Source: Streptomyces sp. TN58 (GTDB lineage: Bacteria > Actinomycetota > Actinomycetes > Streptomycetales > Streptomycetaceae). From it: a stretch of DNA of 64,000 nucleotides. The position numbers and the translations under genes are program-made. Positions 1 to 64,000 of the stretch are shown piece after piece. Position 1 is the stretch's first letter. The number at the start of each line of letters is the position of its first letter. The stretch covers positions 4,408,001 to 4,472,000 of the forward strand of contig NZ_CP018870.1 of NCBI RefSeq assembly GCF_001941845.1. Direction: 5' to 3'. The notes below the pieces were generated by a model. That model was not told the origin of the DNA. It saw only the letters and a list, made by a program, of their open reading frames with translations, and made no database searches.

Positions 1-246
1 CAGGTACACGTCGCGGACCTCGTCGAGATCGATGACGTCGCCGAGGCCGCGCAGGCGCTCCACCTCGTCGGCGGTGAGCGGCAGCGGCGTCCGCTCGCGC
101 AGGGCGCTCCACTCGGCCCGGGTGAGGTCGACGTACGGCGAGGCCTCGGGCCCGCGGCGCTGCGCGGTGCGCGGGGACTGCCCCTCCCGGCCGGTGTGCT
201 CCGTTGCACCCCCGGGCGTGCTGCTTCGTGGCGGCGAAGTGATCAC
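1..246 (-). CDS. coaA: Type I pantothenate kinase, N-terminal part (truncated by window edge)
   Basis: Only the first 82 codons are present; the rest lies left of the window. The GTG start at 246 opens MITSPPRSS, a variable 35-residue leader, followed by [20 protein letters not shown] and [11 protein letters not shown]. These segments are typical of the start of actinobacterial CoaA, which phosphorylates pantothenate in the first committed step of CoA synthesis. The P-loop is outside the window. An upstream ATG in another frame stops after three codons, so GTG is the only sensible start. It is divergent from the lipoprotein gene at 510, and glmS follows, the usual Streptomyces order. Identification is from N-terminal sequence and synteny. 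Confidence 0.9.
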
Positions 247-509
247 ACCGCCATTGTCGGGGCTCGGGGGCGGTTGTGGGTGGTGGGGTCGGTCACGTGA
301 CCAAAGGGACGGGGAGCGGCATCCGTCTCGATTCGGGGGGCGCGGGGTCTCGCCCCGGTCACGATCGGCCAGGAACGGCGTATTTGAGCGCGTGCATGTC
401 AGCGGGGGCACGTACCTTTGATCACCGAGGTTCCGGCGAGCCCCTGGGGAGGGGGCGCCGTGCGAGCCGTTCCGATCGTCACCGCTTCACCCAATGGGGG
501 AGATCTTCC

Positions 510-1283
510 GTGCGCACCACCCTGATCCGTCGTTCCGTCCTGTCCGCGTCCGCCGTCTCGCTGGCCCTGCTGGCCACCGCCTGCGGCTCCGACAAGACCG
601 ACACGAAGGCCGATGCCAAGCCGTCCGAGGCGTCCTCCTCCGCCCCCGCCGCGGCCAAGGGCAAGACGGCCGCCGAGCTGGAGGCCCTCCTGCTGACGCA
701 GGCCGACGCCCCCAAGGACTCCGTCGTCAAGGCGCCCACCGCGGCCCAGCTCGCCGCGCTGACGGCCACCACAGACAAGGCCGACTGCAAGCCGCTCGTC
801 CAGGCCGCCTCGATGGCGCCCCAGGGCACCTCCACCGGTGTGGCCCGTACCCAGGTCGGCGGCACCTCCGGCAAGGCCGCCGACCCCGGCGCCTCGGAGG
901 CCGACAAGCTGAAGGCCGGCCTGGAGATGCTCACCGGCGCCACCGGCACCGCCGTGACGCTGACCTCCTACGACGGCAAGGGCGCCGAGGAGGCGTTCGC
1001 CGGCTTCAAGAAGGCCGGCACCGCCTGCGCCGGCGGCTACACGATGACGCAGGACGGCGAGACCGTGAAGGTCAACAAGGTGACGCCGGGTGACGCCGTC
1101 ACGGCCGGCGACGAGGCCGTCTCCCTCATCGCGGACTTCGGCGACGCCGAAGCCCCGATGGCCGCCCAGCTGGTCATGGTCCGCAAGGGCAACACCCTCG
1201 CCACGTTCTCGGTGCAGAACCTCGGCGGCAAGCCCGCGCTCCCCAAGGACGTCATCGACGCCCAGGCCAAGAAGCTCGGCTGA
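510..1283 (+). CDS. Secreted lipoprotein of unknown function
   Basis: Product of 257 aa. The GTG start is preceded by a GGGGGAGA ribosome site about 8 nt upstream; longer in-frame extensions lack one. Residues 1-24 form a lipoprotein signal peptide (Arg-rich n-region, hydrophobic SAVSLALLATAC) with the lipidated Cys in LATAC, slightly non-canonical at -3. An Asp/Lys/Ala/Ser linker of about 40 residues follows. The globular part resembles small actinobacterial lipoproteins that keep paired Cys residues (TDKADCKPL and GTACAGGY), possibly a disulfide. No catalytic motif is visible. It sits alone between coaA and glmS and ends at a strong terminator. Function unknown. Confidence 0.85.
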   Translation: MRTTLIRRSVLSASAVSLALLATACGSDKTDTKADAKPSEASSSAPAAAKGKTAAELEALLLTQADAPKDSVVKAPTAAQLAALTATTDKADCKPLVQAASMAPQGTSTGVARTQVGGTSGKAADPGASEADKLKAGLEMLTGATGTAVTLTSYDGKGAEEAFAGFKKAGTACAGGYTMTQDGETVKVNKVTPGDAVTAGDEAVSLIADFGDAEAPMAAQLVMVRKGNTLATFSVQNLGGKPALPKDVIDAQAKKLG

Positions 1284-1311
1284 CCGCGGCCGCGCCCGGC
1301 CCCGCACCCCG

Positions 1312-1347
1312 ACCCCGCTCCGGCAGCACCGCCGGGGCGGGGTTTTC
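1312..1347 (+). terminator. Intrinsic terminator after the lipoprotein gene
   Basis: Arms ACCCCGCTCCGGC (1312-1324) and GCCGGGGCGGGGT (1331-1343) form a 13-bp stem with one G-T wobble and a 6-nt loop, followed by TTTC. It lies 28 nt past the lipoprotein stop and before glmS. Confidence 0.8.
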
Positions 1348-1398
1348 GGCGTGTTCAGGTACGGGGCAGACGGCCAACTACGGCGTACGCTGCGGCCT

Positions 1399-3246
1399 AT
1401 GTGCGGAATTGTGGGTTACGTGGGAGCGCAGTCTGCGCTCGATGTGGTCATCGCCGGGCTCAAGCGACTGGAGTACCGCGGCTACGACTCGGCAGGGGTC
1501 GCCGTACTCGCCGACGGCAGCATGGCCGCCGCCAAGAAGGCCGGCAAGCTCGTCAATCTGGAGAAGGAACTGGTCGCGCACCCGCTGCCGGCCGGTTCCA
1601 CGGGACTCGGGCACACCCGGTGGGCGACGCACGGCGGGCCCACCGACGCCAACGCCCACCCGCACCTGGACAATTCGGGTCGTGTGGCCGTCGTGCACAA
1701 CGGCATCATCGAGAACTTCGCCGCGCTGCGGGAGGAGCTCGCCGAGCGCGGGCACCGGCTGGAGTCCGAGACGGACACCGAGGTCGTGGCGCACCTGCTG
1801 GCCGAGCAGTTCTCGGCCGCCGGCGACCTCCCCGAGGCGATGCGGCAGGTGTGCCGCCGGCTGGAAGGCGCCTTCACCCTGGTGGCCGTGCACGCCGACG
1901 AGCCGGACGTGGTGGTCGGCGCCCGCCGGAACTCGCCCCTCGTGGTGGGCGTTGGAGAGGGAGAGAACTTCCTCGCCTCGGACGTGGCCGCGTTCATCGC
2001 CCACACGCGGTCCGCGATCGAGCTGGGGCAGGACCAGGTCGTCGAACTCCGCCGCGAAGGGGTCACGGTGACCAACTTCGACGGCACGCCCGCCACCGTG
2101 CGGGCGTACCACGTGGACTGGGACGCCTCGGCGGCCGAGAAGGGGGGATATGACTACTTCATGCTCAAGGAGATCGCCGAGCAGCCGAAGGCTGTCGCCG
2201 ACACCCTCCTGGGCAGGATCGACGCGAGCGGCTCGCTGACCCTGGACGAGGTGCGCATTCCCGTCTCGGTGCTCAGGGAGGTCGACAAGGTCGTGATCGT
2301 GGCCTGCGGCACGGCCTACCACGCGGGCATGATCGCGAAGCTGGCCATCGAGCACTGGACCCGCATCCCGTGCGAGACGGAGCTGGCGAGCGAGTTCCGC
2401 TACCGCGACCCGATCCTGGACCAGCGGACGCTGGTGGTCGCGATCTCGCAGTCAGGCGAGACCATGGACACCCTGATGGCGCTGCGCCACGCACGCGAGC
2501 AGGGCGCCAAGGTGCTGGCCATCTGCAATACGAACGGGTCGACGATCCCGCGCGAATCGGACGCCGTGCTCTACACGCACGCCGGCCCGGAGGTCGCCGT
2601 CGCCTCCACCAAGGCCTTCCTGACACAGCTGGTGGCCTGCTACCTGGTCGCCCTGTACCTCGGGCAGGTCCGCGGCACCAAGTGGGGTGACGAGATCCAG
2701 GCGGTGATCCGCGAGCTGTCGGACATCGCCGCGGCCGTGGACACCGTCCTGGAGACCATGGAGCCCGTGCGCGAACTCGCCCGCTCCCTCGCCGAGAAGG
2801 ACACCGTCCTCTTCCTCGGACGCCACGTGGGCTACCCGGTGGCGTTGGAAGGCGCCCTCAAGCTCAAGGAGCTGGCGTACATGCACGCCGAGGGCTTCGC
2901 GGCGGGCGAGCTCAAGCACGGGCCGATCGCGCTCATCGACAAGGACCTGCCGGTGGTCGTGGTCGTCCCGTCGCCGCGCGGCCGGTCGGTGCTCCACGAC
3001 AAGATCGTCTCGAACATCCAGGAGATCCGGGCGCGCGGGGCCCGGACCATCGTGATCGCGGAGGAGGGCGACGAGGCGGTCGTCCCCTACGCCGACCACC
3101 TGATCCGCATCCCAGCCACGCCGACGCTGCTCCAGCCCCTGGTGGCGACGGTGCCGTTGCAGGTGTTTGCCTGCGAACTGGCCACGGCCCGCGGCAACGA
3201 GGTGGACCAGCCGCGTAACCTCGCAAAGTCCGTGACAGTGGAGTAG
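1399..3246 (+). CDS. glmS: Glutamine--fructose-6-phosphate aminotransferase (isomerizing)
   Basis: GlmS makes glucosamine-6-phosphate from fructose-6-phosphate and glutamine, the entry to UDP-GlcNAc and peptidoglycan. The product is 615 aa, normal family length. The start is fixed by [11 protein letters not shown]: the Cys after Met is the glutaminase nucleophile exposed by Met removal. Residues 1 to about 230 are the class II amidotransferase domain (GHTRWATHG and HNGIIENF present). Two SIS sugar-isomerase domains follow ([10 protein letters not shown], then [20 protein letters not shown]). The C-terminus [13 protein letters not shown] is the conserved family tail. It heads a probable operon with acpS (12-nt gap) and nnr. 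No glmS ribozyme is visible upstream. Confidence 0.98.
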
Positions 3247-3257
3247 CCGGTAGTGGG

Positions 3258-3635
3258 GTGGGCCAAGTGATCGTCGGCGTCGGGATCGATGTGGCGGAGA
3301 TCGAACGGTTCGGCGCGGCGCTGGAGCGCACGCCGGGACTCGCCGGGCGGCTGTTCGTCGAGGCTGAGCTGATGCTCCCGAGCGGCGAGCGGCGCGGTAC
3401 CGCCTCGCTCGCCGCCCGGTTCGCCGCCAAGGAGGCGCTGGCCAAGGCGCTCGGCGCGCCGGCCGGGCTGCTGTGGACCGACGCCGAGGTCTACGTGGAG
3501 GACAGCGGGCAGCCGCGGCTGCGCGTGTCGGGGACGGTACAGGCGCGGGCGCTGGCGCTGGGCGTGAAGTCCTGGCACATCTCGCTGAGCCACGACGCCG
3601 GTGTGGCCTCCGCCGTGGTGATCGCCGAGGGTTGA
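3258..3635 (+). CDS. acpS: Holo-[acyl-carrier-protein] synthase
   Basis: AcpS transfers 4'-phosphopantetheine from CoA to the serine of acyl carrier protein. The 125-aa product is of usual length. [12 protein letters not shown] carries the Mg-binding Asp and [13 protein letters not shown] carries the second metal-ligand Glu; WHISLSHD near the C-terminus is the family's third conserved block. The GTG at 3258 is used; a GTG three codons later (3267) would start right at VIVGVGID and is equally plausible. It is separated from glmS by 12 nt and from nnr by 4 nt, so co-transcription is likely. CoA for this reaction traces to coaA at the window edge. Confidence 0.95.
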
Positions 3636-3639
3636 TGCC

Positions 3640-5043
3640 ATGCGTACTGCCTACAGCGTGGACACCGTACGGGCCGCCGAGCGGGAGCTGATGGCCCGGC
3701 TGCCGGAAGGCACCCTGATGCAGCGGGCGGCGGCCGGACTGGCCGCCGCCTGCGCGGGACTCCTGGCACGGCGGCGCGGCCGGGTCTACGGCGCCCGGGT
3801 CGTGCTGCTCGTCGGGCCCGGCGACAACGGCGGCGACGCCCTGTACGCCGGCGCGCGGCTGGCCCGGCGCGGCGCCGGGGTGACGGCCGTGCCGATGGAC
3901 CCCGAACGGATGCACACCGGCGGGCTGGCCGCCCTGCGGGCGGCCGGCGGCCGGGTGGAGCAGGCCGTACCGCAGCGCGCGGACCTGGTGGTGGACGGAC
4001 TGCTCGGCATCGGCGGCCGGGGCGGGCTACGGCCCGCGGGCGCCGCACTGGTGGAGCGGATCCCGCCCGGGGTCCCCGTGGTCGCGGTGGACCTGCCCAG
4101 CGGGGTGGACGCCGACACCGGGGAGGTCGCCGGGCCCGCCGTCACCGCCGAGGTGACCGTGACGTTCGGGGCGTACAAGCCGGGGCTGCTGATCGACCCC
4201 GGTGCCTCCCGCGCGGGCGCGGTGCACCTGGTGGACATCGGGCTGGAGCTGCCGGAGCCGGAGCTGGAGGCCCTGCAGCACGCGGACGTGGCAGAGCTGC
4301 TGCCGGAGCCGACGGCGTCGAGCGACAAGTACCGGCGCGGCGTCGTCGGCATCGTCGCCGGATCGGCGCAGTACCCGGGAGCGGCCGTGCTGGCTGTCGC
4401 GGGAGCCCTGCGCGGCGGCGCGGGAGCGGTCCGCTACGTCGGCCCGGCCGCGGACGCCGTCCTGGCCCGCTACCCGGAGACGCTGATCGGGCCGGGCCGG
4501 GTGCAGGCGTGGGTGATCGGCCCGGGGCTGGGCGAGGGGCGCGCCGGTGAGGTCGCGGACGTCCTCGCGGGGGACGCGGCGGTACTCGTCGACGCGGACG
4601 GGCTGCGCGGCCTGGACCCGCAGGTGCTGCGCGCGCGGACGGCCCCGACCCTGCTGACCCCGCACGCGGGGGAGGCCGCGGCGCTGCTGGGGGTGGCGCG
4701 GGAGGCGGTGGAGGCCGGCCGGCTGGCGGCCGTACGGCGGCTGGCGGAGCGGTACGGGGCGACGGTCCTGCTGAAGGGCTCCACGACGCTGGTCGCCTCC
4801 GCGGGGGGCCGGCCGGTCCGGGTCAACCCGACGGGCACGCCGTGGCTGGCCACCGCGGGCAGCGGGGACGTCCTGTCCGGACTGGCCGGCTCCCTTCTGG
4901 CGGCCGGCCTGTCCGCGGCGGACGCCGGCTCGGTGGCGGCGTACCTGCACGGCCTCGCGGCCCGCCGCACGGGCGGCCCCCTCCTGGCCCACGCCCTGGC
5001 CGAAGCCCTCCCCGCCGCCTGGCAGGACACCACCCACCCCTGA
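3640..5043 (+). CDS. nnr: Bifunctional NAD(P)H-hydrate epimerase / ADP-dependent dehydratase
   Basis: Repairs hydrated NADH and NADPH. The product of 467 aa contains both family domains. Residues 1 to about 215 are the YjeF_N epimerase, with GPGDNGGDALYAGARLARRG and VAVDLPSGVDADTG. Residues about 225-460 are the ribokinase-like dehydratase, with KYRRGVVGIVAGS, a LLTPHAGEAA motif and the nucleotide-binding TAGSGDVLSGLAGSLLA. The ATG start lies 4 nt after the acpS stop. Placement after acpS and before alr is a common actinobacterial arrangement. No defects seen. Confidence 0.95.
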   Translation: MRTAYSVDTVRAAERELMARLPEGTLMQRAAAGLAAACAGLLARRRGRVYGARVVLLVGPGDNGGDALYAGARLARRGAGVTAVPMDPERMHTGGLAALRAAGGRVEQAVPQRADLVVDGLLGIGGRGGLRPAGAALVERIPPGVPVVAVDLPSGVDADTGEVAGPAVTAEVTVTFGAYKPGLLIDPGASRAGAVHLVDIGLELPEPELEALQHADVAELLPEPTASSDKYRRGVVGIVAGSAQYPGAAVLAVAGALRGGAGAVRYVGPAADAVLARYPETLIGPGRVQAWVIGPGLGEGRAGEVADVLAGDAAVLVDADGLRGLDPQVLRARTAPTLLTPHAGEAAALLGVAREAVEAGRLAAVRRLAERYGATVLLKGSTTLVASAGGRPVRVNPTGTPWLATAGSGDVLSGLAGSLLAAGLSAADAGSVAAYLHGLAARRTGGPLLAHALAEALPAAWQDTTHP

Positions 5044-5047
5044 CCCC

Positions 5048-5268
5048 CGCCTCAATCGCCGGCGGAGCTGGGTGTGCCGGGCTCTGCCCGGACCCGCGCC
5101 TCAAACGCCGGCGGGGCTGATCCAGCCCGGCGGAGCTGTTTTTCCGGGCGCTGCCCGCACCCCGCGCCTCAAGCGCCGGCGGGGCTGGGTGTGTCGGGGC
5201 TCCGCCCCGCACCCCGCGCCTCAAGCGCCGGCGGGGTCGGGGTTTCAGCCTCGCCGGCGTTTGAGGCG
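5048..5268. repeat. Intergenic array of palindromic CGCCGGCG repeats (four direct copies, one inverted)
   Basis: The 335-nt gap between nnr and alr carries five copies of a 23-bp element whose core is CTCAARCGCCGGCGGGGCTG: 5048-5070, 5097-5119, 5165-5187 and 5217-5239 on the plus strand, and an inverted copy at 5246-5268. The pieces between copies 1-4 are also related, each with a short GC hairpin such as CGGGGCTCCGCCCCG. The repeating unit is therefore composite, about 49-68 bp. There is no open frame with plausible coding character. This resembles the dispersed intergenic palindromes of Streptomyces genomes. Copies 4 and 5 face each other and could form a stem in RNA. Confidence 0.8.
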
Positions 5269-5378
5269 CGGGTCCGGGCAGCGCCCGGGAAACGGAGAAA
5301 GGGCGGGGCGGGGAGAAAGGCCCCGCGCAGCGGCGACCCGCACCCGGGCCCGGCGCGGATTCTGAGAGACTGTGGGCG

Positions 5379-6515
5379 ATGAACGAGACACCGACGCGCG
5401 TGTACGCCGAGATCGATCTTGGCGCCGTACGGGACAACGTGCGCGCACTGCGCGAGCGGGCACCCCGGTCCGAGCTGATGGCCGTCGTCAAGGCGAACGC
5501 CTACGGACACGGCGCGGTGCAGTGCGCGACGGCCGCCCGGCAGGCCGGCGCCACCTGGCTCGGGACCGCCACCCCCGAGGAGGCCCTCGCGCTGCGCGCG
5601 GCCGGGCTCGAAGGCCCGATCATGTGCTGGCTCTGGACCCCCGGCGGCCCCTGGCGCGAGGCCGTCGAGGCCGGCCTGGACGTCTCCGTCAGCGGGATGT
5701 GGGCCCTCGACGAGGTGCGCGACGCCGCCCGCGCGGCCGGCCGCACCGCCCGCGTCCAGCTCAAGGCCGACACCGGCCTCGGCCGTAACGGCTGCCAGCC
5801 CGCCGACTGGGAGGAACTGGTCGGCGCGGCCGTCTCCGCCGAGGCCGAGGGCACCGTCAAGGTCACCGGCGTCTGGTCGCACTTCGCCTGCGCCGACGAG
5901 CCCGGCCATCCCTCGATCCGGCTCCAGCTCGACGCCTTCCGCGAGATGCTCGCGTACGCGGAGAAGGAGGGCATCGACCCCGAGGTCCGGCACATGGCCA
6001 ACTCGCCCGCCACCCTCACCCTCCCCGAGTCGCACTTCGACCTGGTGCGCCCCGGCCTCGCCGTCTACGGCGTCTCGCCCGCGCCCGAGATCGGGACCCC
6101 CGCCCAGCTCGGCCTGCGGCCCGCCATGACCCTCAAGGCCTCCCTGGCCCTGGTCAAGACGGTGCCCGCCGGGCACGGGGTCAGCTACGGCCACCACTAC
6201 GTCACCGGCGGCGAGACGACCCTCGCGCTGGTCCCGGCCGGCTACGCCGACGGCATCCCGCGCCACGCCTCGGGCGCCGGGCCGGTCCTGGTCGGCGGCA
6301 GGATCCGCCGCGTCGCCGGCCGCGTCGCCATGGACCAGTTCGTGGTCGACCTGGACGGGGACCGGGCCCGCGCCGGTGACGAGGTCGTCATCTTCGGGGA
6401 CGCGGAGCGCGGTGAACCCTCCGCCGAGGACTGGGCTCAGGCCGCGCACACGATCGCGTATGAGATCGTCACCCGTATCGGTGGACGCGTGCCCCGGGTG
6501 TACCTGGGCGGCTGA
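5379..6515 (+). CDS. alr: Alanine racemase (PLP-dependent)
   Basis: Interconverts L- and D-alanine for peptidoglycan. The 378-aa product has the PLP lysine K38 in AVVKANAYGHGA and the catalytic tyrosine Y270 in GHGVSYGHHY. The barrel segment KADTGLGRNGC, the HMANSPATL motif and the C-terminal beta domain (GRVAMDQFVVDL) are all present. The ATG start directly precedes TPTRVYAEIDLGAV, the conserved family opening. It is followed 19 nt later by an alpha/beta hydrolase gene and then tsaE, probably one transcript. The repeat array lies immediately upstream, so the alr promoter must sit in or just after it (5270-5370). Confidence 0.97.
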   Translation: MNETPTRVYAEIDLGAVRDNVRALRERAPRSELMAVVKANAYGHGAVQCATAARQAGATWLGTATPEEALALRAAGLEGPIMCWLWTPGGPWREAVEAGLDVSVSGMWALDEVRDAARAAGRTARVQLKADTGLGRNGCQPADWEELVGAAVSAEAEGTVKVTGVWSHFACADEPGHPSIRLQLDAFREMLAYAEKEGIDPEVRHMANSPATLTLPESHFDLVRPGLAVYGVSPAPEIGTPAQLGLRPAMTLKASLALVKTVPAGHGVSYGHHYVTGGETTLALVPAGYADGIPRHASGAGPVLVGGRIRRVAGRVAMDQFVVDLDGDRARAGDEVVIFGDAERGEPSAEDWAQAAHTIAYEIVTRIGGRVPRVYLGG

Positions 6516-6534
6516 GCGGAGTGAGGACGGCGGC

Positions 6535-7719
6535 GTGAGCGAGAACTGGCGCAGGGCCGGCTGGGCCGGCGCCGCCATCGGCGTGATAGCGGCGGGCGCG
6601 GCGGCCGGTGTGGCGGTCGAGCGGATCACCGTCGGACGCGGCATGCGCCGCAAGGCCCGCCTGGCCCTCGACGCCGCGGGGGACTACGGCTCCCTGCGCG
6701 GCACCGAGGGCACCTGCCGGGCCGAGGACGCCACCGAGCTGTACTACGAGGTCGACGAACTCCCCGAGGACGGCAAGCGGCGCCGGCTGCGCCGCAAGGC
6801 CGACGCACCGGCCACCGTCGTCTTCTGCCACGGCTACTGCCTCGCCCAGGACTCCTGGCACTTCCAGCGCGCGGCCCTGCGCGGGGTGGTCCGCTCCGTC
6901 TACTGGGACCAGCGCAGCCACGGGCGCAGCGCGCGCGGCCTGGCCCAGGCCGACGGCGAGCCGCTGACCATGGAGCAGCTCGGCCGGGACCTGAAGGCCG
7001 TCGTCGACGCCGCGGCCCCCGAGGGCCCGCTGATCCTGGTGGGTCACTCGATGGGCGGAATGACCATCATGGGATTCGCCGAGCAGTACCCCGACCTGGT
7101 GCGCGAGCGGGTCGTCGGCGTGGCCCTGGTCGGCACTTCCAGCGGCCGCCTCGACGAGGTGACCTACGGGCTTCCCGCCGCCGGCATGGGCGCCGTGCGC
7201 AGGATCCTGCCGGGCGTGCTGAGGGCCCTGGGTTCGCAGGTGGAACTGGTGGAGAAGGGCCGCCGGGCCACCGCGGACCTCTTCGCCGGCATGATCAAGA
7301 TGTACTCGTTCGGCTCCCGGGACGTGGACCCGGGCGTCGCGCGCTTCGCGGAGCGGCTCATCGAGGCCACGCCGATCGACGTCGTCGCCGAGTTCTACCC
7401 GGCCTTCCAGACCCACGACAAGACCGCGGCGCTCCAGCAGTTCGCCGGCATCCCGGTCACCGTCGTCGCCGGGGACAAGGACATGATCACCCCGCCGGGG
7501 CACAGCGTCGCCATCAAGGACGTGCTGCCGGCCGCCGAGCTGGTCGTCCTGGAGTCCACCGGGCACCTGATGATGCTGGAGCGCCCCGAGACGGTGACGC
7601 GGCTGCTCACCGAGCTGCTGGCCCGCACCGGGACGGTGCCGGTCCCGGTAGCGGCTAACGTTGGCACGCATGGAAGAAGTACCGCTGGAAGCACAGCGCA
7701 GCCAGGCACCGGCAGCTGA
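6535..7719 (+). CDS. Alpha/beta-fold hydrolase
   Basis: Product of 394 aa. The GTG start at 6535, 19 nt after alr, follows GTGAGGACGGCG. Residues 10-26 (AGAAIGVIAAGAAAGVA) are a hydrophobic N-terminal segment, probably a membrane anchor or uncleaved signal. The hydrolase domain shows the oxyanion-side motif FCHGYCL, nucleophile S172 in GHSMGG, the acid in VVAGDKDMITP and the histidine in ESTGHLMMLERP. The catalytic triad is complete, but the substrate cannot be told from sequence. The last 50 nt overlap tsaE in another frame, implying translational coupling. Such a hydrolase between alr and tsaE is usual in Streptomyces. Confidence 0.88.
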   Translation: MSENWRRAGWAGAAIGVIAAGAAAGVAVERITVGRGMRRKARLALDAAGDYGSLRGTEGTCRAEDATELYYEVDELPEDGKRRRLRRKADAPATVVFCHGYCLAQDSWHFQRAALRGVVRSVYWDQRSHGRSARGLAQADGEPLTMEQLGRDLKAVVDAAAPEGPLILVGHSMGGMTIMGFAEQYPDLVRERVVGVALVGTSSGRLDEVTYGLPAAGMGAVRRILPGVLRALGSQVELVEKGRRATADLFAGMIKMYSFGSRDVDPGVARFAERLIEATPIDVVAEFYPAFQTHDKTAALQQFAGIPVTVVAGDKDMITPPGHSVAIKDVLPAAELVVLESTGHLMMLERPETVTRLLTELLARTGTVPVPVAANVGTHGRSTAGSTAQPGTGS

Positions 7720-8236
7720 GTCCGGGCACGGCGCACAGACCCGGATCACCGTCGACTCCCCCCACGCGATGCAGGAGCTGGGCCGCCGTATCGCCGGCCT
7801 GCTGCGCCCCGGCGACCTCGTCCTGCTGACCGGCGAGCTGGGCGCGGGCAAGACCACGCTGACCCGCGGCCTGGGCGAGGGCCTGGGCGTGCGCGGGGCC
7901 GTGACCTCGCCGACCTTCGTGATCGCCCGGGTGCACCCCTCGCTGACCGGCGGGCCGGCGCTGGTGCACGTGGACGCGTACCGGCTGGGCGGCGGGCTGG
8001 ACGAGATGGAGGACCTGGACCTCGACGTCTCGCTGCCCGAGTCCGTGGTCGTCGTCGAGTGGGGCGACGGCAAGGTCGAGGAGCTCTCCGACGACCGGCT
8101 GCACGTGGTGATCGCGCGGGCCGTCGGCCACGAGGAGGTCCTGGACGACGTCCGCGAGGTGTCCGTGCGCGGGGTCGGGGAGCGCTGGGGAGCGGGAGCG
8201 GGGCTGGAGGCCCTGGCCGGGGCGCTCTCGGAGTAG
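7670..8236 (+). CDS. tsaE: tRNA t6A37 biosynthesis ATPase
   Basis: TsaE is the small P-loop ATPase that acts with TsaB and TsaD to install threonylcarbamoyl on A37 of ANN-decoding tRNAs. The product is 188 aa. The P-loop GELGAGKTT spans residues 55-63 (K61). SPTFVIARV and VHVDAYRLGG are the conserved switch segments, and VVVVEWGDGKVE ends the core. The ATG at 7670 lies inside the end of the upstream hydrolase gene; an in-frame TTG nine bases earlier is a weaker alternative. About 20 poorly conserved residues precede the core. tsaB, rimI and tsaD follow about 1 kb later. Confidence 0.95.
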   Translation: MEEVPLEAQRSQAPAAESGHGAQTRITVDSPHAMQELGRRIAGLLRPGDLVLLTGELGAGKTTLTRGLGEGLGVRGAVTSPTFVIARVHPSLTGGPALVHVDAYRLGGGLDEMEDLDLDVSLPESVVVVEWGDGKVEELSDDRLHVVIARAVGHEEVLDDVREVSVRGVGERWGAGAGLEALAGALSE

Positions 8237-8312
8237 GAGCGGCGTACCGACAACTCGTCGGCAAGATATTGCGTCGGCGGCAGCGCTCGTGATGACATGG
8301 TACCGAGAGTTT

Positions 8313-8328
8313 CTTAGGTATGCCTAAG
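8313..8328. promoter_or_regulatory. Palindrome CTTAGGTATGCCTAAG, candidate iron-box-like operator
   Basis: CTTAGG-TATG-CCTAAG is a perfect 6-bp inverted repeat with a 4-bp centre, 30 bp before a small ORF. The left part TTAGGT and central CTAA resemble the DtxR/DmdR iron-box consensus (TTAGGTTAGGCTAACCTAA), but the spacing is shorter and the right arm of the 19-bp site is missing. Assignment to an iron regulator is a guess; the palindrome itself is clear. Confidence 0.45.
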
Positions 8329-8357
8329 TACGGTGTCCCGGGGTCCAGGAGGCAGCC

Positions 8358-8546
8358 ATGTCGGCACCAGCAGGAGCACAGCGCCACCCCCGCCCGTCCA
8401 CCGTCTCCATGCACGCGCTGCTGGCCGCCGGCATGGCCGCCAGCGCCGTCTCGACGCCGCCCGCGCGCGAGGAGCGCCCCCGGCGTGAGGACGGGCCCGA
8501 GGGCGGCGTACGCGAACAGGCCGCTCCGGAGTCCGAAGCGGCCTGA
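8358..8546 (+). CDS. Small hypothetical protein (62 aa)
   Basis: ORF with an excellent ribosome site (AGGAGG, 6 nt before ATG). The product has a weakly hydrophobic stretch, MHALLAAGMAASAVSTPP, then a charged Pro/Arg/Glu tail. I do not recognise a domain. It lies 121 nt after tsaE and 30 nt after a palindrome, which suggests its own regulated promoter. It ends 100 nt before the convergent Ldt-like gene. The ribosome site is the main argument that this is real; the AVSTPP motif is a useful handle for searching. Confidence 0.5.
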   Translation: MSAPAGAQRHPRPSTVSMHALLAAGMAASAVSTPPAREERPRREDGPEGGVREQAAPESEAA

Positions 8547-8646
8547 AAGGGCCTGCGAAGCCCGAGAGGGCGGGGGGCTCATCGCGCCCCTACCGTACGA
8601 GCGCGCTCTTGCGGGTCGCCCGTACGGGTGAAGCAGCGGCGGCCCG

Positions 8647-9207
8647 TCAGGGAATGACGACGATCTTGGAATTGATCGTCGCGAACGCCCACATCGCGTC
8701 GCCGTCGGCGCGCGCCATCCGGATGCCGCCGGTCTTCTTGTTCCGGTCGGGCTCCGGGGTCGAGCCGTCCACGCGGGCGCTGAAACCGACCGCGACGCCC
8801 TCGGCGGTGGCGAACCGGACCACGTGCTCGATCGGCACCCCGTCCGAGCCGGTGACCGCGCCCGAACGCGAACCGACGAGGTAGGTGCCCGGCTTCGGGT
8901 GCACCGTGCTCGGCATCACCGTGAACGACCTCGTCGGCTGCCCGGCGTCCCCCACCAGCCACACCCGCTTCTGACCCAGCGAGTACACGACGCGCACACC
9001 GGTGCCGGAACCTTCCGGCACGGGCACCGGCTTCGCCGGATCCACCTTGCCCGCGGCCGCGGGGCTCGCGGCCGGCGCCGGCTCCTGCGCGGCCGCCGCC
9101 GGGGGGTGCGCCGGCGCCGTCGCGGAGGCCTGGTAGCCGAGGAAGCCGACGGCGGCGATCGCCGCGGCGGTGAGCCCGGCCACGATTCCCGAGCTGCTGC
9201 GTGCCAC
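8647..9207 (-). CDS. L,D-transpeptidase-like protein lacking the catalytic Cys/His
   Basis: Product of 186 aa. The GTG at 9207 is preceded by GAGAGGTGGAG, a good ribosome site; the 36-codon upstream extension has none. Residues 5-25 are a single hydrophobic segment (signal or anchor), followed by an Ala/Pro linker to about residue 60. The C-terminal part follows the YkuD (L,D-transpeptidase) pattern: VYSLGQKRVWLV, a PGTYLVGS turn, and the terminal GGIRMARADGDAMWAF. Active members have a SHGCIR-type motif at this point; here it reads K-T-G-G-I-R (T159-G161), so His and Cys are replaced. Probably a non-catalytic wall-associated relative. It is divergent from tsaB. Confidence 0.75.
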   Translation of the reverse strand: MARSSSGIVAGLTAAAIAAVGFLGYQASATAPAHPPAAAAQEPAPAASPAAAGKVDPAKPVPVPEGSGTGVRVVYSLGQKRVWLVGDAGQPTRSFTVMPSTVHPKPGTYLVGSRSGAVTGSDGVPIEHVVRFATAEGVAVGFSARVDGSTPEPDRNKKTGGIRMARADGDAMWAFATINSKIVVIP

Positions 9208-9335
9208 CTTGCTCCACCTCTCCGCGCTGACGTGATCCCTGTGATCGCTGGTGATCCCTCGGTCGAAAGGTAGCAGCCGCCCCGCTCCACGACCGGGCGC
9301 AAGGGGCGCGGCCACCGGAGTCGTAGGCTGTTCGC

Positions 9336-9998
9336 GTGCTCTTGCTCGCAGTAGATACCGCCACGCCCGCCGTCACCGTCGCCCTGCACGACGGCGATTC
9401 CGTCCTCGCCGAGTCCGGCCAGGTCGACGCCCGCCGCCACGGGGAGCTGCTCATCCCCTCCGTGGACCGGATCCTCGCCGAGGCCGGGCTGAAGCTCGAC
9501 GCCGTCACCGGCATCGTCGTCGGCGTCGGCCCCGGCCCCTACACCGGACTGCGCGTCGGCCTCGTCACCGCCTCCACGTTCGCCGCCGTACTGGGGGTGC
9601 CCGTCCACGGACTGTGCACCCTCGACGGACTCGCCTACGCCGCGGGCGCCGCCGGGATCGAGGGCCCCTTCACCGTCGCCACCGACGCGCGGCGCAAGGA
9701 GGTCTACTGGGCACGCTACGAGGACCCCCGCACCCGCGTCGGCGAGCCCGCCGTGGACCGCCCGGCCGAGATCGCGGAGCAGGTCGCCGGAATGCCCGCG
9801 GTCGGACAGGGCGCCCTCCTGTACCCCGAGGTGTTCCCGGACGCGCGCGGCCCCGAGCACCAGTCGGCCGCCGCGCTGGCCTCCCTGGCCGCGGAACGCC
9901 TCGCAGCCGGCGCGGAGTTCCTGCCTCCCACCCCGCTCTACCTGCGCCGCCCCGACGCGCAGGTGCCCAAGAACTACAAGGTGGTCACCCCGCAGTGA
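9336..9998 (+). CDS. tsaB: tRNA t6A37 biosynthesis dimerization protein
   Basis: TsaB is the inactive ASKHA paralogue that dimerises with TsaD in threonylcarbamoyl-AMP transfer. The product is 220 aa. It opens with LLLAVDTATPAVTVALHDG (phosphate-1-like strand) and has RHGELLIPSVDRIL and GVGPGPYTGLRVGLVTA, hallmark TsaB segments. The GTG start gives exactly the conserved N-terminus. Its stop overlaps the rimI start (GTGA), so translation is coupled. It begins a tsaB-rimI-tsaD-small ORF operon. Confidence 0.95.
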   Translation: MLLLAVDTATPAVTVALHDGDSVLAESGQVDARRHGELLIPSVDRILAEAGLKLDAVTGIVVGVGPGPYTGLRVGLVTASTFAAVLGVPVHGLCTLDGLAYAAGAAGIEGPFTVATDARRKEVYWARYEDPRTRVGEPAVDRPAEIAEQVAGMPAVGQGALLYPEVFPDARGPEHQSAAALASLAAERLAAGAEFLPPTPLYLRRPDAQVPKNYKVVTPQ

Positions 9999-10504
9999 CC
10001 GTGGCCGAGACGGTTCTGCGCGAGATGCGCTGGTGGGACATCGCACCGGTGCTCGAACTGGAACACGACCTCTTCCCCGAGGACGCCTGGTCCGCCGGCA
10101 TGTTCTGGTCCGAACTGGCCCACGCGCGCGGCCCGCGGGCCACCCGCCGCTACGTCGTCGCCGAGACGGCCGACGGCCGCCTCGTCGGCTACGCCGGACT
10201 GGCCGCCGCCGGTGACCTGGCCGACGTACAGACCATCGCGGCCGCCCGCGACCAGTGGGGGACCGGCCTCGGCGCCCGGCTCCTGACCGAACTGCTGCGC
10301 GCCGCCACCGCGTTCGAGTGCGCCGAAGTGCTGCTGGAGGTGCGCGTGGACAACACCCGCGCCCAGAAGCTCTACGAGCGCTTCGGGTTCGAGCCCATCG
10401 GCTTCCGGCGCGGCTACTACCAGCCGGGCAACGTCGACGCGCTCGTCATGAGACTGACCGACCCCGCACAAGCACGAACTGAGAGCAGTGAGAGCAATGG
10501 CTGA
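9995..10504 (+). CDS. rimI: Ribosomal-protein-alanine N-acetyltransferase (GNAT)
   Basis: A 169-aa GNAT protein. [19 protein letters not shown] is the central beta strand pair, [11 protein letters not shown] is the acetyl-CoA pyrophosphate loop (Q/RxxGxG/A type), and [16 protein letters not shown] is the motif B helix with [12 protein letters not shown], typical of RimI. In its family RimI acetylates the N-terminal Ala of ribosomal protein S18, though broader activity is possible. It starts at a GTG overlapping the tsaB stop; a GTG two codons on (10001) is an alternative. Its 3' end overlaps tsaD by 8 nt. Confidence 0.92.
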
Positions 10505-11690
10505 CGAACCGCTCGTCCTCGGCATCGAGACCTCCTGCGACGAGACCGGTGTCGGCGTCGTCCGCGGCACCACCCTCCTCGCGGACGCGGTCGCGTCGAG
10601 CGTCGACGAGCACGCCCGCTTCGGCGGAGTCGTGCCCGAGGTCGCCTCGCGGGCCCACCTGGAGGCCATGGTCCCCACCATCGAGCGCGCACTGAAGGAG
10701 GCCGGCGTCAGCGCCCGCGACCTCGACGGCATCGCGGTCACCGCCGGACCCGGCCTCGCCGGGGCGCTGCTCGTGGGCACCTCGGCCGCCAAGGCCTACG
10801 CGTACGCCCTCGGCAAGCCCCTGTACGGCGTCAACCACCTGGCCTCCCACATCTGCGTGGACCAGCTGGAGCACGGCCCGCTGCCCGAGCCGACGATGGC
10901 GCTCCTGGTGTCCGGCGGACACTCCTCGCTGCTCCTGGCGCCCGACATCACCTCCGACGTACGGCCGCTCGGCGCGACCATCGACGACGCCGCGGGCGAG
11001 GCCTTCGACAAGATCGCGCGCGTGCTGCAGCTCGGCTTCCCCGGCGGCCCGGTCATCGACCGGCTCGCCAAGGAGGGCGACCCGAAGGCGATCAACTTCC
11101 CACGCGGCCTGACGGGCTCGCGCGACCCCGCGTACGACTTCTCCTTCTCCGGCCTGAAGACGGCCGTCGCCCGCTGGATCGAGGCGAAGCGGAACGCCGG
11201 CGAGGACGTGCCGGTGCGCGACGTGGCGGCTTCCTTCCAGGAAGCCGTGGTGGACGTCCTGACGCGCAAGGCGATCCGGGCGTGCAAGGACGAGGGCGTC
11301 GACCACCTGATGATCGGTGGCGGTGTGGCGGCCAACTCCCGGCTCCGCTCGCTCGCCCAGGAGCGCTGCGACGCCGCGGGGATCATCCTGCGCGTGCCGC
11401 GGCCCAAGCTGTGCACGGACAACGGCGCGATGGTGGCCGCACTGGGCGCGGAGATGGTCAGGCGCAACCGGCCGGCCTCGGACTGGGACCTCTCGGCGGA
11501 CTCCTCGCTGCCGGTCACGGACCCGCACGTGCCGGGAACGTCCCACACACAGGACCACGAGCACGAGAACGGGCACTCGCACGGCTCCTCGCACGGGCAC
11601 TCGCACGGCCACGGCCACGGCCACGGCCACGGCCACGGCCACGGCCACGACCACGTGCACGAGCTGAGCAAGGACAACCTGTACTCGTGA
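10497..11690 (+). CDS. tsaD: tRNA N6-adenosine threonylcarbamoyltransferase with His-rich tail
   Basis: TsaD transfers the threonylcarbamoyl group to A37. The 397-aa product has the family core to about residue 340: [40 protein letters not shown] (metal-ligand His pair) and the C-terminal [11 protein letters not shown] and CTDNGAM. The remaining 57 residues are unusual: repeated His-Gly and His-Ser dipeptides, then [11 protein letters not shown]. Typical bacterial TsaD proteins end near residue 340. The ATG at 10497 is chosen over the GTG at 10488 because it gives the standard [13 protein letters not shown] start. It overlaps rimI and a small downstream ORF, consistent with one operon. Confidence 0.95.
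11607..11648 (+). repeat. Hexanucleotide microsatellite (GGCCAC)7 inside tsaD
   Basis: Seven perfect tandem GGCCAC units encode a Gly-His run in the TsaD tail; flanking units (GGGCAC, GACCAC) are degenerate copies. Because the unit is 6 bp, copy-number change by slippage would keep the frame. Confidence 0.9.
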
Positions 11691-11959
11691 GCACCGTCGT
11701 CCTGATGTGGGAGGCCCGGGCCGCGACCGGCCGGGGCAACGAGCTGCTCGAATGGGCCCGGGCCCAGATCCTGGCCCGGGATCCGGTGCGCCGCGAGGTG
11801 CTGCGGGCACCGCAGGACCGGGTGCTCGTGATGACCTGGTGGGAAGCGGCCGAAGGCCTCGCGGCGGACCTGCCCGAACTGCCCGAGCCGGCCGCCGACC
11901 TGATCACGCGCGCCGTCCACCGCTGGCGCTTCGAGTCGGTGGAGGCCGACGGGGCCTGA
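11687..11959 (+). CDS. Small protein coupled to tsaD (possible ABM-like fold)
   Basis: A 90-aa ORF whose GTG overlaps the tsaD stop (GTGA), a strong sign of real translation. It opens with [28 protein letters not shown] and has [11 protein letters not shown]. This beta-alpha-beta pattern (strand, long helix, strand) recalls dimeric alpha-beta barrel or antibiotic-biosynthesis-monooxygenase proteins, but I cannot assign a function. Trp residues are frequent. It ends 15 nt before the convergent methyltransferase gene. Confidence 0.7.
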
Positions 11960-11974
11960 CCCGGCCCGGGGCGC

Positions 11975-13180
11975 CTACGCCGGGTGCGCCTGAGCCGGGG
12001 GCGGGACGGCCGGCGCCGGGGCACCGATCAGCATCGAGGGGGCGCCCGCCACCCGCGTCAGGAAGACGGTCGCCGAGTTCGGGCCCTGCGGCTTGACCTT
12101 CTTGCGCAGCTCCTCCGGCTCGATCGCCGAACCACGCTTCTTCACGGTCAGGACCCCGACCCCGCGCTCGCGCAGCAGGGCCTTCAGCTTCTTCAGGCCG
12201 AAGGGCAGCACGTCGGTGATCTCGTACGCCGTCGCGTACGGCGTCGCACGCAGCTCGTCCGCGGTGATGTAGGCGATGGTCGGGTCGATGAGCCGGCCGT
12301 CCAGCTGCCCGGCCACCTCGGCGACCAGGTGGGCGCGGATCACGGCGCCGTCGGGCTCGTAGAGCCACCGGCCCACCGGCCCGGCCTCCGGATCGGGCAG
12401 CGGCTCGGTGGTGTGCAGACCGCGCGGCCCGGGGAGCAGGGTGGCGCGCACCGTTCCGGGGGTCGTGCCGAACCAGAGCACGGCCTCCTTCACGTCCCCG
12501 TGGTCGGAGATCCACTCGGCCTCGGCCTCGGCGGGGACCGCCTCGTGCGGGATCCCGGGGGCGATCTTGACGGCGGCGTACTTCGCCGCGCGGGCCGTCT
12601 CCACGGCCCACGACAGCGGCGGCGAATACGACTCCGGATCGAAGGTCCGGCCCCGGCCCCCGCGCCGGGCCGGGTCGATGAAGACCGCGTCGAAGCCGGA
12701 GGCGTCCACCTCCGTCACATCGGCCTCGCGGACCTCGATCAGGTCCGCCAGGCCCAGCGCCTCGGCGTTGGCGCGCGCGACGGCGGCCGTCAGCGGGTCG
12801 CGGTCCACCGCGAGCACCCGGATACCCACGCGGGCCAGGGCGAGGGCGTCCCCGCCGATGCCGCAGCACAGGTCCACGAGGCTGCGCACACCGAGGGCCG
12901 CGAGTCGCTCCGCCCGGTACGAGGCCACCGACGCGCGGGTGGCCATCTCGCCGCCGCCGGGGGTGAAGTACATCCGGAAGGCGTCCTCGGCCCCGAACTT
13001 GGCCACCGCGCGCTGCCGCAGCCGGGCCTGCCCGAGGGCCGCGGAGACCAGCGCGGCGGGGTGCTCGCGGCGCAGCCGGGTGGCGACGGCCAGCTCCTGG
13101 GCGGGGTCGTGGTCGCGGAGCGAGTCGAGGAGGGCGCGGCCCTCGGGGGTGAGGAGCGCGGCGAAGTCTTCGGGGGTCAC
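11975..13180 (-). CDS. Class I SAM-dependent methyltransferase (THUMP-like C-terminus)
   Basis: Product of 401 aa from the GTG at 13180 (VTPEDFAALLTPEG, the usual family opening). An ATG 15 codons upstream (13225) is an alternative; neither has a clear ribosome site. The SAM-binding motif I is VDLCCGIGGDALALA, motif II region VLAVDRDPLTAAVARANAEA, and the acidic motif IV VFIDPARRGGRG. The C-terminal third, with FGLKKLKALLRERGVGVLTVKKRGSAI, is the THUMP-like RNA-binding domain typical of this actinobacterial group. This suggests an RNA substrate, not shown. Convergent with the tsaD operon. Confidence 0.85.
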   Translation of the reverse strand: MTPEDFAALLTPEGRALLDSLRDHDPAQELAVATRLRREHPAALVSAALGQARLRQRAVAKFGAEDAFRMYFTPGGGEMATRASVASYRAERLAALGVRSLVDLCCGIGGDALALARVGIRVLAVDRDPLTAAVARANAEALGLADLIEVREADVTEVDASGFDAVFIDPARRGGRGRTFDPESYSPPLSWAVETARAAKYAAVKIAPGIPHEAVPAEAEAEWISDHGDVKEAVLWFGTTPGTVRATLLPGPRGLHTTEPLPDPEAGPVGRWLYEPDGAVIRAHLVAEVAGQLDGRLIDPTIAYITADELRATPYATAYEITDVLPFGLKKLKALLRERGVGVLTVKKRGSAIEPEELRKKVKPQGPNSATVFLTRVAGAPSMLIGAPAPAVPPPAQAHPA

Positions 13181-13286
13181 GGGTCCATTGTCGGCGACGG
13201 GGATGTGGGCCGGTCGGAGGAACATCGCACCCCGGTGCGCGGTGTCGGCCCGGGACCCCGCGTGTCGGGTGCCAGGATGCGCAGCT

Positions 13287-14243
13287 ATGCAGCTAGTCGG
13301 ACAAAGGGAAGATAAGACGCAACTGGGTCACCGGTACGCGGCGGGTCCGCGCGGCCGGTTCGGGGTGGCCGTGGCCGCCCTGCTGGTGGCAGCCCTCGGC
13401 ACGGCCTGCGGCTCCGGGCAGTCGGGCGGGCCGGACAAGGCCGAGAAGGCCAAGGCGGCCAAGGGCTCGGAGGCGGGCGCCGCCGGTGCGCTCAGCGCCG
13501 CCGAGAAGGCCAAGGCGCTGCAGCAGGCACGCGTCGCCGCGGCGAAGAAGTGGGGGCTGCGCCAGGTGCCGCTCGCGGCCCCGCCGGCGCCGAAGGAGAA
13601 GCCGGAGATCGAGACGCGTGACGGCTTCGAGGTGTGGAACCACGAAGAGGACGAACTGCCGCCGGTCTTCACCACCGTGCCCACCGAGGACAAGGTCGTC
13701 TTCCTGACCATCGACGACGGCTCGGAGAAGGACCCCGAGTTCCTGAAGATGATGCAGGAGCTGAAGATCCCGTACACGGCCTTCCTCAGCGACTACCTCG
13801 TTAAGGACAACTACCCGTACTTCAAGCAGATGCAGGCCGCGGGCGTCACGCTGAACAACCACACGCTCAACCACCGCTACATGCCCGGGCTGTCGTACGA
13901 GCAGCAGCGCGAGGAGATCTGCGGCCAGCAGGACACCATCCAGAAGACGTTCGGCAAGCGGCCGACGCTCTTCCGGCCGCCGTACGGCAACTACAACGAC
14001 GACACCCTCAAGGCGGCGAAGTCCTGCGGCATCAAGGCCGTCCCGCTGTGGAACGCCGAGGCGTTCACGAACCGCATGGACTACCGCGAGTGGGACCGCG
14101 ACCTGCACCCCGGTGACATCATCCTCACGCACTTCCGGGGTAAGGAGGACTGGAAGGGCACGATGCCTGACATGATCCGTCATGTCATGAAGACCGTCAC
14201 GGACAAGGGCTATGCCGTGGCCCGCCTGGAGGACTACTTGTGA
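13287..14243 (+). CDS. Polysaccharide deacetylase lipoprotein, first of a tandem pair
   Basis: Product of 318 aa. The ATG at 13287 is the best start, although the ribosome site is weak. After a basic N-terminus, AVAALLVAALGTACGSG is a signal peptide with lipobox-like LGTAC (imperfect at -3). A Lys/Ala-rich linker precedes the NodB-homology domain: FLTIDDGSEKDPEF (metal Asp pair; most relatives have TFDDG), NNHTLNH (two metal His), RPPYGNYNDDT and HPGDIILTHF. The domain should remove acetyl groups from a wall or extracellular glycan; the exact substrate is unknown. Its stop overlaps the start of a paralogue. Confidence 0.88.
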   Translation: MQLVGQREDKTQLGHRYAAGPRGRFGVAVAALLVAALGTACGSGQSGGPDKAEKAKAAKGSEAGAAGALSAAEKAKALQQARVAAAKKWGLRQVPLAAPPAPKEKPEIETRDGFEVWNHEEDELPPVFTTVPTEDKVVFLTIDDGSEKDPEFLKMMQELKIPYTAFLSDYLVKDNYPYFKQMQAAGVTLNNHTLNHRYMPGLSYEQQREEICGQQDTIQKTFGKRPTLFRPPYGNYNDDTLKAAKSCGIKAVPLWNAEAFTNRMDYREWDRDLHPGDIILTHFRGKEDWKGTMPDMIRHVMKTVTDKGYAVARLEDYL

Positions 14244-15142
14244 GGTACGTGCGCCGGTTGGTAGCCGGAACGCTGGCGGCCGGCGCGCTCGCGCTCTCGC
14301 TGACGGGGTGCGGCAAGAACGTGGACCCCACCGAACGGCTGGGCAACAAGGCCACGCCGAACCCGTCGTCGCCGACGCCGTCCGCGTCGACGACGGGTCC
14401 CGCGGCTGCTCCCGGGGGCGGGCAGGGGGGCGGGCAGGGGGGCGCGTCCGACGAGGCGTACAAGAAGTGGGGCCTGACGGCCCCGCTCCAGTACGCACCG
14501 AAGCCCGCCCAGAAGCCGCAGATCCCGAAGGCGGCCCCCGGCAAGGTCCCGGTGATAGACCGAATACCCCTGCCGGCCGGGGAGAAGACGGTCTTCCTGA
14601 CCTTCGACGACGGCGCCGAGAAGGACCCCGAGTTCCTGAAGATGGCGGCCGACCTCAAGCTGCCGATCAGCATGTTCCTCACGGACAGCGTGGCCTCGTC
14701 GGACTACGGGCACTTCGAGAAGCTTCGCGACAACGGCTCGGCGAGCACGGTGAACAACCACACGCTGACCCACCCGAACCTGCGGACCCTCTCCTTCGAG
14801 GCGCAGAAGAAGGAGATATGCGGCCAGCAGGACAAGCTGGAGAAGCGCTTCGGCCAGCGCCCGCCGTTCTTCCGCCCGCCCTTCGGCAACTACAACGACG
14901 ACACCCTCCGGGCTGCCTCGGAGTGCGGCGTCTCGTCGGTGCTCCTTTGGCGGGTGTCGATGCAGATAAACAACTTCCAGTACGCCCAGGGCTCCACCCT
15001 CCAGCCCGGCGACATCATCCTGGCCCACTTCCGCGGCCCGTCCGAACTCAAGGGCGCGACGGAAACCCAGATGACGACCCGCATGCTCCAGCGCATCCAG
15101 GAACAGGGCTATCGCATAGGCCGCCTGGAGGACTACCTGTAG
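14240..15142 (+). CDS. Polysaccharide deacetylase lipoprotein, second of a tandem pair
   Basis: Product of 300 aa starting at a GTG that overlaps the previous stop (GTGA). Signal peptide MRYVRRLVAGTLAAGALALS ends in a perfect lipobox LTGC. A Pro/Ser/Gly-rich linker (about 60 residues) leads to a NodB domain with FLTFDDGAEKDPEF, NNHTLTH, RPPFGNYNDDT and QPGDIILAHF. Similarity to the upstream gene extends outside the motifs (EICGQQDxxxKxFGxRP, a shared RLEDYL end), so this is a tandem duplication. Coupling suggests equal dosage. The repeat island begins right after its stop. Confidence 0.9.
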   Translation: MRYVRRLVAGTLAAGALALSLTGCGKNVDPTERLGNKATPNPSSPTPSASTTGPAAAPGGGQGGGQGGASDEAYKKWGLTAPLQYAPKPAQKPQIPKAAPGKVPVIDRIPLPAGEKTVFLTFDDGAEKDPEFLKMAADLKLPISMFLTDSVASSDYGHFEKLRDNGSASTVNNHTLTHPNLRTLSFEAQKKEICGQQDKLEKRFGQRPPFFRPPFGNYNDDTLRAASECGVSSVLLWRVSMQINNFQYAQGSTLQPGDIILAHFRGPSELKGATETQMTTRMLQRIQEQGYRIGRLEDYL

Positions 15143-15340
15143 GACCGCGGGCGCTTCGGGGGCGGGGGCCGCGGGGGCGGTGGCGGAAGGCGCGGCGGCG
15201 GTGCGGGTCGGCAGCCGCCGGGGCGGGCTTCGAGGGGTGCGGAGGTGGCTTCGAGGGACGGGATCCCGCCGGGGCGAGGCTTCGAGAGTCACGACGGCGG
15301 TGCGAGGAGCAGGATCCGCTGGGGCGGTGTCGGTGGGGTT
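15143..15340. repeat. GC-rich low-complexity left flank of the repeat island
   Basis: No gene. G-rich tracts (GGGGGCGGGGGCCGCGGGGG) are followed by repeated motifs of the type GGATCC(C/G)...GGGGCGAGGCTTCGAG. Similar motifs in reverse orientation (GGATCCCATTCTTCTGAAGC) occur beyond the right arm at about 16540, so the flanks are also partly inverted copies of each other. Confidence 0.6.
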
Positions 15341-15540
15341 CTGGGGGTTTCCCGTCAGTCCCATCGTCTCTCCGCGTCGGGCCGGCCCGTCAAGGGCGCT
15401 CCCGTTGGTCGCGTCGCTATGCGAGGGCCTTCGGCCCCCCTTGACCGACCGTCCCGCCACGGAAATCCGAAAGACTGCCGGGAAGCCCCCAGAGGAACGG
15501 GCCGGCCATCCAGACATCCCTCGGGCAGGTCGGCGCCGCG
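15341..15540. repeat. Left arm of a 200-bp inverted repeat
   Basis: This 200-bp segment, starting CTGGGGGTTTCCCGTCAG, is a near-identical reverse complement of 16317-16516. It contains two adjacent small hairpins: TCGC-TAT-GCGA and GGGCC-TTCG-GGCC-type (the latter with a TTCG loop). The few differences between arms cluster in the first hairpin and at the inner edge. All ORFs across it are short and shift frame, so it is read as non-coding. Confidence 0.85.
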
Positions 15541-15564
15541 CAGCGGGAGCCGGGTACGCCCCAA

Positions 15565-15725
15565 ATCGCTACGCGCTCCTGAAGGACGGCGTCAGCGGAC
15601 CCCTGTGGCTGGACATAGGCCGCCCCAGATCGCTACGCGCTTCTCCATCACGCGTCCGCGAGCCTCTGGGGTCGGGCATAAGCCGCCACCAATCGCTACG
15701 CGCTCCTCGACGACCGCGTCCGCCC
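15565..15725 (-). repeat. Three tandem copies of a 64-bp repeat, reverse orientation
   Basis: The core ATCGCTACGCGC occurs at 15565, 15629 and 15692, spacing 64 and 63 bp. The intervening sequence is also conserved (GGCTGGACATAGGCCGCC and variants). This is the reverse complement of the array at 15962-16305. The period is not a multiple of three, so any encoded peptide changes frame at each copy. Confidence 0.85.
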
Positions 15726-15961
15726 CTCGTTCGGGGCTGGGAGGGGCGAAATCGAGGGCCGGGAAAGCCATTCCTCGGCTCAGCCGAACTCAACCCCCAT
15801 CAAGACCACGACGAGATCCCACCCGTCGGCACAGACGGGGGCAATTAGGGCGAATGGCAGCCTCTCGGCCGTGCGCACTCTCCCAGACATGGATTGGCAT
15901 CGCTCCAGCCGTCATCCGGCGCTTTTCCACCCCACCCAGGGGCCGGACGCCGTCCAAGAGG
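15726..15961. other. Central spacer of the repeat island, no gene seen
   Basis: About 235 bp separating the two opposed 64-bp arrays. It is less GC-rich than its surroundings (for example GGGGGCAATTAGGGCGAATGG near 15840). No ORF with a ribosome site and actinobacterial codon bias was found, and no tRNA-like or known RNA motif was recognised. Confidence 0.6.
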
Positions 15962-16305
15962 GGCGCGGAAAGCTTTCTGCGGCTTGTGCCCAGCCCCAGA
16001 CGAACCGCAGACGCGTGATCGAGAAGCGCGCGGCCACCACTGGCGGCCTCTGCCCAACCCATGAGACTCGCGGACGCGTGATGGATAAGCGCGTAGCGAT
16101 CGCTGGCGGCCTATTCCCAGCCCAAGAGGCTTGCTGACGCCGTCAGGCAGGAGCGCGTAGCGATTGGTGGCGGCCTATGTCCAGCCCATGGGGCTCGGAG
16201 ACGCCGTCAGGCAGGAGCGCGTAGCGATTGGTGGCGGCCTATGTCCAGCCCATAGGGCTCGCAGGCGCCGTCGGGCAGGAGCGCGTAGCGATTTGACGCG
16301 CTCCT
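15962..16305 (+). repeat. About six tandem copies of a 64-bp repeat, forward orientation
   Basis: The core GCGCGTAGCGAT appears at 16089, 16153, 16217 and 16281 (exact 64-bp spacing). Degenerate copies begin at about 15962 and 16026. The most alike units share GTGGCGGCCTATGTCCAGCC and GACGCCGTCAGGCAGGAGCG. In the 16217 unit, CCTATG-TCCAGCC-CATAGG forms a stem, kept with a G-T wobble in the 16153 unit. The last core closes a perfect 10-bp palindrome, AGGAGCGCGT (16277-16286) with ACGCGCTCCT (16296-16305). It is not CRISPR: the between-core sequence is conserved too. Confidence 0.85.
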
Positions 16306-16316
16306 GGATCCGGGCA

Positions 16317-16516
16317 CGCGGCCCCGACCTCCCCGAGGGATGTCTGGATGGCCGGCCCGTTCCTCTGGGGGCTTCCCGGCAGTCTTTCGGATTTCCGTGG
16401 CGGGACGGTCGGTCAAGGGGGGCCGAAGGCCCTCACGAAGTGACGCGACCAACGGGAGCGCCCTTGACGGGCCGGCCCGACGCGGAGAGACGATGGGACT
16501 GACGGGAAACCCCCAG
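16317..16516. repeat. Right arm of the 200-bp inverted repeat
   Basis: Reverse complement of 15341-15540. On the complementary strand the hairpin corresponding to TCGC-TAT-GCGA reads TCAC-TTC-GTGA: both bases of one pair differ while the stem is kept. The adjacent GGGCC-TTCG hairpin is unchanged. Outside a few bases at the inner edge and this hairpin the arms agree almost completely. Confidence 0.85.
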
Positions 16517-16557
16517 GGCATTTCCGACCCTGCCCGAGTGGATCCCATTCTTCTGAA

Positions 16558-16947
16558 GCCTCCGCGCCCTTCTGAAGTTCGCCTTGGCTGGATCCCTCTC
16601 CGCGTATCGCCGCTGCGCCGTCCCGCCCCCGCCCCGGCGGCTCCCGCTCCGCGTATCGCCGCCGCGCCTTCCCGCCCCCGCCCCGGCGGCTCCCGCCCCC
16701 CCCCGCCGCTGCGCCTTGCGCCCCGCCCCGGCGGCTCCCGCCCCACCCCCGCCCCGGCGGCTCCCGCTCCGCGTATCGCCGCCGCGCCTTCCCGCCCCCG
16801 CCTCGGCGGCTCCCGCCCCCTACCGCCGCTGCGCCTTGCGCCCCGCCCCGGCGGCTCCCGCCCCCCCCACCGCCGCTGCGCCTTGCGCCCCGCCTCGGCG
16901 GCTCCCGCCCCACCCCCGCCCGGCGGCTGCCGCCCCGCCCCCGCCTC
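16558..16947. repeat. GC-rich low-complexity right flank with a 126-bp direct duplication
   Basis: Repeats of CCCCGGCGGCTCCCGC fill this stretch. A segment of about 126 bp beginning near GCTCCGCGTATCGCC (16640s) recurs directly downstream (16760s). Apparent Pro/Ala/Arg-rich ORFs on both strands are products of the low complexity. It runs up to the stop codon of the convergent SEDS gene. Confidence 0.7.
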
Positions 16948-18339
16948 CTACCCCGCCACCGGGGTGATCGTTGTTTCCGCCGGGCCTCGGGCGTCCGCCT
17001 CGCGTTGGCGTTCCGCGCTGTCGCTGATGCGGAGGAGGAGGGCGATCATGATCCAGTTGGCCAGGAGGGACGAGCCGCCCTTGGCCAGGAAGGGCAGGGC
17101 CTTGCCCGTGAGGGGGATCAGGCCCGTGACGCCTCCGGCGACCACGAAGACCTGGAGCGCCAGCGCCGAGGCGAGCCCCACCGCCAGCAGCTTGCCGAAG
17201 GGGTCGCGGGCGCCGAGTGCCATCCGCAGCCCGCGCTGCACGAGGAGCCCGTAGAGGATCAGTACGGCCATGACCCCGGCCAGGCCCAGCTCCTCGCCCA
17301 CCGTCGTGAGGATGAAGTCGCTGCGCCCGGCGAACTTGATCAGCTCGGGGTGGCCCATGCCGAGGCCGGTCCCCGAGACGCCGCCCGTGCCGAAGCTGAA
17401 CAGCGCCTGCGCCGACTGGTCCGAGGTGACACCTGGGGGAGGGGTCTCCCAGTAGACGGAGAGCGGATTCAGCCAGGCCGCCACGCGCGCCTTCACATGC
17501 GGCTCGGTCGAGCCCACGACGAAGGCGCCCGCCGCAGCCATGAGCACACCGCAGACGATCCAGCTGGTGCGCTCGGTGGCGACGTACAGCATCACGACGA
17601 AGACGCCGAAGAAGATCAGCGACGTGCCCAGGTCCCGCTCGAAGACCAGCACCAGCATCGACAGGATCCACACCGTGACGATGGGTCCGAGCTGGCGCAT
17701 CGGGGGCAGGCGCACCCCGAGGAACCGGCGGCCCGTCAGGGCGAGGGAGTCGCGGTGGATGACCAGGTAGCCGGCGAAGAAGATCGCGATCATGATCTTC
17801 ACGAACTCCCCGGGCTGGACCGAGAAGCCGAAGAGGATGATCCACCGCTTGGCGCCGTACGTGTCCGCGCCGAAGAACGCCGGTGCGATCAGCAGCACCA
17901 GCGCGACCGCCATCGTGATGTAGATGAACCGCTGGAGCAGCCGGTGGTCGCGCAGCAGTGCCAGCACCGCGATGCACGCGGCCACGCCGACCACGGTCCA
18001 CAGCAGCTGGCCCGGGGCGTTCGCGTCGGAGTTCCACCGCTCGATGTAGCCCTGGTCGAGCCGGTGGATCAGTACGAGCCCCAGGCCGGTCAGCAGCATG
18101 GCGAGCGGGAAGACCAGCGGGTCCGCGTAGGCGGCGAAGCGGCGTACGCCCAGATGCCCCACCAGCGACAGCAGCGTCATGCTGATGGTGAAGCCGGCGA
18201 GGTTGGGCGGGAGCTCGCCGTTCATCGCGAGGCCCGCGGCCGCGTGCCCGAAGACGGCGATGGCGATGACGAGAACGAGGAGCAGCGCCTCGGTGCGACG
18301 GCGGGCACCCGCCGTCGTCAGCGGCCTCAGTCCACGCAC
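16948..18339 (-). CDS. SEDS-family peptidoglycan polymerase (FtsW/RodA)
   Basis: Product of 463 aa from the GTG at 18339 (VRGLRPLTTAGARRRTE, a basic cytoplasmic start). The in-frame sequence upstream is Arg-rich and non-membrane, so it is left out. About ten hydrophobic segments follow. Family motifs include QPGEFVKI, ERDLGTSLIFFG (the Asp is the presumed catalytic residue), GGVSGTGLGMGHPELI with SDFILTTVGEELGL, and GKALPFLAKGGSSLLANWIM near the end. SEDS proteins polymerise glycan strands from lipid II with a class B PBP. No PBP gene is adjacent, so FtsW and RodA roles cannot be separated. It is divergent from groES. Confidence 0.9.
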   Translation of the reverse strand: MRGLRPLTTAGARRRTEALLLVLVIAIAVFGHAAAGLAMNGELPPNLAGFTISMTLLSLVGHLGVRRFAAYADPLVFPLAMLLTGLGLVLIHRLDQGYIERWNSDANAPGQLLWTVVGVAACIAVLALLRDHRLLQRFIYITMAVALVLLIAPAFFGADTYGAKRWIILFGFSVQPGEFVKIMIAIFFAGYLVIHRDSLALTGRRFLGVRLPPMRQLGPIVTVWILSMLVLVFERDLGTSLIFFGVFVVMLYVATERTSWIVCGVLMAAAGAFVVGSTEPHVKARVAAWLNPLSVYWETPPPGVTSDQSAQALFSFGTGGVSGTGLGMGHPELIKFAGRSDFILTTVGEELGLAGVMAVLILYGLLVQRGLRMALGARDPFGKLLAVGLASALALQVFVVAGGVTGLIPLTGKALPFLAKGGSSLLANWIMIALLLRISDSAERQREADARGPAETTITPVAG

Positions 18340-18623
18340 GGGACGCCGCCGACACCCTCGGGGGCGGGCAGGGGGCCTGCGGCGGAGGGCGGGCGGGATC
18401 CTGGATCGCCGGCGGCGCCCGGTGCGCAGGGGCCGGCGGAAGCCATGGGTCCGATTCGCTCTCCAATGAGGCGCTTTATCTTCATATCTTCTACGACGTC
18501 GATGCCGTCCCCGGGGTTCCTCCCCGAAGCCCGTAGGCCCGCCGTCCGTCCGCCGGACGCCCCGCCGAAGCCCCCGCCGGGCACCCCGCGGGGGGTGCCC
18601 GCGCAACGCCCGGCCGACGGGAA

Positions 18624-18650
18624 TTGGCACTCCGCTTGACCGAGTGCTAA
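18624..18650 (+). promoter_or_regulatory. CIRCE element 1 (HrcA operator)
   Basis: TTGGCACTC-N9-GAGTGCTAA matches the CIRCE consensus TTAGCACTC-N9-GAGTGCTAA in 17 of 18 arm positions. It overlaps the -35 region of the groES promoter, so HrcA binding should block RNA polymerase under normal growth and release it on heat shock. Confidence 0.95.
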
Positions 18651-18665
18651 TCGCCGGAATAGTCT
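18636..18665 (+). promoter_or_regulatory. Predicted groESL promoter
   Basis: TTGACC (18636-18641) and TAGTCT (18660-18665), 18 bp apart, fit a housekeeping (HrdB-type) promoter. The -35 lies within CIRCE 1 and the inferred start point falls at CIRCE 2. The arrangement is as expected for an HrcA-repressed chaperonin operon. Confidence 0.7.
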
Positions 18666-18670
18666 CGCAC

Positions 18671-18697
18671 CTGGCACTCGCCCCCGGTGAGTGCCAA
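18671..18697 (+). promoter_or_regulatory. CIRCE element 2 (HrcA operator)
   Basis: CTGGCACTC-N9-GAGTGCCAA, two symmetric changes from the consensus, 47 bp downstream of CIRCE 1 and about 100 bp before groES. Two operators allow cooperative HrcA repression. Confidence 0.92.
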
Positions 18698-18793
18698 CAC
18701 AGCGACAGGCAGGTCCGGCACCCGCGACGACGGATCGACCTGGTCGCCACCTCAGACAGTTAACCCCGGATCTCCGAAGGGGGAGGTCGGATC

Positions 18794-19102
18794 GTGACGA
18801 CCGCCAGCTCCAAGGTTGCCATCAAGCCGCTTGAGGACCGCATCGTGGTCCAGCCGCTCGACGCCGAGCAGACCACGGCCTCCGGCCTGGTCATCCCGGA
18901 CACCGCGAAGGAGAAGCCCCAGGAGGGCGTCGTCCTCGCGGTCGGCCCGGGTCGCTTCGAGGACGGCCAGCGTCTCCCGCTGGACGTCACCGTCGGCGAC
19001 ATCGTGCTGTACAGCAAGTACGGCGGCACCGAAGTGAAGTACAGCGGCGAGGAGTACCTCGTCCTCTCGGCTCGCGACGTGCTCGCGATCGTCGAGAAGT
19101 AA
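18794..19102 (+). CDS. groES: Co-chaperonin GroES
   Basis: The 102-aa GroES forms the heptameric lid on Gro[40 protein letters not shown] (including the mobile loop that contacts GroEL) and [16 protein letters not shown] are all present. The GTG start at 18794 follows a GGGGGAGG ribosome site. It is first in the groES-groEL1 operon, under two CIRCE elements. A 39-bp hairpin separates it from groEL. Confidence 0.98.
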
Positions 19103-19126
19103 TTTCGCTTCACAGCACTGCTTTGA

Positions 19127-19175
19127 GCTGCGCCCCTGGTCACCCCGCTGATTGCCGGGCGGCGAGGGGCGCAGC
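19127..19175 (+). promoter_or_regulatory. Hairpin between groES and groEL (attenuator or processing site)
   Basis: GCTGCGCCCCT (19127-19137) and AGGGGCGCAGC (19165-19175) are a perfect 11-bp inverted repeat with a 27-nt loop, in the 111-nt groES-groEL gap. No T-run follows. It could terminate part of the transcripts or mark an RNA-processing site, giving unequal groES and groEL levels. Confidence 0.65.
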
Positions 19176-19204
19176 CCGTTAAACCGAGTTTTCGAGAGGG
19201 CTGA

Positions 19205-20842
<1,638 letters not shown>

Positions 20843-20855
20843 CCCGCTCCACGTC

Positions 20856-20891
20856 GAAGGCCCCGCTCCGCAGCCGCGGAGCGGGGCCTTC
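20856..20891. terminator. Bidirectional terminator between groEL1 and the ester-cyclase gene
   Basis: GAAGGCCCCGCTCCGC (20856-20871) and GCGGAGCGGGGCCTTC (20876-20891) form a perfect 16-bp stem with loop AGCC. It lies 14 nt after groEL1 and 26 nt beyond the convergent gene's stop, so it can serve both. Confidence 0.9.
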
Positions 20892-20916
20892 CCCGTGTGC
20901 GGACACCCCCCTGGAG

Positions 20917-21627
20917 CTAGGTGGCGTAGGGCGATCCGGTTCCGCCCATCTGGCGCTGGAGGGCGCCGGGGTTGTAGTGCCACCAGCCCTCGATGATCTC
21001 TCCGTCCTGGCACCGGAAGGTCGTGGTGCCGGACATCTCGTACGTCTTCCCGGTCGGTGGGACCCCCATGAACTCTCCCGTGTGGGTGCCGCGCCAGTTC
21101 CAGATGGTCGTGACCATGTCCCCCTCGGCCACCTGCGCGGTCGGCTCGAAGGTCATGTCGAAGGCGGCGCGCCACATCTCCATGTCGGAGCGCATGTTCT
21201 CGCGCCCGATGACGGTGGGTTCCTCCTTGCTGACGTCGTGGTCGATGTAGTTCGTCGCGAAGCACTCGTCGATGACGCTCATGTCGCCGGCCATGGCGGC
21301 TTCCTGGAACACCCGGCTGCAGAGTTGCTTGTTGAGGTGTTCGTCGCGGACGACGTCGAGGTTCATGAACTTCGGCATCCCCTCGCAGAGGGACACCATC
21401 TCGTGGAACATCCGGTCCGTCTCGGGGAGCTGAGAGTTCTTCATCGCCTCCTCGTACGAGGCGAACTCCACCATGTCCACGAAGTGGGTCGGGGCATCGC
21501 GGTCCTGGCCGATCATCGTGTGCGTGGCGGTGCGCCTGCCGCTGCTCTGTTCAGCCCAGCGGTCGATGAGCGCGTTCATCTCATCGAACCGCGTGGTCTC
21601 ATAATCGATCACCTGTACGAATGTCAT
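20917..21627 (-). CDS. SnoaL-like ester cyclase with N-terminal ABM-like domain
   Basis: Product of 236 aa. The ATG start follows GGGAGGCG. Residues 1 to about 95 (MTFVQVIDYETTRFDEMNAL, FVDMVEFASYEEAM) look like an antibiotic-biosynthesis-monooxygenase-type alpha-beta barrel. Residues about 100-236 are a SnoaL/NTF2-like domain: FATNYIDHDVSKEEP, MWRAAFDMTFEP, TIWNWRGTHTGEFMGVPPTG and DGEIIEGWWHY. SnoaL proteins cyclise polyketide esters, but most stand-alone ester cyclases like this have unknown substrates. No biosynthetic cluster is nearby. Domain assignment is by pattern only. Confidence 0.75.
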   Translation of the reverse strand: MTFVQVIDYETTRFDEMNALIDRWAEQSSGRRTATHTMIGQDRDAPTHFVDMVEFASYEEAMKNSQLPETDRMFHEMVSLCEGMPKFMNLDVVRDEHLNKQLCSRVFQEAAMAGDMSVIDECFATNYIDHDVSKEEPTVIGRENMRSDMEMWRAAFDMTFEPTAQVAEGDMVTTIWNWRGTHTGEFMGVPPTGKTYEMSGTTTFRCQDGEIIEGWWHYNPGALQRQMGGTGSPYAT

Positions 21628-21743
21628 CGCGTCGCCTCCCGCTGGAGATGGGACATGTCCAGTTTAGGGAGAGTTAGCCCGTTTGGCGGTCCAGGTCGTC
21701 CAGACGGGACCGCGGCGGAGGGCCTGCCGACAGGCCATGAACG

Positions 21744-22517
21744 CTACTGCGGCCCGTACTTGCGGCCGGTACGCGAGGACACCCCGCCCAGCAGCCCGCG
21801 CGGCGTCAGCTTCACGACACCCATCAGCGCCTTGTACCGCGGGTCCGGGATCGACACCGTCTTCCCGCGCGCCAGGTCGGCCAGCGCGGCGGCCACCAGC
21901 TTGTCGGCGTCCAGCCACATCCAGCCGGGGATGTTGTCCGTGCCCATGCCGGCGCGCTGGTGGAACTCCGTGCGTACGAAGCCGGGGCACAGCGCCATCA
22001 GCCGGACCCCGGACCCCGCCATGTCCCGCGCCGCGCCCTGGGTGAACTGCACGACCCAGGCCTTGCTGGCCCCGTACGTACCGCGCGGTACGAAGGCGGC
22101 CACCGAGGCCACGTTGATCACGCCGCCGCGGCCGCGCGTGCGCATCGACTCCGAAGCCGCCGAGGTCAGCCGCAGCACGGCCTCGACGTGGACCTTGAGC
22201 ATGGTCAGCTCGTCGGCCATGGAGACTTCCAGGTAGCGGCCCTTGTTGCCGAAGCCCGCGTTGTTGACCAGCAGGTCGACCGGATGCGTACGGTCGCCGA
22301 GGCGTTTCTCCACCGCCGCGATGCCCGCGTCGGTGGAGAGGTCGGCGGCCAGCACCTCGGCCTCGATCCCGTGCAGGTCGTGGAGCTCCGTGGCCTGCTC
22401 GCCGAGCCGCTTGGTGTCGCGCGCCACCAGCACGAGGTTGTGCCCCTGGGCGGCCAGCCGCCGGGCGAAGGCGGCGCCGATGCCCGCCGTGGATCCCGTA
22501 ATCAACGCAGTCGTCAT
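21744..22517 (-). CDS. Short-chain dehydrogenase/reductase
   Basis: Product of 257 aa. Classical SDR motifs: cofactor loop TGSTAGIGAAFA near the N-terminus, ADLSTDAG, NNAGFGNKG, the catalytic Ser in INVASVAAF and YGASK (Tyr and Lys). The C-terminal part (CPGFVRTEFHQRAG) fits the ketoreductase-like subgroup. The residue after the second cofactor strand (VARDTKRL) suggests NADP(H) preference. Substrate unknown. It is 116 nt from the ester-cyclase gene and 31 nt from the MOSC gene, all on the same strand. Confidence 0.88.
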   Translation of the reverse strand: MTTALITGSTAGIGAAFARRLAAQGHNLVLVARDTKRLGEQATELHDLHGIEAEVLAADLSTDAGIAAVEKRLGDRTHPVDLLVNNAGFGNKGRYLEVSMADELTMLKVHVEAVLRLTSAASESMRTRGRGGVINVASVAAFVPRGTYGASKAWVVQFTQGAARDMAGSGVRLMALCPGFVRTEFHQRAGMGTDNIPGWMWLDADKLVAAALADLARGKTVSIPDPRYKALMGVVKLTPRGLLGGVSSRTGRKYGPQ

Positions 22518-22548
22518 AGGCGCAACCTAGCCGCCCCGGACGACGCCG

Positions 22549-23250
22549 CTATCGCACCCCGGCCCCGGTCCCGTGCTTCTCCACGTACTGGAGCACCTTC
22601 TCGTGCGCCTCCGGCTCCATCGCCGCCCCCGCTGCCAGGGTCCGCGGCAGCAGGGCGCGCTCGGTGGTGAAGGCGCGGAACCACAGCTGCACCGTCACGT
22701 CGTGGTCCGGCCGGTGGATGATCTCGATGGGGTCGCCGGGGGAGACGGAACCCTCCTGGATCACCCTCAGGTACGCGCCCGGCCGGGCCTCCCGGGTGAA
22801 GCGCCTGACCCAGCCGGCCTCGCCCAGCACACCCTGGAAGGTGCGGCACGGGATGCGGGCCGAGGCCACTTCGAGGACCAGGTCCGAGCCGACCCGCCAG
22901 CGGTCGCCGAGCCGCGCGGTGTTCAGGTCGACGCCGGAGGTCGTGAAGTTCTCGCCGAAGAGGCCTCCGGGCAGTTCGCGACCCAGCTCGCGCTCCCACA
23001 GGTCCAGGTCCTCGCGGGCGTACGCGTAGACGGCCTGGTGGTCGCCGCCGTGGTGGCGCCGGTTGCAGACGGTGTCGCCCTCAAGGCCGCTGCCGAGGCC
23101 GGTGGCCTTGGCGCCGGGGGCGAAGACGCGGACGGGGCCGGGGACGGGGCGCTTGCCGATGCCCGTCACCCCGCTCTCCGCGTCGGTGTGCTCGGAAGGG
23201 GTGGCGGCGCCGAGGTTCACGGAGATCAGATGCATGGGACCCATGGGCAC
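22549..23250 (-). CDS. MOSC domain-containing protein
   Basis: Product of 233 aa (228 if the second Met at 23235 is used, which starts right at HLISVNLG). It resembles the stand-alone YiiM-type MOSC group: GLEGDTVCNRRHHGGDHQAVYAY, GGLFGENFTTSGVDLNTARLGDRW and the conserved cysteine segment ARIPCRTFQGVLGE. MOSC domains bind molybdenum cofactor through this Cys, and characterised members reduce N-hydroxylated compounds. It is divergent from a LysR regulator across 73 bp, a common arrangement for a regulator and its target. Confidence 0.88.
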   Translation of the reverse strand: MPMGPMHLISVNLGAATPSEHTDAESGVTGIGKRPVPGPVRVFAPGAKATGLGSGLEGDTVCNRRHHGGDHQAVYAYAREDLDLWERELGRELPGGLFGENFTTSGVDLNTARLGDRWRVGSDLVLEVASARIPCRTFQGVLGEAGWVRRFTREARPGAYLRVIQEGSVSPGDPIEIIHRPDHDVTVQLWFRAFTTERALLPRTLAAGAAMEPEAHEKVLQYVEKHGTGAGVR

Positions 23251-23323
23251 AGGCTAACCGCGCACCCCCAAAGCGGCACAGAGGTATTCGCGCAGGCGTC
23301 AAAGGGGGCCTTATGCTCGCAGG

Positions 23324-24223
23324 GTGATCGAGGCACGTCATCTCCGGGTACTGCGCGCCGTCGCCGGGACCGGATCCTTCTCCGCCGCCGCGCGCGAGCT
23401 CGGCTGCACCCAGCCCGCCGTCTCCCAGCAGATGAAGGCGCTGGAGCAGTCGGCCGGCACCCCGCTGCTCATCCGCACCGGCCGCGAGATGCGGCTGACC
23501 CAGGCGGGCGAGGCCCTGGTCCGGCACGCGGCCGGAATCCTCGCGGGGCTGACCGCCGCCGAGGAGGAGGTCGCGGCCATCGCGGGGCTGCGCGCGGGCC
23601 GGGTGCGGCTCGTGTCCTTCCCCAGCGGCAGTTCCACCCTGGTGCCGACCGCGCTCGCGGCGATGCGCGCCGAGCACCCGGGCACCCGTATCTCCCTGGT
23701 CGAGGCCGAGCCGCCGCGCTCGGTGGAGATGCTGCGTGAGGGCGACTGCGACCTGGCGCTGGCCTTCCGCTACGGAGGCTCCGCCGGGTCCGCCGCCGAG
23801 TGGGAGGACCTCGTGGTGCGGCCGCTGCTGACCGACCGGCTCGTCGGGCTGGTCCCCGAGGGGCACGCACTGGCCGGCGCGGAGCGGGTGGGCATGGCGG
23901 AGCTGGCCGGCGAGCCCTGGATCGCGGGCTGCCCGCGTTGCCGCCGCCATCTGGTGGAGGTGTGCGAGGACGCGGGCTTCACCCCGCGCATCGACTTCGC
24001 CACCGACGACTATCCGGCGGTGGTCGGCCTGGTCGGCGCGGGGCTGGGCGTGGCCGTGCTGCCGGAGCTCGCGGTGGAGTCCGTACGGGCCAAGGGCGTC
24101 AGCACCGTGGCCGTGGAGCCGGCCGTCGAGCGGGAGGTCGTGGCGCTGACGCTGCCCGACCTGGCCCGGGTGCCGGCCGTGGCGGCGACCCTGGCCGAGC
24201 TGGAGCGGGCAGCGACGCGCTGA
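23324..24223 (+). CDS. LysR-family transcriptional regulator
   Basis: Product of 299 aa with GTG start. The N-terminal winged HTH reads MIEARHLRVLRAVAGTGSFS, then AAARELGCTQPAVSQQMKAL and RLTQAGEALV. The effector domain begins near residue 90 (GRVRLVSFPSGSSTLVP) and contains CPRCRRHLVEVCEDAGF, a Cys-x2-Cys plus a third Cys that might sense redox or metal. It is divergent from the MOSC gene and may control it and itself from the 73-bp gap; no operator could be set with confidence. Confidence 0.9.
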   Translation: MIEARHLRVLRAVAGTGSFSAAARELGCTQPAVSQQMKALEQSAGTPLLIRTGREMRLTQAGEALVRHAAGILAGLTAAEEEVAAIAGLRAGRVRLVSFPSGSSTLVPTALAAMRAEHPGTRISLVEAEPPRSVEMLREGDCDLALAFRYGGSAGSAAEWEDLVVRPLLTDRLVGLVPEGHALAGAERVGMAELAGEPWIAGCPRCRRHLVEVCEDAGFTPRIDFATDDYPAVVGLVGAGLGVAVLPELAVESVRAKGVSTVAVEPAVEREVVALTLPDLARVPAVAATLAELERAATR

Positions 24224-24396
24224 CCGTACGCCCGGGCCTGCCGAAGTCCCGCGTCGGCCGTACGTCCGGGCCCGTCACGCGCCGGCCGCACGCACGGGGG
24301 CGCGTACGGCCGAACGCGTGAAACCGGGACCGGGCGGCGACACGCCCGGCGTGCGGATGGTGTTGAGGAAACGTTCCTTCGTCGTTTCGTCGGCTC

Positions 24397-24723
24397 TCAG
24401 TGCGGCGCGATCGGTCCGATCGCACTCGACGCGGGGATGAGTCGATGCCGGGCGCGGCCCATCAGTTCCTCGCGCTCGTCCTCCGTGAGGCCGCCCCACA
24501 CCCCGTAGGGCTCGCGGACGGCCAGTGCGTGCGCAGCGCATTCCGAACGAACCGGGCATCGCATGCAGACCTCTTTAGCCGAGGCCTCACGCGCGCTCCT
24601 GGCCGCGCCCCGCTCGCCTTCCGGGTGGAAGAAGAGGGAGCTGTCGACCCCGCGGCAGGCGGCTAGCAGCTGCCAGTCCCAGAGGTCGGCGTTCGGTCCG
24701 GGGAGGCGGGAGAAATCTGCCAT
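24397..24723 (-). CDS. whiD: WhiB-like developmental regulator WhiD
   Basis: WhiD is a [4Fe-4S] Wbl protein needed for late spore maturation in Streptomyces. The 108-aa product has the four cluster cysteines at C23, C53, C56 and C62 (LAACRGVD and VCMRCPVRSEC), the turn YGVWGGLTEDER and a basic tail. Cysteine spacing is exactly that of WhiD. The ATG at 24723 follows GAGGACTACCA; a longer frame lacks conservation. It is divergent from bldM with a 389-bp gap, as in S. coelicolor. Wbl proteins of this type bind sigma-factor domain 4. Confidence 0.95.
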   Translation of the reverse strand: MADFSRLPGPNADLWDWQLLAACRGVDSSLFFHPEGERGAARSAREASAKEVCMRCPVRSECAAHALAVREPYGVWGGLTEDEREELMGRARHRLIPASSAIGPIAPH

Positions 24724-24958
24724 TGGTAGTCCTCTTGGTGCCGGTACTGAGGCGGATACGGTCCATGTCTCCAAGGGTCTCCACACCTACTGTCGGAGTA
24801 GATGTAAATATGACTCATTGGGAATCTAGCCTCAGACACGTGCCAAACGGAAGGAAAGCCGCCAAATAGGGCATAGCTCCAGATGGAGGACAGGCCGGTT
24901 GCGCCTCCCCCGCCGTGATCGCTTCCTCACGTAGAGTGCCGAAGGTGTCCGTCCGACC

Positions 24959-24986
24959 CGTAACTCTTTCGAGTGACCATCGTTGA
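24959..24986 (+). promoter_or_regulatory. Sigma-BldN-type promoter of bldM
   Basis: CGTAAC (24959-24964), a 16-bp spacer, then CGTTGA (24981-24986). This equals the published consensus for the developmental ECF sigma factor BldN and is the known kind of bldM promoter. The start point would be near 24993, about 120 nt before bldM. The rest of the 24724-25112 gap includes an AT-rich stretch (GTAAATATGACTCATT, near 24805), probably the whiD promoter area; nothing else was assigned. Confidence 0.9.
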
Positions 24987-25112
24987 GAGTGCGAAGGCGG
25001 TTGAACCGACAAGTTCTCGGACAGGTGTCCGGGAGCATCGACCGCACAGGTGACGATACGTACCAGCCTGGAGGCTCAAGGTGACGCGCATCAGCAGCTG
25101 CGGAGGGCGGTC

Positions 25113-25724
25113 ATGACATCCGTCCTCGTCTGCGACGACTCCCCGCTTGCCCGAGAGGCGCTCCGTCGCGCGGTTGCCACCGTGCCCGGCGTCGAGCGTG
25201 TGACGACGGCTGCCAACGGCGAGGAAGTCCTCCGCCGCTGGGGCGCCGACCGCTCCGACCTGATCCTGATGGATGTACGGATGCCCGGGCTCGGCGGTGT
25301 GGAGACGGTCCGCCGCCTCCTCTCGGCCGACCCCGGCGCCCGCATCATCATGCTGACGGTCGCCGAGGACCTGGACGGCGTGGCCCTCGCGGTCGCCGCC
25401 GGCGCCCGCGGATACCTGCACAAGGACGCCTCGCGCGCCGAACTGCGGGCCACGGTCACCCAGGCGCTCGCCGACCCCACCTGGCGACTGGCCCCGCGCC
25501 GGCTCCGCTCCGCCGAGATGGGCGCGGCGCCCACCCTCACCGCGCGCGAGATCCAGGTGCTGGAGGGCATGAGCCACGGCCGGTCCAACGCGGAGATCGG
25601 GCGCGAGCTCTTCCTCTCCGAGGACACGGTCAAGACCCACGCCCGCCGGCTCTTCAAGAAGCTCGGCGCCTCGGACCGTGCGCACGCCGTCGCACTCGGC
25701 TTCCGCTGGGGTCTCGTCCGCTGA
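25113..25724 (+). CDS. bldM: Orphan response regulator BldM
   Basis: BldM is a NarL-type developmental regulator acting during aerial growth and sporulation, alone or as a heterodimer with WhiI. The 203-aa product matches its length. Receiver domain: D8-D9 acidic pair and D54 in [10 protein letters not shown], with LHKDAS (K at the switch position). Output domain: [20 protein letters not shown] and [18 protein letters not shown], a LuxR-type HTH. In S. coelicolor BldM works without phosphorylation although D54 is present. The ATG at 25113 follows CGGAGGGCGG. A sigma-BldN promoter lies upstream and no kinase gene is adjacent. Confidence 0.97.
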
Positions 25725-26005
25725 CCCGGCCGCGGCCGGGTCCGCCCGGACCGCCGCACACCGCGGATCGTCGAGAGCGGTCCCGTCCGCCACCGGTGGG
25801 CGGGGCGGCGCGCCGCTCTTGCCGCCTCCCGGCGCCCCACGGCGCCTCTTCTCGTCACGGTGGCCCCGTCCCGCCGTACCCGGTGCGCACCCGGGGGTTG
25901 GCGGGGCACAATCCGGGGGACGTCTCGCTTCGTGCGCGATGCCGCATCCTTGAGGGTGTGGAGTCTCTCGGGGACTATTCGGCCGAGCGGGAGGGGAGGG
26001 CGCAG

Positions 26006-26728
26006 ATGATGAGTTCCGGCGCACCCGCTCATAACGCTTCGACGCACAACAAGGGCCACGGTGCCGCGGATGCTCCGGCGCCAAGGCACCATGGACGGAT
26101 GCGCGACGACGAGGCCCTGGGGTCCCCCGCGGCCACAGGCCCCACCGGCGCCGCCGGAGGCGGCAGTGCCGGGGGCGTCAGCGCGCTGGTCCGCCGGGCG
26201 GTGGAGGGCGACGAACAGGCCACGCACGACCTGCTCGCCTTCGTGCACCCCCTCGCGATCCGCTATTGCCGCACCCGGCTGTCACGGCTTCCGGGTGACG
26301 CTCGCCACTTCGTGGAGGACCTGGCACAGGAGGTCTGCGTCGCCGTCCTGATGGCGCTGCCGCGCTACCGGGACACCGGTCGGCCCTTCGAGGCATTCGT
26401 CTTCGCCATCGCCGCGCACAAGGTCGCCGACCTGCAGCGGGCCGCCATGAGGCACCCGGGCAGCACGGCCGTGCCGTCGGACGAGATGCCCGAGCGGCCG
26501 GACGACTCGCTGGGCCCGGAGGAGCGCGCGCTGCTCAGCAGCGACGCCGCCTGGGCCAAGAAGCTGCTGGCGAACCTTCCGGAGAACCAGCGCGAGCTCC
26601 TCGTCCTGCGGGTGGCCGTCGGGCTGACCGCCGAGGAGACCGGCCAGATGCTCGGGATGTCCCCCGGAGCCGTACGCGTGGCCCAGCACCGGGCGCTCAG
26701 CCGGCTCCGCGCGCTCGCCGAGCAGTAG
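26006..26728 (+). CDS. shbA: ECF RNA polymerase sigma factor (SigD/ShbA type)
   Basis: Product of 240 aa. Region 2 is [34 protein letters not shown] and [18 protein letters not shown]. Region 4 is [20 protein letters not shown] with [18 protein letters not shown]. Its position between bldM and guaB matches the gene I know as shbA in Streptomyces (activator of the principal sigma gene hrdB) and sigD in mycobacteria; I am fairly but not fully sure of that name. The start is chosen by the very strong site GGGAGGGGAGGG just before ATG-ATG at 26006/26009. This adds about 50 low-complexity residues compared with a start at MRDDEALG (26099). No anti-sigma gene is adjacent. Confidence 0.88.
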
Positions 26729-26730
26729 GC

Positions 26731-28363
<1,633 letters not shown>

Positions 28364-28379
28364 GCAGGCGCGACACCAG

Positions 28380-28414
28380 AGGGGCGGATCCGGGTCGGCA
28401 CCGGGTCCGCCCCT
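28380..28414 (+). terminator. Terminator after guaB
   Basis: AGGGGCGGATCCGG (28380-28393) pairs with CCGGGTCCGCCCCT (28401-28414), with one wobble and a 7-nt loop. It separates guaB from guaB3, so the two have independent transcripts at least in part. Confidence 0.85.
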
Positions 28415-28523
28415 CCCGCATGGCGTCGTACGGCACGGCACGTCCGTACAGCGGTCACCGGAACGCGGCCCGCCGGGGTTCGGGGATACTGGACGGGCAG
28501 ACCCAGAGGAAAGGCCACCACAC

Positions 28524-29648
28524 GTGACTGAGATCGAGATCGGGCGCGGCAAGCGCGGCCGCAGGGCGTACGCGTTCGACGACATCGCCATCGTCCCGAG
28601 CCGGCGTACCCGGGACCCGAAGGAGGTCTCGATCGCCTGGCAGATCGACGCGTACCGCTTCGAGCTCCCCTTCCTGGCCGCCCCCATGGACTCGGTCGTC
28701 TCCCCGCAGACCGCGATCCGTATCGGCGAGCTCGGCGGCCTCGGTGTGCTGAACCTCGAAGGCCTGTGGACCCGTTACGAGGACCCGCAGCCGCTGCTCG
28801 ACGAGATCACGGAGCTGGACGAGGAGGCCGCCACCCGCCGGCTCCAGGAGATCTACTCCGCGCCGATCCAGGCCGACCTGATCCGGCAGCGGATCAAGGA
28901 GGTGCGCGACTCCGGTGTCGTCACCGCCGCCGCCCTCTCCCCGCAGCGCACGGCCGAGTTCTCCAAGGCCGTCGTCGACGCGGGCGTGGACATCTTCGTG
29001 ATCCGCGGCACCACCGTGTCGGCCGAGCACGTCTCGGGCGCCGCCGAGCCGCTGAACCTCAAGCAGTTCATCTACGAGCTCGACGTGCCGGTCATCGTCG
29101 GCGGCTGCGCCACCTACACGGCGGCCCTGCACCTGATGCGCACCGGCGCCGCGGGCGTGCTGGTCGGCTTCGGCGGCGGCGCCGCCCACACCACGCGCAA
29201 CGTCCTCGGCATCCAGGTCCCGATGGCGACGGCCGTCGCGGACGTGGCCGCGGCGCGCCGCGACTACATGGACGAGTCCGGCGGCCGCTACGTGCACGTC
29301 ATCGCCGACGGCGGCGTGGGCTGGTCGGGCGACATCCCGAAGGCCGTGGCCTGCGGCGCCGACGCCGTGATGATGGGCTCCCCGCTGGCCCGCGCCACGG
29401 ACGCGCCCGGCCGGGGCAACCACTGGGGCATGGAGGCCGTCCACGAGGACGTGCCGCGCGGCAAGAAGGTCGACCTCGGCACCGTCGGCACCACCGAGGA
29501 GATCCTGACCGGTCCCTCGCACAGCCCTGACGGCTCGATGAACATCTTCGGTGCGCTGCGCCGCTCGATGGCCACCACCGGCTACAGCGAGCTGAAGGAG
29601 TTCCAGCGGGTCGAGGTCACGGTCGCGGACTCCCAGCACAGCCGCTGA
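28524..29648 (+). CDS. guaB3: GuaB3-family IMP dehydrogenase-related protein
   Basis: A 374-aa IMPDH-like barrel without CBS domains, the GuaB3 group found in actinobacteria and cyanobacteria. It contains EIEIGRGKRGRRAYAFDDI, APMDSVVSPQTAIRIGELGG, VIVGGCATYTAAL, HVIADGGVGWSGDIPKA and MMGSPLA. At the site of the IMPDH catalytic Cys (SICTTR) it reads AAHTTR, with H222 in place of Cys. The IMPDH mechanism needs that Cys, so normal activity is doubtful unless another residue substitutes. The GTG start follows AGAGGAAAGG. It lies 160 nt after guaB. Confidence 0.93.
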   Translation: MTEIEIGRGKRGRRAYAFDDIAIVPSRRTRDPKEVSIAWQIDAYRFELPFLAAPMDSVVSPQTAIRIGELGGLGVLNLEGLWTRYEDPQPLLDEITELDEEAATRRLQEIYSAPIQADLIRQRIKEVRDSGVVTAAALSPQRTAEFSKAVVDAGVDIFVIRGTTVSAEHVSGAAEPLNLKQFIYELDVPVIVGGCATYTAALHLMRTGAAGVLVGFGGGAAHTTRNVLGIQVPMATAVADVAAARRDYMDESGGRYVHVIADGGVGWSGDIPKAVACGADAVMMGSPLARATDAPGRGNHWGMEAVHEDVPRGKKVDLGTVGTTEEILTGPSHSPDGSMNIFGALRRSMATTGYSELKEFQRVEVTVADSQHSR

Positions 29649-29659
29649 CCCCGCGCCGC

Positions 29660-29716
29660 ACACACGACGCCGGAGGGCGGGCCCCCTGCAACGGGGGCCC
29701 GCCCTCCGGCGTGTGT
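29660..29716. terminator. Strong bidirectional terminator between guaB3 and the MazF-like gene
   Basis: An 18-bp perfect stem, GCCGGAGGGCGGGCCCCC (29669-29686) with its complement at 29693-29710, is extended by ACACAC/GTGTGT after a 3-nt bulge. Loop TGCAAC. The right edge touches the stop codon of the convergent toxin-like gene. Confidence 0.9.
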
Positions 29717-30051
29717 CAGAGCCCGAGGTACAGCGTCACGGCGTGTTCGACCTGGGCGAGCTCGTACCGGTCCGGATAGTGCACCGGGTCGCCGTGGACG
29801 AAGGACACGTCGACCGTGCGGATCTGGTCGACCAGCAGCCGGGTGGCCGTTCCGGCGATCTCCAGCTCGGGCCGGAACGGGGAGCCCTGGGCGCTGGTGG
29901 AGGCGGGCACGATCGTCACCACGCTCCAGGCCATGCCACTCGGACTCAGCACGAGACCGAATCGCTTGCCGCGCCGCTCGTGCCCGCGCTTGGCGTCACC
30001 CAGGTCCACGCGGTAGACGGCGCCCCGGATCATTACGGAAGGGTGCGACAT
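29716..30051 (-). CDS. PemK/MazF-family toxin-like endoribonuclease, no adjacent antitoxin
   Basis: Product of 111 aa with the MazF fold pattern: MIRGAVYRVDLG, GKRFGLVLSPSGMAWSVVTI, VPASTSAQGSPFRPELEIAG, then LLVDQIRTVD. Active members cleave mRNA; here the basic RGxVY start and the DQIRTVD helix are kept. Neither possible start (30051 or Met7 at 30033) has a ribosome site. The ATG at 30051 is inside a perfect 12-bp palindrome. The gene upstream on the same strand encodes a membrane protein, not a recognisable antitoxin. Such solitary MazF relatives are common in Streptomyces, and some may not be toxic. Confidence 0.85.
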   Translation of the reverse strand: MSHPSVMIRGAVYRVDLGDAKRGHERRGKRFGLVLSPSGMAWSVVTIVPASTSAQGSPFRPELEIAGTATRLLVDQIRTVDVSFVHGDPVHYPDRYELAQVEHAVTLYLGL

Positions 30052-30076
30052 CTGTGCAACGGATGTTGCACAGATG
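30049..30076. promoter_or_regulatory. Perfect 12-bp palindrome overlapping the start codon of the MazF-like gene
   Basis: CATCTGTGCAAC-GGAT-GTTGCACAGATG: two perfect 12-bp arms around 4 bp. It spans the toxin ATG (30051) and most of the 35-bp gap to the upstream gene. In RNA it would bury the start codon in a stem; in DNA it is a good dimer operator. No T-run follows, so a terminator is less likely. Confidence 0.85.
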
Positions 30077-30086
30077 TCGGCGTGCG

Positions 30087-30554
30087 TCAGCCGGACTTGC
30101 GGGCCGTCTGGAAGGCCGCGTACGCGCCGATCGCGTAGAAGAGCAGCGAGATCGGGTCGATGTTGTCGACGTAGACCTGGTTCAGCTTCACGAACTCGGT
30201 GGTGAGCAGTTCGGAGACGGGGATGCCCTGGTGCTCGGACACGGCGAGGGCCAGGTCCAGGACGTATCCGACGTACACGCCGAGGAGCGTGAAGACGGCG
30301 CTCAGGACCGGGAGGAGCGGGTTGCGGCCGCCGAGGCGGACGGCGACGAGGGCGACCGCGAGGCCGACACCGGCGGCCAGGTAGCCGATCTGGAACGAGA
30401 TCGCGTTCATGATGCCGCCGTAGGCGGCGCCCGCGACCAGGGCGGTGCCGGCCGCCGCGAGGATCGCCAGGCCGAAGTTGCCGCTGCGGGCCGGTGCCGG
30501 GGCGGCGACCGGGGAGTAGGAGTCGGGCGCGGGCGGCGTGAAGTTCTGGCTCAT
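30087..30554 (-). CDS. Integral membrane protein of unknown function
   Basis: Product of 155 aa. The ATG follows GGGGGGATCCCG. An N-terminal Pro/Ala segment of about 22 residues is followed by three close hydrophobic segments (FGLAILAAAGTALVAGAAYG, IGYLAAGVGLAVALVAV, LLPVLSAVFTLLGVYVGYVL). A hydrophilic loop of about 35 residues precedes a last short one (ISLLFYAIGAYAAF). No domain is recognised. The loop QGIPVSELLTTEFVKLNQVYVD is the only distinctive part. It is 35 nt upstream of the MazF-like gene, and a shared transcript is possible. Confidence 0.75.
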   Translation of the reverse strand: MSQNFTPPAPDSYSPVAAPAPARSGNFGLAILAAAGTALVAGAAYGGIMNAISFQIGYLAAGVGLAVALVAVRLGGRNPLLPVLSAVFTLLGVYVGYVLDLALAVSEHQGIPVSELLTTEFVKLNQVYVDNIDPISLLFYAIGAYAAFQTARKSG

Positions 30555-30686
30555 CGGACGGGATCCCCCCAGGGATGTGGACGCACGTGCGGCCCTAGGG
30601 CGTAAGTGCGAGATAAGTGATGCCGCAGGCTAGCAGGCCGGTCGGACACCGGCGGGGGGATGTCCCGGTGCTTCGGAGGCGGTGCT

Positions 30687-31916
30687 TCAGAGGCGGTGGG
30701 CCGCGCCCACCGGGCCGGCGCCGCGGGTGTCCAGGAGCAGCTGGGCCTTCACGGCCAGGGCCTGCATGTCGTAGGTGCGGTGGTGCTGGAGCAGGATCGT
30801 CAGGTCGGCGTTGGCCGCGGCCTCGTACAGCGACTCGGCGCGGGGGACCGGCCGGTCCCGTACGCGCCAGCCCGTGATGTACGGGTCGTGGTAGCTGATC
30901 AGCGCCCCGAGGTCGATGAGGCGGCTGGCGATCTCGCCGGCCGGGGAGCCCTCCTGGTCGGCGAGGTCGGGCTTGTAGGTGACCCCGAGCAGCAGGACGC
31001 GGGCGCCGCGGGCGGACTTGCCGTGCTCGTTCAGCAGGGTGGCGGAGCGCTGGATGACGTACTGCGGCATCCGGTCGTTGATCTCCTGCGCCAGGCCGAC
31101 CATGCGCAGCGGGTGGCCGGGGGTGCGGGTGGTGTGGGGGAGGTAGTTCGGGTCGAGGGGGACGCCGTGGCCGCCGACGCCGGGGCCGGGGCGGAAGGCC
31201 TGGAACCCGTACGGCTTGGTCTCGGCGCAGCGGATGACGTCCCACAGGTCGACGCCGAGGTCGTGGCAGAGCACGGCCATCTCGTTCATCAGGGCGATGT
31301 TGACGTGGCGGTAGTTGGTTTCGAGGAGTTGCACGGTCTCGGCCTCGCGCAGGCCGCGGGCGCGGACGACCTTCTCGGTGAGGCGGGCGTAGAAGGCGTG
31401 CGCGGACTCGGTGCACGCGGGGGTGAGGCCGCCGATCACCTTGGGGGTGTTGGAGACGCCGTGCGTGCGGTTGCCGGGGTCGAGGCGGGTGGGGGAGTAG
31501 GCCAGGTGGAAGTCCCGGCCGGCGCGCAGGCCGGATCCCTCCTCCAGGATCGGCCGCAGGTAGTCCTCGGTGACGCCGGGGTGGACGGCGGATTCGAGGA
31601 TCACCGTGGTGTGCGGGCGCAGCCGTGCGGCGAGCGCGCGTCCCGCCCCGCCCACGGCGGAGAGGTCCAGCGCGCGGTCGGCTCCGAGCCGGGTGGGGGC
31701 GCAGATGACGGCCGTGCGGACCCGGCCGAGCTCGGCGGGGTCGGTGGCGACCCGGAAGCCGGCCGCCGACATGCGGCGGATCTCGGCAGCGGAGAGAGTG
31801 GAGTCCGTGACGGGACCGCTGTCGTAGCCGACCGTCTCGATTCCGGCGGCGACGGCCGCCTGTGCGAGCGGGAGGCCGAGGTGGCCCAGTCCGATGACGG
31901 CGAGGTCTGCGGGCAT
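30687..31916 (-). CDS. Nucleotide-sugar dehydrogenase homologue lacking the catalytic Cys
   Basis: A 409-aa member of the UDP-glucose/GDP-mannose (WecC-like) dehydrogenase family. N-terminal Rossmann: LAVIGLGHLGLPLA. Central helix: ETVQLLETNYRHVNIALMNEMA. C-terminal domain: VLLLGVTYKPDLADQEGSPA. Active members have the motif GVGGHCIPVDP, whose Cys forms the thiohemiacetal. Here it is GVGGHGVPLDP, with G251 (codon GGC at 31164-31166) replacing Cys; flanking residues are intact. The two-step oxidation should therefore be blocked. It might be a non-catalytic homologue or do only an alcohol oxidation. Sugar unknown. Divergent from glpD. Confidence 0.85.
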   Translation of the reverse strand: MPADLAVIGLGHLGLPLAQAAVAAGIETVGYDSGPVTDSTLSAAEIRRMSAAGFRVATDPAELGRVRTAVICAPTRLGADRALDLSAVGGAGRALAARLRPHTTVILESAVHPGVTEDYLRPILEEGSGLRAGRDFHLAYSPTRLDPGNRTHGVSNTPKVIGGLTPACTESAHAFYARLTEKVVRARGLREAETVQLLETNYRHVNIALMNEMAVLCHDLGVDLWDVIRCAETKPYGFQAFRPGPGVGGHGVPLDPNYLPHTTRTPGHPLRMVGLAQEINDRMPQYVIQRSATLLNEHGKSARGARVLLLGVTYKPDLADQEGSPAGEIASRLIDLGALISYHDPYITGWRVRDRPVPRAESLYEAAANADLTILLQHHRTYDMQALAVKAQLLLDTRGAGPVGAAHRL

Positions 31917-32007
31917 GGGGATGCCGTCCCTTCCCTGGCGTGAGGTGGTGCCGCGCGAGCCCTCCGAGGACAGCGGAGCTGGCGCAATGTCAGACTAGGC
32001 TTATATA

Positions 32008-32021
32008 TGACAGATATGTCG
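32008..32021. promoter_or_regulatory. AT-rich inverted repeat in the glpD divergent promoter region
   Basis: TGACAGATATGTCG lies in an unusually AT-rich patch (CTTATATATGACAGATATGT, 32000-32019) of the 227-bp gap between the dehydrogenase and glpD. Half-sites TGACA and TGTCG are inverted. It is probably the regulator-binding or promoter area for one or both genes; the regulator is unknown. Confidence 0.4.
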
Positions 32022-32143
32022 CATTCCGGGGTGAATGCACCGTTGTGTTGTCCACAGGCGGTGGCTGATGTGGATGCGGGACGTCAGAATCGGGAAACGG
32101 GGGCATGTGAGCGGGATCTCACCCGCACCAACGGGAGGCAGCC

Positions 32144-33850
32144 GTGAGGACAGCGACACTGGGGCCGGCGCAGCGGGCCGTGGCCTTCACCCGGATGGCC
32201 GAGCGGGAACTGGACGTGCTGGTCGTCGGCGCGGGCGTGGTCGGCGCCGGTACCGCGCTCGACGCCGTGACCCGAGGCCTGTCGACGGGGCTGGTGGAGG
32301 CGCGCGACTGGGCCTCGGGCACCTCCAGCCGCTCCAGCAAGCTCGTCCACGGCGGCCTGCGGTACCTGGAGATGCTCGACTTCGCCCTCGTGCGGGAGGC
32401 GCTGAAGGAGCGCGGCCTGCTGCTGGAGCGCCTCGCCCCGCACCTGGTCAAGCCCGTGCCCTTCCTTTACCCCTTGCAGCACAAGGGCTGGGAGCGGATC
32501 TACGCCGGAGCGGGCGTCGCGATGTACGACGCCATGTCGGTCTCCAGCGGCCACGGACGGGGACTGCCGGTGCATCGGCACCTGTCGCGCTCGCGGGCCC
32601 TGCGGGTGGCTCCGGCGCTGCGCAAGGACGCCCTGGTGGGCGCCCTGCAGTACTACGACGCCCAGATGGACGACGCGCGGTACGTCACCACACTCGTGCG
32701 GACGGCCGCGGCGTACGGGGCGCACTGCGCCAACCGCGCGAGGGTCGTCGGCTTCCTGCGTGAGGGTGAGCGGGTGGTCGGCGCGCGCGTGCGGGACGTC
32801 GAGGGCGGCGTCGAGTACGAGATCCGCGCGAAGCAGGTCGTCAACGCGACGGGGGTCTGGACGGACGACACCCAGGCCCTGATCGGGGAGCGCGGGCAGT
32901 TCCACGTACGGGCCTCCAAGGGCATCCACCTGGTCGTGCCGAAGGACCGCATCCACTCGACGACCGGGCTGATCCTGCGGACCGAGAAGTCCGTGCTGTT
33001 CGTCATCCCCTGGGGCCGGCACTGGATCGTGGGGACCACCGACACCGACTGGGACCTGGACAAGGCGCACCCGGCGGCCTCCAGCGCGGACATCGACTAC
33101 CTGCTGGAACACGTGAACTCGGTGCTGTCGGTGCCGCTCACCCGGGACGACGTCCAGGGCGTGTACGCGGGCCTGCGGCCGCTGCTGGCCGGCGAGTCGG
33201 ACGCGACGAGCAAGCTGTCCCGCGAGCACACGGTGGCGCATCCGGTGCCGGGCCTGGTGGTGGTCGCGGGCGGCAAGTACACGACGTACCGGGTCATGGC
33301 GAAGGACGCCGTCGACGAGGCGGTGCACGGTCTGGACCAGCGGGTGGCGCCGTGCGTGACGGAGGACGTGCCGCTGGTGGGCGCCGAGGGGTACCGGGCC
33401 CTGTGGAACGCGCGGGCGAGGATCGCGGCCCGGACGGGGCTTCACGTGGTGCGGGTGGAGCACCTGTTGAACCGGTACGGGACGCTGACCGAGGAACTGC
33501 TTGAGCTGGTCGCCGCCGATGCCGAACTGGGCAAGGCGCTGACCGGAGCGGACGACTACCTGCGGGCGGAGGTGGTGTACGCCGCCTCCCACGAGGGGGC
33601 GCGGCACCTGGACGACGTGCTGACGCGGCGGACGCGCATCTCGATCGAGACCTTTGACCGCGGGACGCGGTCGGCGCGGGAGTGCGCGGAGTTGATGGCA
33701 CCGGTGCTGGGGTGGGACAAGCAGCAGATCGAGAAGGAAGTGGAGCACTACGAGAAGCGGGTCCAGGCGGAACGGGAATCGCAGCGGCAGCCTGACGACC
33801 AGACGGCGGACGCGGCACGGCTGGGGGCGCCCGACATCGTTCCGTTGTAA
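32144..33850 (+). CDS. glpD: Glycerol-3-phosphate dehydrogenase (FAD)
   Basis: Oxidises glycerol-3-phosphate to dihydroxyacetone phosphate and passes electrons to quinone at the membrane. The 568-aa product has FAD motif GAGVVGAG (residues 29-36), SRSSKLVHGGLRYLE, GALQYYDAQMDDARYV, GIHLVVPKD and GGKYTTYRVMAKDAVD. The C-terminal GlpD helical domain contains HLLNRYGTL and HLDDVLTRRTRISIE. The GTG start follows GGGAGGCAGCC. The glpF/glpK genes often found nearby are absent. Confidence 0.95.
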   Translation: MRTATLGPAQRAVAFTRMAERELDVLVVGAGVVGAGTALDAVTRGLSTGLVEARDWASGTSSRSSKLVHGGLRYLEMLDFALVREALKERGLLLERLAPHLVKPVPFLYPLQHKGWERIYAGAGVAMYDAMSVSSGHGRGLPVHRHLSRSRALRVAPALRKDALVGALQYYDAQMDDARYVTTLVRTAAAYGAHCANRARVVGFLREGERVVGARVRDVEGGVEYEIRAKQVVNATGVWTDDTQALIGERGQFHVRASKGIHLVVPKDRIHSTTGLILRTEKSVLFVIPWGRHWIVGTTDTDWDLDKAHPAASSADIDYLLEHVNSVLSVPLTRDDVQGVYAGLRPLLAGESDATSKLSREHTVAHPVPGLVVVAGGKYTTYRVMAKDAVDEAVHGLDQRVAPCVTEDVPLVGAEGYRALWNARARIAARTGLHVVRVEHLLNRYGTLTEELLELVAADAELGKALTGADDYLRAEVVYAASHEGARHLDDVLTRRTRISIETFDRGTRSARECAELMAPVLGWDKQQIEKEVEHYEKRVQAERESQRQPDDQTADAARLGAPDIVPL

Positions 33851-34011
33851 GTCCGGGATGCGGAAGGCGGAACCGCAGACCCGGGGGGTCCGTCCGTTGC
33901 GGAGTGAGGAACAATGATGGCTCTGCCGGGGCGGGTTACCGTGGGCTCCGGCCGCCGGGTCGCTCAGCCGCTGGGGCGGGCGGAGCAGCGGCACGATCGC
34001 AGAGGGGACGC

Positions 34012-36621
34012 ATGTCGAAGCCGGAGCACACCGAGTCACCTGCCGGGGCGCCTGCGGCGAAGCTTGACGATGGCGCCCCCGCCGGAGCGCCCGCGGCGAA
34101 GCCCGCCGATGTTTCCGTGCCCGCGGCAAGGGCCGCCGCCGACACGGAGCCTGACGGTGACGCGAAGCCCGCGGCTTCGAAGCCGCGCTTGAGCAAGGGC
34201 GCGGCCGCGGCAAAGCCGTCCGCGGACACCGAGCCTGACGGGCCGAAGGCCGCTGCGGCGGCGTCGCCCGCGGCGGAGCCTGACGCAGACGCGAAGCCCG
34301 CGGCCGCCAAGCCGAGCGAGGGCAAGGGCGCGGCAGCGGCGGACGACGACGCGAAGTCCGAAGACGCTCCGGTTTCCGCCGAGGCGGAGTCCGACGAGCC
34401 GAAGCCCGCCCCCGCGGCTGCGAAGGCGCGCCTGGGCAAGACCGCGCCGGAGAAGGCCTCCGCGCCCGCCGCGGAGCCTGCGGACACCAAGCCCGCGGAC
34501 ACTGCGGTGGCGAAGCCCGCCGCCGCGAAGCCTGAGGACGCCAAGCCTGAGGACGCCAAGCCCGCCGATGCCAAGCCCGCGGCGGCGAAGCCGGCTGCTT
34601 CCAAGGCGGCCCTGGGAGCGACCGGCGGGAATCCCGTCGTCGAGAAGGCCGACGCCATGGCCGCCGCCGTGAAGGCCGCCGCCGCCAAGGCGGCCGGGGG
34701 TGCGCAGGACGAAGGCCGGCTGCTGGCCGGCCGGTACCGGCTGAACTCGGTGCTCGGCAAGGGCGGTATGGGCACCGTCTGGCGGGCCCAGGACGAGACC
34801 CTGGGCCGCACCGTCGCCGTCAAGGAACTCCGCTTCAGCAGCGGCGTCGACGAGGACGAGAAGCGCCGCCTCATCACCCGCACCCTCCGCGAGGCGAAGG
34901 CCATCGCCCGGATCCGCAGCGGCGGCGCCGTCACCGTCTACGACGTCGTCGACGAGGACGCCCGCCCGTGGATCGTCATGGAGCTCATCGAGGGACCCTC
35001 GCTCGCCGAGTTCATCCGGGAGAACGGCCCCCTCACCCCGCACCGCGCCGCCGAGGTCGGCCTCGCCGTGCTCGACGTCCTGCGCGCCGCGCACGGCCAG
35101 GGCATCCTGCACCGCGACGTCAAGCCCTCCAACGTGCTCATCGCCGGCAGCGGCCGTGTCGTCCTCACCGACTTCGGCATCGCACAGGTCGAGGGAGACC
35201 CCTCCGTCACCTCCACCGGCATGCTCGTCGGCGCCCCCTCCTACATCTCGCCCGAGCGGGCCCGCGGCCAGAAGCCCGGCCCGCCCGCCGACATGTGGTC
35301 CCTCGGCGGCCTCCTGTACGCCTCCGTCGAGGGCGTCCCCCCGTACGACAAGGGATCCGCGCTCGCCACGCTCACCGCGGTGATGACCGAGCCGGTGGAC
35401 CCGCCGAAGAACGCCGGCCCGCTCACCGAGGTCATCTACGGCCTGCTCGCCAAGGATCCGGCCCGACGCCTCGACGAGGAGCGCGCCCGGGCGATGCTCA
35501 CCGCCGTCCTCGCCGCGCCCGAACCGCCGCCGGCCCCGGTGCCCGCCGTCGCCGAGGAGACCCGGCAGATCTCGCTGGCGGACGCCCGGCAGGCCGCGGA
35601 GAAGGCCACCGCGGAGAAGGCCGCCGAGAAGGCGGCCAAGAAGGAACGGGAGCGCCAGGAGCGGGAGCAGCGCGAGCGCGCCCGCGCCGCGCTGAAGGCC
35701 GCACGCAAGGCACAGGCGGCCGCTGCGGCCACGACGGCGGCCTCGGCCGCGGAAGCCCCCAAGGGCCGCCCCGCGTCCGTCGTCGCGCCGCTCACGGACG
35801 TCATGCCGCGTCGCACCATCGCGCTGGCCCTCGTCGCCGTGGTCGCCGTGCTGGCGGTGGTCGGCTCGCTGATCGCCTGGGCGGTCAGCGGCGACGACAA
35901 GGACAAGCAGGACCAGGGCAAGGGCGGGACGCCCACCCCGGCCGCGTCCGCCCCGCAGACCGCCGGCGGCGGCACCGACCAGGGCTCCCCGAAGCCGTCG
36001 GGGAACACCGGCGAGACGGGCGGTACGGGTGACACGGGCGGCAACGCCGGTGCCGGCACCGGTACCGACGCGGGCGCCGGCGGCCAGGGCCAGGGCCAGC
36101 AGACCGCCGGCCAGGGGCAGGGGCAGGGACAGGGCGCCACGACCGGCGGGGCGGGCGGCGCGCTGCCCGCCGGATTCGCGCTGGTGACGGAGCCCGGCTT
36201 CCACTTCTCGATGGCGATGCCCGACGGCTTCAAGCGGACGGGCACCGCAGGCGACAACTCCGGCGGGATATTCAGCCGCGACGGCGGATTCCCGCGGATC
36301 CAGGTCGACTTCACCGACACGCCCGGCGACGACGCCGCCCTCGCCTGGGTCAAGCTGGCCCCCGCCGTGGGCGGCAGCAGCAAGGGCTACCGGCAGATCC
36401 GCATAGACAAGACGGAGTACCGGGGCTACCCGACCGTCGCGGACTGGGAGTTCGAGCGGGAGCAGAACGGCATGAAGGTCCGGGTCCTCAACCGCGGCTT
36501 CAAGATCGACGCCACCCACGGCTACGCCATCATGATCAGCTGCGCCGCCGACCAGTGGGACGGCCCCGAGTGCACCCAGATGCGCAACGTCGCCTTCGAG
36601 ACCTTCCGGCCTCTCGTCTGA
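34012..36621 (+). CDS. Membrane Ser/Thr protein kinase with long Ala/Pro/Lys-rich N-terminus
   Basis: Product of 869 aa, first of three kinase-family genes. The ATG at 34012 follows GAGGGGACGC. Residues 1 to about 235 are low complexity, built from AKPAAAKP- and DTEPDG-type repeats. The kinase domain starts near residue 238: GKGGMG loop at 249, ATP lysine K271 (VAVKEL), HRDVKPSN with catalytic D369, and DFG D387; all essential residues are present. A Lys/Glu/Ala-rich region, one transmembrane segment near residue 605 (ALALVAVVAVLAVVGSLIAW), a Gly/Gln/Thr-rich linker and an extracellular domain (FHFSMAMPDGFKRTG) follow. It lacks PASTA repeats. Confidence 0.93.
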   Translation: MSKPEHTESPAGAPAAKLDDGAPAGAPAAKPADVSVPAARAAADTEPDGDAKPAASKPRLSKGAAAAKPSADTEPDGPKAAAAASPAAEPDADAKPAAAKPSEGKGAAAADDDAKSEDAPVSAEAESDEPKPAPAAAKARLGKTAPEKASAPAAEPADTKPADTAVAKPAAAKPEDAKPEDAKPADAKPAAAKPAASKAALGATGGNPVVEKADAMAAAVKAAAAKAAGGAQDEGRLLAGRYRLNSVLGKGGMGTVWRAQDETLGRTVAVKELRFSSGVDEDEKRRLITRTLREAKAIARIRSGGAVTVYDVVDEDARPWIVMELIEGPSLAEFIRENGPLTPHRAAEVGLAVLDVLRAAHGQGILHRDVKPSNVLIAGSGRVVLTDFGIAQVEGDPSVTSTGMLVGAPSYISPERARGQKPGPPADMWSLGGLLYASVEGVPPYDKGSALATLTAVMTEPVDPPKNAGPLTEVIYGLLAKDPARRLDEERARAMLTAVLAAPEPPPAPVPAVAEETRQISLADARQAAEKATAEKAAEKAAKKERERQEREQRERARAALKAARKAQAAAAATTAASAAEAPKGRPASVVAPLTDVMPRRTIALALVAVVAVLAVVGSLIAWAVSGDDKDKQDQGKGGTPTPAASAPQTAGGGTDQGSPKPSGNTGETGGTGDTGGNAGAGTGTDAGAGGQGQGQQTAGQGQGQGQGATTGGAGGALPAGFALVTEPGFHFSMAMPDGFKRTGTAGDNSGGIFSRDGGFPRIQVDFTDTPGDDAALAWVKLAPAVGGSSKGYRQIRIDKTEYRGYPTVADWEFEREQNGMKVRVLNRGFKIDATHGYAIMISCAADQWDGPECTQMRNVAFETFRPLV

Positions 36622-36699
36622 CCCCGGGACGCAGGCGCCCCCGTCGACGTATCGTGTCAACGGGGCCCTGGGGGGCCTGCCGCACTCGGGGGAGGCGAT

Positions 36700-39192
36700 G
36701 TGGAGGAGTACGCGGGCCGGATCCTGGCCGGCCGCTACCGCCTGCCGCTGCCGCCGTCCGACGAGTACGAACTGGTCGAGACCCGGGCGTTCGACACACG
36801 CAGCGGACAGGAAGTCCTCGTACGGCAGGTCCCGTTGCCGGAGGTCGTGGACGCCGAGCTGGTGGACGGGCCCCTGGCCGTCCCGGCGGCACGCCGCGCT
36901 CCCGCCGACCTGCCGGCCGTGCGGCGCGCGATCGAGGCGGCACAGGCCGCCGCGTCGATTCCCGACCACCCCCGGCTCGACCAGGTCTTCGACGTGTTCG
37001 CCGAGGGCGAGTCCCTCTGGATAGTGAGCGAACTCGTCCCGGCCCGACCGCTGGCCGCACTGATCGCCGACGAACCCCTCAGCGCCTACCGGGCGGCTGA
37101 GGTCGCGTCGGACGTCCTCACCGCGCTGCGGGTGCTGCACGCGCACGGCTGGACCCACCGGAACATCACCGTCCGTACGGTGCTGGTGTGCGAGGACGGC
37201 CGGGTCGTGCTGACGGGCCTGGCGGCCGGCGCCGCGGAGGAGGCCCTCTGCGGGTACGACCCCGTCCCCCGTACCGACGACTCCGCTCCCGACGAGCGCT
37301 GGGACACGGCCCCCGCCCCGGCCCCGTTACCGGCTCCTGTCGCGGCCCCTCCGTCTCCGGCCTTCCCGACCCCCGCGGTTCCCCCGGACGGCGGGTACGC
37401 GCCGCTGGTGGCCCCCGGGTACGACACCGGGCCGCGGTACACCGACCACATCACCCCCGGCCGGCCGCCGGACGGGCCCGACACCCAGGCCGCCGCACGC
37501 GCCGGGGTCGTCGCCGCGTACCGGGCGGGGGCGCGGGCGGCGGCCGCCCGGGTCACCGAGCAGCGCAAGGCGGAAGCCGTCGGCGGGAGCGGTGCCGTTG
37601 CCGCGATCGAGGCGGGCCCGGGGTCCGACTCCGCGCCCGCGCGCGGGTCCGGGGGACCGGCCCTGCCGCAGGGCTACGCGTATCCGTACGGCGGCGGACC
37701 GGAGACCCGGTCGGGCGGCGGTGCCTGGCACGGCGCGACCCCGCGCACGCAGGCCCTGCCGGAGCCGGAGCGGGCGCCGGAGCGCGCGTCCGAGCCCGAG
37801 CCGCCGTACGAGTACGAGCCGCGGCCTGAGCCCGCACCCGGACCGCGGCCCGGGCCCGTACCCCCGCCGAGGCCCGAGCCGGCCCCGCTCGCGCTGCCGC
37901 AGGGCTACCGCCAGGCCGAGCCTTCGGGAGGCCCGCGGCCTGGCGGTCCCGTCCCGTCCCCGACCCCCGAACCGGCCCCGCGGCGCCCCGCGCGGGCGTC
38001 GGCCGCCTGGACCGGGCTGGATGCCGAGCGGGCCCGGCACACGCGTATGGCCGTCGTCGGCGCGGTCACCGAGCGGTGGGCCCCCGAACAGGCCGGACCC
38101 GTGCACGGACACTGGCAGCTGGCGGCTCCCGTCGGGCCCGCCACCGACCTCTGGGCGCTCGGCGCGCTGCTCTACCGCGCCGTGCAGGGGCACGCCCCGT
38201 ACCCGGAGGACAGTGTCGCCGAACTCGTCGAGATGGTCTGCGCCGAGCCCCCCGCCTTCGCCGAGGAATGCGGCGCGCTCCGCCCCGTCGTGGAGTCCCT
38301 GCTGCGCCAGGACCCCACCGAGCGGCCCGACTTCGAGGAGCTGCGCGGCTGGCTCCGCTCGCTCGTCCGGTCCGCTCCCGAGCCGGACGCCGGACTCGGC
38401 GTGCTCCCGATGCCGGACGCGGACCCCGGACGGCTGCCGGTGGTACGCCGCCGCGGCGAGGTCCACGGGCGCCACCGCAACCCCGCGGCCGCCCGCGGGC
38501 CGCGGACCCTCGGCCGGACCCTGCTCGCCGGCATCCTGGTCCTCCTCGCCGGGGCCGTCGCGTACGCGATGCTCTTCATGCCCCGGGCCGGCGCACCGCA
38601 GGAGCAGGACGGCCTCGGGGAGGCCACCGCGCACACCTCGGCGCAGCCGAACCCCTCCCGGGTTCCCTCCACGACGCCCGAGTCCAGGTCGGCGCCGCAG
38701 ACGACCGGGCCCGCGGCCTCCCCGGCCGCGCCCGCTCCCGCGCCGCCCGGCTACACCACCCAGCAGGACCCGGAGCACTTCGAGATCGCCGTCCCCGAGG
38801 GCTGGGAGCGCCGCGGGATCAACGAGGCGGGCCAGGTGCGGTACACCGACGGCGCGTTCGTGCTGACCGTGGTCCCGGGACGGGACAAGGTCGAGGGCAA
38901 CCCCGACCCGGCGGCGTACCAGAAGGACAAGGAGCCGGAGCTGACGCCGTACCGGGCCTCCACGTGGGCGACCGTGGGGGACGTGAAGACCACGAGGGTG
39001 GGGCAGCAACTGCGGGCCACGGGACGGTACACGTGGATCGACGGCACCGGCCGCAACGTCTTCGCCCGCAACTTCGTCGTCGCGCTGGGCGGCAGCTACC
39101 ACGTCGTGCTGGTGACCGGTCCCGAGGACGAGCAGACCAAGGTCACCGAAGTCTTCGAGAAGGCCACGGCGAGTTACAAGGCGGGCGGATGA
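36700..39192 (+). CDS. Pseudokinase: degenerate membrane Ser/Thr kinase with large Pro-rich insert
   Basis: An 830-aa product starting at GTG 36700. The N-lobe is recognisable (AGRILAGRYRLPLP) but catalytic residues are gone: the ATP lysine is R42 (EVLVRQVPL), HRD is HRN with N155 (WTHRNITVRTVLV), and DFG is T172-G-L. Between this and the late C-lobe (ATDLWALGALLYRAVQGHAPY, near residue 480) lies an insert of about 290 residues rich in Pro, Ala and Arg. Then come a transmembrane segment (LLAGILVLLAGAVAYAMLF) and an extracellular domain (HFEIAVPEGWERRGI). The frame is open and codon bias normal, so this is not simple decay. It lies 78 nt after the first kinase gene. Confidence 0.88.
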   Translation: MEEYAGRILAGRYRLPLPPSDEYELVETRAFDTRSGQEVLVRQVPLPEVVDAELVDGPLAVPAARRAPADLPAVRRAIEAAQAAASIPDHPRLDQVFDVFAEGESLWIVSELVPARPLAALIADEPLSAYRAAEVASDVLTALRVLHAHGWTHRNITVRTVLVCEDGRVVLTGLAAGAAEEALCGYDPVPRTDDSAPDERWDTAPAPAPLPAPVAAPPSPAFPTPAVPPDGGYAPLVAPGYDTGPRYTDHITPGRPPDGPDTQAAARAGVVAAYRAGARAAAARVTEQRKAEAVGGSGAVAAIEAGPGSDSAPARGSGGPALPQGYAYPYGGGPETRSGGGAWHGATPRTQALPEPERAPERASEPEPPYEYEPRPEPAPGPRPGPVPPPRPEPAPLALPQGYRQAEPSGGPRPGGPVPSPTPEPAPRRPARASAAWTGLDAERARHTRMAVVGAVTERWAPEQAGPVHGHWQLAAPVGPATDLWALGALLYRAVQGHAPYPEDSVAELVEMVCAEPPAFAEECGALRPVVESLLRQDPTERPDFEELRGWLRSLVRSAPEPDAGLGVLPMPDADPGRLPVVRRRGEVHGRHRNPAAARGPRTLGRTLLAGILVLLAGAVAYAMLFMPRAGAPQEQDGLGEATAHTSAQPNPSRVPSTTPESRSAPQTTGPAASPAAPAPAPPGYTTQQDPEHFEIAVPEGWERRGINEAGQVRYTDGAFVLTVVPGRDKVEGNPDPAAYQKDKEPELTPYRASTWATVGDVKTTRVGQQLRATGRYTWIDGTGRNVFARNFVVALGGSYHVVLVTGPEDEQTKVTEVFEKATASYKAGG

Positions 39193-39197
39193 GCGGA

Positions 39198-39216
39198 TAC
39201 TGACGACCGATCAGTA
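39198..39216. promoter_or_regulatory. Inverted repeat TACTGA-N7-TCAGTA upstream of the third kinase gene
   Basis: TACTGA (39198-39203) and TCAGTA (39211-39216) are perfect 6-bp inverted arms separated by CGACCGA, 100 bp before the kinase gene. Downstream, TTCCGA-18 bp-TAATCT is a possible promoter near 39256-39285. Operator role is inferred only. Confidence 0.4.
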
Positions 39217-39317
39217 CGGCGATTGCGTCACAGTGCCGTCTTTCGGCGCCCGGGCGGTTCCGACAGCCCCCGTGGGCTCCGTAATCTGGCCTGAAGTGCA
39301 GAGAGCGGCGGGAATTC

Positions 39318-40973
39318 GTGGAACAGCAGACTGGTGGGGGCGCCGTGCTGGCGGGCCGGTACAGGCTCGTCGAGCCGATCGGCCGTGGCGGTATGGGAAA
39401 GGTGTGGCGCGCGCATGACGAGCTGCTCCACAGGACCGTCGCGGTCAAGGAACTGACGGCGGGTCTGTACGTCGCCCAGGCCGACCGGGACGTCATGCAC
39501 GCCCGGACGCAGAAGGAGGCGCGGGCCGCCGCCCGGATCCAGCACCCGGCGGTGGTCACCGTCCACGACGTACTGGAGCACGACGACCGGCCGTGGATCG
39601 TCATGGAGTACATCGACGGCCCCTCCCTGGCGGACGCCGCCAAGGCGGCCGGACGGATCGAGCCGCGCGAGGCGGCCCGGATCGGGCTGCACGTGCTGGG
39701 CGCCCTGCGCGCCGCGCACGCGGTCGGCGTGCTGCACCGGGACGTGAAGCCGGGCAACGTGCTGCTCGCCAAGGACGGCCGGGTGCTGCTCACGGACTTC
39801 GGGATCGCCGCGATCGAGGGCGACTCGTCCATCACGCGCACCGGCGAGATCGTGGGCTCGATCGACTACCTGGCGCCCGAGCGGGTCACCGGCGGCATCC
39901 CCGACCCGTCCTCGGACCTGTGGTCGCTGGGAGCCACCCTCTACACCGCGGTGGAGGCGCGCTCCCCGTTCCGCCGTACCTCGCCCATCTCCAGCCTGCA
40001 GGCCGTGGTGAACGACGAGCCGCCGGCGCCGCGGCAGGCCGGGGCGCTGGGCCCGGTGATCACGTCCCTGCTGCGCAAGAACCCGAAGGAGCGGCCCTCG
40101 GCGGAGGAGGCCGAGCGGATGCTGCTGGAGGCGATGGAGGGCCGCGAGCCCAAGGCGGCGCACGCCTACGTCCCCACGCGGGCGGTCACCTCCGAGGAGC
40201 TCGCACCGGCGCAGCAGGACGGGCCCGGGGAGCCGGCGCCGCATGAGGATGTCGCGCGGACGGCACCGCTGCCGGAGCCGGCGGCGTCGGGGGCGGCGTC
40301 GGGGGCGGGGTCCGCGCCGGTGCCCGCCGACCGGGACGGCGGCTGGGTCAGGCGCGCCGCGGTGGTGGCCCTGGTGGCGGCGCTGCTCGGCGGTGGCGGG
40401 GTGTTCGGAATCCTCAAGTACACCGGGGACGGCGGCAAGGACGGCGGCTCGGACAAGGTGGCGAGCGCCCCGGACGGCCAGAGCGGGGACGACGCCAAGC
40501 CGCGGCCGGCGCCGCCGGCCGGCTACACCAGGGTCACCGATCCGCTCGCCGGGTTCACGCTCTTCGTCCCGGAGGGCTGGACGCGCAAGGCGAACGGCGA
40601 CCAGATCGACTACACCCCGGACGACGGCAGGCACTTCATCCGTATCGCCGCCGACCCCACCCCGGACTACCGGGATCCCTACGCGCACCTGCTGGACCTG
40701 GAGAAGCAGGTGGCCAAGCGCACCGACTACAAGAAGGTGTGGCTGAACCAGAACACCTTCCGGGACAGCACGCGGGCCGCGCTCTGGGAGTTCACGTGGA
40801 CGGAGAAGCAGAACCACCCGGGCCCGCGCCGGGCCAAGGAGCAGATGTACATCGCCCCGGACGGCACGGAGTACGCGATCTACATGTCGGGCCCGGTCGC
40901 CGACTGGGCGACGACGGAGCAGCAGTTCGACATCGTGCTCAGCGGCTGGGAGCCGCCCGCGCAGAAGTCCTGA
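39318..40973 (+). CDS. Membrane Ser/Thr protein kinase
   Basis: Product of 551 aa with GTG start. It is a complete kinase: GRGGMGKVWRAHD loop, ATP lysine in VAVKEL, HRDVKPGN (H140, D142), LTDFGIAAIEGD and APERVTGG. The juxtamembrane part is Ala/Pro-rich. A transmembrane segment (AAVVALVAALLGGGGVFGIL) precedes an extracellular domain opening with GYTRVTDPLAGFTLFVPEGW, clearly related to those of the two upstream genes. In S. coelicolor a kinase cluster at this position (pkaH/pkaI/pkaD region) has been linked to sporulation and spore-wall synthesis; correspondence gene by gene was not established here. Confidence 0.93.
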   Translation: MEQQTGGGAVLAGRYRLVEPIGRGGMGKVWRAHDELLHRTVAVKELTAGLYVAQADRDVMHARTQKEARAAARIQHPAVVTVHDVLEHDDRPWIVMEYIDGPSLADAAKAAGRIEPREAARIGLHVLGALRAAHAVGVLHRDVKPGNVLLAKDGRVLLTDFGIAAIEGDSSITRTGEIVGSIDYLAPERVTGGIPDPSSDLWSLGATLYTAVEARSPFRRTSPISSLQAVVNDEPPAPRQAGALGPVITSLLRKNPKERPSAEEAERMLLEAMEGREPKAAHAYVPTRAVTSEELAPAQQDGPGEPAPHEDVARTAPLPEPAASGAASGAGSAPVPADRDGGWVRRAAVVALVAALLGGGGVFGILKYTGDGGKDGGSDKVASAPDGQSGDDAKPRPAPPAGYTRVTDPLAGFTLFVPEGWTRKANGDQIDYTPDDGRHFIRIAADPTPDYRDPYAHLLDLEKQVAKRTDYKKVWLNQNTFRDSTRAALWEFTWTEKQNHPGPRRAKEQMYIAPDGTEYAIYMSGPVADWATTEQQFDIVLSGWEPPAQKS

Positions 40974-41076
40974 CCGGCACCGACCGGGGCATCCTGCCAG
41001 TGATCGCTGGCGGAAAAGCCAAATTTCGGTTACCGGCGGGTACCCAAAGGCTGCCCGGCGCAATACGCTCACCGGC

Positions 41077-42708
41077 ATGACGGACTCGCAGGCCTCCGAC
41101 GCCCCCCTCCGCACCGCACCGCGGCCCACCAACCCGGTCGCCCCGGCCCCGGCCGGCGCCCGCACCGCCGCCGACGTGGTGACCCCCGACCTGGTCGCCC
41201 GGCTGACCCGCGGAGTGATCGGCTCCGGCCGCACCGCCAACCACACCCCCTTCACCGGGGACCGGCTGGCGGAGCTCCCGGAGGCCACCCCCGAGGACGT
41301 CGCCGAGGCCTTCGACCGGGCCCGCGCCGCGCAGCCCGCCTGGGCCGCCGTCCCCGTACGCAAGCGGGCCGCCGTCCTGCTCCGCTTCCACGACCTGGTC
41401 CTGGCCCGGCAGGCCGAGGTCCTGGACCTGATCCAGCTGGAGACCGGCAAGGCCCGCCTGCACGCCCACGAGGAGGTCCAGGCCGTCGCCGTCTCGGCCC
41501 GCCACTACGGCCGCAGGGCGCCCTGGTACCTGCGCCCCAAGGGCCACACGGGTGCCATGCCCACCCTCACCAAGGTGACCGAGCTGCGCCAGCCGCGCGG
41601 GGTCGTCGGCCAGATCGCCCCCTGGAACTACCCCCTCGAACTGTCCGTCGGCGACGCCCTCCCGGCCTTCGCCGCCGGCAACGCCCTCGTGATGAAGCCC
41701 GACACCGAGACCGCGCTGACCGCCCTGTGGGCCCGCGACCTGCTGATCGAGGCCGGGCTGCCCGCCGAGGTCTTCCAGATCGTCCTCGGCGAGGGCCCCG
41801 TCGTCGGCCCCGAGGTGGTCCGCCACGCCGACTACGTCTCCTTCACCGGCTCCACCCGCACCGGCCGCGAGGTGGCCCGCGGCGCGGCCGACCGCCTCGT
41901 CGGGGTCTCCCTCGAACTCGGCGGCAAGAACGCCATGCTCGTCCTGCACGACGCCGACATCGAGAAGGCCGCCGCGGGAGCCGTCCGCGCCTGCTTCTCC
42001 TCCGCCGGGCAGCTGTGCATCTCCATAGAGCGGCTCTACGTCCACGCCTCGATCGCCGACGCGTTCGTCGAGCGCTTCGCCGCCCGCACGAAGGCCATGC
42101 GGCTCGGCGCTTCCCTCGCCTACGGGGCCGACATGGGATCGCTGGTCGGCGAACGCCAGCTGGAGACCGTCACCCGGCACGTGGACGAGGCCGTCGCCAA
42201 GGGCGCCACCCTCGTCGCCGGCGGCACCGCCCGCCCCGACATCGGCCCGCTGTTCTACGAGCCCACCATCCTCGACGGCGTCGAGGCGCCGATGGCGGTC
42301 TGCGGGGAGGAGACCTTCGGCCCGGTCGTCTCGATCTACCGCTTCACCGACGAGGAGCAGGCGATCGCGGAGGCCAACGCCACCGCCTACGGCCTCAACT
42401 CCAGCGTGTGGACCAAGGACGCCCGCCGCGGCCACCGGGTCGCCGCCCGCCTGCGCACCGGCACCGTCAACATCAACGAGGGCTACGCCCCCGCCTACGG
42501 CAGCGCCCAGGCGCCCATGGGCGGCATGAAGGACTCCGGCCTCGGCCGCCGCCACGGCTCCGAGGGCATCCTCAAGTACACCGAGGCCCAGACCGTCGCC
42601 CACCAGCGGCTGGTCCCGATGGCGCCCTCGCTGGGCATGGACGACGAGACGTACGCGGCGTTCATGACCCGCAGCCTGAAGATCATGAAGGCTCTCCGAC
42701 TGCGCTGA
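41077..42708 (+). CDS. gabD2: Succinate-semialdehyde dehydrogenase (NADP+)
   Basis: A 543-aa aldehyde dehydrogenase of the GabD2 type, which oxidises succinate semialdehyde to succinate. NAD(P) region QIAPWNYPLELSVGDALPA, catalytic E280 in LELGGKNAM and nucleophile C314 in SSAGQLCIS. The extended N-terminus (about 30 residues) and MGGMKDSGLGRRHG end are typical. It is 10 nt upstream of the GMC oxidoreductase gene, so the two are likely co-transcribed. The same gene pair occurs in other Streptomyces. Confidence 0.9.
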   Translation: MTDSQASDAPLRTAPRPTNPVAPAPAGARTAADVVTPDLVARLTRGVIGSGRTANHTPFTGDRLAELPEATPEDVAEAFDRARAAQPAWAAVPVRKRAAVLLRFHDLVLARQAEVLDLIQLETGKARLHAHEEVQAVAVSARHYGRRAPWYLRPKGHTGAMPTLTKVTELRQPRGVVGQIAPWNYPLELSVGDALPAFAAGNALVMKPDTETALTALWARDLLIEAGLPAEVFQIVLGEGPVVGPEVVRHADYVSFTGSTRTGREVARGAADRLVGVSLELGGKNAMLVLHDADIEKAAAGAVRACFSSAGQLCISIERLYVHASIADAFVERFAARTKAMRLGASLAYGADMGSLVGERQLETVTRHVDEAVAKGATLVAGGTARPDIGPLFYEPTILDGVEAPMAVCGEETFGPVVSIYRFTDEEQAIAEANATAYGLNSSVWTKDARRGHRVAARLRTGTVNINEGYAPAYGSAQAPMGGMKDSGLGRRHGSEGILKYTEAQTVAHQRLVPMAPSLGMDDETYAAFMTRSLKIMKALRLR

Positions 42709-42718
42709 GGAGGTACCC

Positions 42719-44560
42719 GTGTCGCACGACGACGCAACCGGCGCCGACGCGCCCGCCGTTGAGGCCGACGACGCCGACGGCGCCTACGACTACGACGTCA
42801 TCGTCATCGGATCGGGCTTCGGAGGATCGGTCTCGGCCCTGCGGCTCACCGAGAAGGGGTATCGGGTCGGCGTCCTGGAAGCGGGGCGCCGCTTCACCCG
42901 CGAGAGCCTTCCGAAGAACAGCTGGGACCTGCGCAACTACCTGTGGGCGCCCGCGCTCGGGCTGTACGGGATCCAGCGGATCCACCTGCTCGGCAACGTC
43001 ATGGTGCTCGCGGGCGCCGGCGTCGGCGGCGGCTCGCTGAACTACGCCAACACCCTGTACGTACCGCCGGACGCCTTCTTCCAGGACCGGCAGTGGGCGT
43101 CCATCACCGACTGGCGCGAGGAACTCGCCCCGTACTACGACCAGGCCAAGCGCATGCTCGGGGTGCGCCTCAACCCGACCATGACGCCCTCCGACGTCCA
43201 CCTGAAGGCGGCCGCCGCCAGGATGGGCGTGGCGGACTCCTTCCACATGGCCCCGGTCGGCGTGTTCTTCGGCGACGGCGAGGACGCCGCGGGCGCAGCC
43301 CGGGTCCGGCCCGGCGAGGAGGCCGCCGACCCGTACTTCGGCGGCGCCGGCCCCGCCCGCAGGGCCTGCACCGAGTGCGGCGAGTGCATGACCGGCTGCC
43401 GGCACGGCGCGAAGAACACCCTCAACGAGAACTACCTGCACCTCGCCGAGCGGGCCGGAGCCGTCATCCACCCCATGACGACCGTCACCGCCCTGTCCGA
43501 GCACCCGGACGGCGGCCACCGCGTCCGCACCGTCCCCACCGACGGCCGCCGCCGCGGCAAGGCCAAGGTGCTGCGCTGCCGGTACGTGGTCGTCGCGGCG
43601 GGCACGTACGGCACCCAGACCCTGCTGCACACCATGAGGGACCGCGGCGAGCTGCCCCGCCTGTCGCGGAGGCTCGGAGAGCTGACCCGGACCAACTCCG
43701 AGGGCCTGGTCGGCGCCCAGACCGACGACCGCCGCTACCGCCGCCGGCACGGCGAGGACCGCCGGGCCGACTTCACCCGCGGCGTGGCGATCACCTCCTC
43801 GGTGCACCCCAACGCCGACACCCACATCGAGCCCGTCCGCTACGGCAAGGGCTCCAACGCCATGGGCTTCATGACCGTCCTCCAGGTCCCCTACAGCGCC
43901 CACCGGGTCCGCGGCTGGCTCGCCAGAACCGTGCGGCACCCCGTGCAGCTGGCCCGGTCCCTGTCGAACCGGCGCTGGTCGGAGCGGACCATCATCGGCC
44001 TGGTCATGCAGTCCCTGGACAACTCGCTGACCACCTACCGCAAGCCGGGCGGGATCGGCAAGGGCCTGCTGACCGCCCGCCAGGGGCACGGCGCCCCGAA
44101 CCCGGTGCAGATCGCCGAGGCCACGCAGGCCGCGACCCTGCTGGCCGAGGAGATCAACGGCTTCCCGGGCAGCAACATCGGCGAGCTCATGGGCACCCCG
44201 CTGACCGCGCACTTCCTCGGCGGCTGCCCCATCGGGGCGTCTCCCGAGGACGGCGTGGTGGACCCCTACCACCGGCTGTACGGACACCCGGGTATCTCGG
44301 TGGTCGACGGCGCCGCCGTCTCCGCGAACCTCGGGGTCAACCCGTCGCTGACGATCACCGCACAGGCGGAGCGGGCGATGTCGTACTGGCCGAACAAGGG
44401 AGAGCGGGACCCGCGGCCCGAACAGGGCGCGGTCTACACCCGCCTGGACGCGGTGGAACCGGTCCGTCCGGCCGTCCCCAAGGACGCGTTCGGCGCGCTG
44501 CGGCTGCCGTTCCTGGCCGTCCCCGAAATTCCCCCACGGGATCCGGAACCTGCCGGATGA
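42719..44560 (+). CDS. GMC-family FAD oxidoreductase (cholesterol-oxidase-like) with a four-Cys motif
   Basis: Product of 613 aa. The ADP-binding motif IVIGSGFGGSVSALRL is near residue 30, followed by LGGSSLNYAN-type sequence GAGVGGGSLNYANTLY. The C-terminal GMC block is VVDGAAVSANLGVNPSLTIT. C217, C220, C223 and C227 (CTECGECMTGC) look like a ferredoxin-type Fe-S ligand set inserted in the FAD enzyme. Homologues near guaB in mycobacteria are called ChoD, but sterol oxidase activity is not certain. GTG start after TGAGGAGGTACCC. It ends at an 18-bp hairpin. Confidence 0.88.
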   Translation: MSHDDATGADAPAVEADDADGAYDYDVIVIGSGFGGSVSALRLTEKGYRVGVLEAGRRFTRESLPKNSWDLRNYLWAPALGLYGIQRIHLLGNVMVLAGAGVGGGSLNYANTLYVPPDAFFQDRQWASITDWREELAPYYDQAKRMLGVRLNPTMTPSDVHLKAAAARMGVADSFHMAPVGVFFGDGEDAAGAARVRPGEEAADPYFGGAGPARRACTECGECMTGCRHGAKNTLNENYLHLAERAGAVIHPMTTVTALSEHPDGGHRVRTVPTDGRRRGKAKVLRCRYVVVAAGTYGTQTLLHTMRDRGELPRLSRRLGELTRTNSEGLVGAQTDDRRYRRRHGEDRRADFTRGVAITSSVHPNADTHIEPVRYGKGSNAMGFMTVLQVPYSAHRVRGWLARTVRHPVQLARSLSNRRWSERTIIGLVMQSLDNSLTTYRKPGGIGKGLLTARQGHGAPNPVQIAEATQAATLLAEEINGFPGSNIGELMGTPLTAHFLGGCPIGASPEDGVVDPYHRLYGHPGISVVDGAAVSANLGVNPSLTITAQAERAMSYWPNKGERDPRPEQGAVYTRLDAVEPVRPAVPKDAFGALRLPFLAVPEIPPRDPEPAG

Positions 44561-44572
44561 CGGCGGTGGGTA

Positions 44573-44615
44573 CCGCGCTCCCCCTCCGAGCGCGGTACCC
44601 ACCGCGGTACATACG
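44573..44615 (+). terminator. Terminator after the GMC oxidoreductase gene
   Basis: GCGGTGGGTACCGCGCTC (44573-44590) and GAGCGCGGTACCCACCGC (44598-44615) form a perfect 18-bp stem with loop CCCCTCC. There is no long T-run, as usual in this genus. Confidence 0.9.
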
Positions 44616-44726
44616 TGACAGATGTTCAGCCTTGATGGTTGTACCGGAATCCGCCGTGCCGGGCTGTGGCGTCGATCACAGGGCCGCCGAGGCAACTGCG
44701 CGCCGCGTTCGGCCGTCAACGGCAGC

Positions 44727-46379
44727 ATGAGAAAGCGCATCTCCCTGCTGGCTGCCTGCGGCGTCGCCGCCCTCGGGCTCGCCGCCACTCCCGCACACGC
44801 CGCGGACCCCGTCTTCGCCCTGGCCGGACCGGCCGAAGTCGGCCTGCGCCCGCACCCCGGGCAGAACATCGCGCCGCAGAAGACCTCGGTCGAGTTCCGG
44901 CTCGTCAACGACACCGCCTCGGCGTTCGACCGGCAGAGCACCTTCACGATCGACCTGACCGGACTCAAGGGCATCGCCGACGTCGCGCTCGCCGAGCAGC
45001 AGGGCTCGGACTGCACGCTCACCGAGGCCGCCGTCACCTGCAAGCGCGCCGGGCTGTGGAAGGGCGAGACCACCGTCGTGGACCTCGACCTCAGGGCCGC
45101 CAAGGGCAGCAAGGCCGGCGCCACCGCCGACCTCACCGTCACCGGCAAGGCCGAAGGCGCCACCTTCCAGGCCGCCACCACCAAGGTCCGGGTCGGCGGC
45201 CCCGACCTCGTACTGGAGCGGGCCGACCTCAAGGCGGAGCAGAAGCCGGGCGACAAGCAGAACCTGTCGATCGTCTTCGCCAACGAGGGCACGGAGTCCG
45301 TCCGGGGCGTCGTCCTGGAGATGCGCACCACGCACGGCATCGACCTGGTCGAGCAGTACGACAACTGCTCCTACTCGCAGGACCGGAGCGAGGGGCAGCC
45401 CTGGAACACGGGCTGGAGCACCGTGCAGTGCCTGCTCGAAGGCGAGTACAAGCCGGGCGCCGTCTACGGCGTCGACGGCCCGCTGACCCTCAAGGCGGCC
45501 CCGCACGCCTTCGCCGACGGCCTCACCTACGCCGTGTACGCCGCCGGCACCCAGCCGAAGGCCGACAAGACCTCCAAGAAGCCGGCCGGCGGCAAGACGC
45601 TGGCCGTACGGGAACGCGCCGCCAAGGCCTCCGCGCAGTCCGCGGACCTCGACCCCTGGAACAACCTCCAGGAGTTCGACTTCCGGACGAAGAACAGCGC
45701 CGACCTCGTGGCCTGGCCCGTCGCCGTCGCCGGAGCGGCGGGCGAGACGGTCAGGGCCGAATTCGGCTTCCGCAACAACGGCCCCGCCTGGGTGGCGCAC
45801 CTGCGCTCCGGTGAGAGCGTCGCCCGTACGGACATCGTGATCCCCGCCGGCGTGAAGGCCACCAAGGTCCCGGCCGGCTGCCAGGCGGCCAACGCCGACG
45901 GCACCGGCCGGGAGCAGACGCTGGGCGCGCCCCGCTACTTCTGCTCCACCGGGCACGTCGTGGGGGAGCGGGAGAAGTTCAGCTACCCGTTCGAGCTGAA
46001 GATCGAGCAGGTCGTGACGAACGCGGCCGGCTCCGTCTCGGTCGGCCAGTGGACGCCCGAGGGCACCAAGGGCCAGCCGTGGGACCCCAACCACGCCAAC
46101 GACAAGGCGTCCGTCGTGATCAGCGCGAAGGACGGCGGCGCGACGCCGAGCCCGACCGCCACGGCCACCGCCTCTCCGACGGCCACGGCGACCACCTCGG
46201 CCTCGGCTTCGGCCTCCGCCTCGGCCACGCCCGCAGGCGCCGCGGGCACGAAGGCGAACGGCGGCCTCGCCGCCACCGGCAGCTCGGCCGGGGCCCTCGC
46301 GCTCGGCGGTGCGGTGCTCGTCGCCGCGGGCGGCGGTCTCGTCCTGGCCTTCCGCCGCAAGGCGGGCGCTCACGCCTGA
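44727..46379 (+). CDS. Secreted LAXTG-anchored surface protein
   Basis: Product of 550 aa. Signal peptide MRKRISLLAACGVAALGLAA ends at AHA. The mature part has repeated beta-sandwich-like modules with DLVLERADL, SIVFANEGTESVRGVVLEM and FGFRNNGPAWVAHLRSG. These are reminiscent of CARDB/DUF11-type adhesive domains. Cys residues are few and paired. A Ser/Thr/Ala stalk (about 45 residues) leads to LAATG, a hydrophobic span (ALALGGAVLVAAGGGLVLAF) and RRKAGAHA, the class E sortase signal of Streptomyces. The sortase is not in the window. The ATG at 44727 has only a weak ribosome site but is fixed by the signal peptide. Confidence 0.88.
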   Translation: MRKRISLLAACGVAALGLAATPAHAADPVFALAGPAEVGLRPHPGQNIAPQKTSVEFRLVNDTASAFDRQSTFTIDLTGLKGIADVALAEQQGSDCTLTEAAVTCKRAGLWKGETTVVDLDLRAAKGSKAGATADLTVTGKAEGATFQAATTKVRVGGPDLVLERADLKAEQKPGDKQNLSIVFANEGTESVRGVVLEMRTTHGIDLVEQYDNCSYSQDRSEGQPWNTGWSTVQCLLEGEYKPGAVYGVDGPLTLKAAPHAFADGLTYAVYAAGTQPKADKTSKKPAGGKTLAVRERAAKASAQSADLDPWNNLQEFDFRTKNSADLVAWPVAVAGAAGETVRAEFGFRNNGPAWVAHLRSGESVARTDIVIPAGVKATKVPAGCQAANADGTGREQTLGAPRYFCSTGHVVGEREKFSYPFELKIEQVVTNAAGSVSVGQWTPEGTKGQPWDPNHANDKASVVISAKDGGATPSPTATATASPTATATTSASASASASATPAGAAGTKANGGLAATGSSAGALALGGAVLVAAGGGLVLAFRRKAGAHA

Positions 46380-46507
46380 GGCGTGTTGCGAAAGGGGCGG
46401 CGTCCCCGCAGGGCGGTGCGCGCGGTGTCTGGTGCGGTGCAGCGCAAGGCGGAGGGTCGTCCGCGTACCGGTCGTACGCGGGCGATCCCGCGCGGCTGCG
46501 CGGACAC

Positions 46508-46547
46508 GGAACGGCCGGCCCGGGGCGTCCCCCGGGCCGGCCGTTCC
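46508..46547. terminator. Bidirectional terminator in the 46380-46751 gap
   Basis: GGAACGGCCGGCCCGGGG (46508-46525) and its perfect complement (46530-46547) with loop CGTC, ending TTCCTTA. It can end both the surface-protein transcript and the convergent chorismate mutase transcript. The rest of the 372-nt gap shows no gene or RNA motif that I recognise. Confidence 0.88.
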
Positions 46548-46751
46548 TTACGGGGTGACCGGGCTGCTGTCCCCTGCCGTCCGGTCACGCGAAGGAGCGA
46601 GGTCCCACGACGCACGCACCACGAGGCGTACGTCTCATCGCTCCTGCGGAGCCACGCGTGGTGTAGCGGTTCCGCGGCTGGCTGCCGCGGACACCCTCAC
46701 CAACGAAGCGCGCCCGGGCCGGTCACGCTCCGGACGAGTGACGAACAGCCG

Positions 46752-47012
46752 TCACACCCGGCCCCGGCACAGCTCCAGCAGGGTCATCGCGAGGGCGGTG
46801 CCGGGCCGGCCGAGGGCGTCGCTCCAATGGGACAGCACCTCCATCTCGCGGGACAGGTGCACCCGGCGGCCGCCGGAGGCGATCCGGGCGTCCTGGATGA
46901 CCGTCGAGACGGCCATCCGCTCCTGGATCAGTCCGATGATCCGGTCGTCGATCGCGTCGATACGGGTCCGGGACTCGGCGATCAGCTGCTCGGGGGTGGT
47001 GGTGACGCTCAT
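46752..47012 (-). CDS. Chorismate mutase (AroQ type)
   Basis: The 86-aa all-helical enzyme converts chorismate to prephenate for Phe and Tyr synthesis. Key residues: R in IAESRTRIDAIDDRIIGLIQ (active-site Arg and the DxxDxxI helix) and ERMAVSTVIQDARIASGGRR. It is shorter than fused CM-prephenate dehydratases and may need DAHP synthase as partner, as in other actinobacteria. The ATG is preceded by CAGGAGAACCCC. About 170 nt of leader with a strong hairpin lies upstream. Divergent from guaA. Confidence 0.92.
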   Translation of the reverse strand: MSVTTTPEQLIAESRTRIDAIDDRIIGLIQERMAVSTVIQDARIASGGRRVHLSREMEVLSHWSDALGRPGTALAMTLLELCRGRV

Positions 47013-47053
47013 GGGGTTCTCCTGTGGGTCGTGCCGGCAGGAGCGGAAACGCG

Positions 47054-47085
47054 GAGCGCCCCGGTCCTGTCGGACCGGGGCGCTC
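47054..47085 (-). promoter_or_regulatory. Leader hairpin upstream of chorismate mutase (candidate attenuator)
   Basis: GAGCGCCCCGGTCC (47054-47067) and GGACCGGGGCGCTC (47072-47085) form a perfect 14-bp stem with loop TGTC, 42 nt before the gene and inside its leader. Just upstream on the same strand a short frame (M-G-H-R-D-A-R-L-S-R, start ATG at about 47125) stops right before the hairpin. It lacks a ribosome site and aromatic codons, so classical aromatic-amino-acid attenuation is not shown. Confidence 0.55.
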
Positions 47086-47187
47086 TGGGAAGTCAGCGGC
47101 TCAAGCGAGCATCACGATGACCCATGGCGACCGGACCGGCCGGTGCCATAGGTAAAGAGGAAGCTCAGCTGCTTGCGCACGGAAGGG

Positions 47188-47217
47188 ATTATTGCCTCCC
47201 GGCCCCCCGCACGCCAA
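47188..47217 (-). promoter_or_regulatory. Predicted promoter of the chorismate mutase gene
   Basis: On the minus strand TTGGCG (47217-47212) and AATAAT (47193-47188), 18 bp apart. The -10 is strikingly AT-rich for this sequence. Transcription would start near 47181 and give a leader of about 170 nt. Confidence 0.5.
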
Positions 47218-47304
47218 GCACATTCGGATGGTGAGACGAAGGGGCCCCGGCGTCCCCCGTTAGAATCGACAAAACAGCCACCTCTTCCGCCGGAAGGCCG
47301 CCCC

Positions 47305-48891
47305 GTGCCAGAAGCACCCTCCGCCGCCCACGACAGCGCCCCGGACACGGTTCTCGTCGTCGACTTCGGCGCCCAGTACGCCCAGCTCATCGCCCGCCGC
47401 GTCCGCGAGGCCCGGGTCTACAGCGAGATCGTGCCGAGCTCGATGCCCGTCGACGAGATGCTGGCCAAGAGCCCCAAGGCGATCATCCTCTCCGGCGGCC
47501 CGTCCTCCGTCTACGAGGAGGGCGCCCCGCAGCTGGACCGCGCGATCTTCGAGGCCGGGGTCCCCGTCTTCGGCATGTGCTACGGCTTCCAGCTGATGGC
47601 GACCAGCCTCGGCGGCACGGTCGACAACACCGGCGCCCGCGAGTACGGCCGCACCCCGCTGGCCGTCTCCAAGGCCGGCTCCACCCTCTTCGAGGGCACC
47701 CCGGAGAACCAGTCCGTGTGGATGTCGCACGGCGACGCCTGCTCCGCCGCCCCCGAGGGCTTCACCGTCACCGCGTCGACGAACGTCGTACCCGTGGCGG
47801 CCTTCGAGAACGACGAGAAGAAGCTGTACGGCGTGCAGTACCACCCCGAGGTGATGCACTCCACGCACGGCCAGCAGATCCTGGAGCACTTCCTCTACCG
47901 CGGCGCCGGCCTCGCCCCCACCTGGACCACCGGCAACATCGTCGAGGAACAGATCGCGGCCATCAAGGCGCAGGTCGGCGACAAGCGCGCCATCTGCGGC
48001 CTGTCCGGCGGCGTGGACTCCGCGGTCGCCGCGGCCCTCGTGCAGAAGGCCATCGGCTCCCAGCTGACCTGCGTCTACGTCGACCACGGCCTGATGCGCA
48101 AGGGTGAGACCGAGCAGGTCGAGAAGGACTTCGTCGCCGCCACCGGCGTGCAGCTGAAGGTCGTCGACGCGCAGGAGCGCTTCCTGACCGCCCTCGCCGG
48201 CGTCTCCGACCCCGAGACCAAGCGGAAGATCATCGGCCGCGAGTTCATCCGCGTCTTCGAGCAGGCCCAGCTGGAGATCCTCCAGGAGGACGGCCCCGCG
48301 GTCGCCTTCCTCGTGCAGGGCACCCTGTACCCGGACGTCGTCGAGTCCGGCGGCGGCACCGGCACCGCGAACATCAAGTCGCACCACAACGTCGGCGGCC
48401 TCCCCGACGACATCGAGTTCGAGCTCGTCGAGCCGCTGCGCCAGCTGTTCAAGGACGAGGTCCGCATGGTCGGCCAGGAGCTCGGCCTGCCCGACGAGAT
48501 CGTCCAGCGCCAGCCCTTCCCCGGCCCCGGCCTCGGCATCCGCATCGTCGGCGAGGTCACCAAGGAGCGCCTGGACCTGCTGCGCGAGGCCGACGCCATC
48601 GCCCGCCACGAGCTGACCGCGGCCGGCCTGGACCGCGAGATCTGGCAGTGCCCGGTCGTCCTGCTCGCGGACGTCCGCAGCGTCGGCGTCCAGGGCGACG
48701 GCCGCACCTACGGCCACCCGATCGTGCTGCGCCCCGTCTCCTCCGAGGACGCCATGACCGCGGACTGGACCCGCATGCCCTACGAGGTGCTGGCCCGGAT
48801 CTCCACCCGCATCACCAACGAGGTGCCGGAGGTGAACCGGGTGGTCCTCGACTGCACGAGCAAGCCCCCGGGCACCATCGAGTGGGAGTAG
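47305..48891 (+). CDS. guaA: GMP synthase (glutamine-hydrolysing)
   Basis: Makes GMP from XMP, ATP and glutamine. The 528-aa product has the glutaminase domain ([18 protein letters not shown]; nucleophile C92 in [20 protein letters not shown]), the ATP pyrophosphatase loop [12 protein letters not shown], and the dimerisation domain ending KPPGTIEWE. The GTG at 47305 is chosen because it gives the family N-terminus and follows GGAAGG; the 44-codon extension is not family-like. It completes the GMP branch with guaB. Confidence 0.97.
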
Positions 48892-48912
48892 CCCCCACCC
48901 GCCGCGCGTGAC

Positions 48913-48942
48913 GAGCCGCCGCTCCCTTTGGAGCGGCGGCTC
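48913..48942 (+). terminator. Terminator after guaA
   Basis: GAGCCGCCGCTCC (48913-48925) and GGAGCGGCGGCTC (48930-48942) are a perfect 13-bp stem with loop CTTT, 21 nt after the guaA stop. Confidence 0.9.
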
Positions 48943-49022
48943 CGCCGTTTCTCTGGCCACTTGGCAGGGGCGCGGGTACCTTGCGCCGACGACGCCGGAG
49001 ACGGACCGACGGAGGGCGGGCG

Positions 49023-49814
49023 ATGTCCGAGGAGACGGGGACGCCGGGCACACGGCCCGGCCCGGTGCCGGTGGACCGGCTGGCGTTCGAGATGCCGCCC
49101 GCGCACACGGACCCGGCCCAGGAGCGGGCGTACCGCAAGGAGCGGCTGGCGGGCGCGCTGCGGCTGTTCGCCCGCCTCGGGTACGAGGACGGCGTCGCCG
49201 GGCACGCCACCGCCCGGGACCCCGAGTACGACGACTGCTACTGGGTGAACCCCTTCGGCCGCGCGTTCGCCGCCCTCCGGCCCGAGGACCTGCTGCTCGT
49301 CGACGGGGACGGGCGGGTGGTCCAGGGGGAGCGGCGCGTCAACCAGCTGGCCTTCGCCGTGCACGCCGCCGTGCACCGGGCCCGCCCCGACGCGGTCGCC
49401 GTCATCCGCGCGCAGGCCCCGTACGGCAGGGCGCTGGCCGCCCTCGGCGAACTGATCGCCCCGATCACCCACGAGGCCTGCGCCTTCTACGAGGACCACG
49501 CGCTGCTCGACGAGTACGCCGGCGCGGAGGACGGCGCGCGCATCGCCCGCGCGCTCGGCCCGTACAAGGCGCTCGTCCTGCGCAACCACGGGCTGCTGAC
49601 GGTCGGCGGATCGGTGGACGCGGCCGCGTGGTGGTTCGTCTCCGCGGAACGGGCCGCGCAGGTGCAGCTGATCGCGCGGGCCGCCGGGAAACCGGTCCTC
49701 ATCGACCACCGCAGCGCCGTGGCCACCCGCGAGCGGTTCGGCGGGGACCTCGCCGGCTGGGTGAGCTACCAGCCGCTGTGGCAGACCGTCGCGGACCTGG
49801 CGTCAACATCATGA
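49023..49814 (+). CDS. Class II aldolase/adducin-family protein with altered metal site
   Basis: Product of 263 aa. The ATG at 49023 follows GGAGGGCGGG. Family features: RLGYEDGVAGHATARDPE, YWVNPFGRAFA, DLLLVDGDGRVV and LVLRNHGLLTVGGSVDAAAW. In zinc-dependent members the segment after RPD reads AVVHTHSPY; here it is AVIRAQAPYG, with R129 and Q131 in place of the two metal His. H189 (RNHG) is kept. Aldolase activity is therefore doubtful, as in adducin-like members. Substrate unknown. Stands alone between guaA and a membrane-protein gene. Confidence 0.85.
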   Translation: MSEETGTPGTRPGPVPVDRLAFEMPPAHTDPAQERAYRKERLAGALRLFARLGYEDGVAGHATARDPEYDDCYWVNPFGRAFAALRPEDLLLVDGDGRVVQGERRVNQLAFAVHAAVHRARPDAVAVIRAQAPYGRALAALGELIAPITHEACAFYEDHALLDEYAGAEDGARIARALGPYKALVLRNHGLLTVGGSVDAAAWWFVSAERAAQVQLIARAAGKPVLIDHRSAVATRERFGGDLAGWVSYQPLWQTVADLASTS

Positions 49815-49916
49815 ACCGTTAATCACCTGCTCTGACATCGTGCGCAATCCGGAGCACTGCCCCAGTGGTGCACAATTCGCTGGCATTGCCCCGTAGTTCA
49901 GAGAGGCGGCACGTAC

Positions 49917-51173
49917 GTGGCTGTCCAAGAGATGTCCCGCGGCACCCATACCACTGCCTGCGCCTGCGAAGAGTGCGCACGGGAAGGGCACCGCCGAGCG
50001 GTCGCCGCGTTCCTGGAGAAGCGCGACGAGTTCGCCGCCGGGCAGGGCGTGCCGGCCGCCGTCGCCCACTCCCTCGGCGCCTCCCGCCAGTGGGTCTCCG
50101 ACGAACTGGCCCTGTCCGCCCGTACCGTCGCCGAACGGGGCCGGGAGGCCGGGAACTCCTGGCTGTACGTCTTCTCCCGGCGGGCCGTCCTCGCCGTGTG
50201 GATCGCCGCCGGCGTCCTGCTCCTGGTCCAGGTCGCCGCCGCGCTCGGCACCGGCTGGTCCACGGCGCGCACCGCCGGACTGCTCGCGGCGCTGCTGCTC
50301 GCCGGACTGCTGACGCTCGCCGCCCGCGCCCAGTCGGTGCGCGGCGGGCTGCTCGCCCCGCTCGTCGGCGAGGACAACCGGCTGTCCACCTCCAAGGCGG
50401 TGCCCACCGCCTGGGTGGTGCTGACGGCCTTCGCCACGCTGCTCCTGGCGCTGCGGCTCGCCGCCTCGGCCCCCGGTCCGGAGCGGCAGGCGCTGTACGC
50501 GGGCCTCGCCCTGGACCGGGCGCTGCCGCTGCTGTCGGTGGTCGTGCTGACCTCCGCGGTCGCGGTGCTGGTGCGCCGGGTGGTCTCCGTACGGATCATG
50601 GGCCAGCGGCTGCAGAAGCTGCCCGCCGACCGGCCGCGCGGAGCGGACCTGCTGACGGACGACGCCGGCCGCGGCAGCTTCCCCGACGCGCAGTACGTGC
50701 TCGTCTCCACGGTCGTACTGGCCTACGGGGCGGCCTCACTCACCCGCTTCCCGGACCGGCTGCCGCAGCTGCCCTGGGCGCTGGCCCTGCTGATGGCCCT
50801 GTCGGCCGCGGTCTACCTGGCGGCGAAGTACGCGGAGGGCAGCCGCCCGCTGGTGCTGTCGGTGGTGCGCAGACGCGAGCCCGGGGACCTGGACGCCGCC
50901 GTCCGCCCCGGGGACGACATCGAGATCCGGGGCGTGGGCTTCGTGCCGCCCGGTGCGCAGACCCCGGAGATGCTCGCCCGACTGGTGGTGCGGATCGGGG
51001 CGGTGCACGTGCACGTGCCGCTGATCCCGGTGCCCGGCGGCTTCACCAACCCCTCCGACGCGGTGCTGACCGTACCGGTCCCCGCGGAAGTGGAACCGGG
51101 GCGCACCGAGATCCAGGTGGTCACGGCTGCCGGAGTGGAATCCAACCGCTGCACCATCGACGTGGCCGAATGA
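49917..51173 (+). CDS. Membrane protein with N-terminal CxCxxC and C-terminal IPT/TIG-like domain
   Basis: Product of 418 aa. The GTG at 49917 follows GAGAGGCGG. The N-terminus has TACACEECAREGH, a small Cys cluster that could bind metal. Then come about six to seven hydrophobic segments (RAVLAVWIAAGVLLLVQVAA, GLLAALLLAGLLTLAA, TAWVVLTAFATLLLALRL, and others to ALALLMALSAAVYLAA). The last 100 residues (DDIEIRGVGFVPPGAQ, VLTVPVPAEVEPGRTEIQVV) have the rhythm of an IPT/TIG immunoglobulin-like domain. I recognise no enzymatic motif. It is followed 18 nt later by a DoxX gene. Confidence 0.8.
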   Translation: MAVQEMSRGTHTTACACEECAREGHRRAVAAFLEKRDEFAAGQGVPAAVAHSLGASRQWVSDELALSARTVAERGREAGNSWLYVFSRRAVLAVWIAAGVLLLVQVAAALGTGWSTARTAGLLAALLLAGLLTLAARAQSVRGGLLAPLVGEDNRLSTSKAVPTAWVVLTAFATLLLALRLAASAPGPERQALYAGLALDRALPLLSVVVLTSAVAVLVRRVVSVRIMGQRLQKLPADRPRGADLLTDDAGRGSFPDAQYVLVSTVVLAYGAASLTRFPDRLPQLPWALALLMALSAAVYLAAKYAEGSRPLVLSVVRRREPGDLDAAVRPGDDIEIRGVGFVPPGAQTPEMLARLVVRIGAVHVHVPLIPVPGGFTNPSDAVLTVPVPAEVEPGRTEIQVVTAAGVESNRCTIDVAE

Positions 51174-51191
51174 TCGGGGTAGACATGTCGC

Positions 51192-51701
51192 GTGACCAGA
51201 ACCGAAGCACCTCCCCGGACCGACGTACCGCGCGGGCTGCGTGACCAGGCTGCCCGGTACCACCTGCTGCCCCTGCGCCTCTTCCTCGGCGTGACCTTCG
51301 TCTACGCGGGCCTGGACAAGCTGTTCGACCCCGCGTTCCTGTCGGCCTCCGGCGACGGCTCCATCGGCGACCTGATGCGAGGGGTGCGCGACACCTCGGC
51401 GATCCCCGCCCTCGTGGACCTGTCCCTGCGAGCGCCCGTCGGCTTCGCCGTGTTCCTCGCCGTCTCCGAGATCCTGGTGGGCCTGGGCACCCTGGCCGGC
51501 CTGCTGTCCCGGACCGCGGCCGCCGGCGGGGCGCTGATCTCGCTGAGCCTGTGGCTCACGGTGTCGTGGGCGGTGTCCCCGTACTACTACGGCAACGACC
51601 TGATCTACCTGGTGGCCTGGACCCCCCTGATCCTCGCCGGAGCGCCCTACCTGTCGCTGGACTCGGAGATCCGGTCGCGCCGGTCCCGGCGGACCGCGTA
51701 G
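51192..51701 (+). CDS. DoxX-family membrane protein
   Basis: Product of 169 aa with GTG start. Four transmembrane segments of the DoxX pattern: LLPLRLFLGVTFVYAGLDKL (Arg and Asp in helix 1 are typical), VGFAVFLAVSEILVGLGTLA, AAAGGALISLSLWLTVSWAV and DLIYLVAWTPLILAGA. Family members are quinone-linked or redox-associated subunits, often uncharacterised. The final 55 nt overlap the end of a convergent gene on the other strand. Confidence 0.87.
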   Translation: MTRTEAPPRTDVPRGLRDQAARYHLLPLRLFLGVTFVYAGLDKLFDPAFLSASGDGSIGDLMRGVRDTSAIPALVDLSLRAPVGFAVFLAVSEILVGLGTLAGLLSRTAAAGGALISLSLWLTVSWAVSPYYYGNDLIYLVAWTPLILAGAPYLSLDSEIRSRRSRRTA

Positions 51702-51871
51702 GTGACCAGGCCCACCAGTGCGGCCAGCGTCAGACCGCCCGCGGTCAGCGGGATCACCGCGTACCACGGCAGATCGGCCTCGCCGGTGGTCTCGACCAGG
51801 TAGAGCGCGCCCGCCAGCAGCAGGACCAGCCCCGCGATCAGCCGTCCCGGCTGGAACTCATGACGCCGCAC
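51647..51871 (-). CDS. Small two-TM membrane protein coupled to the PspC/LiaF-like gene
   Basis: Product of 74 aa from a GTG at 51871 that directly follows GGTGGAGGTGGCCC, an excellent ribosome site lying inside the upstream gene, whose stop it overlaps by 14 nt. Two hydrophobic segments (LIAGLVLLLAGALYLVETTG, YAVIPLTAGGLTLAALVGLV) and a charged tail RRDRRDRISESSDR. Likely translated with the PspC-domain gene. The 3' end overlaps the DoxX gene by 55 bp tail to tail. Confidence 0.72.
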   Translation of the reverse strand: MRRHEFQPGRLIAGLVLLLAGALYLVETTGEADLPWYAVIPLTAGGLTLAALVGLVTYAVRRDRRDRISESSDR

Positions 51872-53207
51872 GGGCCACCTCCACCTGTCCGATTCCCGCA
51901 CTCAGGTCCAGCTCGATCGTCCCGCCGGCATCGGTGCCGGCGGGCGGCGCGAGGGTCGCCGTCCGGCTCTGCCGCCCGGGGCTGACCCGCTCGATGCGGC
52001 CCTCGTAGTCGTCCGGGAACTGGATGTCGCCGAGGCGCCGGACGGTGACGTCCGCCCGGACGGTGGCCTCCCGCGGAAGCACCACCTGGAGCCGGCCCAC
52101 GTCGATGGAAGCCCTGACGGCCACGGTGGTGCCCTTCGGCACGTCCAGGCGGCTCAGATCCAGAACGGCCAGTCCCGTGCCCGCCTCGTACTCGGGCCGT
52201 ACGTCGGACACCGCGACCGGCCGCCACTCGAACGTCCCCCAGTCGGTGCCGATGTCCCGCGGCAGCGCCGCGGCCCCGGCCAGCAGGGCGGAGGTGAGAA
52301 GGGCCAGCACGACCGTGCCGAAGCCGGTGCGCCCCAGCAGGGAGCTGACCGCGAGCCCGAGGCCGAAGACGATCAGAGCGGCGGCGAGCCCGGTCTGCAG
52401 GGCCTCGCCCAGCGGGCTGCCCTCCCAGTTCGCCGCGGTACCGGCGGCCCCGGCCAGCATCGCCAGCACGAAGACCCGGCCGCCGATGCCGCCGCGCCCG
52501 CGGACCGGGGCGGCGGGCCGCCGTACGGCCGCGTCCGCGGCGCCCCGCTCGTCGGGCTGCGCCGGGTCGGCGGCCTCGGCGGCGTCGGCGGGCCCCCACA
52601 GGTACCCGGTCGCGCCGACCGGACCGGTGGTGCCGTCCTTGACCAGCGGGTCCCGCCACCAGGAAGGGGCGCCGGGGGCCGGGGGAGCCTTCGTCTCCGG
52701 CGGGGCCGCCGGCGCGTGCGCGGCGCGGGGCGCGGCCCCTCCCGGCGCCGGTGCCTCCGTCTCGGGCGGGGCGGCCTGGCGCCGCCGCTGCGACCAGTAC
52801 GAGGCTCCGCCGAGCGCCAGGACCACCAGCACCGAGAAGACCGCGAGGCCGCCGTTGTCCAGCATCGACAGGAACAGCGCACAGCCCACCAGGGCGGCGA
52901 ACACCGCCGCGAGGGTGGCCCCTTCGACCCGGCCCGTCAGCAGCTTCTTCGCCTCGCTGTCCTCCTCGCCCTCCTGCGGGAGCAGCAGCCACGCGAAGCC
53001 GTAGAAGATCAGGCCGACGCCGCCGGTGACCGCGAGGACGCCCAGGACGATCCGGAAGACCACCGGGTCCAGGTCGAAGTACCGGCCCAGCCCCCCGCAC
53101 ACGCCCGCGAGGACCTTGTCGCGCTTGCTGCGGCGCAGGGGCGGCCGGGGTTCGGCGGCCCGGGCCGCCCCGGGTGTCCCCGGCGGGGCGTCGTGTACTT
53201 CGGTCAT
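51858..53207 (-). CDS. PspC-domain membrane protein with LiaF-like C-terminal domain
   Basis: Product of 449 aa. PspC domain at about residues 25-80 (LRRSKRDKVLAGVCGGLGRYF, then a TM ending FAWLLLPQEGEEDS). An Ala/Pro-rich cytoplasmic loop and further hydrophobic segments (LAALIVFGLGLAVSSLLG region) follow. The C-terminal domain (AVRASIDVGRLQVVLPREAT, GGTIELDLSAGIGQVEVA) has the repeating-strand pattern of LiaF/toast_rack-type envelope sensors. It is divergent from a PspC-histidine kinase/response regulator pair, so the set resembles a LiaFSR envelope-stress module. The role is inferred from context. Confidence 0.82.
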   Translation of the reverse strand: MTEVHDAPPGTPGAARAAEPRPPLRRSKRDKVLAGVCGGLGRYFDLDPVVFRIVLGVLAVTGGVGLIFYGFAWLLLPQEGEEDSEAKKLLTGRVEGATLAAVFAALVGCALFLSMLDNGGLAVFSVLVVLALGGASYWSQRRRQAAPPETEAPAPGGAAPRAAHAPAAPPETKAPPAPGAPSWWRDPLVKDGTTGPVGATGYLWGPADAAEAADPAQPDERGAADAAVRRPAAPVRGRGGIGGRVFVLAMLAGAAGTAANWEGSPLGEALQTGLAAALIVFGLGLAVSSLLGRTGFGTVVLALLTSALLAGAAALPRDIGTDWGTFEWRPVAVSDVRPEYEAGTGLAVLDLSRLDVPKGTTVAVRASIDVGRLQVVLPREATVRADVTVRRLGDIQFPDDYEGRIERVSPGRQSRTATLAPPAGTDAGGTIELDLSAGIGQVEVARAAS

Positions 53208-53338
53208 GCGTCCATGGTGACGGGCCGCGCGGTCGCCCGGAATCCGGCCCTACCCTGGCGCAACCCTGATATCCCCCGGGCAGAAGTGGGGGGATGCCCT
53301 GATGCCGGGCCCCAGCCGGCCGTGTGACCCTTGGTGAC

Positions 53339-54634
53339 ATGCCCGTAGCCGCCGCCTCCCGCCCCCCGCACGCCCCGGACGCCGACGACCTGCCGCAGCG
53401 CAAGCTCTACCGCAGCGCCGACGGCCGGATGCTGGGCGGTGTCGCGCGGGGACTGGCCGGGCACCTCGGGCTGCCCGTGGGATGGGTCCGGCTCGCGTTC
53501 CTCCTCCTCTTCATGTGGGGCGACGGGCTCGGCGTGCTGCTCTACGCCGCGTTCTGGGTGTTCGTGCCGCTCGGCGTCGGCGGCCGCGCCGGGCACCGCT
53601 CCTTCTTCGAGGTCCTCCCCGACGGCACCCGCAGGCTGCGCAAGCCCGACAGCGGACAGATCACGGCACTGATCGCCCTGTTCATCGGCGCGGGCATCTT
53701 CATCTCCAAGGTGCAGGTGGGCGGCGAGTCCGGGCGCCACGTGTGGCCGACACTGCTGGTCGGGGCCGGCGTGGTCCTCGTCTGGCGGCAGGCCGACAAC
53801 GCCCGGCGCGCCCACTGGACCACCGCCGCCGGCCGGCACGGCCGGCTCTTCCAGGCCGCCCGCGCGCTCGCCGGCGTCGCCCTGGTCGGTGTGGGCCTCA
53901 CGGTCTTCATCGTCGTACGGGGCTCCGCCGCGCAGCTCGGCAACGTCCTCACCGCCACCCTCGCCGTCCTCGTCGGCGTGGCCCTGCTCGCCGGACCCTG
54001 GCTGATCCGGATGACCCAGGACCTCTCCGAGGAACGGCTGATGCGCATCCGCGCCCAGGAACGCGCCGAGGTCGCCGCCCACGTGCACGACTCGGTGCTG
54101 CACACCCTCACCCTGATCCAGCGCAACGCCGAGGACGTGGGCGAGGTGCGCCGCCTCGCCCGGGCCCAGGAGCGCGAGCTGCGCAACTGGCTCTACAAGC
54201 CCGAGGGCACCGGCAAGGACGAGGCCGACGAGCCCGCCACGCTGGCGGAGGCCGTGAAGAAGACCGCCGCCGAGGTGGAGGACCACCACGGCGTGCCCAT
54301 CGAGGTCGTCGTCGTCGGCGACTGCCCGCTCGACGAGAAGCTGGGCGCACAGCTCCAGGCCGCGCGCGAGGCGATGGTCAACGCGGCCAAGTACGGTGGC
54401 GAGGGCGGGCCGGTGCAGGTGTACGCCGAGGTGGAGGGGCAGACGGTGTTCGTGTCCGTACGCGACCGCGGTCCCGGCTTCGACATCGACGCGGTACCCG
54501 AGGACCGCATGGGCGTACGAGAATCGATCATCGGCCGGATGCAGCGCAACGGCGGGACCGCACGACTGCGGTCCGCGCCCGACGGCGGCACGGAAGTCGA
54601 GCTGGAGATGGAGAGGGCGGCGAACGCGGCATGA
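53339..54634 (+). CDS. PspC-domain sensor histidine kinase
   Basis: Product of 431 aa from the ATG at 53339 (a GTG 5 codons earlier is possible). PspC domain: QRKLYRSADGRMLGGVARGL at about residues 20-40, followed by several TM segments (LIALFIGAGIFISKV, LAGVALVGVGLTVFIVV, VLTATLAVLVGVALLAGPWL). The dimerisation helix has AHVHDSVLHTLTLIQ with the phospho-accepting His, NarX/DesK class. The ATPase part shows REAMVNAAKYGG (N box) and DRGPGFD (G1). ATGA overlap with the response-regulator gene. Confidence 0.9.
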   Translation: MPVAAASRPPHAPDADDLPQRKLYRSADGRMLGGVARGLAGHLGLPVGWVRLAFLLLFMWGDGLGVLLYAAFWVFVPLGVGGRAGHRSFFEVLPDGTRRLRKPDSGQITALIALFIGAGIFISKVQVGGESGRHVWPTLLVGAGVVLVWRQADNARRAHWTTAAGRHGRLFQAARALAGVALVGVGLTVFIVVRGSAAQLGNVLTATLAVLVGVALLAGPWLIRMTQDLSEERLMRIRAQERAEVAAHVHDSVLHTLTLIQRNAEDVGEVRRLARAQERELRNWLYKPEGTGKDEADEPATLAEAVKKTAAEVEDHHGVPIEVVVVGDCPLDEKLGAQLQAAREAMVNAAKYGGEGGPVQVYAEVEGQTVFVSVRDRGPGFDIDAVPEDRMGVRESIIGRMQRNGGTARLRSAPDGGTEVELEMERAANAA

Positions 54635-55329
54635 CCGAGGACGGCAAGAACGCAGGCACGGGGGAGACCAGGCGCGTCCGGGTGGTGCTCGTCGACGACC
54701 ACAGGATGTTCCGCACCGGGGTGCAGGCCGAGATCGGCGAGACCGCACGGACCGGCGTCGAGGTCGTCGGCGAGGCCGCCGACGTCGACCAGGCCGTCAC
54801 CGTCATCACCGCCACCCGGCCCGAGGTGGTCCTCCTGGACGTGCACCTGCCCGGCGGCGGCGGCGTCGAGGTGCTGCGCCGCTGCGCCCCGCTGATGGCG
54901 GCCGCGGAGAATCCGGTGCGGTTCCTCGCCCTGTCGGTGTCGGACGCCGCCGAGGACGTCATCGGCGTGATCCGGGGCGGCGCGCGCGGGTACGTCACCA
55001 AGACCATCACCGGCACCGACCTGGTGGACTCCGTCTTCCGTGTGCAGGACGGCGACGCGGTGTTCTCGCCGCGCCTGGCCGGCTTCGTCCTCGACGCGTT
55101 CGCCTCGACGGACGCCCCGCCGGTGGACGAGGACCTGGACCGGCTCACGCAGCGCGAGCGGGAGGTGCTGCGGCTGATCGCCCGCGGATACGCGTACAAG
55201 GAGATCGCCAAGCAGCTCTTCATCTCCGTCAAGACGGTGGAGTCGCACGTCTCGGCGGTGCTGCGCAAGCTCCAGCTCTCCAACCGGCACGAGCTGACCC
55301 GCTGGGCGACGGCCCGACGCCTGGTGTGA
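54631..55329 (+). CDS. NarL/FixJ-family response regulator
   Basis: Product of 232 aa, start ATG overlapping the kinase stop (ATGA). Receiver: VVLVDDHRMFRTGV acidic pair, phosphorylation site D70 in VVLLDVHLPGGGG, and YVTKTI lysine. Output: LTQREREVLRLIARGYAYKE and SVKTVESHVSAVLRKLQL, a LuxR-type HTH. It is the partner of the upstream PspC kinase. Likely targets include the divergent PspC/LiaF-like operon, which is inference. Confidence 0.93.
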   Translation: MTEDGKNAGTGETRRVRVVLVDDHRMFRTGVQAEIGETARTGVEVVGEAADVDQAVTVITATRPEVVLLDVHLPGGGGVEVLRRCAPLMAAAENPVRFLALSVSDAAEDVIGVIRGGARGYVTKTITGTDLVDSVFRVQDGDAVFSPRLAGFVLDAFASTDAPPVDEDLDRLTQREREVLRLIARGYAYKEIAKQLFISVKTVESHVSAVLRKLQLSNRHELTRWATARRLV

Positions 55330-55393
55330 CGCATGAGGCGCGCGTGATGTCGGACACCTGACGGGTGACGGCTGCCGCGCGCCGTGCGCCGTT

Positions 55394-55422
55394 GACCTGC
55401 GGTGTGACCGAAACCGCAGGTC
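55394..55422 (+). terminator. Terminator after the two-component genes
   Basis: GACCTGCGGT (55394-55403) and ACCGCAGGTC (55413-55422) are perfect 10-bp arms with a 9-nt loop, 64 nt after the response-regulator stop. No T-run, so an operator for the following esterase gene is an alternative. Confidence 0.6.
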
Positions 55423-55467
55423 GACCCGGCAACCGGGGCCCGGCCGGCCGCCCTCTACGGTGGCGTG

Positions 55468-56571
55468 ATGAGCCTGACCGGGACCCCCTTCTTCGCCACG
55501 GTGATCGCACTGACCGCGCTCGCCGTCATCCTGCCCCTGGCCGTGTGGAGCAAGGTGCGCGGCCCCGCCGTCGTACGGGTCGCCCTGCGCTTCCTGATGG
55601 TGGTGTTCGCACAGGTCACCGCGATCGCCGTGGTGTTCGTCGCGGTCAACAGGGCCGAGCACTTCTACAACTCGTGGGACGACCTGCTCGGCACCGGCAC
55701 GTACGTCACCGCGGCCCCCGACCTCGGCCCTGACGGCCTCGGCGGCAAGAAGGTCGAAGAGGCTCCGAAGGTCAAGCAGGTCTTCCAGCCGGTCGAGGGG
55801 CTGGGCGGCCGGGTCAGGAAGACCGAGCTCGACGGCAAGATCTCCGGGGTCAAGGGCGACGTCCTGGTGTGGCTGCCCCCGCAGTACGACGACCCGGCCT
55901 TCAAAGACAGGAAGTTTCCGGTCGTGGAGCTGATCCCGGGCATTCCCGGGACGGGCAAGTCCTGGTTCCAGGGGCTCAAGGCACACGAGGTGCTGGAGCC
56001 GCTGATGAAGAGCGGCAAGGTGCAGCCGTTCATCCTCGTCTCGCCGCGCGCCATGCTCCTGGGCAACGGCGACACCGGCTGCGCCAACCTCCCCGGCAAG
56101 GTCAACGCGGACAGCTGGTTCAGCGTCGACGTCCGCAAGATGGTCGTCGACAACTTCCGGGCCTCGGACGAGGCCCGTACCTGGGGCGTGGCCGGGTACT
56201 CCGCCGGCGCCTACTGCGCCGCCAAGCTGGCCATCTCCCACCCCGACCGCTACAGCGCGGCCGTCTCCCTGTCCGGCTACAACGACCCCGGCCAGGAGCC
56301 CACCTCACTCGTCGCGCAGGATCCGCAGACGCGCACCGCCCACAACCTGAAGAACATCCTCAAGGCGCAGCCGGCCCCGCCGGCCGTCTCGCTGTGGCTC
56401 TCGGGCGCGGAGCACGACGGCTACCTGTCCGGCATGGACCTCAAGGGTCTCGCGCAGAACCCGACCGTCGTCCACGCCGAGAAGGTCGTCGGCGGCCACA
56501 ACCTCGAATCGTGGTCCAAGCAGCTGCCGCAGACCTTCGGCTGGCTGAGCGGCGTGGTCAAGGCCCCGTAG
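55468..56571 (+). CDS. Membrane-anchored esterase (esterase D / antigen-85-like fold)
   Basis: Product of 367 aa from the ATG at 55468 (an adjacent GTG at 55465 adds one residue). Two N-terminal transmembrane segments (FFATVIALTALAVILPLAVW; ALRFLMVVFAQVTAIAVVFV) anchor an extracytoplasmic hydrolase: GDVLVWLPPQYDDP, FPVVELIPGIPG, nucleophile Ser in VAGYSAGAYCA, acid region LWLSGAEHDG and His in VVGGHNLESW. This is the PF00756-type esterase pattern, related to mycolyltransferases. Streptomyces lacks mycolic acids, so another acyl substrate is expected. Confidence 0.83.
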   Translation: MSLTGTPFFATVIALTALAVILPLAVWSKVRGPAVVRVALRFLMVVFAQVTAIAVVFVAVNRAEHFYNSWDDLLGTGTYVTAAPDLGPDGLGGKKVEEAPKVKQVFQPVEGLGGRVRKTELDGKISGVKGDVLVWLPPQYDDPAFKDRKFPVVELIPGIPGTGKSWFQGLKAHEVLEPLMKSGKVQPFILVSPRAMLLGNGDTGCANLPGKVNADSWFSVDVRKMVVDNFRASDEARTWGVAGYSAGAYCAAKLAISHPDRYSAAVSLSGYNDPGQEPTSLVAQDPQTRTAHNLKNILKAQPAPPAVSLWLSGAEHDGYLSGMDLKGLAQNPTVVHAEKVVGGHNLESWSKQLPQTFGWLSGVVKAP

Positions 56572-56619
56572 GGGGCCGCCGGGTCTGCCGCCCGGCGTAC
56601 GCGTGTCCGCCGGTCGGGC

Positions 56620-57669
56620 TCACGCCGGGCGGGAGGCGCCGGCCCAGGGCATCGAGTCGATCGGCGCCAGCCGGACCGTCGATCCCGGGCGGGGGGCGTG
56701 GATCATCTGGCCGTTGCCGACGTAGAGGCCGACGTGGGTGACCCCGGAGTAGAAGAACACCAGGTCGCCGGGGGCCAGCTGGTCGCGGGAGACGCGTCGG
56801 CCCGCGTTGATCTGCGTGTAGGTGGTACGGGGCAGGGACACCCCGGCCGAGCGCCACGCCGCCTGGGTGAGCCCCGAGCAGTCGAAGGAGCCGGGACCGG
56901 TCGCCCCCCACACGTAGGGCTTGCCGATCGCGCCGTACGCGAAGGCCACGGCGCGGGCCGCGCGGGAGCCGTCGGCGGGCGGCGGGGGCGCGGGGGCGGC
57001 CTGGCCGGCGGTGGCCGCGGACGCGGCGCCGGGCGCCTGGGCCTCGTAGGCGGCCCGCTCCTCGGCGGTGAGCTTTGCCAGCAGCTGCTTGGCGGCGGCC
57101 AGCTTCTTCTCGGCCTCGGCCTTGTGGGAGGCGAGCTCGTCCCGCCGGGTGCGCAGGTCGGCGAGCCGCCCCGACGCCTGCTCGCGCAGCTTGGCGACCT
57201 CGTCGAGCTTGCGCCGCACGGTGGTGATCCCGGCGGCGTTGCGCTCCCCGGCGCGGGAGATGAAGGAGGCCTGGGAGAGGTACTCCTGCGGGTCCTGCGC
57301 CAGCGCGAGCTGTACGGCGGGGCCAAGGGAGCCGCTGCGGTACTGGGAGGCGGCGAGCGTTCCCAGCGCGCTGCGGGCGGTGTTGAGCTGGTCGGCCTTG
57401 CGGGCGGCCTCGTCGCGCAGGCCGGTCAGGGCACGTTCGGCCTCGTCGGCCTTCTCCTTCGCCCCGTTGTACCGCTCGGTCGCCGCCTCGGCCTCCTCGT
57501 AGAGCCGGTCCACCTCGGTTTTGATCTGGGCGGGGGTGGGCCGGGGGTCGGCCTGGGAGGTGCCTTCGAAGGCGGTGGCGGTGGCAGCGCCCGCGAGGGC
57601 GATGGTGGCGGCGGTCCGTACCGAGCCGCCGGAGAGCGGGCGCTGCCTGGGCTTTCGATGACTGGCCAC
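56620..57669 (-). CDS. Secreted NlpC/P60 peptidoglycan endopeptidase
   Basis: Product of 349 aa. The GTG at 57669 follows GGACGTGAGGCC; the longer frame is rejected. Signal peptide in residues 1-34 (AATIALAGAATATAFEG). A long coiled-coil (about residues 45-215, Ala/Glu/Lys/Arg heptads such as DEVAKLREQASGRLADLR) and an Ala/Pro linker precede the catalytic domain: GKPYVWGATGPGSFDCSGLTQ split by the nucleophile Cys, and THVGLYVGNGQMIHAP with the catalytic His. It resembles RipA-type D,L-endopeptidases. No c-di-AMP (ydaO) riboswitch fits in its short upstream gap. Confidence 0.92.
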   Translation of the reverse strand: MASHRKPRQRPLSGGSVRTAATIALAGAATATAFEGTSQADPRPTPAQIKTEVDRLYEEAEAATERYNGAKEKADEAERALTGLRDEAARKADQLNTARSALGTLAASQYRSGSLGPAVQLALAQDPQEYLSQASFISRAGERNAAGITTVRRKLDEVAKLREQASGRLADLRTRRDELASHKAEAEKKLAAAKQLLAKLTAEERAAYEAQAPGAASAATAGQAAPAPPPPADGSRAARAVAFAYGAIGKPYVWGATGPGSFDCSGLTQAAWRSAGVSLPRTTYTQINAGRRVSRDQLAPGDLVFFYSGVTHVGLYVGNGQMIHAPRPGSTVRLAPIDSMPWAGASRPA

Positions 57670-57815
57670 GAGGGCCTCACGTCCTTCCTCTGCCGGTGCT
57701 GCTAGGAGGAGGACGCTAGACCCGGAGGTAACGGGCGGATGACGGGATGATCGCAAGTGGCCTGATGCGACCGGAGGTGGCCGCGCCGGACCGGAGTGGA
57801 TCGTTCCGGGGTGGG

Positions 57816-58169
57816 TCAGTGCCAGAGAAGGGCGACGAAGATGTTGATCACGGTCAGGCCGCCGACGGCGCCGAACGCCGCCTTGTCGACGCGCTCCTCG
57901 TCGCGCTTGACGTAGACCAGGGCGAGGATCACGAAGAGGAGGGCGAGCTTCACGCCGATCTTGACGTGGTTGACGGGGCTGCCGTCCATCTCGTTGAAGC
58001 CGACGAGGAGCACGCCGGTGACGAGCATGGTGAGCGCGCCGTGCAGCATGGCGGGCGTGAAGCGGGCGGTGCCGGCGCTCATCGCCTTCATCTGGGTCAG
58101 GAAGCCGCCGAGCAGGGCCGCGATCCCGATGATGTGCAGGCCGACGAAGACACTGATGAGTACGTCCAT
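57816..58169 (-). CDS. Small integral membrane protein (four TM)
   Basis: Product of 117 aa; the ATG at 58169 is the first start before the membrane part, upstream codons being the antisense of the arsR gene. Four hydrophobic segments: VLISVFVGLHIIGIAALLGG, MLHGALTMLVTGVLLVG, IGVKLALLFVILALVYV and VGGLTVINIFVALLW. A His in helix 1 and HGAL/HVKIG motifs resemble small haem- or copper-related membrane proteins, but no assignment is safe. Divergent from the ArsR gene across 78 bp. Confidence 0.8.
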   Translation of the reverse strand: MDVLISVFVGLHIIGIAALLGGFLTQMKAMSAGTARFTPAMLHGALTMLVTGVLLVGFNEMDGSPVNHVKIGVKLALLFVILALVYVKRDEERVDKAAFGAVGGLTVINIFVALLWH

Positions 58170-58247
58170 GGCAGCGAGCGTACGGGGGCGTACGGGCGGC
58201 CCCGGAGGCGGGTCGGCGTCCGTACGAGATCTGCGTACAGTGGGGGC

Positions 58248-58598
58248 ATGCATGCCGCCGCCGACGACCTGTCCCACCCCGCCGCCGACCGCATCGAACT
58301 CGTCGACGTCCTGGCGGCGCTCGGACACCCCGTGCGGCTGGAGATCGTCCGCAAGCTCGCCTCCGGCGCGGAGGCCTGCTGCGGCGACGTCGTGCCCGAC
58401 CTGCCCCGGTCGAGTGTCACGCACCACCTCAGGACGCTGCGCGAGAGCGGGGTCATCCGCCGGCGCCCCCAGGGCCGCAGGCTCTACCTCGCGCTGCGCC
58501 GCGACGACCTGGAGCTCCGTTTCCCCGGTCTGCTGGAACTCGTGCTGGCCTGTCGGTCCCGCCCCCTAGACTCGGAATGCGATGAGCAGCCTCTTTGA
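58248..58598 (+). CDS. ArsR-family HTH regulator
   Basis: Product of 116 aa. LVDVLAALGHPVRLEIVRKL, CCGDVVPDLPRSSVTHHLRTLRESG (recognition helix) and RRPQGRRLYLALRRDDLE wing. C-C at the start of the alpha-3 region and one later Cys are present, but not the ELCVCDL metal motif, so it may sense something other than metal. The ATG at 58248 lies just downstream of a near-palindrome GTACGAGATCTGCGTAC that could be its operator. Its 3' end overlaps pcrA by 17 nt. Divergent from a small membrane-protein gene, a plausible target. Confidence 0.88.
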   Translation: MHAAADDLSHPAADRIELVDVLAALGHPVRLEIVRKLASGAEACCGDVVPDLPRSSVTHHLRTLRESGVIRRRPQGRRLYLALRRDDLELRFPGLLELVLACRSRPLDSECDEQPL

Positions 58599-61098
58599 CG
58601 ACAGCTTCCTGGCGGACCTCACCCCCTCCGACGAGGTCCCGCCGCCGCCCGAGGAGTACCCCGCCCCGGAGGCGGGTGCCGACGACCTCTTCGGGGGGCA
58701 CTTCGACGTGCCCATGACCGGGGACGCGTACTACCGGGACGGCTCTCCCAAGCCCGTCATCGACCCGGCGGCACTCCTCGACGGCCTGAACGAGCAGCAG
58801 GCCGCCGCCGTCGTGCACGCGGGCTCCCCGCTGCTCATCGTGGCCGGCGCCGGCTCCGGCAAGACCCGCGTGCTGACGCACCGCATCGGCCACCTGCTGG
58901 CCGCCCGCGGCGTCCACCCCGGCCAGATCCTGGCGATCACCTTCACCAACAAGGCCGCCGGCGAGATGAAGGAGCGCGTCGAGGGCCTGGTCGGCCCGCG
59001 CGCGGGCGCCATGTGGGTCTCCACCTTCCACAGCGCGTGCGTGCGCATACTGCGCCGCGAGTCCAAGCGGCTCGGCTTCACCTCGTCGTTCTCGATCTAC
59101 GACGCGGCCGACTCCAAGCGCCTGATGGCCCTCGTCTGCCGCGACCTGGACCTGGACCCGAAGAAGTTCCCGCCGAAGTCCTTCAACGCCAAGATCTCCA
59201 ACCTCAAGAACGAGCTCATCGACGAAGAGGCCTTCGCCGACCAGGCCGCCGACGGCTTCGAGAAGACCCTGGCGCAGGCGTACGCGATGTACCAGGCGCG
59301 GCTGCGCGAGGCCAACGCCCTCGACTTCGACGACATCATCATGACCACGGTCCACCTCCTCCAGGCCTTCCCGGACGTCGCCGAGCACTACCGGCGCCGC
59401 TTCCGGCACGTCCTGGTCGACGAGTACCAGGACACCAACCACGCGCAGTACACGCTGGTGCGCGAGCTGGTCGGCACCGGCTACCCGGACCTGCCGCCTG
59501 CCGAACTGTGCGTGGTGGGCGACGCCGACCAGTCCATCTACGCCTTCCGCGGGGCGACGATCCGCAACATCCTCCAGTTCGAGGAGGACTACAAGGACGC
59601 GACGACGATCCTGCTGGAGCAGAACTACCGCTCCACGCAGACGATCCTCTCCGCCGCCAACGCCGTCATCGAGCGCAACGAGAACCGGCGCGCCAAGAAC
59701 CTGTGGACCGAGGCCGGCTCCGGCGCGGTCATCACCGGCTACGTCGCGGACACCGAGCACGACGAGGCCCAGTTCGTCGCCGACGAGATCGACCGACTCA
59801 CCGACGCCGGAGACGCCAAGGCCGGCGACGTCGCGATCTTCTACCGGACCAACGCCCAGTCGCGCGTGTTCGAGGAGATCTTCATCCGGGTCGGCCTGCC
59901 CTACAAGGTCGTCGGCGGCGTCCGCTTCTACGAGCGCAAGGAGGTCCGCGACGTCCTCGCGTACCTGCGCGTCCTCGCGAACCCGGAGGACAACGTCCCG
60001 CTGCGGCGCATCCTGAACGTGCCCAAGCGCGGCATCGGCGAGCGCGCCGAGGCGATGATCGACGCGCTCGCGCTGCGCGAGAAGATCACCTTCCCGCAGG
60101 CGCTGCGGCGCGTCGACGAGGCCTTCGGCATGGCGGCCCGCTCCACCAACGCGGTGAAGCGGTTCAACACGCTGATGGAGGAGCTGCGCACGATCGTCGA
60201 CTCGGGCGCCGGCCCGGCCGTGGTGCTGGAGGCGGTCCTGGAGCGCACCGGCTACCTCGCCGAACTCCAGGCGTCGACCGACCCGCAGGACGAGACGCGG
60301 ATCGAGAACCTCCAGGAGCTGGCCGCGGTGGCGCTGGAGTTCGAGCAGGGGCGCGAGGCCGCGGCCGCCGAGGCACCGGAGGGCGCGGCGCCGGTCGGCC
60401 CCGGGACGCTCGCCGAGTTCCTGGAGCAGGTCGCCCTCGTCGCCGACTCCGACCAGATCCCCGACGAGGACGAGGACGGCTCAGGGGTCATCACCCTCAT
60501 GACCCTGCACACCGCCAAGGGCCTCGAATTCCCGGTGGTGTTCCTGACCGGCATGGAGGACGGCGTCTTCCCGCACATGCGCGCGCTGGGCCAGACCAAG
60601 GAACTGGAGGAGGAGCGCCGCCTCGCCTACGTCGGCATCACGCGGGCGCGAGAGCGGCTGTACCTGACCCGCTCCGGCATGCGCAGCGCGTGGGGCACGC
60701 CCTCCTACAACCCGCCGTCGCGGTTCCTGGAGGAGATCCCGGACCAGTACCTGCAGTGGAAGCGCACAGGAGCAGCGCAGAAGCCGGCCGGTCCGATGCG
60801 CAGTTCTGGCTACGGCTCGGGCGCCGGTGGCGGACGGACGTCGTTCGGCACCTCGCCCGAGGCCTTCCTGTCCTCGGCGCGTACGAAGTCGGGCCCGTCC
60901 GGCTTCGCGACGCGCCGGGCCTCCGACAAGCCGGTCATCGCCCTGACGGTCGGGGACCGGGTGACGCACGACCAGTTCGGGCTCGGCACCGTCATGGAGG
61001 TCAAGGGAGCGGGCGCCGACGCGCAGGCCACCATCGACTTCGGTGACGACAAGCCCAAGCGGCTGCTGCTGCGCTACGCGCCGGTGCAGAAGCTCTGA
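58582..61098 (+). CDS. pcrA: ATP-dependent DNA helicase PcrA/UvrD
   Basis: An 838-aa superfamily 1A helicase used in repair and replication-conflict resolution. Motif I GAGSGKTR (K94), Q-motif LNEQQAAAVVHAG, Ia ITFTNKAAGEM, II VDEYQDTNHAQY, III GDADQSIYAFRGA, IV QNYRST, V TLHTAKGLEFPVV, VI YVGITRARERLYL. The N-terminal 65 residues are a poorly conserved acidic extension. The C-terminal GDRVTHDQFGLGTVMEV is the Tudor-like RNA polymerase-interaction domain of PcrA. The ATG overlaps the arsR 3' end. Confidence 0.97.
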   Translation: MSSLFDDSFLADLTPSDEVPPPPEEYPAPEAGADDLFGGHFDVPMTGDAYYRDGSPKPVIDPAALLDGLNEQQAAAVVHAGSPLLIVAGAGSGKTRVLTHRIGHLLAARGVHPGQILAITFTNKAAGEMKERVEGLVGPRAGAMWVSTFHSACVRILRRESKRLGFTSSFSIYDAADSKRLMALVCRDLDLDPKKFPPKSFNAKISNLKNELIDEEAFADQAADGFEKTLAQAYAMYQARLREANALDFDDIIMTTVHLLQAFPDVAEHYRRRFRHVLVDEYQDTNHAQYTLVRELVGTGYPDLPPAELCVVGDADQSIYAFRGATIRNILQFEEDYKDATTILLEQNYRSTQTILSAANAVIERNENRRAKNLWTEAGSGAVITGYVADTEHDEAQFVADEIDRLTDAGDAKAGDVAIFYRTNAQSRVFEEIFIRVGLPYKVVGGVRFYERKEVRDVLAYLRVLANPEDNVPLRRILNVPKRGIGERAEAMIDALALREKITFPQALRRVDEAFGMAARSTNAVKRFNTLMEELRTIVDSGAGPAVVLEAVLERTGYLAELQASTDPQDETRIENLQELAAVALEFEQGREAAAAEAPEGAAPVGPGTLAEFLEQVALVADSDQIPDEDEDGSGVITLMTLHTAKGLEFPVVFLTGMEDGVFPHMRALGQTKELEEERRLAYVGITRARERLYLTRSGMRSAWGTPSYNPPSRFLEEIPDQYLQWKRTGAAQKPAGPMRSSGYGSGAGGGRTSFGTSPEAFLSSARTKSGPSGFATRRASDKPVIALTVGDRVTHDQFGLGTVMEVKGAGADAQATIDFGDDKPKRLLLRYAPVQKL

Positions 61099-61117
61099 CG
61101 GCCGGGCCGTGCGCGAA

Positions 61118-61145
61118 TGCCCGGCAGCGCGAACGCTGCCGGGCA
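61118..61145. terminator. Terminator between pcrA and the M23 peptidase gene
   Basis: TGCCCGGCAGCG (61118-61129) and CGCTGCCGGGCA (61134-61145) form a perfect 12-bp stem with loop CGAA, 20 nt after pcrA. It lies 51 nt past the end of the convergent gene and may serve both. Confidence 0.88.
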
Positions 61146-61196
61146 CGCGTGGGGCCGGTGGGGCTGGCCGGGCGGTGGGCGCCGAGGTGGCGGTGG

Positions 61197-62774
61197 CTAC
61201 CTCGGGTCGAGGCCGTGGCTGCGGAGCCAGGCCAGGGGGTCGATCGCGGAGCCGCCGCCGGGACGGACCTCGAAGTGGAGGTGCGGACCGGTGGAGTTGC
61301 CGGAGTTGCCCGAGTAGGCGATGACGTCGCCCGCCTTGACCTTGCCGCCGCGGATCTTGGTGGAGCTGAGGTGGCAGTACCAGGTCTCGGTGCCGTCGGG
61401 CGCGGTTACGATGGCCATGTTGCCGTAAGCGCTGTTGTACTGGGTGCGCACGGTGCCGTCGGTGGCCGCCATGACCGGCGTCCCGTAGGACACCGGGAAG
61501 TCGATGCCGGTGTGCACCGACATCCACATGCCGCCGGCCTGGCCGAAGCTGGCGCTGAGGCCGTGCTGGTTCACCGGGACGGCGAACTTGGGGCGGGCGG
61601 CCTCCTTGGCCGCGGCCTCCTCGGCCTTCTTCTTCTTTTCCTCTTCCTGGCGCTCGCGCAGGTCGATGCGCTCCTGCGTGCGGCTCGCGCGGTCCGCGAA
61701 GTCGCCCGCGTCGGCGCTGAGCGCGACCAGTTGGGTGTCGAGCTTGGTGTTCGCGGCGACCGGCTTCACCGAGGCCGGGTCGGGCGCGGCCACCGTGGTG
61801 GTGTCCTCGCCGGACTTGTCCGTGCCGGTCAGGCCGCCGACGGAGGCGGCCGCGACGCCCGCGACACCCATCACGCAGGCGGAGGGAACGGCGACGGTCA
61901 GCAGGGCGGAACGCTTCGCCGGGGTGCGCCGGCGGCTGCCCGCCGACTTGGCGCCGGCCGTCTTCGTACCGGCCGACTTGGCGTTGCCCTTGGCGCCGCC
62001 CTTGGCTGCGTTGCGGCGCGCGGCGCGCGGCGCGGAGGTCACCGGCATGGCCTGGGTAGGCATGTCGTGGACGCCGTGCAGCTCGTGGACCTCGGGCAGC
62101 TCGTACGCCTCGTGGCCTTCGGAGCCCTCGGACGACACCTCGGCGGTCTCGTCGGCGAGCACCTCGAAGACGGCGGTCTCGCTGTAGTGGTGGTCGGCGG
62201 CCCCGGTCCCCGGGGCTTCCTGGACCTCGTGGACCTCGTGGACCTCGTGGGCATAGCCGGCGGTGCCGAGGGTGGTCGTGCCGTACGCGTAGTCCTGCTG
62301 CGCGGGCTGGTAGTCGTACGCGTAGTCGGCCTCGGGCTGCGCCGAGGCCTGCGGGACGGTGTTCCAGGCGGTCGCGTCGTAGGCGCCGGTCTCGGTGCCG
62401 GTCGTGCCGAAGCCCGGCATCGCCCAGTGGCCGGTCTGCTCGGCGGAGGTGTCGTAGCCGAAGGAGGCCGACGGGTAGGCGGTGTAGCCGGAGTGGTCCG
62501 TGCCTGCCCCCGCCGCGTTCCAGGCGCTCGCGTCCCAGCTCCCGGTGGTGTCCTCGGGGGCTGACTGCGAGGGGATCGTGGACAGGTAGGGGTCCTGCGA
62601 GGTCCACGCCGTGGTGTCGTACGCGCCGGTCTCATAGGAGCCGTAGGCGGCGTAGTTGACCCCCTGGCCCTGCGTTTCATAGGAAACGTAGGTCGAGTCA
62701 CCAGCGAAAGCGGTGGTGGAAAGGCCGTCATACCCGGCATCCGGGTACTGGCCCGACGAGGGGCGGTCGTTCAC
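61197..62774 (-). CDS. M23-family peptidoglycan endopeptidase with long Tyr/Ser-rich N-terminus
   Basis: Product of 525 aa from the GTG at 62774 (VNDRPSSGQYP), preceded by AAAGAGAAG. A GTG at 62831 is possible but has no ribosome site and sits too close to the predicted promoter. Residues 1 to about 240 are Tyr/Ser/Thr/Ala-rich with a HEVHEVHEVQE repeat. A basic stretch precedes a membrane segment (LLTVAVPSACVMGVAGVAAA). A short coiled coil (RQEEEKKKKAEEAAAKEA) leads to the catalytic domain with SVHTGIDF (HxxxD zinc ligands) and GPHLHFEV. The long N-terminus would be cytoplasmic if the hydrophobic part is a signal anchor. Confidence 0.9.
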   Translation of the reverse strand: MNDRPSSGQYPDAGYDGLSTTAFAGDSTYVSYETQGQGVNYAAYGSYETGAYDTTAWTSQDPYLSTIPSQSAPEDTTGSWDASAWNAAGAGTDHSGYTAYPSASFGYDTSAEQTGHWAMPGFGTTGTETGAYDATAWNTVPQASAQPEADYAYDYQPAQQDYAYGTTTLGTAGYAHEVHEVHEVQEAPGTGAADHHYSETAVFEVLADETAEVSSEGSEGHEAYELPEVHELHGVHDMPTQAMPVTSAPRAARRNAAKGGAKGNAKSAGTKTAGAKSAGSRRRTPAKRSALLTVAVPSACVMGVAGVAAASVGGLTGTDKSGEDTTTVAAPDPASVKPVAANTKLDTQLVALSADAGDFADRASRTQERIDLRERQEEEKKKKAEEAAAKEAARPKFAVPVNQHGLSASFGQAGGMWMSVHTGIDFPVSYGTPVMAATDGTVRTQYNSAYGNMAIVTAPDGTETWYCHLSSTKIRGGKVKAGDVIAYSGNSGNSTGPHLHFEVRPGGGSAIDPLAWLRSHGLDPR

Positions 62775-62851
62775 CAACTTCTCTTTCGCCTCGGCAGTGG
62801 GGGCCTGGGTGGCCGGGAACTCGAAGTTCACCGGAGGAGAGCAGTGGCGTG

Positions 62852-62881
62852 ACTGTACCCGTCGGTTACTCGCAACGACAA
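62852..62881 (-). promoter_or_regulatory. Predicted promoter of the M23 peptidase gene
   Basis: Minus strand TTGTCG (62881-62876), 18 bp, TACAGT (62857-62852). The start point near 62845 leaves about 70 nt of leader before the GTG at 62774, supporting that start over 62831. Confidence 0.5.
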
Positions 62882-62995
62882 TCTTCGCCGGGTCCTCAGT
62901 TCAGCGGAACCGGGCATTCGGCCGCCTTTCGGTCGCCGGAAGACGCAGCCTTGGCCTTGAGTTCGAAATGTGTTCGAGTGGCGGCCGCTGGGCTG

Positions 62996-63778
62996 TCAGG
63001 CGACGGAGGCCGCGTCCGGGCCGGTCACGGCCGTGGGCGCGGGGCCGTCGAGGGCGCGGGCGACTGCCGCGATGACCGCGGGGTGTGCCGGAAGAGCCAG
63101 ATGGCCGATGCCCATGACCTGCACGTTTTCCACACACAGGTCGGGGTGTTCGATACGCGCGCTGCCGACCGGCGCCATCAGCGTGTCGAACTCGCTCCAG
63201 AAGGCCACGCAACGGGTGGCGCAGCCGGGCGACGGCGCCGCCAGCTCGGCGAGCACCTCGGAGTCGGGGCGCATCTGCCGCACGAGGGGGTGCGCGTCCA
63301 TGAAGGGGGCCACCCGCGTCCCGGCGTGCGGAGTGCCGAGCGTGACGAGGGTGCGGACGCGGCTGTCGCCGCCGAGGCGCTGGACGTAGTACCGGCCGAC
63401 CAGGCCGCCCAGGCTGTGCCCCACCAGGTCCACCTGCTCGTGTCCGGTGCGTTCGCACAGCTGCTCGACCCGCCGGGCGAGGTGGCGGGCGATCACGCGC
63501 AGGTCGAGCGCGAGGGGCGAGTAGTTGTACGCCTCCACGTGCCGCAGGCCGCCGGCCGCGAGGGCGCGGCGCAGCAGGACGAAGACCGAGCGGTTGTCGG
63601 TGAAGCCGTGGAGGAGGAGAACGGGCGGGCGTGTCGTGGCCGCGGCGGGGGCCGTCCTCTCCTGGCACACCCCGGTGGGGTACAGCAGGAGGTGCCCGCC
63701 GAGCACGACGACCTCCAGCGCGCCGGCCCGCAGGGCGGCGCCGGACAAGGGCACGGGAACCGGTAAGGACAGACCCAT
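62996..63778 (-). CDS. Lipase/esterase of the triacylglycerol lipase type
   Basis: Product of 260 aa. The ATG at 63778 follows AGGAGGCCGTCG; the upstream Met at 63823 lacks a site. The alpha/beta-hydrolase core has VLLLHGFTDNRSVF (oxyanion HG), nucleophile Ser in VDLVGHSLGGLVGRY, LVTLGTPHAG, a likely Asp in FWSEFDTLMAP and His in GIGHLALPAHP. No clear signal peptide, only a weakly hydrophobic start (LSLPVPVPLSGAALRAG). The GTPHxG segment is typical of LipA-like triacylglycerol lipases. Divergent from the B12-dependent mutase gene. Confidence 0.88.
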   Translation of the reverse strand: MGLSLPVPVPLSGAALRAGALEVVVLGGHLLLYPTGVCQERTAPAAATTRPPVLLLHGFTDNRSVFVLLRRALAAGGLRHVEAYNYSPLALDLRVIARHLARRVEQLCERTGHEQVDLVGHSLGGLVGRYYVQRLGGDSRVRTLVTLGTPHAGTRVAPFMDAHPLVRQMRPDSEVLAELAAPSPGCATRCVAFWSEFDTLMAPVGSARIEHPDLCVENVQVMGIGHLALPAHPAVIAAVARALDGPAPTAVTGPDAASVA

Positions 63779-63951
63779 CGACGGCCTCCTGTGATCCTCC
63801 GGGGGCGGCGGCCGCCGCGCCACCGTGCCGTGCGGCTGTCGGCACGGTGGCGCAATGCCGTCCCACGTGTGATTTCCCCCTCGTGCCCGCCCGCGAAACG
63901 GCAGCGTGCGCGATGCTGTACTTAACGTTCGTTCACTCGGGAGGCAGTGCG

Positions 63952-64000
63952 ATGGGTGTGACCGGTCCGATCCGTGTGGTGGTGGCCAAGCCGGGTCTCG
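63952..64000 (+). CDS. Cobalamin-binding mutase subunit, first 16 codons (truncated by window edge)
   Basis: The ATG at 63952 follows GGGAGGCAGTG. The readable peptide MGVTGPIRVVVAKPGL is the opening of B12-binding domain proteins (methylmalonyl-/isobutyryl-CoA mutase small subunits), in which KPGL is followed by the DGHDRG cobalamin-ligand motif. That motif lies just beyond the window, so the call rests on 16 residues. Upstream, TTAACGTTCGTTCA (63922-63935) may be a regulator site. Confidence 0.65.
   Translation, partial: MGVTGPIRVVVAKPGL

Follow-up and report, generated by a model that had tools for sequence, protein, structure and literature searches.

Streptomyces sp. TN58 carries, between two convergent genes, a 1.8-kb island that we interpret as a cargo-free copy of a non-autonomous mobile gene cassette whose folded ends would be recognised in trans, a reading to which we assign a probability of roughly 0.55. 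The island belongs to a dispersed family whose arms pair outward and share a conserved fold; longer copies hold variable genes, units are present or absent as a whole, and near-identical copies sit at different sites. The element works like a mobile insertion cassette, with a type of end that matches none of the described ones we found. It is apparently undescribed, and our literature search returned no description of it.

Architecture of the island

The island occupies positions 15143-16947 of the window, by which we mean the whole stretch of 64,000 nucleotides analysed here. An earlier note, made from the sequence alone, had described it as a nested palindrome between convergent genes, and recomputing the inverted arms, the opposed arrays and the partly complementary flanks confirms this layout. 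A polysaccharide deacetylase gene (14240-15142, plus strand) lies on one side and a gene for an FtsW/RodA/SpoVE protein (16948-18750, minus strand) on the other. The inverted arms extend over 15312-15652 and 16205-16545 (341 nt, 87% complementary, 552 nt between them), so that the 200-bp arms reported before (15341-15540 and 16317-16516) turn out to be their best-conserved core. Each arm is also an imperfect palindrome by itself (68-70% self-complementary matches), and the right arm is 93% identical to the left over 229 bp. The structured strand of the left arm (15338-15520, with covariation across 89 arms) is the minus strand and that of the right arm (16336-16520; row L041:3049-3220 of the arm alignment) the plus strand, both reading outward. 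Each contains an apex recognised by our covariance model R1, at 15376-15458 on the minus strand (94.5 bits; G000:4423376-4423458) and at 16399-16481 on the plus strand (94.8 bits; G000:4424399-4424481).

Inside the arms, the opposed arrays of a 64-bp repeat are real, with three units on the left (15557-15723, starting at 15557, 15621 and 15684) and about five units of 63-64 bp on the right (15995-16300). They enclose a centre (15724-15994) that has no cargo gene, is homologous in parts to the centres of other short copies and is, as noted before, less GC-rich than the arms (about 0.665 versus 0.70). Outside the arms lie G-rich repeats on the left (15143-15333, GC skew +0.25 to +0.31) and C-rich repeats on the right (16521-16947, including 120-bp repeats, GC skew -0.3 to -0.4), which are partly inverted relative to each other (15175-15227 and 16677-16729, for example, are 83% complementary). 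An alignment of 24 arms shows that a G-rich stretch of about 50 bp just outside the arm is common to copies. Because the outer G-rich flanks are absent from empty orthologous sites, they either arrived with the element or grew afterwards; outer-type repeats can also exist alone, since one relative (G063) has them without arms at a site (L030) occupied in TN58. Elsewhere in the window, two open reading frames (10488-11690 and 19214-20842) that look TsaD-like and GroEL-like by eye both have C-terminal histidine-rich GH repeats.

A dispersed family of outward-facing arm pairs

Searching the 7.585-Mb TN58 chromosome with arm DNA returned 27 matches, 24 of them strong (86-100% identity) and three weak. 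Recurrence at this level of identity means that the palindrome is not a product of chance, and dispersed arms with variable flanks are what the earlier note had said would support a mobile family. The apex model recovers the same 24 places among its 38 matches (80.8-100 bits), the remaining 14 being weaker and on the opposite strand of such places. The strong arms form 11 outward-facing pairs and two solo arms, making 13 sites, all internal to the chromosome, with paired apices 0.94-2.6 kb apart. Across 66 loci from 11 genomes, neighbouring arm pairs face outward in 60 of 60 cases; six loci (L389-L394, all from G062) have one arm by the strict pattern and give no pair.

How did so many copies arise? 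For the eight TN58 elements with both arms distinct in the alignment, mean similarity is 0.945 between partners and 0.933 between non-partners (112 comparisons), with the best non-partner at 0.970, and the pattern is alike in four further genomes (G223, G386, G158 and G062). Partners being no more alike than non-partners, spread or exchange takes place in whole units and not by local duplication.

Occupied and empty sites

The site of the window copy is empty in two relatives, with 105 and 107 bp between the flanking genes (G070 and G012). In G062 it holds an arm-bracketed PadR gene and a hydrolase gene, in G063 one arm along with other sequence, and in G078 (L149, G078:C1:3815800-3820500) GntR, DUF2867 and TetR genes and a small ORF without a recognisable arm. 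Since genes have entered there even without arms, the gap behaves as an insertion hotspot.

To these we added eight further sites, locating the flanks in seven relatives by one joined query and comparing 40 stretches. Clean empty orthologues, 23-165 bp long, exist at six of the nine sites, the window's included: L029 is empty in G066 (40 bp), L030 in four relatives (28-164 bp), L034 in two stretches (31 and 43 bp), L035 in one (84 bp) and L037 in five relatives (23-165 bp). At L031, L032 and L039 we found no clean empty orthologue among the seven relatives, and at examined sites the neighbouring gene is missing too in some of them. Arms occupy the same site in relatives at L030 (G223), L031 (G063 and, with one arm, G066), L032 (G063), L035 and L039 (both G066); together with the window site, these shared occupancies indicate that copies are partly old. 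At L034, a 2OG-oxygenase cargo and both arms are jointly absent from G063 and G223, and in TN58 the left gene ends differently as a result of the element. A simple GC-rich hairpin is present in several but not all of ten empty sites examined. By eye, no target-site duplication is seen at the six sites with empty orthologues, where the G-rich flanks blur the junctions.

Near-identical copies tell a similar story. Two copies in G062, at different sites and in opposite orientation, share 98.6% identity over 1149 bp, and the homology between them stops 68 and 83 bp beyond the arms. A further pair of copies is 96.1% identical over 1149 bp, two copies in G158 are 92.5% identical over 1364 bp, and the window copy matches the one at L037 at 88.8% over 1527 bp. 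Taken singly, such observations are ambiguous: near-identical copies could stem from transposition or gene conversion, and empty sites could instead reflect losses. Taken together, both are more simply explained by movement of the unit.

Imagine, alternatively, that the arms were simply shared homology through which strains exchange cargo after conjugation, with no true transposition involved. The contents of the window site do differ among TN58, G062, G063 and G078, and arms resemble those of other elements as closely as they do their partners, both as this scenario would have it. However, it leaves unexplained why units sit at new sites with empty relatives and why whole copies sit at different sites in both orientations, and we regard it as quite unlikely to be the full account, although recombination may be responsible for part of the spread. 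Among the three guesses offered by the earlier note, a non-autonomous mobile element is therefore the one that fits best, given dispersed copies with different flanks, empty orthologues and 98.6%-identical copies at different sites.

Cargo genes

The island had been called non-coding. This holds for the window copy, where no ORF passes our cargo rule (at least 100 aa with Streptomyces-like codon positions; gene calls in the loci rest on codon-position GC), but not for longer copies, which have genes inside. Cargo ORFs are found in 23 of 60 pairs, that is, in 23 of the 28 with apices at least 1.3 kb apart and in none of the 32 closer ones; because loci were partly selected for a long inner distance, 23/60 is not a genome-wide cargo rate.

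Pfam searches of a first set of ten proteins (one of them, from L149, not arm-bracketed) yielded HTH_34, GNAT and 2OG-FeII matches, six proteins having none. A second set comprised PadR with an alpha/beta hydrolase, glyoxalases, NUDIX, an aldo/keto reductase with TetR, SnoaL, AraC-GyrI and a flavoprotein, and a third an aminotransferase, a glyoxalase, a GDSL lipase, GntR-UTRA, a mycothiol-S-transferase, DDE_5 and HTH_Tnp_1. These families are unrelated to one another. No consistent transposase emerged among the cargo examined, the two transposase parts, DDE_5 (L400) and HTH_Tnp_1 (L175), being unrelated to each other.

We considered defence functions as a common theme and discarded the idea, as a comparison of ten cargo proteins with PADLOC produced weak winged-helix matches for a single protein and nothing else. 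Separately, a small ORF with MAVINENVSDSG...ELAYIRGASGREFTT recurs in or near several islets of different genomes (L031:3147-3356, L149:1265-1573, L170:3685-3891 and, antisense, L150 at about 1927-2199); Pfam has no match for the L149 version.

Arms conserved as a fold

Folded as RNA, the outward (minus) strand of the window's left arm reaches -117.3 kcal/mol (z -7.2), compared with a z of -3.9 for the inward (plus) strand; as single-stranded DNA, z is -3.7, a fold computed for the inward strand alone. Conservation of this fold can be judged from 89 distinct arms (out of 96 from this genome and nine others), in which compensatory double changes appear at 16 of 44 consensus pairs. Consensus energy, with each strand predicted afresh, is -53.1 outward and -21.7 inward. 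The outward structure contains 205 G-T(U) cells and one A-C cell, yet because that structure was predicted on the outward strand, the energy gap is the fairer measure. Arm by arm the outward preference is by itself modest: 79 of 89 arms are more stable on the outward strand, by a median of 8.4 kcal/mol, when the mean strand difference among 200 random window segments is 9.2.

At the apex, 15 of 25 pairs carry double changes, and the covariation score of 0.249 compares with 0.068 for shuffled alignments, none of 500 reaching the observed value, and with no more than 0.058 for slid ones. This alignment consists of 46 apices chosen for diversity, after two of 48 were dropped for unread bases. In distant carriers, the sequence of the basal stem is wholly different and pairing is almost complete. 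When folds were drawn for 14 apex matches in 11 loci, those of L376, one match in L373 and L240 (a Nakamurella MAG) were not full arms. Compensatory changes above shuffled and slid controls are the mark of a structured single strand, either RNA or single-stranded DNA. The suspicion that this is a structured RNA locus is hence right as regards a covarying fold, which does not decide between the two kinds of strand.

Could the arms be RNA 3'-end structures, terminators or stability elements that shield the bracketed accessory genes, with recombination only as the means of spread? Arms do lie behind genes, with seven of the 11 TN58 pairs between convergent genes by a crude gene call. The outward strand is also the one that would be transcribed from the cargo outward, and the excess of G-T(U) over A-C cells, on a structure predicted for that strand, points the same way, as does the lack of convergent cargo in all eight two-ORF cases (some of these ORFs are doubtful). 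Three observations argue against this model as a satisfactory explanation. First, an apex of three hairpins with nearly invariant bases far exceeds what a terminator needs, and GNA loops, as found in it, characterise very stable DNA hairpins. Second, whole units, cargo included, are present or absent at sites. Third, cargo-free copies are the majority of pairs examined (37 of 60). We consider the model unlikely, if still worth bearing in mind.

Apex hairpins and telomeres

The closing stem of the apex, UCAAGGG/CCCUUGA, bears three small hairpins, two of which have GNA loops in nearly all copies. Among 111 distinct apices, hairpin 1 has such a loop in 110 (one with an unread base) and hairpin 2 in 105, and the third hairpin shows, by eye in the alignment, tandem GA/GA mismatches. 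In DNA, C(GNA)G loops have exceptional stability. The 3'-outward polarity, the GNA loops and the strand-specific covariation together suggest recognition as a single strand.

Similar hairpins occur at Streptomyces telomeres. Of 20 contig starts from other Streptomyces, six carry GNA hairpins on the 3' strand alone, two to six of them each; 5'-strand hairpins are found once each in L351 and L353 and twice in L357, which is telomere-like, and the other 11 starts have none. Five of the six share 11-mers such as TCGCGCAGCGA with the apex, on the 3' strand only, and six further starts share a few, on one strand or the other. According to PMC4513846, GCA loops of the telomere have sheared G:A closing pairs and are recognised by Tap, which binds them. 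Arms and telomere palindromes are thus alike in carrying GNA-loop hairpins on the strand with an outward-pointing 3' end, but the arms are internal, paired and present in many copies, with a long basal stem. A strict telomere origin was rejected, as the assembled ends of the TN58 chromosome have no arm match, only short weak ones. The likeness is a structural parallel and no evidence of descent.

Distribution

Arm DNA is found in at least 40 of 392 sampled Streptomyces at an E-value of 1e-8, a floor, since two candidates were scored per genome. The apex model has matches in 138 of the 392 and none in 254 at the threshold used. Across the class it has matches in 84 of 394 genomes and 29 of 137 genera, with model E-values that are rough and matches mostly uninspected; outward pairs are visible among these in G531, G769 and G543. 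An exact-pattern scan returned at least 120 stretches, and of the 80 listed, 79 are from Streptomyces (S. virginiae, S. lavendulae, S. goshikiensis, S. katrae, S. xanthophaeus, S. toxytricini, S. avidinii and others) and one is from a Nakamurella MAG.

One of 72,556 plasmid records contains the element (NZ_CP108163.1:168581-168752, on a 277-kb Streptomyces plasmid), and arms also occur on a second contig of G386 (C2, 348,805 bp), which makes conjugative spread possible. None of 50,697 phage records has the element, and viral contigs gave no match to one exact pattern. Draft contigs of relatives (L168, L202, L211, L218 and L227) end at or near elements, as expected if elements break assemblies.

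The earlier note had also raised a chromosome-organisation or partition site. Nine of the 13 TN58 sites do fall in the middle of the chromosome (3.2-5.0 Mb of 7.6 Mb), but the idea finds little support in a family that most sampled Streptomyces lack at our threshold, whose sites differ between species, whose longer copies have variable genes inside and of which one copy is on a plasmid. We think it highly improbable.

Relation to known elements

Mobile insertion cassettes and MITEs, going by their descriptions, share with this family inverted ends (11 inverted pairs in TN58), the want of a transposase of their own, possible passenger genes and dispersal. An ordinary cassette of this kind, mobilised by a DDE transposon and distinguished only by very long inverted ends, might therefore seem sufficient. 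Against it, the arms are conserved as a fold and not as end sequence, measure about 165 nt each, come with arrays, and show no sharp short terminal repeat and, at junctions blurred by G-rich flanks, no target duplication visible by eye; we judge this alternative very unlikely. We did not find a parent element, that is, an autonomous transposon with the same ends, and the cargo of the copies examined contains no common transposase.

REP/BIME sequences are, according to PMC3733652, likewise extragenic palindromes, often in inverted pairs, and act as single-stranded DNA. REPs are 20-40 bp long, several times shorter than the arms, which also have a branched apex and bracket genes. A Y1_Tnp (IS200-like) gene, as would be needed for movement by a RAYT/IS200 transposase, does lie about 2 kb from a solo arm of TN58 (L033:166-861, minus strand), yet such genes are absent from most carriers tested, being present in four of 15 chosen carriers and two of 15 other genomes, at least four of which (G007, G009, G015 and G071) also have apex matches. 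A mover of this type is accordingly disfavoured, to the point that we give it almost no credence.

Integron cassettes are small diverse genes beside a structure-conserved attC hairpin. The resemblance is evident, but here each unit has two inverted arms, and units are single and dispersed, with no arrays of them seen in the loci viewed. One cargo protein, the AraC-GyrI protein of L184 (1398-2258, minus strand), also matches Pfam Cass2, an integron-associated effector binding protein. Rfam had no match at gathering score in eight element loci, and in the window stretch gave six sub-threshold matches, all far below gathering.

Proposed mechanism and significance

How might a folded-end cassette operate? 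Its ends would be the inverted pair of arms of about 165 nt. On the strand with its 3' end directed away from the element, each arm folds into a long hairpin with three small hairpins on top, of which two have GNA loops. These folded ends may be recognised by an enzyme provided in trans, its substrate more probably being single-stranded DNA exposed in replication or repair than RNA. The unit would then be copied or moved into a short gap downstream of a gene, and the arms, once inserted, could also terminate transcription there. As for the 64-bp arrays and the outer G-rich tracts, they probably represent spacer and target-derived sequence, growing and shrinking through recombination.

A bolder proposal, which we advance tentatively and rate as improbable, is that such hairpin-ended gene cassettes exist throughout the actinobacterial class and pass through a single-stranded or hairpin-ended linear stage, their telomere-like folded 3' ends being bound by telomere-type or other hairpin-binding proteins, in a system distinct from DDE, Y1/RAYT and integron systems. 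Related hairpins in other actinobacteria do suggest that the element may be an overlooked way of carrying genes.

What is at hand is a structured element that carries many kinds of accessory genes and has apex-model matches in about a third of sampled Streptomyces. It may explain why draft contigs end at such places, it gives the search for a new mobilising enzyme a concrete substrate to start from, and it provides a test of whether telomere-like hairpins have a role of their own outside chromosome ends.
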